A stretch of 24,110 nt of DNA from a virus, in IMG/VR virus record IMGVR_UViG_3300030388_001510, positions 1 through 24,110 of that record; one strand, written 5' to 3'. Position numbers and translations under genes: made by a program. This document shows positions 1-24,110 of the stretch, piece after piece. The first letter of the stretch is position 1; every line of letters begins with the position of its first letter. The notes beneath the pieces were generated by a model. It ran no database searches, was not told the DNA's origin, and saw only the letters and a list, made by a program, of their open reading frames with translations.

Positions 1-256
1 AGTAAACGGACTTTTAGTTCCAGCTGGATCAACAACTGTATATGACCAAATCTTAGGTAAGAACGCTAAAAGACCATTTTTACATGTTCGTTACAGAGCT
101 TCAGAAACTGAAGACAGACGTTACAAATCTTGGATTACTGGTTCTGCTGGTGGTGCAAGAACAAGCGACTTGGATGCAATGGAAGTTAACTTCCTATCTG
201 AAAGAGCTGTGTGTACTTTAGGTGCAAACAACTTCTTCTTATTCCAACAAGCATAA
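1..256 (+). CDS. Major capsid protein, C-terminal fragment (5' end outside window)
   Basis: The open frame enters from the left edge (first whole codon at position 2) and ends with TAA at 254-256, giving the last 84 residues. The fragment contains the stretches FLHVRYRASETEDRRYKSW and GGARTSDLDAMEVNFLSERA, which I recognise from memory as the C-terminus of major capsid proteins of crAss-like phages and related Bacteroidetes podoviruses. Codon choice supports a very abundant protein: AAC, TTC, GAC and CGT are frequent here, while the genes downstream prefer AAT, TTT and GAT. A strong terminator follows directly, and head and connector genes come next, as expected for a capsid gene. The N-terminal domain cannot be examined. 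An alternative is another abundant head protein, but the motif match makes capsid the best call. Confidence 0.75.
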   Translation, partial: VNGLLVPAGSTTVYDQILGKNAKRPFLHVRYRASETEDRRYKSWITGSAGGARTSDLDAMEVNFLSERAVCTLGANNFFLFQQA

Positions 257-270
257 GTAAGTAAATAATT

Positions 271-313
271 AAAGGGAGGCAATAAAAATTCTGATGAGCC
301 TCCCTTTTTTTTT
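271..313 (+). terminator. Rho-independent terminator after the capsid gene
   Basis: A GGGAGGC arm (274-280) pairs perfectly with GCCTCCC (298-304), and can be extended by three A-T pairs (271-273 with 305-307). The loop is 17 bases and a run of nine T follows (305-313). It begins about 15 bases after the capsid stop codon, so it would end the capsid transcript. Confidence 0.9.
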
Positions 314-341
314 AATATAAATCAAATTAAATCATATTATA

Positions 342-1097
342 ATGAAAACACAAAAGACAGAGTACAAAGCAAAAGCTTATCGTTTAAAAGGAGACAAAGC
401 ACCCTTATCTTATATGCTATCTTCAAGACATTCAAGTAGATCACCATTATTACATTTCGACGATGATACAGGAACTAATAGACCTTTACGTTATGCAAGA
501 AATCAAAAGTCACCTTTTGAGGATGAGCAAGATGGAAATGCTATTTTAGAACCTATTGTATTTGAAGATGGATTGTTAATGGTTACTAAACAAAACCAAA
601 TACTTCAACAGTTTTTACATTTACATCCAAGTAATGGAAATGTATTTGAAGAAATAAATAAAGAACGTGATGCTACTCAAGAATTAGAATGGGTAGAATA
701 CGAATTAGAAGCGCAAATTTCTGCAAAAACAATTACAAAAGATATTAATAAGTTAACTCAAGTATGTCGTGTGCTAATGGGTAACTCAATTGAAAACATG
801 ACTACATCTGAATTAAAAAGAGATATTTTAGTTTATGCTAAAAATAATCCAGAAGATTTTTTAGACACCATCAATGATCCTATGTTAGAGCTTATGGATG
901 ATGTTAATAGATTCTTTAGTAAATCATTATTAAGTTTTAGAAATAGTGGTAAAGATGTATATTATAATTTACCAAATAACAAAAAGAAAATGTTAACAAT
1001 ACCATTTGGAGAAGACCCTAATTATATTGTTGCATCTTTTATGACATCTGATGATGGTTTAGAAGTGTATAAATTGTTAAAGAATAAATTAAAATAA
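342..1097 (+). CDS. Conserved phage structural-module protein of unknown function (251 aa)
   Basis: The protein is hydrophilic, without signal peptide or membrane segments. From memory it belongs to a family found beside the capsid gene in flavobacterial and crAss-like phages. Recognisable blocks are LLHFDDDTGTNRPLRYARNQ (about residues 36-55), the adjoining SPFEDEQDGNAILEPIVFEDG, a mid-protein segment with MTTSELKRDILVYAKNNPEDF (about 153-173), and a C-terminal block with YYNLPNNKKKMLTIPFGEDP. No catalytic motif is evident. The gene is flanked by terminators at 271-313 and 1124-1152, so it forms its own unit. No TAnnTTTG promoter was found in the 28 bases between the first terminator and the ATG, so it may rely on read-through from the capsid transcript, or on a phage-specific promoter. 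A head-completion or DNA-organising role is possible but not shown. Confidence 0.8.
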   Translation: MKTQKTEYKAKAYRLKGDKAPLSYMLSSRHSSRSPLLHFDDDTGTNRPLRYARNQKSPFEDEQDGNAILEPIVFEDGLLMVTKQNQILQQFLHLHPSNGNVFEEINKERDATQELEWVEYELEAQISAKTITKDINKLTQVCRVLMGNSIENMTTSELKRDILVYAKNNPEDFLDTINDPMLELMDDVNRFFSKSLLSFRNSGKDVYYNLPNNKKKMLTIPFGEDPNYIVASFMTSDDGLEVYKLLKNKLK

Positions 1098-1123
1098 ATC
1101 AAACTGATTTAATAAACGAAATT

Positions 1124-1152
1124 AAGCTGCCTAAAAGGGTGGCTTTTTTTTT
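1124..1152 (+). terminator. Rho-independent terminator after the 251-aa gene
   Basis: The arm 1124-1132 (AAGCTGCCT) pairs with 1137-1145 (GGGTGGCTT) over eight or nine pairs, including two or three G-U wobbles, with an AAAA loop. A run of nine T (1144-1152) follows. It is weaker than the terminators at 271 and 2753 because of the wobbles, so partial read-through is plausible. Confidence 0.8.
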
Positions 1153-1154
1153 AT

Positions 1155-1162
1155 TATATTTG
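1155..1162 (+). promoter_or_regulatory. Bacteroidetes-type -7 promoter element (TATATTTG)
   Basis: The octamer fits TAnnTTTG exactly and starts two bases after the T-run of the preceding terminator. The ATG of the next gene lies 31 bases after it. No clear TTG -33 element is visible upstream, where the terminator hairpin sits, so the strength or sigma-factor class is uncertain. The expected transcription start falls at about 1167, where the duplicated leader begins. Confidence 0.6.
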
Positions 1163-1166
1163 TACT

Positions 1167-1220
1167 TTATTAACAACATAAATTATTATTATTATGGAAA
1201 AATTTTTAAGTATCCCAGTT
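1167..1220 (+). repeat. Direct repeat copy 1: leader plus first codons of the MEKF gene family
   Basis: Positions 1167-1213 are identical over 47 bases to 1505-1551; with one mismatch the match extends to 54 bases (1167-1220 versus 1505-1558). The repeat covers the whole leader, including a fourfold ATT tract just before the ATG, and the codons for MEKFLSIPV. It begins at the predicted transcription start and does not include the promoter. Confidence 0.95.
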
Positions 1221-1499
1221 ACTGGAGAAGGTCAACACTTGATTTCTTGTAAAGGAGTTCAACTTATTGAAGTAGGAGCAGGTGCAGCAGCGCCAACAAC
1301 AACACTTATTACTTACAGTAGTGGTCAAGTTGTTACAGTTACACACGCTACAGTAGGAGCAGCTTCAGGAACAAATTCTGGAACACAGTTTAGACAATTT
1401 TTACAAAGCGAAATCTTAGAGGCATTAGCAACTTCATGGACTTTTGTAAATAGAAAAGTAACACCGCAATTTGCAGTAAGTGATATTGCTGTTGCATAA
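1194..1499 (+). CDS. Small structural protein of the MEKF family, copy 1 (101 aa)
   Basis: A small beta-rich, alanine/threonine/valine-rich protein with one cysteine and no signal peptide or membrane segment. It shares the N-terminus MEKFLSIPV, the C-terminal motif around EALATSWTFV (about residues 77-86) and the very end (DIAVA) with the next gene (EALSTGWTNV and AIAIA), so the two are paralogues. The ATG is fixed by the shared N-terminus and the conserved A/T-only leader with four ATT repeats. It is the first gene of a three-gene unit between a promoter at 1155 and a terminator at 2753-2787. Its position next to the capsid gene suggests a capsid decoration, vertex or head-tail joining role; this is inference, and the fold is not recognised. 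Confidence 0.8.
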   Translation: MEKFLSIPVTGEGQHLISCKGVQLIEVGAGAAAPTTTLITYSSGQVVTVTHATVGAASGTNSGTQFRQFLQSEILEALATSWTFVNRKVTPQFAVSDIAVA

Positions 1500-1504
1500 C
1501 ATTA

Positions 1505-1558
1505 TTATTAACAACATAAATTATTATTATTATGGAAAAATTTTTAAGTATTCCAGTT
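1505..1558 (+). repeat. Direct repeat copy 2: leader plus first codons of the MEKF gene family
   Basis: This is the second copy of the repeat described at 1167-1220, offset by 338 bases. It fills nearly all of the 32-base gap between the two small genes and runs into the second. No TAnnTTTG element lies upstream of this copy, so it probably serves translation, not transcription start. Confidence 0.95.
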
Positions 1559-1888
1559 TTGGATGCGAATGGTGTGAATAGCCAAGAGCAATTAGTATCA
1601 ATTACTGGTATTAGAAATATTGGACAAGCAACTACAACAACAGTAGTAATTAGCTATTTAGGTGGTAACGTAACTACTTTAACGTGGCCTGATGCATATG
1701 CTTCACCACTATTATCATTGACTATTGAATCAGCTGTAGTTGAAGCTCTTTCAACAGGATGGACAAATGTTTCAGCATTTCTTTTACCAAAAGGAGCAAC
1801 TCAAACAGCAACATTCAGAAATCCTGTAACTGGAGTATCCAGTGGAGGAGTTATTGTTAAACCGCTAAGTGCAATTGCAATAGCATAA
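1532..1888 (+). CDS. Small structural protein of the MEKF family, copy 2 (118 aa)
   Basis: A paralogue of the gene at 1194: same first nine residues, the EALSTGWTNV motif (about residues 71-80) and a hydrophobic end SAIAIA. It is 17 residues longer, mostly through a C-terminal insertion rich in threonine, glycine and valine. The body has diverged far more than the DNA of the leader and first codons. The stop TAA (1886-1888) overlaps the first candidate ATG of the next gene, so translation may be coupled. The protein is predicted soluble and beta-rich. A role in the capsid or vertex is inferred from position only. Confidence 0.8.
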   Translation: MEKFLSIPVLDANGVNSQEQLVSITGIRNIGQATTTTVVISYLGGNVTTLTWPDAYASPLLSLTIESAVVEALSTGWTNVSAFLLPKGATQTATFRNPVTGVSSGGVIVKPLSAIAIA

Positions 1889-2730
1889 TGAATCAAAACA
1901 TGGAAAAATTTATAAACTTTAAACAATTAGAGGTAGTCCTAACAGCTACGTCAACATCTGATGGATCAGCGGCATTAACGTTAACATCAACAGGAGCTGC
2001 TTTTACTCAAAAAGTATTAGTAAATGCAATTGTATGGGACAGAACCACAAATGCAGCTAACGGAGGACAGAAATATCTTGTAACAGCAGTTACTTCGGAT
2101 ACTGTTTTAGCTTTAGTAGCTATAGGACCAACATCGGATCAAGGGACAGGAGTTCCAGATGCTGTAGATGTATTTATTTATATGCCAGAATTTACTGTAA
2201 AACAATATGGTACTACTTCGGCAACAGAGGCTAAATTTTTAGTTGATGGCTCAGGTGTTAATTTTGTATTAGCAGGAGTTCAAGTAGGAGATTATGCTCG
2301 TGATATTGCAGCAGGAACTGTAGCAGTAGTTACATCTGTATCAAGCGATAAGCTTGGTGTATCAAATGATATATTTTTAACAAACGAAAACTATCTCGTA
2401 TATAGAGAAGGAGCAGATGATTTTACAAAAATTGTAAGAGCTTCGGATATTATAGATGTTTCAAATGATGCAACAACTTCTTCGGAAATTGAAATTACAT
2501 ATAACACTGGAGTAGCAGCTGATTTAACTCAGATTGACTATGCGTATTCTTCTACAGTAGGAGCAAATTCAGCTATGAGAAACGCAATACAAGAGTCTGT
2601 AGTTTTAGCAAATGAAACAGAATGGTCATATGTAACTTTAGATTTCCCAGGCCTTTTAAATCCTTTTGCATCAGTAACTAACGCAACTTTTTTAGGTGGT
2701 AGAGAATTCTTTATTTTAAGAATACAATAG
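1888..2730 (+). CDS. Modular beta-rich structural protein, third MEKF-family member (280 aa)
   Basis: The frame opens at 1888, overlapping the previous stop, but a second ATG at 1900 gives the start MEKFINFKQLEV, which matches the N-terminus of the two upstream proteins; 1900 is therefore the likelier real start. The ends resemble the small paralogues, including ANETEWSYV (residues 241-249) in place of their ALxTxWTxV motif. Two copies of a beta-module are inserted between: residues about 25-98 (VTAVTSDTVLAL) and about 115-172 (VVTSVSSDKLGV, then DIF and a final YLVY). The same module occurs in the next gene. The protein has no signal peptide or membrane segment. A head decoration, head-fibre or connector role is possible; function is not established. 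A terminator follows. Confidence 0.8.
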   Translation: MNQNMEKFINFKQLEVVLTATSTSDGSAALTLTSTGAAFTQKVLVNAIVWDRTTNAANGGQKYLVTAVTSDTVLALVAIGPTSDQGTGVPDAVDVFIYMPEFTVKQYGTTSATEAKFLVDGSGVNFVLAGVQVGDYARDIAAGTVAVVTSVSSDKLGVSNDIFLTNENYLVYREGADDFTKIVRASDIIDVSNDATTSSEIEITYNTGVAADLTQIDYAYSSTVGANSAMRNAIQESVVLANETEWSYVTLDFPGLLNPFASVTNATFLGGREFFILRIQ

Positions 2731-2752
2731 TATTATTATACTTTAATTAATC

Positions 2753-2787
2753 AAGAGGCTACAAAAAAAAGTAGCCTCTTTTTTTTT
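2753..2787 (+). terminator. Rho-independent terminator after the MEKF gene cluster
   Basis: A perfect 10-base-pair stem, AAGAGGCTAC (2753-2762) with GTAGCCTCTT (2771-2780), has an eight-A loop and continues into a T-run ending at 2787. It is the strongest terminator in the window. Because the loop is all A and both sides are A/T-rich, it could also work on the other strand, but no gene is seen there. Confidence 0.92.
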
Positions 2788-2789
2788 GC

Positions 2790-2797
2790 TATCTTTG
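2790..2797 (+). promoter_or_regulatory. Bacteroidetes-type -7 promoter element (TATCTTTG) for the tail operon
   Basis: An exact TAnnTTTG match lies two bases after the terminator T-run and 15 bases before the ATG at 2813. The expected transcript start leaves a leader of only about ten bases. No TTG -33 element is recognisable because the terminator T-tract occupies that space. It is the only candidate promoter for the first eight or nine kilobases of the rightward operon. Confidence 0.6.
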
Positions 2798-2812
2798 TAA
2801 AAAGAATTTATT

Positions 2813-3784
2813 ATGCCAATAAACGAAGTACGAAATACTGTATTAGCAATAGCAAACAAAAACAACTACGGATATATATCACCAGGAGATTTTAATCTAT
2901 ATTGTGCGCAAGCTCAAATGGATATGTTTGAAGACTATTTTTATGCTTACAATAATCAAATAGTTAAAGAAAATCAAAAAACATCTGGATCAGGATATGC
3001 TGATATTACAAAAGGTTTAGTAGAAGTTATAGATAGTTTTTCTTCTACTCAAACTTTAACAATTGCAGGAGCAAATTTATATAACTTACCAAGTAATTAC
3101 TATTTAATTAATAAACTTAATTATTATCCAACTGTAAGTACATCAGGAACAACAACAGCAGCAGGTGCGTTAACTTTAACAGACGCTACAGCTACTTTTA
3201 CAAGTACGGTGACAGCAGGGCAAATTGTTTCATCTACGTCAATTACAAGCACTACAGCTGGGCAAACAGCTTATGTTATTAGTGTTGATAGTAACACTCA
3301 ATTAACTTTAACTACTGATATATTTGGAACAGCTGCTACAATAGGAAATTCTTATACAGTGGTATCAGAAACTAATATAGTAGAGGTTGAACGTGTTAAT
3401 CAAAATAAAATATTTTATTTAAACTCATCACCTCTTACAGCACCATCTATAGGTTATCCTGCTTATGTTTTAGGCAACGCTACGGTAGGTATTGCTGGTA
3501 ATATTATAAATGTATATCCAAAAACTTTAATAACACCAGGGACAATATATGCTCAGTATATACGATACCCTTTACCTCCAAACTGGACTTACATCGAGTT
3601 GCAAGGTGGAGAGCCTTTATTTAATGCAACAAATGCTGACTATCAAGATTTTGAATTACCACTATCAGATGAGCCTGCTTTAATAGCAAAAATATTACAG
3701 TATGTAGGGGTAGAAATTAGGGAAGCAGATGTTTATCAATTTGGTAAAACAGAACTGCAAGAAGAACAACAACAACAAGGATAG
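2813..3784 (+). CDS. Putative head-tail connector/ring protein with inserted beta-module (323 aa)
   Basis: The N-terminal part (residues 1-105) is mixed helical, with NTVLAIANKNNYGYISPGDF and then a segment ending in LPSNYYLINKLNYYP. I recall this pattern from structural proteins encoded just before the gp4-like gene in flavobacterial and uncultured marine phages. Residues about 110-186 form an inserted threonine-rich beta-module (ALTLTDATATFT, YVISVDSNTQLTLTTDIF, NSYTVV) closely resembling the two modules of the preceding gene. The C-terminal part returns to the connector-like pattern (residues about 190-310: IRYPLPPNWTYIE, LPLSDEPALIAKILQYVGVEIRE) and ends in a glutamine tract. It is the first gene of the long tail/ejection operon. 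A ring or adaptor below the portal is the best guess, by position and recalled family pattern. Confidence 0.7.
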   Translation: MPINEVRNTVLAIANKNNYGYISPGDFNLYCAQAQMDMFEDYFYAYNNQIVKENQKTSGSGYADITKGLVEVIDSFSSTQTLTIAGANLYNLPSNYYLINKLNYYPTVSTSGTTTAAGALTLTDATATFTSTVTAGQIVSSTSITSTTAGQTAYVISVDSNTQLTLTTDIFGTAATIGNSYTVVSETNIVEVERVNQNKIFYLNSSPLTAPSIGYPAYVLGNATVGIAGNIINVYPKTLITPGTIYAQYIRYPLPPNWTYIELQGGEPLFNATNADYQDFELPLSDEPALIAKILQYVGVEIREADVYQFGKTELQEEQQQQG

Positions 3785-3787
3785 ATT

Positions 3788-4711
3788 ATGGCATATATAA
3801 ACGATTACGCATATTACGCAAATTCAGGAACAAATCCAACTGATGCAAATTGGGGTTCATATCAATATGTTTCTTTAGCTGATATAGTTAACAATTTTAT
3901 GTTAATGTATCAAGGGAATCATGAATTAATAAATAATATAGAAAGGTATCAAATTCTATTTCACGCAAAACGAGGGATTCAAGAATTAAATTATGATGCT
4001 ATGAAGGAAATAAAAATTCTTCAATTAGATATTACTCAGCAACTTAGATTTGTATTACCTCAAGATTATGTAAATTGGGTTCGTATCTCTCAGTTTAAAG
4101 GGGGTATGTTATATCCTTTATCTGAAAATATTCAAACAAATTGGGCATCAGCTTATTTACAAGATAATAATTCAAATGTTTTGTTTGATGAAAATGGAAA
4201 TATTTTAAGACCTCAAGATTCTGAACTTGATTTAGCAACAATAAGAGGAGGAGCAAGAAGTATTTATCTAAACTCAAACAGTGAGTATAACGGATCAGAA
4301 GGATTTCTTTCAGATGGTAATTGGTATTTTGATTATCCTGTTGGCGCACGTTTTGGTTTAAATACTGAAACAGCAAACTCGAATCCTACATTTACAATTG
4401 ATAAACAATCTGGAGTTATTAATTTTAGCAATATTTCAAATGCAGCGTCTGTTGTTTTAGAATATGTTTCAGATGGTATGGAAGCTGGTGTAGATGCAAA
4501 TATTCAATTAAATAAATTATTTGAAGAATATATTTACGCATACATTAGATACTCTATTTTAAATGGTAGATTAGGGGTGCAAGAATACGTAGTTAATAGA
4601 TCACGAAAAGATAAATCGTCTTTATTACGAAATGCAAAAATTAGATTAAGCAACATACACCCTGGCAGACTCTTGATGAATATGAGAGGTCAGAATAAAT
4701 TGATAAAATAA
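3788..4711 (+). CDS. P22 gp4-like head-to-tail adaptor / tail ring protein (307 aa)
   Basis: The central block INNIERYQILFHAKRGIQELNYDAMKEIKILQLDITQ, followed by LPQDYVNWVRIS (about residues 47-100), is the hallmark of the gp4/tail-tubular-A-like adaptors of short-tailed phages, which have an amphipathic helix followed by a beta segment. The rest contains a loop region and a C-terminal pair of helices (FEEYIYAYIRYSIL, then a basic segment rich in R and K), which fits ring packing under the portal. The gene starts three bases after the previous stop. An AAGGA stretch precedes the ATG, but it also encodes the end of the upstream protein and is probably chance. Role: joins portal to tail in the virion. 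The family call is from recalled motifs. Confidence 0.7.
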   Translation: MAYINDYAYYANSGTNPTDANWGSYQYVSLADIVNNFMLMYQGNHELINNIERYQILFHAKRGIQELNYDAMKEIKILQLDITQQLRFVLPQDYVNWVRISQFKGGMLYPLSENIQTNWASAYLQDNNSNVLFDENGNILRPQDSELDLATIRGGARSIYLNSNSEYNGSEGFLSDGNWYFDYPVGARFGLNTETANSNPTFTIDKQSGVINFSNISNAASVVLEYVSDGMEAGVDANIQLNKLFEEYIYAYIRYSILNGRLGVQEYVVNRSRKDKSSLLRNAKIRLSNIHPGRLLMNMRGQNKLIK

Positions 4712-4712
4712 T

Positions 4713-7700
4713 ATGTCGATAGTTACAACAAATTTTATTGCAGGTAGAATGAATAAATCAGTGGATGAAAGACTTCTTCCACCTGGTGAATACGTTGACG
4801 CATTAAATGTTCGATTAGGTTCAACAGAGACTACTGAAATAGGGGCGGTAGAAAACGCAAAAGGTAACACTCAGTTAACTACTCTAAGATATAAAGGTTT
4901 TCCAATAAGTAATCAATCTCGTTGTATAGGTGCGTATGAAGATGGAGTACGAGAAACAATTTTTTGGTTTGTAAATGACCCAGACAATAGTAATTCAAAT
5001 TCAGGTAAACTTGATTTGATTGTATCATACAACACTACAACAGAAGTAATTAATTATCATGTTATATCAGAAACTGTTTTAAACTTTAATCCACAATATT
5101 TAATAACTGGTGTAGATTTAATTGAAAATTTATTATTCTTTACAGATGATATAAATCCACCACGTACAATAAATATAGAAAGAAATTATGATGTACCAGA
5201 AAATAATGTTGATGGTATTATTGAAGAAGATATAAGTGTTATTGTTAAACCTCCAGGATTTGAAAATATTGTAGGAAATAACATTCCTTTACCATCACCT
5301 AAAATACAATTACTTACATTGCCAGGTGGTGAAAATTATATGGAAACAAGATTTTTGTGTTTTGCTTATAGATACAGATATACAGATGGTCAATATAGTG
5401 CAACTTCATTATTTAGTTTACCAGCTTTTAATCCTAAAGCGTTTCAGTTTGATACTAAAAACTATAACAATGCTGGAATGGTTAATTTATACAACGGAGC
5501 TGTTATTAATTTTTCAACTGGTAGTTCAAGAGTTTTAGAAGTAGATTTATTATTTAAAGACACAGCTAATAATAACATTAATGTAATTGAAAGATTTAAG
5601 AAATCAGATTTTGGATGGGCAGATAATACTGAAAAATCGTATACTTTTACTAATAGTAAAATATATACTGTTTTAGGAGGTGACGAATTATTGCGTCAAT
5701 ATGATAATGTACCACATATAGCAAAAGCTCAAACAATTCAAGGAAATCGATTAATGTATGGTAATTATGTTGATGGATATAATTTTACTTCTGGTTCTGC
5801 AATTGGACCAAAAATAGCTCTTAATTATAATACAAGTTTAATAAATACTACAATATTAATTTCTGAATTACCATTAGGTATTTTATCTCAAGGTACTGCT
5901 TATACAATTAATCCAAATGCTTCTCTTACTTATTTAAGTAGTAAGATAACAATGGATTTATCAGCTACTGTTGGTAAATTAAAAAAGAATGCATTATTAA
6001 GTTTTAACTTTGCTTTTGAGCATCAAGCATTACAAATTGGCACAGGACAAGCAACTAATCCTCCAGCTGTTGCAAATAATGAATTTAAAAATGCACCTTT
6101 TGATTTAAATTTAAATATAACTATAGATCAAGATTACTCAAGTACTTATGATTTCTTAAGTAGTGCATTATTTGAAAATGCAATTGGTACAGTATTAAAT
6201 GTAAATTTCAATCCTATTTCAACATCAGATTCTGGTACTTCATTAACTGATTTTTTTAATAATCAATTAAGTAAACCAGCTATAAGTTATGATTTTGATA
6301 AAATTAATAGTAGTGTTACGGATGCAACTCAACAACAAGGATTTGCAATAAGTGGTGTTACACCTGGTTTAAATACTTTTAGTTTACAAACCTTAGCAAT
6401 GCAATATCAATTTATTGATAACACAATTCCTGCTTCTCCTGTAACAACTGACATATATGAATATTTTAGATTTGTTAGCGTAAGTGCTGGATTTACATCT
6501 GACACCAATACTGGTAGTTTGCATAGTAATCGTGATTTTGAAACAGGTATTGTATATAGTGATGACTACGGAAGGTCTTCTACAGTTTTAGTTTCTGAAT
6601 TAAATACTGTTTACGTTGATCCAGGAGATAGTGAAACATCAAATTCTATTCAAGTTCAAGTTAATTCTTTTGCTCCTTATTGGGCAGACAGATATAAGTT
6701 TGTGGTTAAACCAAGTTTAGGCCCTTATGATACTATATTTTCAAATTTTTATTATATAAGACCAAGTGACAACATGATTTTCTTTAAGTTAGAAGGAGAT
6801 AATTCTAATAAAGTTCAAACTGGTGAAACATTAACTGTAAAAGCAGATGTTGATGGGCCTTTAACACGATTTGAAGAAGTAGAAATTTTAGATATAACCG
6901 CAGAGGCAAGAGATTTTTTAAAAGATGCAAGTGAATTAGAGACATCTCAATTAGCAGGTTTATACATGCAAATTAAAAATCAAAATTTTAATGTAGTTAT
7001 TAGTGATGATTCACTTATTGAATATGGAAACATAAAAGTTAAATCATCTGTTTATGGATGTACTGTTAATAGGAAAATAGGTTATCCTTGTTTTACACAA
7101 GATTTATCTTTAGGAGCAGGATTACAACAAGAAAATTACACAGTACCTGGTGGTTCAAAAATTCAAATAAAAGTAACAGCTTTTAGAAATGATACTTTTA
7201 ATGGAAACAACTGTCAACAAATTCTTTGGGAATGGGATCAAACATTTACTTCTACAAAAGATTATACTGATATGAGAAGGTGGTGGCTTGGAGATAATAT
7301 TAATCCAGTTATTGCTTCCCCAGGAGATGTTGATGATGAAACAAATGTAGTTTATTATGAAACCCTTGCAGCTCCAGGATCTTATACACCTCAAACAGAT
7401 ATATTAAAAACTAAAAATGTTGCAAGTAATGTAAGTTGTGATGATTTCGAAGTAGGTTTTCAATGGATACAAGCTGCTACTCAAACTATAAATGACCCTT
7501 TATTTTTAGGTGTATCATCAGGAATGCATGGTTGTTTCAGACCCTTTCCTCAATCAAGAAGAACAGCAGATTTAACAGTAGAATTAATTGTAGTTAGAGC
7601 AAATACATTAATTGTTTTTGAAACTGAACCATTAGATGCAAATGCTGAATTATATTTTGATGCATCCGAATCGTATCCAATAACGCAACCGCAAGGTTTC

Positions 7701-9536
7701 CATATATCTGGATCTAATACTGATTTAGGAGATCAAAATCAAACTGCTGTACAAGATGCAGTTGTTAATTTAAATTTTCAAGATTGTTTTACATTTGGTA
7801 ATGGTGTTGAAAGTTTTAAAATTAAAGATCAGTTAGCAGGTAGGGCTATGGCTTTAGGTCAAAGAGTTTTAGCTGTATCTAATCAAGACTTTAAAGAAGC
7901 TGATAGATTTGCAGGTATCACATATAGTGGTGTTTTTAGTAGTAACAGTGGGGTTAATAATCTTAATGAATTTAATTTAGGATTAGCAAACTTTAAAAAT
8001 TGTGAAACTTCTTTTGGACCAATCCAAAAAATGCATCCTCGTACCACAGATATATTAGTTCTTCAAGAAGACAGAATAACTTATGTTTTAGCAAGTAAGA
8101 ATTTAATTAGTGATAGTACAGGTGGTGGAGTTATTGCTTCAGTTCCTCAAATATTAGGAACTCAAATTGCTCGTATTGAAGAGTTTGGTATTAGTTATAA
8201 TCCTGAAAGTTTTGTTTCTTGGGGATATGACATGTATTTTACAGATGTAAAAAGAGGTGCTGTTTTAAAACTAACAGGTACTGCTCCAGGAAATGATTCT
8301 TTAGAAACTATATCTGCAAATGGTATGCGTTCATATTTTAGAGATCAATTTTATGAATCAATACAAACGCAAAAATTAGGTGGTTATGACCCATATATGA
8401 ATGAATATGTATTGGGAATGAATTGTATATTTATACCTATTCCTCCAGTTATTTCTGCCTGTGGATACAGCTATCAAAGAGATGGAATGATTACAGGAAC
8501 AAGCGTTGTTAGCACGATAGATTATGGTTTAGTAATAGGTCCATGTGATTTTGATTACTATGTTTCAAATAGCTCAGCTGGTGGAGCAATAAAAATATCT
8601 ATATTATGGAATGGTGTTACTACTACAAGTGCATTTGTAAATGGTACAGGTACTTTTAGTTTTGACAAAACATTAAACACACCTACTACCGCTGTAGTAA
8701 CAATAACAGCAGGTCCTGAGAAAACTGATTTTCAATTAACAGCTAAGTGTCCAACTGAAGTAGAAATAACTGTAGTAAAAGTAGTTTTAAATTCTCCAAT
8801 TGATTCTAGTAAATTTATTCACGTAGAATATAAATGGGAAGATGGAACAACTATTAGTCCAATTGATTCTGATTTAGCTACTTTTGATTCTAATGGTGTT
8901 ATTGCTTCTACTTACGACGCACAAGTTGGTATTAGGTCATTAGGAGTATTTCCTTATAGTGGAGCAGATGTAATTATTAGATCAAATAAAATTGGTTTTG
9001 ATAATTATGATTGGACTTTTCCAAATGATAATTTCAAATATTTAACAAGTAATACTTTGTATGCCAATACTGATGCAGGGATAACTGGATTATTAGCAGC
9101 TGCAACAACTATTGCTAACGGTCAAGTAATAAGTCCATCAGAAGGTTTGTATCAAGCCACTTTAACAAACTTAGCTTTACCAATTGGTAATCAATATTTA
9201 TATTTAATATATGACTATAGATTAACAAGTTGTCAAGAATTTTGTTATGATGCATCATCAGCTCAAAACTCTTGTTGTGATTGTACAATAGTTTATACTG
9301 CATATCAAAGTAGTAGTGTGCAGAGTAATAGTGCTATTGTTTGTGGACAACCACTGACGATTCAATATTATCATACAGGTGATGCGGCATTGCCAGTAGT
9401 TGGAAATTTTGTATATTCATCATCTGATGGTGCAGTTGGAACTACCTTACCTTTAGGTCTTTACAAGATAAGTGCAACAGATTTTATAACAGTAAATGAA
9501 TTTGGGTTAGTTGCATCAGTAACTACTTGCCCTTAA
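4713..9536 (+). CDS. Giant tail 'stabilization/muzzle' protein (1607 aa)
   Basis: Residues about 7-54 carry NFIAGRMNKSVDERLLPPGE and ALNVRLGSTETTEIGAVENA, a pattern I know from 'stabilization' proteins of crAss-like and marine podoviruses, whose counterparts form the distal muzzle of the tail. The long middle is beta-strand rich, as expected for propeller or sandwich domains. The conserved region seems to end near residues 1205-1240 (MRSYFRDQFYE, KLGGYDPYMNEYVLG). The remaining ~365 residues are a lineage-specific extension of beta-modules with a cysteine cluster at 1507, 1511, 1521, 1522 and 1524, ending in a module (1544-1607) related to those in the next gene. Start follows the previous stop by one base. 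Role: closes the tail, retains DNA and probably contacts the receptor. No signal peptide is present. Confidence 0.75.
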   Translation: MSIVTTNFIAGRMNKSVDERLLPPGEYVDALNVRLGSTETTEIGAVENAKGNTQLTTLRYKGFPISNQSRCIGAYEDGVRETIFWFVNDPDNSNSNSGKLDLIVSYNTTTEVINYHVISETVLNFNPQYLITGVDLIENLLFFTDDINPPRTINIERNYDVPENNVDGIIEEDISVIVKPPGFENIVGNNIPLPSPKIQLLTLPGGENYMETRFLCFAYRYRYTDGQYSATSLFSLPAFNPKAFQFDTKNYNNAGMVNLYNGAVINFSTGSSRVLEVDLLFKDTANNNINVIERFKKSDFGWADNTEKSYTFTNSKIYTVLGGDELLRQYDNVPHIAKAQTIQGNRLMYGNYVDGYNFTSGSAIGPKIALNYNTSLINTTILISELPLGILSQGTAYTINPNASLTYLSSKITMDLSATVGKLKKNALLSFNFAFEHQALQIGTGQATNPPAVANNEFKNAPFDLNLNITIDQDYSSTYDFLSSALFENAIGTVLNVNFNPISTSDSGTSLTDFFNNQLSKPAISYDFDKINSSVTDATQQQGFAISGVTPGLNTFSLQTLAMQYQFIDNTIPASPVTTDIYEYFRFVSVSAGFTSDTNTGSLHSNRDFETGIVYSDDYGRSSTVLVSELNTVYVDPGDSETSNSIQVQVNSFAPYWADRYKFVVKPSLGPYDTIFSNFYYIRPSDNMIFFKLEGDNSNKVQTGETLTVKADVDGPLTRFEEVEILDITAEARDFLKDASELETSQLAGLYMQIKNQNFNVVISDDSLIEYGNIKVKSSVYGCTVNRKIGYPCFTQDLSLGAGLQQENYTVPGGSKIQIKVTAFRNDTFNGNNCQQILWEWDQTFTSTKDYTDMRRWWLGDNINPVIASPGDVDDETNVVYYETLAAPGSYTPQTDILKTKNVASNVSCDDFEVGFQWIQAATQTINDPLFLGVSSGMHGCFRPFPQSRRTADLTVELIVVRANTLIVFETEPLDANAELYFDASESYPITQPQGFHISGSNTDLGDQNQTAVQDAVVNLNFQDCFTFGNGVESFKIKDQLAGRAMALGQRVLAVSNQDFKEADRFAGITYSGVFSSNSGVNNLNEFNLGLANFKNCETSFGPIQKMHPRTTDILVLQEDRITYVLASKNLISDSTGGGVIASVPQILGTQIARIEEFGISYNPESFVSWGYDMYFTDVKRGAVLKLTGTAPGNDSLETISANGMRSYFRDQFYESIQTQKLGGYDPYMNEYVLGMNCIFIPIPPVISACGYSYQRDGMITGTSVVSTIDYGLVIGPCDFDYYVSNSSAGGAIKISILWNGVTTTSAFVNGTGTFSFDKTLNTPTTAVVTITAGPEKTDFQLTAKCPTEVEITVVKVVLNSPIDSSKFIHVEYKWEDGTTISPIDSDLATFDSNGVIASTYDAQVGIRSLGVFPYSGADVIIRSNKIGFDNYDWTFPNDNFKYLTSNTLYANTDAGITGLLAAATTIANGQVISPSEGLYQATLTNLALPIGNQYLYLIYDYRLTSCQEFCYDASSAQNSCCDCTIVYTAYQSSSVQSNSAIVCGQPLTIQYYHTGDAALPVVGNFVYSSSDGAVGTTLPLGLYKISATDFITVNEFGLVASVTTCP

Positions 9537-9547
9537 ATAATAAATAA

Positions 9548-10594
9548 ATGGGAGTATTAGGAACGTTTTGTTTTGATGGATTAAATTTTTCACAAGCATC
9601 TGCTTTATATACAGATAGCACGTTAAGTGTATTAGCTACTGATGGATATTATTCGCAAGGAGGTATAGTTAGAAGACAATTAAATGGAGTTTTATTAAAT
9701 GCTCAACCTTGTAGTAATTGTGCTGTAGCTTGTGGTTCAGGAGTTGCGGCTTCTATTAGTAATCAAACAGGAAAGTTTGCAGCTACAATAGAATTAGGCA
9801 ACACTACAGGTGCTGTAGTATTATACTTTTATATGGGTCAAAGTATACCTGATGGTGCGATAGCTACATTTAATAGTGCTGAATACAATCGAATGACTTG
9901 TAAAGGAAACCATGATACAGTTACTTTAATAGATGGTAGCGGAGTAACTATTGATTATGCAGGACAAGGTAATCAAGGTACATCTCTTCCTACTTATGTG
10001 GGTAATCAAAACTCTTCACTGTTAAGTAATTCGCCTTATGATGGGGTTGGTGTAACTTGTAGTACACAAGGTGGTCAACTTCAAAATTATATTCTTAATG
10101 CAGCTGCATCTCCATCATATGTTCCTCAAGGAACTTTTTTAGATACAACTGTAACAGTTGGTTCAATTGGTTATGCTTCTGATTCAGGAGGTGGTAATAC
10201 ATCTCCAGTTTTTACAATGATAGTTGGTAAAGATAATGCTTCAGCAACAACTGTTGTTTTAGATATTTATGCTCCATTATGTGGAACAGTATTTAATTGG
10301 GAGGTAGATTGTCCAGTTGCTTTACCGAGTTTTCAAGCTTCAAGTCCAGTATCAGGAACGACTTGTGCTGCCGCTACTACAACTTATTACTTTTCACAAG
10401 ATGCAACAAAAAGTGGTAGTGCTTTTGTTAGAGATACAAATACAACTCCTAATATTGGAAATTTTGTATTTTCAGATGAAGTTGGAGTTAATTATTTAAA
10501 TGATAGTTTTACTCTTAAATATTTTATAGTGGGAGGAAATACTGCTATAGGTGTTAGAAATGGTGTTGTTGTTTCGAAAGGACCTTGTACTTAA
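9548..10594 (+). CDS. Modular beta-rich tail-tip protein, probable receptor-facing (348 aa)
   Basis: Three parts are visible. Residues about 5-55 are a small module (FDGLNFSQASALYTD, DGYYSQGGIVRR, NGVLL, ending PCSNC). Residues about 65-256 are one larger domain with TGAVVLYFYMGQSIPDG, probably a beta-sandwich. Residues about 273-347 are a second small module (TTTYYFSQDA, PNIGNFVFSD, NGVVVSKGPC). The small modules resemble each other and the C-terminal module of the giant protein upstream, which ends 11 bases before this start. Cysteines mark module borders. There is no signal peptide, catalytic motif or membrane segment. Modular, cysteine-bounded, low-conservation proteins at this point of a tail operon usually contact the host surface, so an adhesin or receptor-binding role is inferred. 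Confidence 0.65.
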   Translation: MGVLGTFCFDGLNFSQASALYTDSTLSVLATDGYYSQGGIVRRQLNGVLLNAQPCSNCAVACGSGVAASISNQTGKFAATIELGNTTGAVVLYFYMGQSIPDGAIATFNSAEYNRMTCKGNHDTVTLIDGSGVTIDYAGQGNQGTSLPTYVGNQNSSLLSNSPYDGVGVTCSTQGGQLQNYILNAAASPSYVPQGTFLDTTVTVGSIGYASDSGGGNTSPVFTMIVGKDNASATTVVLDIYAPLCGTVFNWEVDCPVALPSFQASSPVSGTTCAAATTTYYFSQDATKSGSAFVRDTNTTPNIGNFVFSDEVGVNYLNDSFTLKYFIVGGNTAIGVRNGVVVSKGPCT

Positions 10595-10611
10595 TAAAAA
10601 AATATAAATAA

Positions 10612-11427
10612 ATGGCTTTAAATTGCACAAATAATACAGTATCCTATAGTCACGATTCAAAAGGATGGCCTTCATTCTATAGTTACATTCCAGATTACAT
10701 GATAGGAATGAATAGTTTTTTTTATAGTTTTAGTGATGGTAATTTATTTAGACACAATACCAATAATATCCGTAATAGATTTTATAACGTAAATTATAAA
10801 TCAACGATTACAAGTGTTTTTAATCCTGAACCAACTCTTAGTATTAAATTATTTAAAACAATGTCCTATGAAGCTAATACAACCTCTCTTGACACTCTTC
10901 AAGCTCGTTGGGCTTGTACTTCTTTATTTACTGATTTAACGGATGGTAATCCAGGTTCAATGTTAGCAACGTATTTTGTTCAAAAAGAAGGAGAATTTTT
11001 TAGTTTTATTAGAAACAACGGTCAAGTTAATTGGGCTATGCGTGCTGCGACAGGAATAGGAAATTGTAATTCGGTTGATGCAGCAGATACATTAGCTGTA
11101 TTAATTGGTTTCCCATTAAACTTAGGTGTTGTAATAGGTATTGGAGATGATGTTTATAGAGTTATTTTAAATGGTAGTGTATCAACTGGGCCTCCAGAAT
11201 TAATTGGTAGAATTACAGCAAGAACATCTACACAATTAACAGTAGATGTACAAACTTATAATGGTCAAATACCAAATGTAAACCAATATATTACAGCAAT
11301 AAAAAATGGTATTGCAGAATCTCATGGAGCAAGAGGATACTTTTTACAATTTACATTAGAAAACAATTCAACACAGCCAGTAGAGCTGTTTTCAGTAGGT
11401 AGTAGTTTGATGAAAAGTTATCCATAG
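10612..11427 (+). CDS. Tail structural protein with conserved GWPSFYSYIPDY block (271 aa)
   Basis: Near the N-terminus (about residues 18-100) is KGWPSFYSYIPDYMIGMN, then FYSFSDGNLFRHN, RNRFYNVNYKSTITSVFN and LSIKLFKTMSYEA. From memory, this block normally lies in the C-terminal part of the large stabilization/muzzle protein in related phages, right after a segment like the one near residues 1205-1240 of the 1607-aa protein. Here it is a separate gene beyond the 348-aa protein, so the muzzle unit may be split into two chains. The C-terminal part (about 165-270) is beta-rich and ends near FLQFTLENNSTQPVELFSVG. The protein probably assembles with the giant protein at the tail end. Start is the first ATG after an A/T-only spacer. 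Confidence 0.65.
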   Translation: MALNCTNNTVSYSHDSKGWPSFYSYIPDYMIGMNSFFYSFSDGNLFRHNTNNIRNRFYNVNYKSTITSVFNPEPTLSIKLFKTMSYEANTTSLDTLQARWACTSLFTDLTDGNPGSMLATYFVQKEGEFFSFIRNNGQVNWAMRAATGIGNCNSVDAADTLAVLIGFPLNLGVVIGIGDDVYRVILNGSVSTGPPELIGRITARTSTQLTVDVQTYNGQIPNVNQYITAIKNGIAESHGARGYFLQFTLENNSTQPVELFSVGSSLMKSYP

Positions 11428-11435
11428 AATTTCAT

Positions 11436-11443
11436 TATATTTG
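11436..11443 (+). promoter_or_regulatory. Possible internal promoter (TATATTTG) just before the acetyltransferase gene
   Basis: An exact TAnnTTTG match lies in the 20-base gap before the ATG at 11448, with only four bases between them. A transcript starting the usual few bases downstream would have almost no leader or start at the ATG itself. A TTG at 11407-11409 is about 26 bases upstream, somewhat far for the -33 element. There is no terminator before it, so it would add to read-through transcription. Confidence 0.4.
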
Positions 11444-11447
11444 TATT

Positions 11448-11858
11448 ATGGAATTACAAATACGAGCGTTAATAGAAACAGATTACGATAAATTCTTATG
11501 TAAATGGTGGAAGGAATGGAGATGGGATGCACCTGACAGAGATTTTTTACCAGAAAACGGTACAGGTGGTTTTGTTGTTTATGATAAAGAAACTCCTATT
11601 GTTGCAGGATTTATGTATAATACTAATTCTGGTATTGCTTGGTGTGATTGGGTAATTTCTAATATAAATTATAAAAACAGAGATGGTCGAAAAGAAGCTA
11701 TGGAGCTTTTAGTAAGTACCATTACTGAATACGCAAAAGGATTAGATAAGAAATTTATGTATGCATTAATTAAAAACAAACCACTTATAGCAACTTACGA
11801 AAAATTAGGTTATGTAGAGGCAAGTGCATATATCACAGAATTAATAAAAAAAATATAA
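11448..11858 (+). CDS. GNAT-fold N-acetyltransferase-like protein (136 aa)
   Basis: Length and pattern fit the GNAT family: a start MELQIRALIETDYD followed by a helix (FLCKWWKEW), central strands (GGFVVYDKETPIVAGFMY, then IAWCDWVIS), a helix after NRDGRKEAMELLVSTI, and the typical ending LIATYEKLGYVEAS (about residues 111-124). The acetyl-CoA pyrophosphate loop (usually R/QxxGxG/A) is degenerate here, reading NRDGRKEA, so activity and substrate are uncertain. Small GNAT-like genes are common among tail and ejection genes of flavobacterial and marine phages. Possible roles include modifying a virion protein or a host target; none is shown. It lies between a tail gene and an internal virion gene, possibly with its own promoter, and overlaps neither. 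Confidence 0.75.
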   Translation: MELQIRALIETDYDKFLCKWWKEWRWDAPDRDFLPENGTGGFVVYDKETPIVAGFMYNTNSGIAWCDWVISNINYKNRDGRKEAMELLVSTITEYAKGLDKKFMYALIKNKPLIATYEKLGYVEASAYITELIKKI

Positions 11859-11859
11859 T

Positions 11860-12726
11860 ATGGCAGCATTAACATCAGCAATAGTAGGAATAGGAACTGG
11901 AATTGCAGGTGCAGCAATGAGTTTTTCTCAAGCAGCAAAAGCAAAATCAAATGCAGCAGAAGCAACAAAAGCCTCAAAAGACTTAATTATTGAAGCTGAA
12001 AAAAAAGCTGAAGTCGAGTATATGCAAAAGCTTAACATTCCTTTAGATTCTTATGATGAAGAGTATAAACAAAACCTTGCAAATACACAACAAAATGTAG
12101 CAGCTTTACAAGAAGGAGATGCACGTAATTTAGCGGCTGGTGTTGGAAAAGTTGGTGCGGCAGGAGTAGAGACCAACGAAGCAATTAGAATTACTCAAGG
12201 TAAAGACGAGTTTGCGTTACAAAAAATGCAACTTGAAGAACAATCAGCTATTAATCAAGACCTTAAAGATATTAAAGTTGGTGCATCTGCCGATCAACAA
12301 ATAATTGCTCGTGATGCAAAACAAGCAAGGGTTGCAGCTATTAGTTCTGGAGTATCAGCTGTTGGAACAGCAATTGGTTCTGCGGCACAAGTAGTTCCTC
12401 TATACACTGCAAGTAGAGCAGATAGACAAGCAAATAAAATTGCAGATATGTTAGATGGTAATAAATTAATGGAAACTAAAGTAAATAAAGACGCTTTAGG
12501 AAATGAATCTAAATATGAGGCAGCTAAATTAGCTGTAGCTGCTGGAACAGGTACTGCGAAAGAAATTGAAGAACAGAAAAAATTAATGACATTATATCAA
12601 CCCACATTATCAGTTCCTATTGGGAGAGAACGTATTATTGCAGGAATAAAGAAAAGAAATTATACCAAAGATCAACGTAATGCAACCGATTTCCTTGAAA
12701 ATTTTGATTACGATTTTAGTAGATAA
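11860..12726 (+). CDS. gp14-like internal virion (ejection) protein (288 aa)
   Basis: The layout recalls T7 gp14-type ejection proteins. It has a small-residue hydrophobic N-terminal helix (ALTSAIVGIGTGIAGAAMSF, residues about 3-22), a long alanine-, glutamate- and glutamine-rich coiled-coil region (about 25-155), a second hydrophobic segment (AAISSGVSAVGTAIGSAAQVV, about 158-178) and a charged tail. Such proteins are packed in the head and enter the cell envelope during DNA ejection, where the hydrophobic helices can form part of a channel. The gene starts one base after the acetyltransferase stop and precedes two large virion proteins, the usual order of an ejection module. Identity rests on architecture; sequence homology to gp14 itself is not visible by eye. 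Confidence 0.65.
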   Translation: MAALTSAIVGIGTGIAGAAMSFSQAAKAKSNAAEATKASKDLIIEAEKKAEVEYMQKLNIPLDSYDEEYKQNLANTQQNVAALQEGDARNLAAGVGKVGAAGVETNEAIRITQGKDEFALQKMQLEEQSAINQDLKDIKVGASADQQIIARDAKQARVAAISSGVSAVGTAIGSAAQVVPLYTASRADRQANKIADMLDGNKLMETKVNKDALGNESKYEAAKLAVAAGTGTAKEIEEQKKLMTLYQPTLSVPIGRERIIAGIKKRNYTKDQRNATDFLENFDYDFSR

Positions 12727-12743
12727 CATAAACAATTAATAAA

Positions 12744-15062
12744 ATGGCAGAAAATAATTCAAAACCTTCAGGAGCAAATAAATATTCTGTATATGCTCAA
12801 CAAGAAGTAGATTCTACACAAGTTAATTGGGGTAAAATTGCAGGTGATTTAACTAGAGGAGCTGAAGCAATTAGAGATGAAAGACAAGGTAGAAAAGATG
12901 CTATAGACGAGGCTACTGTAAATGCAATGGATCAGTTATCTCAAATAGAAGGTACTGATAATGCAGATGCAGCAAGTTTATTAATAAATGGTTCAAACAT
13001 GTCAGTTCAAGCTTTAAAAGAGCAAGTAAACTTATTAAGAAGAGGTTTGGCAGGTCCAAATGGAGAAAAAAACTACAAGCTTTTTATGACCGAACAAAAA
13101 AATGGTTATAAAAATTTAAGTACTGCTGTAAAAGCATGGGATGCTTGGGCAACGGAAGCCACAGATAGATTGCAAGCTGCTAAAGATGGTGGTGTACAAG
13201 GTGGAGGATTAGAAGTTTTTATAAATTTACAAACGGAAGCTTTAGGGAACTTGAAAAATAAAAAGCTATGGTCAAATCCTACTAATGGAAAGATGAGTTT
13301 AGTTACCATGCGAAAAAATCCAGAAACTGGTAGATTTGATGTTATGCCTGATTATAAAACACAACCAGAAAATTATCAGAATCCTAACACCATGAATTCT
13401 TTAATGAAATATCAACAAGATAGAATTGATGTTGATGATATGGCAACTGCACAAACAAAACAAATTGGTCAAATAATACAATCATTTGTTAGTGGTCCAG
13501 CTTATAGTGTTTTAAAAGGTAATGGTGCTGTTAAAACTGTAGAAGATTTTAGAAACTTTGGTAACTTTGGAAAAAAATCAGATGGAACTTCTATGACATA
13601 TGATGATTGGAAAACAGCTCAGATTAATGCAATGGTTGGTAGCGACAAGGATCTTAGTAATGAAAATGCAGGACAAGTTTTATTTAACGGTGGAGGTTAT
13701 AAATACGCTAAAAGTTTAAAGCAATTTGAAGAAATGAATCCTGGGCTTGGAAAAGAATTTTGGATAAAAACAGATGCTACTTCTGGTAGACCAGTTATTA
13801 CTCTTAACGACTCTCAGATGACGGAAGCTCGTAGGCTTGCTGATATAGCAATTGAAACTCAAGTTTCTCATATTGAGAAATTAACTCAATCAAAATCAGG
13901 ACAACAAGCACAACAACCAAATCCTGGAAACGCATCTATTGCTGCTGCTAAGAAAAGACGTGCAGGTTATTTTACTGATGTAAATGGAGTTATAACAGCT
14001 GCTGCTGGTACTGCTTCATCAATAGGTGAAGATAGATTGCTTGATATGAATCAACAATTTTTAAACTCAAAGAATACAACAGACGCAAATACAGTAATTA
14101 ATCAAATAGAAAGAACAGCAACTGAAATAGGAATCTATAAAACAGTAAATGGTAAAAAAGAGCCTGTTATTATTCAGAAATATGAAATGATGACTGAAAA
14201 CGGTGTTGAAGTACCTGATTTGACCAAACCTTTAAGTTCAAAAGATATTGCAAGACAAGTATATAGAGAAATTATTCCTCGTGCAGAAGTTAAAAATATG
14301 CCTTTTAAACAATTTTATGAAGAAGCACTTGCAAATGGTCAAGATTTTACTCCAAGAATGATTAAGGATGCCAATGGAAACATGATTAAAAATGACAAGT
14401 TTAAAGGAGATGAAATTACAAGTACAACAACAACGTTTACTGCTTTTGATGGTTATGATTCTGCTAACGCATCTACAGATGGTAAGGTTGGAGGAAACAC
14501 AATTGCAAGTAACTTTGGAGTTCTAAGTGGTAATGAGGAAAAAGCAGCTCCAGTAGTTTTATCCGCTTTTAAAAGAGGATTACGTAAAGTAGAACGAGAT
14601 TTTGGTTCTAATTTAGGTATAAAAGTATCTACACTTGATGTAAGCGGACCAACAAATGAAATTACAGTACAGTATAAAGACCCTATAACTGGAGTAGCTG
14701 AATCAAAAACTTTTTATTATGATGATGACAACACTTTGCTTCAAACTGAAGTAGATAATCATATTAATAGTATTATAGATGCATATAACAAATCAAAATC
14801 AGGTTCGTCACGAGGTGGTGCTGGTTTAGGTAGAACTAATGCTCCTCCTTCAGATATTAGATTAAAAGAAAATATTAAATTAATTGGAAAATCTGAAAGT
14901 GGAATAAATATTTACAGTTGGAATTATAAACCAGGAATTTACGAGGAAGGAATTTTTACAGGAGTTATGGCACAAGAAGTTCCATGGGCAACTGTACCAG
15001 TAGGAGATTATCTTCATGTAGATTATAGTAAAGTGGATGTAGAATTTAATAAAATAGGTTAA
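12744..15062 (+). CDS. Internal virion/cargo protein ending in an S74 self-cleaving chaperone domain (772 aa)
   Basis: Residues 1-700 are mostly helical and polar (glutamine, alanine, lysine, asparagine), without signal peptide or clear membrane segment, and look like an ejected cargo protein. The last 70 residues (703-772) begin SDIRLKENIK and contain GVMAQEVPWA and LHVDYSKVDV, the pattern of the Peptidase S74 intramolecular chaperone domain. Ser703 and Lys708 (spacing +5) fit the Ser/Lys cleavage pair known from endosialidase-type tail spikes, so self-cleavage before Ser703 is predicted. The long C-terminal helix of classical S74 domains is missing; the protein stops right after the DYSK motif. 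A glycine/serine-rich linker (about 688-702) precedes the domain. The gene lies between the gp14-like protein and the giant protein, so an ejection role is inferred, although S74 usually marks fibres. Confidence 0.7.
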   Translation: MAENNSKPSGANKYSVYAQQEVDSTQVNWGKIAGDLTRGAEAIRDERQGRKDAIDEATVNAMDQLSQIEGTDNADAASLLINGSNMSVQALKEQVNLLRRGLAGPNGEKNYKLFMTEQKNGYKNLSTAVKAWDAWATEATDRLQAAKDGGVQGGGLEVFINLQTEALGNLKNKKLWSNPTNGKMSLVTMRKNPETGRFDVMPDYKTQPENYQNPNTMNSLMKYQQDRIDVDDMATAQTKQIGQIIQSFVSGPAYSVLKGNGAVKTVEDFRNFGNFGKKSDGTSMTYDDWKTAQINAMVGSDKDLSNENAGQVLFNGGGYKYAKSLKQFEEMNPGLGKEFWIKTDATSGRPVITLNDSQMTEARRLADIAIETQVSHIEKLTQSKSGQQAQQPNPGNASIAAAKKRRAGYFTDVNGVITAAAGTASSIGEDRLLDMNQQFLNSKNTTDANTVINQIERTATEIGIYKTVNGKKEPVIIQKYEMMTENGVEVPDLTKPLSSKDIARQVYREIIPRAEVKNMPFKQFYEEALANGQDFTPRMIKDANGNMIKNDKFKGDEITSTTTTFTAFDGYDSANASTDGKVGGNTIASNFGVLSGNEEKAAPVVLSAFKRGLRKVERDFGSNLGIKVSTLDVSGPTNEITVQYKDPITGVAESKTFYYDDDNTLLQTEVDNHINSIIDAYNKSKSGSSRGGAGLGRTNAPPSDIRLKENIKLIGKSESGINIYSWNYKPGIYEEGIFTGVMAQEVPWATVPVGDYLHVDYSKVDVEFNKIG
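14850..15059 (+). other. Peptidase S74 chaperone domain with predicted self-cleavage site
   Basis: This marks codons 703-772 of the 772-aa protein. Cleavage is expected immediately before Ser703 (codon 14850-14852). Lys708 is the likely partner residue. The block GVMAQEV and the final DYSK are the other conserved elements. Released fragment: about 70 residues. Confidence 0.7.
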
Positions 15063-15063
15063 T

Positions 15064-18000
15064 ATGAATGAATATTTAGTAGAATTGTACAGTTGGTTAG
15101 ATACTAATCATGATTATTCATCTCGTTACACAGTGGACGATTTTCAAGACAACATGCAAGACGAATCATTTGCTTTAGAAATGTATGAGTGGTTGAATGG
15201 TGTAGACGAAACGTTTTCTGAAAGAGAACCTATTGAAATATGGAGTAAAAAAGTAAAAAAAAAAGGCGATTTAGAACAGCAAATTTCTTCTGGAGTAGCG
15301 GAAATTACGGAATCGCAACCGAAAGATTCGTCTTCGGATACTTTAAATCCAAACACACCCATAAATCCATTAAACAACGAGCAGGACAACAGTGGAGATG
15401 AGGTAGATGATCTTGGTAAACCAGTTACTCAAACTGCTGAACCTAATAATCAACAAATAATTGATGAAGATGTAGTTGTTACAAGTGAAATTGATGGTGA
15501 GGTAGTTGAGGAAGAAGTTTTTGATTCTTATGATGAAAGTCAAAAATCAATTATTGAACAAACTAAAGACCCTTTTTCTTTTTCTATAAACACAGTAAAT
15601 GATAAATTAATTAATGGAACTGAAGAATCGGCTGTTCCTTTGATGAACTATCACTTTAATCAATATGGATTTGAATTTAGTAAAACTGATGTTTTTGGTG
15701 ATGGTATGAATGTCACTGCCCTTAACGGTAAGGAATTATATGTTAATTTAGATCCTTTTAAGCTTTTAGGCATGGATTCTGGGTACGGAGCAGATAATGG
15801 CGCTAAAGAAGAAGCAGCTGCTTTAAGAAATTTTTTAGAATCAAACAAAGCCGAGAGTCGTAGATTATCATTATTAGAAAATGGATATTCTGCTTTAAAG
15901 AGAAAAATTGTTGCTGAAAAGGATATTGATAATTCAATAAATATTTTAAATATTCAAGCTAACACTTTTAATAAAACAATAAATAGTTGGTTAGAAGACA
16001 AGAGAAAGTTAGATGAGCAAGGGCTTTATTTTGATGGTATAAAACAAGAGCAATTAAATCAACCAGGTACACGAAAACTATTTGATGAGTATCAAGCTGC
16101 AAGAACAAGGTCTAATGCTGAAAGAGCAGGAATATTACAACGTGACAATGATTTAAGCACAAAAGGTTATGCTTTAGATGCTACAATAGGAAGATATTCA
16201 GAAATGCAGTCTCAACGTGGTAATCTGTCTGGTGCAATGTTAGATGCAATTTGGAAAGGAGTAGGTAGACAAACTACCACTGCAATGAATTATACTATAG
16301 ATGCAGCTGTAAATTTTGATGAGTTTGGTAATGCTGGTGAAGATTCTTTTAACAGATTGTTTCAAGACACTGCTAAAAAAATGTATAATGTAGAAAAAAA
16401 TCCTAATAGAATTAACGGAGATGCATTTAAAGGATATTTAGCACAAAATTTAGATAAAAAACAAATAGAAAAAGTAAGAGCAAAAACTAAAGATATACTT
16501 GCTAAACAAGCAAAATTTGATATTTATAATTGGCAAGAAGATGGTGGAGCTGATTTAAAAAAAGTAGATGGTGGAGCTAGGTATTCTGATATCGCAAGAA
16601 CTAAAAACATTGAAAAGTTAAGCGAAGGTTCAATACTTGAAACTTTAAGGAATACTCCTACTGATGTTTTTGGAGATGACGCTACTACTGATGAATATAG
16701 TGATTTAAGGAAACAAGAGTTTTGGGCAGGTTCTTATTTAGGTTTAGGTGAATCGTTACCTGCAATGATGGGTGGCCCAGGATTAGCTGGGTGGGCGCAA
16801 AGAACAGCTCAAATGTTTGGTCAAGTAAGTGATCATGTTAATGAGGAAATGTTTAACAATCCTAATTTTGCTAATATTTCAGAAAATGAAAAATTATCTG
16901 TTGCTCTTCCTATAGGTATAGTAGTTGGTGTATTAGAAAGTGTTGGATTACGAAATGTAATGAAACAAAAAGGTTTATTAAATAAAGTTCTTTTAAAAAC
17001 AATAGGTAAATACACAGGTGCTTCACAAGTTAAAAAAAGAGGGTTTACAGATGTTGTAAGGCAAGAGGTTGACAATTTGTTTGCTCGTGGAGTTTTAGTT
17101 ATTGGAGCAGGTGGTGTTGCTGAATTTGAAACAGGTGCAGCTCAAGAAATAGCAGACATAGGAATAAAATCTATTTACAACTTTAATAAAAAATCAGACA
17201 TGTTCCGAACTCCTGACTCTATAAAGGATGGGTTTAAACAAGTTCTGAGGGCTGGCGCACAAGAGATGGTCGGTGGATGGATAATGAGTGTTCCACAAGC
17301 AATGATAAGTGCTGCTTCATCAAAAGATTTTTCTCGTTTAGAAGAGGGAGTCTTTGAGCAATTTGAAGAAATGGTTGGTGATGGAAAGTCTACAAAATTA
17401 AATCAAAATTTTTATGACAAAGCCAATACTGTTAGATTAAAAGAAGAGATTAATATGGGAAATCTTACTCCCAAAGAAGCTCAAGAACAAGAAAGAATTT
17501 TTAATCAAATAAAAGGTGTTTATAATCAAATACCAAGTGATTACACAACAGACCAAAAAAAGACAGCTTTAGGGCTTTTATTAAGTAAGCAAGAAATAGA
17601 ATCAAGAATACAAGGAAAGGATGAGTCATCGGTAAAACGTCTTAAAAAAAATATTGAGTCTATAAACTCTGATCTTGAGAAATTAAGTAAAGATGCTTAT
17701 CAGGCAATACAAAATCCAAACCTTGGAAGAGTTGAAGAAGAAGAAATAATTACTGAAGAAAACGCTATAACTTCATTAAATGATAAAGGAGTAGAAAATC
17801 CTACAGCAGAACAAATTAAAACCGAACAAGATGCCTTACAAAAGCAAAGCACAGAGAGCTTGGATGCACAAGAATCTTCCAGAAGTAGCGAAGAGGTGGG
17901 ACAAGACTTATCAAACCAGCAGTCTACCGAACAGGGTACGACCGAAAACGATATTGAAAACCAAGAGAAAACCGAAGAGGAAATAATTCAAGAAGAAGAT

Positions 18001-21000
18001 TCAGATTTTGAACAATTATTAGACCCTGACTCAAAAATTGAATCGGATATTGATAATCTTCCAAAGAAAAGACAAACTGTAACCGCTGAAAATGGGGTTG
18101 AAGTTGAACTTAATGTAAATGAAGAAAATCCAAACTTGTCCTTTACGTCATCTTCTTCTGAATATGGTATACCTACTAAAAATGAGTTTTCTAATAAAAT
18201 TTTACGACAAGCAAAAAATGCTGCAAGAGCTATATCAAAAATATTTCCTAGCTTAAAAATTGTAGTACATAGAAATACAGCTGACTATCTTCAAATGGAT
18301 CGTGATAACGACAGAGGTATGTATCAGCCAAAAGACAATACGATTCATATTAATTTATCTAAAGCTAACGGTAGAACTGTTGGTCATGAAATATTTCATG
18401 CAGTATTGTTGAATAAGTTAAAGATGAATGATAAGGTAGCTCGTGCTGTTACTAAAAAAATGGTACAAGCATTATCACGTTCTAAAACTATAGATAAAGC
18501 TACAAGAACTGAATTAAAAAAATTCTTAAAAAATTACGATTCTGAAATTCAGAACGAAGAAAAATTAGCTGAGATTGTAGGAATGGTTGCAGATAATTAT
18601 ACATCGTTAACACCTTCCTCTAAATCAGTTGTTAGAAAATGGGTAGAAAAAATTGCTGCTGGCCTTGGTATTGAGATAGGACAATCAGAGCAAGATGTAA
18701 TTGATTTATTAAATACTATTGCACGTAAAACAGTTACTGGAGAACAAATTACTGAAGGAGACCTTAAAGCAATAGACGATTTTGCAGGAGGTAAAAAAGT
18801 TAAAAATCCTGCTAAAGCTTTAGCGAGAAAACAAATAGTAGGTGGCTTTGAAGTATCTTATACTGAAAACGAAAATATTGAGGCATATATAAAAGATGGT
18901 AGAGTAACTGAACCTAAAAATGTTTCTGAATTTAATGGTCTACAAACTGTTATTACTTCTCCAGATGATATGTTGGCTGGAGAGATAAAATACAAAGGGA
19001 AAACAATCTTCGAGGGTGAAGGTGGTGTGTTTTTTGTAACTAAGTTTGGTGATGTATGGGCATCTGGAGCAGAAGGAACAGCAAATACTATTGCTAATGG
19101 ATTAAATACGCAATTAAAACAAAATAAGGGGAGAGCGTTTCTTACTTTAACAAAAGGAACAGACGCTAAATTAGTTAGTAGTGCTTCAGGAGTAAACTCC
19201 ACTTTAGCGGTGCTAAATACAATGCTTGAAAATAATATAATTTCAACAGATATTTTTAAATCTGCGGTATCTCAAGCGATATTAAATGAAGAGAATATAT
19301 TAGCAGAGAAAAAGAAGAACGATATAGCTAAGGCTAAAAGAGAAGGTAAAGAATTAATAGAACCTAAGACAAATTCTAAAAAAGTTGTACTATCAAAAAG
19401 TATATCCGAACTTCTTGGTAGTAGTAAAAAATACTTTACAGATCCAAAAACAACAACCTTCGAGACAAGAGGTAATGTAGTAAAAGGAATTGTTAGCGAG
19501 ATTGCAAAAAGTTTTACAACTAAACAAAGTAAAAAAAGTTTAGCTGAATTCTTAGGAGGAGATACGTCAAGAGGTGTCGGTGTCGGCAATACTAAACTAA
19601 AAAGTGGTAAGCCTGGATCTCAAGCATTAGTTGATTTAATAGCAAAAATAGCAGCTGAAGGCTTAACAAAAGGATTAAATGTTGGGGATGTTTATGCTGT
19701 TATTGAAATAAATAGTGAGGTTGCTGTAAAAGAAGACAGCCATCCAAGTTATCCATTTCATATTAGTATGAAGAATGGGAAAAAACCAATTTTACATTTA
19801 ATACAAAATAGAGAAAACGGTAGGGATGTATTCAAGCCTCAATATGGAACAGATAAAAAAACTAAACAAAAACTAAATAATCCTTATAAAGTAGGGAATG
19901 TTTCAGTAATGAATGGTCAATTTGAAACTGTATCTAAAACAAAAACAGAAGTTGAAACAAAGGTTGAAGAAGAATCAGAAGTAACAGCAGAAGTTAGAAA
20001 ACAAAAAACTGATGCTGAAAAGTTAGGGATACTGTTTAAAATGAATCTTAAAGGATTTATGCCAAGCACTATACCTTTAGGAGAATTACAACAAAAAGCA
20101 AGAAGATTAGGTTTAAGAGTAGAAGCAGCTCCATATAAGGAAGGATATAAAAAAGGCCAAGTTGCTGGATATTATTTTTCTAATGGTAAAACACAAAACG
20201 GTAAACCAAGATTTTATAATCCAAGAGCTAATGTCAGAAAACAAAAATCAATGTCTGACATTGGTAGACAGACTAATAAATTACTTGATATTGTTAACTT
20301 AGGTAGAGATAATAATATTAAAGACAGAACTATTGTTGATTATTTAAAACGTAATACTAAGTTCATGATGACTGAAATAAAGTCAGTAATGAAAACAAGT
20401 AATTTTGTTTTAAGAAATGTGCCTAAAGCATTTGGAAATGTAAAAGGTGGAATGTTACAAGGTATACAATTATTTAATAGAGTTGATTCTTTTAGAAGAA
20501 ATTTATTAGATTTTAATATTACTCCCACAGGGAAAATAGTAGAAAAATTTACTACAAAAATTGATGAATTAAAAGCAGAGAGAGCAGACTTAGATATTAA
20601 GGATGTTAATGGATCAGCTTTATTATTGGAGAAAATACAAAAATTAGAGACTAAATTAAAAGATTTTCAAAATACTGCGAAATTAGAAAACAAAAAGTAT
20701 TATGTTTTTACACAAAATGAGATTGACAATAAAACTGTAGATTATTTACAACAAACTAAAGCATATATTGCTGAATCTAATAACGGAGCTTATAGTACTC
20801 AACAAGCTAAAATGACAGCTGAAATGATGACTGCCTTTAACGGTAAGCAAATGAGAGGAGATGCCGCAGTTAAAATAAAGTTAGCTCGTCAGATAATATT
20901 AAAAAGAGGTAAAAGTGATTTACAAGCAACAAAGAGAGATTTAAGAAATTTTATTAGAGTAGCGCTTCCAAGCTTTATTTTTAGTAGACCAGAAGTAAAT

Positions 21001-23994
21001 ACTTTAATTAGAAAAATTACGGATGCTAATGTTGATAATGTTGAAAATTTAAAAGAAGAAGTTTTAGAATTTGTAAATGAAAAAACAAACACTGTATTAA
21101 CAAAACAAATAAATGATATATTAAAGGGTAAATACGATGACACGCAGTCAGGTAGGAAAAAAGGATACAAAGTATCCGATGCTGTTCGTATACGTTTAAA
21201 ATTTATTTCAGATAAATTAGGAGGTATTAACAATAAAACAGATGCAAACATATTAACTAAACTTGGAGAACAAATTCAGATTGAGATTACTGAAATAGAG
21301 TCATCTACTGAAATTCAAACACCAGAACAAAGAGGTACTGTTTCGGATTTACAGATAGCTTTAAATTTTGTAAATGCTAATCTTTCTTTAAATACATCTA
21401 TTGAGCAAACTACAGATTTAGAAACTGTAATTAATAATTTAAATGATTTAGTAGACCAAGGTAAAACAGAAATGGAAGCTGCATTACGTGATAAACATAA
21501 TGAATATGTACAAAATTTCCAAACAGCTTATTATGAAATAACAGGTCAAAAAATTGAAATGTATCTCCCTAATCCAGAATTTTCTGAATTAGACGTAGAA
21601 TCTAAAAAAAATCCAAGATTAATAAAAAACCCAAATGCTAAAGAATTGCTTTTAGATTATAAAACTTTAAGTGAAGCTAAGAAAAGAGGGGTAATAAATA
21701 AAGCTAAAATATCTTTCTCTAATTTAACAGAGGCTGTGGTTTCTTTTATTATCGGACAAAACGATTTATTAAACTTAATGGCTAAGATTGGTAAAATGCC
21801 TGGAGAATTATTTGGAGGAGACCTTCAAGAATTGGTTACATTTAAAGTAGATGATTCAACGAATGATTATAAAGCTCGTAAAATGGCTACTACTTTAATA
21901 GTAAATGCAAAAATAGAAGAAATATATGGAACTAAATGGAGAACATTATCTCAAAATGATAGTGTTAAATTGCCCACTGGTATATTTTTACAAAGTGGTA
22001 TTGAGCTTGCTGATTTAAGTCAAAATCAAATGGCTTATTTAGTAAATCAATATAGAGATCCAGCTAATAAAGCATCATTCGAAGGAAAATACGGAAACGA
22101 TTACCAACGTATTATGACAGAAATGGAAGCCAAATTAAATCCACAAGTTCTGAAGATTATGAAATGGCAAGTAGAGGAATTTTTTCCATCTCTTTATGAT
22201 GGATATAATGACGTTTATAAAAAAGTTTACAGAACCACTATGCCTTGGAATGAACATTATGCTGGTAGAATTTACAGAGATGTTGGGAAAGGTAAAGAAG
22301 AAATTCCAGATATTTTATCTAATCAAAAAGGAGCATACAAAGGATTTGCTTCTCCTGCTTCTACAAAAGCAAGAGTCAACAATACTGTCCCTATTAAAAG
22401 TATGGATCAAATGGCCGCAATGATGACTTATGTAAATGACATGAATTATTTTGCTGCATTTGGAGAAACTTTAAATGATGTTAATAATATTTTTAATAAT
22501 GAGGATATTAGAAATGCAATTATTAATAATTATGGTCAAGGCCCAATGCAAAGTATTGACACTATGATTACTGGACTTGGTAATCGTGGAGTTTCTAAGG
22601 AATATGGTATGGATTGGATAAATAATGTTACCTCAGCTTTCGTGATAGGTAGATTATCTATTAACCCAACTATTTTTATTAAACAGTTAACCTCTGCACC
22701 AGCATATGCTGTGAGAATTGGTTTTAGAAATTGGATGAAGTATTCTACTATGGAACTTCCTCAAATGAGAAAAAATTGGAAAGAAATAACTGATAATTCT
22801 GTTTATATACAAGACAGATATGGTGAATCTATTTTAAGAACTTTAGAAACATATGCTCCAAGTAAAGTAGAAAATTTGATTCCATCTCAAACAATGGGTA
22901 CAATTGTAGATGTGCTTATGTATTTAGTTAAACAAGGAGATAAAGGAGCAATTATTATAGGTGGAGTACCTAATTATGCTTTTTATAAAAATCAGTATAA
23001 AAAAAATAATCCAGATGCTACTAATCAAGAGGTAATAGATTACGCTGTAAAAATGTTTGAAAGAGACACAAAAAGTTCTCAGCAGTCAAGTGATTTTCAA
23101 GATAAAGACCAATATCAAACAGGAAACGTGTTTGCAAGAGGTGCAAATATGTTCTTAACATCTGTTAAACAATACTTACGAAAAGAAATGACTACAACTC
23201 GAAATCTTTATCGTAAAATAAAAAGCGGTGGTAAAGAAGGTAAAGGAACATATTGGGAGAATTTTAAAACATTAGCAATGTATCACTCAATATTACCAGT
23301 TATATTTCAATTTATTGCAGCAGGACTTCCAGGAGTATTAGCTCCATGGGAGGATGAAGATGAAGATACTTTAATAAGAGCAGCAACTTTAGGTAATTTA
23401 AATGGTATATTTCTTCTTGGTTCATTTATTGATGCTTTTGGAGATTTCATGACTTCTAAGCCTTGGACTGGTAAAGACCAATCACAAATCCCTCTTCTTT
23501 CAATAGGTTTAAATTTTTTCAGAGAACTAAATGAAGCGAATAGATTTAATGTAACTCCATTTGATAAAAATGGAACATTACGTTCACAAGAAGATATTGC
23601 TAAAAGTAGAGCTGGTAAAGAAGCTGCTACTAAAAAAGCTTTTTATAATCTTGCTAATTCTGGTTTACCTTTAAAACAATTAGAGCGTTTAATTAAAAAC
23701 GCTGATGAAATTACTAGTGGAAATGTAAAAGGAACAGAATTAATTATGAGAATATTACAGTTTTCTGACTATCAAATATTATCTAAAGAAGAACGTGCTG
23801 CACTTAAAAAACCTAAAACCAAAGGAAGAACATTAACTAACAAAGAGTTACAAAAGTACGACCCAGATGCTTATAGAAGAAAAATGGAATTGGAGAAAGA
23901 GTTTAAAGATACTGATATGTACAGACAAACACAAGAAATGAAACGTCAACAAAAAATAATGAGAGAACAAATGTTAGAAGATATGTATAATTAG
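15064..23994 (+). CDS. Giant polyvalent virion protein with HEXXH metalloprotease (2976 aa)
   Basis: Regions in order: a small helical domain (1-66, ELYSWLD... MYEWLNGVDETF); an acidic linker (about 67-165); a largely helical region with hydrophobic segments near 610-628, 673-700 and 727-751; a second acidic, glutamine-rich linker (890-1000); a metalloprotease domain (about 1040-1210) with H1108-E-I-F-H1112 and likely third ligand E1170 in EEKLAEIVG; an unrecognised region (about 1258-1640) with HPSYPFH at 1560-1566; long coiled-coil-like stretches (about 1700-2150); and a conserved-looking C-terminal part with hydrophobic segments near 2742-2758 and 2780-2796, ending in a charged helix. This resembles phage 'polyvalent' proteins packed with DNA and injected. 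It closes the rightward operon, starting one base after the previous stop. Roles in head maturation, envelope crossing and host take-over are inferred. Confidence 0.75.
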   Translation: MNEYLVELYSWLDTNHDYSSRYTVDDFQDNMQDESFALEMYEWLNGVDETFSEREPIEIWSKKVKKKGDLEQQISSGVAEITESQPKDSSSDTLNPNTPINPLNNEQDNSGDEVDDLGKPVTQTAEPNNQQIIDEDVVVTSEIDGEVVEEEVFDSYDESQKSIIEQTKDPFSFSINTVNDKLINGTEESAVPLMNYHFNQYGFEFSKTDVFGDGMNVTALNGKELYVNLDPFKLLGMDSGYGADNGAKEEAAALRNFLESNKAESRRLSLLENGYSALKRKIVAEKDIDNSINILNIQANTFNKTINSWLEDKRKLDEQGLYFDGIKQEQLNQPGTRKLFDEYQAARTRSNAERAGILQRDNDLSTKGYALDATIGRYSEMQSQRGNLSGAMLDAIWKGVGRQTTTAMNYTIDAAVNFDEFGNAGEDSFNRLFQDTAKKMYNVEKNPNRINGDAFKGYLAQNLDKKQIEKVRAKTKDILAKQAKFDIYNWQEDGGADLKKVDGGARYSDIARTKNIEKLSEGSILETLRNTPTDVFGDDATTDEYSDLRKQEFWAGSYLGLGESLPAMMGGPGLAGWAQRTAQMFGQVSDHVNEEMFNNPNFANISENEKLSVALPIGIVVGVLESVGLRNVMKQKGLLNKVLLKTIGKYTGASQVKKRGFTDVVRQEVDNLFARGVLVIGAGGVAEFETGAAQEIADIGIKSIYNFNKKSDMFRTPDSIKDGFKQVLRAGAQEMVGGWIMSVPQAMISAASSKDFSRLEEGVFEQFEEMVGDGKSTKLNQNFYDKANTVRLKEEINMGNLTPKEAQEQERIFNQIKGVYNQIPSDYTTDQKKTALGLLLSKQEIESRIQGKDESSVKRLKKNIESINSDLEKLSKDAYQAIQNPNLGRVEEEEIITEENAITSLNDKGVENPTAEQIKTEQDALQKQSTESLDAQESSRSSEEVGQDLSNQQSTEQGTTENDIENQEKTEEEIIQEEDSDFEQLLDPDSKIESDIDNLPKKRQTVTAENGVEVELNVNEENPNLSFTSSSSEYGIPTKNEFSNKILRQAKNAARAISKIFPSLKIVVHRNTADYLQMDRDNDRGMYQPKDNTIHINLSKANGRTVGHEIFHAVLLNKLKMNDKVARAVTKKMVQALSRSKTIDKATRTELKKFLKNYDSEIQNEEKLAEIVGMVADNYTSLTPSSKSVVRKWVEKIAAGLGIEIGQSEQDVIDLLNTIARKTVTGEQITEGDLKAIDDFAGGKKVKNPAKALARKQIVGGFEVSYTENENIEAYIKDGRVTEPKNVSEFNGLQTVITSPDDMLAGEIKYKGKTIFEGEGGVFFVTKFGDVWASGAEGTANTIANGLNTQLKQNKGRAFLTLTKGTDAKLVSSASGVNSTLAVLNTMLENNIISTDIFKSAVSQAILNEENILAEKKKNDIAKAKREGKELIEPKTNSKKVVLSKSISELLGSSKKYFTDPKTTTFETRGNVVKGIVSEIAKSFTTKQSKKSLAEFLGGDTSRGVGVGNTKLKSGKPGSQALVDLIAKIAAEGLTKGLNVGDVYAVIEINSEVAVKEDSHPSYPFHISMKNGKKPILHLIQNRENGRDVFKPQYGTDKKTKQKLNNPYKVGNVSVMNGQFETVSKTKTEVETKVEEESEVTAEVRKQKTDAEKLGILFKMNLKGFMPSTIPLGELQQKARRLGLRVEAAPYKEGYKKGQVAGYYFSNGKTQNGKPRFYNPRANVRKQKSMSDIGRQTNKLLDIVNLGRDNNIKDRTIVDYLKRNTKFMMTEIKSVMKTSNFVLRNVPKAFGNVKGGMLQGIQLFNRVDSFRRNLLDFNITPTGKIVEKFTTKIDELKAERADLDIKDVNGSALLLEKIQKLETKLKDFQNTAKLENKKYYVFTQNEIDNKTVDYLQQTKAYIAESNNGAYSTQQAKMTAEMMTAFNGKQMRGDAAVKIKLARQIILKRGKSDLQATKRDLRNFIRVALPSFIFSRPEVNTLIRKITDANVDNVENLKEEVLEFVNEKTNTVLTKQINDILKGKYDDTQSGRKKGYKVSDAVRIRLKFISDKLGGINNKTDANILTKLGEQIQIEITEIESSTEIQTPEQRGTVSDLQIALNFVNANLSLNTSIEQTTDLETVINNLNDLVDQGKTEMEAALRDKHNEYVQNFQTAYYEITGQKIEMYLPNPEFSELDVESKKNPRLIKNPNAKELLLDYKTLSEAKKRGVINKAKISFSNLTEAVVSFIIGQNDLLNLMAKIGKMPGELFGGDLQELVTFKVDDSTNDYKARKMATTLIVNAKIEEIYGTKWRTLSQNDSVKLPTGIFLQSGIELADLSQNQMAYLVNQYRDPANKASFEGKYGNDYQRIMTEMEAKLNPQVLKIMKWQVEEFFPSLYDGYNDVYKKVYRTTMPWNEHYAGRIYRDVGKGKEEIPDILSNQKGAYKGFASPASTKARVNNTVPIKSMDQMAAMMTYVNDMNYFAAFGETLNDVNNIFNNEDIRNAIINNYGQGPMQSIDTMITGLGNRGVSKEYGMDWINNVTSAFVIGRLSINPTIFIKQLTSAPAYAVRIGFRNWMKYSTMELPQMRKNWKEITDNSVYIQDRYGESILRTLETYAPSKVENLIPSQTMGTIVDVLMYLVKQGDKGAIIIGGVPNYAFYKNQYKKNNPDATNQEVIDYAVKMFERDTKSSQQSSDFQDKDQYQTGNVFARGANMFLTSVKQYLRKEMTTTRNLYRKIKSGGKEGKGTYWENFKTLAMYHSILPVIFQFIAAGLPGVLAPWEDEDEDTLIRAATLGNLNGIFLLGSFIDAFGDFMTSKPWTGKDQSQIPLLSIGLNFFRELNEANRFNVTPFDKNGTLRSQEDIAKSRAGKEAATKKAFYNLANSGLPLKQLERLIKNADEITSGNVKGTELIMRILQFSDYQILSKEERAALKKPKTKGRTLTNKELQKYDPDAYRRKMELEKEFKDTDMYRQTQEMKRQQKIMREQMLEDMYN
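15255..15264 (+). other. Run of ten A, possible slippage site
   Basis: Ten consecutive A (codons for KKK, then GGC) sit at the border between the small N-terminal domain and the acidic linker of the giant protein. The -1 frame after the run stays open until TGA at 15399-15401; the +1 frame stops within a few codons. Slippage would yield a product of about 110 residues. Confidence 0.35.
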
Positions 23995-24110
23995 ATTTCG
24001 TCGGATAAAGATTTTATAAGATCATTCATTAGATGAATTATTTCTTTCGCTTTTAATTTTGCAGTCTCATGGTCACGCTCCATTAAATCTTCATATAGAT
24101 TATTTGTTAA
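23991..24110 (-). CDS. C-terminal end of a leftward gene of unknown function (partial)
   Basis: Reading leftward from the right edge, one minus-strand frame stays open for 39 codons and ends with TAA (23993-23991). The peptide is a charged, amphipathic helix ending MNDLIKSLSDEI, with a possible internal start at 24083 (MERDHETAKLKAK). The other five frames of this stretch contain stops, which supports this one as coding. Its stop overlaps the TAG of the giant protein by two bases, tail to tail. It probably belongs to a separate leftward gene block, as in many phages with divergent modules. Product not recognised; the beginning lies outside the window. Confidence 0.5.
   Translation of the reverse strand, partial: LTNNLYEDLMERDHETAKLKAKEIIHLMNDLIKSLSDEI

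Follow-up and report, generated by a model that had tools for sequence, protein, structure and literature searches.

We propose that the protein encoded at 12744..15062 of the window (the whole 24,110-base stretch that was analysed; all features given here lie on its plus strand) is, on balance probably, a cargo protein of the virion whose C-terminal mini-S74 tag is optional and removes itself, and that its mature form is the same as that of relatives without the domain. In this proposal Ser703, activated by Lys708, would cut between Pro702 and Ser703 while the protein folds or assembles; the 70-residue domain would be released and the protein left behind would be equivalent to its S74-less relatives. 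The cassette would thus be a transient C-terminal cap or a folding or assembly tag, standing outside the ejection machine. Cleavage could be set off, for example, when the body assembles on the portal or inside the capsid, or it could be constitutive; its trigger would differ from that of the S74 domains of spikes, because both the trimerising helix and the upstream beta-helix are absent. We favor a tag that can be removed over a fibre in the wrong place because the module comes and goes among relatives and is common on the ejection proteins of short-tailed phages.

The first-pass annotation had described a short S74 domain with a Ser703/Lys708 pair and no long C-terminal helix, and these points are borne out, as is the length of the tail that cleavage would remove (70 residues, 703-772). 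Pfam PF13884 (Peptidase_S74) matches residues 703-746 with 26.5 bits against a cut-off of 22 (E 8e-6), which is the sole S74 match in the contig. A profile built from 74 short S74 sequences, the window's included, matches the PDB entries of MYRF (7dc3, E 3e-5), the GA-1 neck appendage (3gud, E 5e-5) and a fibre (6f45, E 0.006), and its Ser aligns with the catalytic Ser of 3gud; phmmer with the single domain found no match in the PDB. The short domain corresponds to residues 1-74 of the 129 in 3gud, and it has no equivalent of the remaining C-terminal residues, about 55, among them the coiled-coil helix. The chain here stops 11 residues past VDY, and the AF2 model of the domain alone (pLDDT 85) shows no helix there. 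A fold search of the PDB with models of the domain and of the full protein returned no ICA structure and no meaningful match, and a search of BFVD with the domain model returned viral predicted models named 'intramolecular chaperone auto-processing' (E 5e-6); the alignments behind the AF2 models left out phage-record sequences. As far as sequence can establish it, the mini-S74 domain (residues 703-772, 14850..15059, predicted scissile bond Pro702-Ser703) is a true S74 homologue that lacks the trimerising helix.

The two candidate catalytic residues, assigned by position and conservation, are the nucleophile Ser703 (14850..14852) and, at Ser+5, the general base Lys708 (14865..14867). The same spacing is seen in MYRF (S587/K592) and endoNF (S911/K916) (PMC8326128). 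Both residues are unchanged in 76/76 short S74 copies, for which the mean column identity is 41%, and they make up two of the only four invariant columns. They are also kept in all 15 copies that were found independently of the SD.RLK seed motif. We looked for replacement of either residue in close homologues, and all S74-bearing relatives retain both, though loss of the whole domain does occur. The dN/dS of the S74 segment is 0.16-0.17 between the window and its relatives and 0.16-0.22 wherever divergence is sufficient, and the dyad is under purifying selection. The invariance in 76 copies, along with retention in the 15 unforced ones, argues for catalysis.

Self-cleavage before Ser703 is plausible on these grounds. 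The cut would fall at the end of a Gly/Ser-rich linker (residues 687-702, 14802..14849) that terminates in NAPP and would become the mature C-terminus; residues 687-710 have low pLDDT, and the S74-less homologues end in or just after this linker. Pro at P1 is found in the body family of this protein, and in 6 of the 76 short S74 copies overall. In MYRF, cleavage depends on a trimer formed through the C-terminal coiled-coil helix (PMC8326128), and the S74 cleavage of T5 uses an Arg of a neighbouring beta-helix (PMC4690869). Neither a MYRF-type trimerising helix nor a T5-type beta-helix is present here. These absences and the Pro at P1 mean that the mechanism would have to differ, or that the domain may stay attached. 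The latter possibility amounts to a mini-S74 that stays uncleaved, a small domain with a structural or docking role that touches, for instance, the giant neighbouring protein, the portal or the tail. We consider this rather unlikely while giving it real weight: the two missing elements and the Pro speak for it, and the strict Ser/Lys invariance is hard to explain by it without catalysis.

Further points on docking come from the start of the giant gene. Compared with L032, the window shows 86% identity in the S74 segment, with a dS of 0.45, and 54% in the body, with a dS of 1.26, whereas for L032 against L028 the two parts have similar dS (0.47 and 0.56). The first ~70 residues of the giant protein also show high identity (76%). 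This is suggestive of an exchange of the S74 end and the start of the giant gene as one block, and only suggestive since the dS of the S74 segment rests on just 70 codons. A swap of this kind would suit a domain that docks on the giant protein, as would the LYxWL...KVKKK repeat type, which stands at the start of the giant protein in 6/6 S74-bearing genomes. Against this, the S74-less L158 shares that repeat type, which rules out a strict coupling between S74 and repeat, and adjacency by itself explains co-exchange. The region itself (15064-15260 in the window) holds two copies of a ~30-residue repeat ending in KKK, and several unrelated-looking repeat types are shuffled among relatives (window, L045:8216, L027:9848, L009, L158). 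Similar repeats are found in gp128 of Cellulophaga phage phi19:3.

The self-removing tag that we prefer is also consistent with how the domain is distributed. Six body homologues carry S74 (the window, L028, L029, L031, L032 and the distant but fully syntenic L045, of 733 aa, body E 9e-45), and 31 complete homologues, counted as distinct loci, do not. The S74-less L027, which shares 52% identity with the window across 693 residues, ends at ...GGSGGTEEKPDMG, near the window's junction ...GRTNAPP/SDIRLKEN, and S74-less homologues in general terminate about where cleavage would cut. In the tree L027 is nested among the S74-bearers with support of 100/99, and monophyly of the S74-bearers is rejected (p-AU 0.005, for a group that was named after the distribution had been seen). 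Among close relatives S74 behaves as a cassette that is gained and lost. Such a patchy distribution, with most homologues lacking the domain, could also be expected of a decaying or non-functional remnant of recombination. We think this very improbable given the purifying selection on the segment (dN/dS 0.16-0.22) and the intact dyad of all S74-bearing relatives.

The body (residues 1-702) offers little that resembles a fibre. The full-length AF2 model has a mean pLDDT of 66, with long helices to about residue 165, mixed alpha/beta structure after that, a helix at 663-686 and the Gly/Ser linker up to Ser703. The earlier description of a helical protein holds for the first part and not for the later one. 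The model contains no beta-helix, and neither Pfam nor PHROG gave a fibre family match outside the S74 domain. The only PHROG matches of the product (P0001) are phrog_6121, to the S74 part, and phrog_11285; there is no whole-protein match to PHROG 4287, DNA ejection protein, and what the two have in common is the domain, not the body. No member of the body family was found in a pattern scan of bacterial genomes. We also considered that S74 masks a membrane segment before the Ser, and dropped the idea since none of four host groups or the window has an upstream 45-residue stretch at KD 1.6.

These properties weigh on two further readings. One, raised in the first-pass annotation, is a tail fibre or spike whose gene lies where none would be expected; it could be argued from the many phages whose fibres are capped by S74 domains (PMC4690869, PMC10769870). 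The lack of a beta-helical or fibre match in the body, the existence of S74-less body homologues and the use of the equivalent slot for virion cargo or ejection proteins in relatives effectively exclude it, and we give it almost no credence. The other is the canonical role, in which S74 trimerises and folds the cargo and then cuts itself off as quality control. The same mini-S74 does end T4 gp5-like hub/spikes, which are a trimeric class, and the dyad is conserved. However, the 31 body homologues without S74 fold without it, cargo C1 of crAss001 was resolved in 12 copies rather than as a trimer (PMC10172136), and the two features of a trimeric ICA chaperone that were tested, the C-terminal coiled-coil helix and a trimeric (triple) beta-helical body ahead of the cleavage site, are both absent. 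We judge this role improbable. From the first-pass suggestion of a trimeric cargo matured by self-cleavage we thus keep a likely cargo and, with an invariant dyad, a plausible cleavage; there is no sign of a trimer, the helix is missing and most relatives do without the domain.

Support for a cargo protein comes mostly from the gene neighborhood, and the placement among ejection genes that was first suggested is upheld by synteny with the crAss-like muzzle/GNAT/cargo/giant block. Upstream lie a 1607-aa muzzle-like virion protein (4713..9536; phrog_14478, E 3e-213; homologues in Cellulophaga and Flavobacterium phages), a Crassvirus muzzle C-terminal domain protein (10612..11427; Pfam crAss_MUZ_C, E 5e-9), a GNAT-like protein that marks the operon ahead of the ejection genes (11448..11858; phrog_17252/3810; orthologues in phi18:3, elemo and MW202828) and a small candidate cargo protein of 288 aa (11860..12726), the conserved upstream neighbour. 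The 'gp14-like' label of this last protein comes from its place in the operon and from its N-terminus, hydrophobic by hydropathy, rather than from a family match. The 772-aa protein itself follows, its class taken from family alignment and synteny, and then a giant protein of 2976 aa (15064..23994). At the ring-protein position there are two proteins, both matching PHROG virion structural families. The tail module is of crass type, and the phage is a crAss-like podovirus. By the muzzle, its named relatives are the Cellulophaga phages phi19:3, phi13:2, phi18:3 and phi46:3, the Flavobacterium elemo phages and MW202828. The order MUZ_C-GNAT-gp14-like-body-giant is conserved in IMG/VR contigs, MW202828 and MAG contigs. 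A scan with crAss_MUZ_C returned mainly MAG contigs, and wherever the body gene was found the arrangement was S74-less.

The slot between muzzle/GNAT and giant protein is that of virion cargo in crAss-like phages. In PhicrAss001, gp45 and gp46 are encoded right after the muzzle and packaged as virion cargo (PMC10172136). In Cellulophaga phage phi18:3, gp120, gp121 and gp123, which follow MUZ_C and GNAT, bear the GenBank note 'experimental MS/MS proteomics'. The latter comparison is anchored by tested orthology of MUZ_C and GNAT, and gp121 is a positional equivalent without a sequence link to the body; hhalign of the body against crAss001 gp45/gp46 and phi18:3 gp121 detected no homology. The product is thus likely carried in the virion as cargo for ejection, and its gene occupies the place where the second ejection protein is encoded. 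The case is strong by position, and by homology it can be inferred only within the body family.

Several features of this region are worth recording in their own right. The muzzle is split in the window (4713-11427), with the MUZ_C domain encoded as a separate gene, and the two parts are separated by a 348-aa protein without any match that is variable among relatives. Crass-like and many other podoviral operons have a GNAT-like gene directly ahead of their ejection genes, and the phiGT1 record ties this gene to P22 gp14 and T7 IVPA. Neither Pfam nor PHROG gives a significant match to the giant protein, which carries a zincin-like HEIFH motif at residue 1108 (18385-18399), and a homologue (P0006) has two HEFGH motifs. 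A crass-like muzzle/GNAT/cargo/giant block also occurs within a 168-kb contig (L169, scaffold2) from Aquimarina algiphila M91, a flavobacterium in culture, possibly as a prophage or a co-sequenced phage.

An S74 domain on an ejection protein had at first been taken as exceptional, and this view has to be given up. A scan with the domain returned 80 loci, in which the C-terminal copies have 63-91 residues after the Ser, mostly 67-78, and the hosts belong to unrelated protein families. Among hosts of ~270-620 aa, 38 of the 54 scanned match phrog_4287 'DNA ejection protein', a match that lies partly within the S74 part; other hosts are T4 gp5-like hub/spikes (phrog_13211). Cultured examples are the 'putative DNA injection protein' of Salmonella phage 7-11, the 'putative ejection protein' of Pseudoalteromonas H6/1 and Sulfitobacter phiGT1_17, for which the depositors recorded the S74 domain and the preceding GNAT gene. 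Microcystis phage Mwe-JY13 is a further cultured phage whose ejection protein bears a mini-S74. In a muzzle-type phage (L077) the domain is on a small protein, the positional equivalent of the gp14-like one. By these matches mini-S74 is common on podoviral ejection proteins, and the setting here is not unusual. Among the papers covered by our literature search, none dealt with S74 domains on ejection proteins. In three further loci (L096, L110:1968-7052 and L116) mini-S74 lies mid-protein, in proteins of 1,694-1,823 residues and with two copies in L110, and cleavage there would leave two separate proteins.

Present understanding of S74 autoproteolysis is limited to trimeric spikes and MYRF, where cleavage needs trimerisation via the C-terminal helix. 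A helix-less S74 that is widespread on ejection proteins and keeps its dyad invariant would imply that the same chemistry can be triggered in another way, or else that the domain has been repurposed and does not cleave. The question also matters for the maturation of phage ejection proteins. We can tentatively extend our proposal to a minimal self-cleaving module, without coiled-coil helix or beta-helix, that would serve podoviral and crass-like ejection proteins as a general self-removing tag timed by virion assembly; we see this as possible, though short of probable. In practice, automatic 'tail fibre' labels drawn from S74 can mislead.

Comparison with known systems helps to place the protein. 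With the ICA/Peptidase S74 domains of endoNF, T5 pb1, GA-1 gp12 and MYRF it shares the Ser + Lys(+5) dyad and the SDxRxK...GvmAQEv core, but it is without the ~55 C-terminal residues and the upstream triple beta-helix and has Pro at P1. It is like PhicrAss001 cargo C1 (gp45) and C2 (gp46) in its slot, after the muzzle and before the giant cargo protein, whereas these two packaged proteins (PMC10172136) have no S74 and no detectable homology to the body. The mini-S74 of the T4 gp5-like proteins of myovirus contigs L002/L003/L038 is 60% identical to the one here, and there the host is a baseplate hub/spike, not cargo. The podoviral mini-S74 ejection proteins (phrog_4287/phrog_6121; phiGT1_17, 7-11, H6/1) are alike in having a ~70-residue C-terminal domain with an intact dyad in a block of ejection genes. 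In phiGT1 the mini-S74 protein directly follows the GNAT-like gene. The podoviral hosts are small and come first after GNAT, whereas the host here is larger, comes second and has a body unrelated to theirs.
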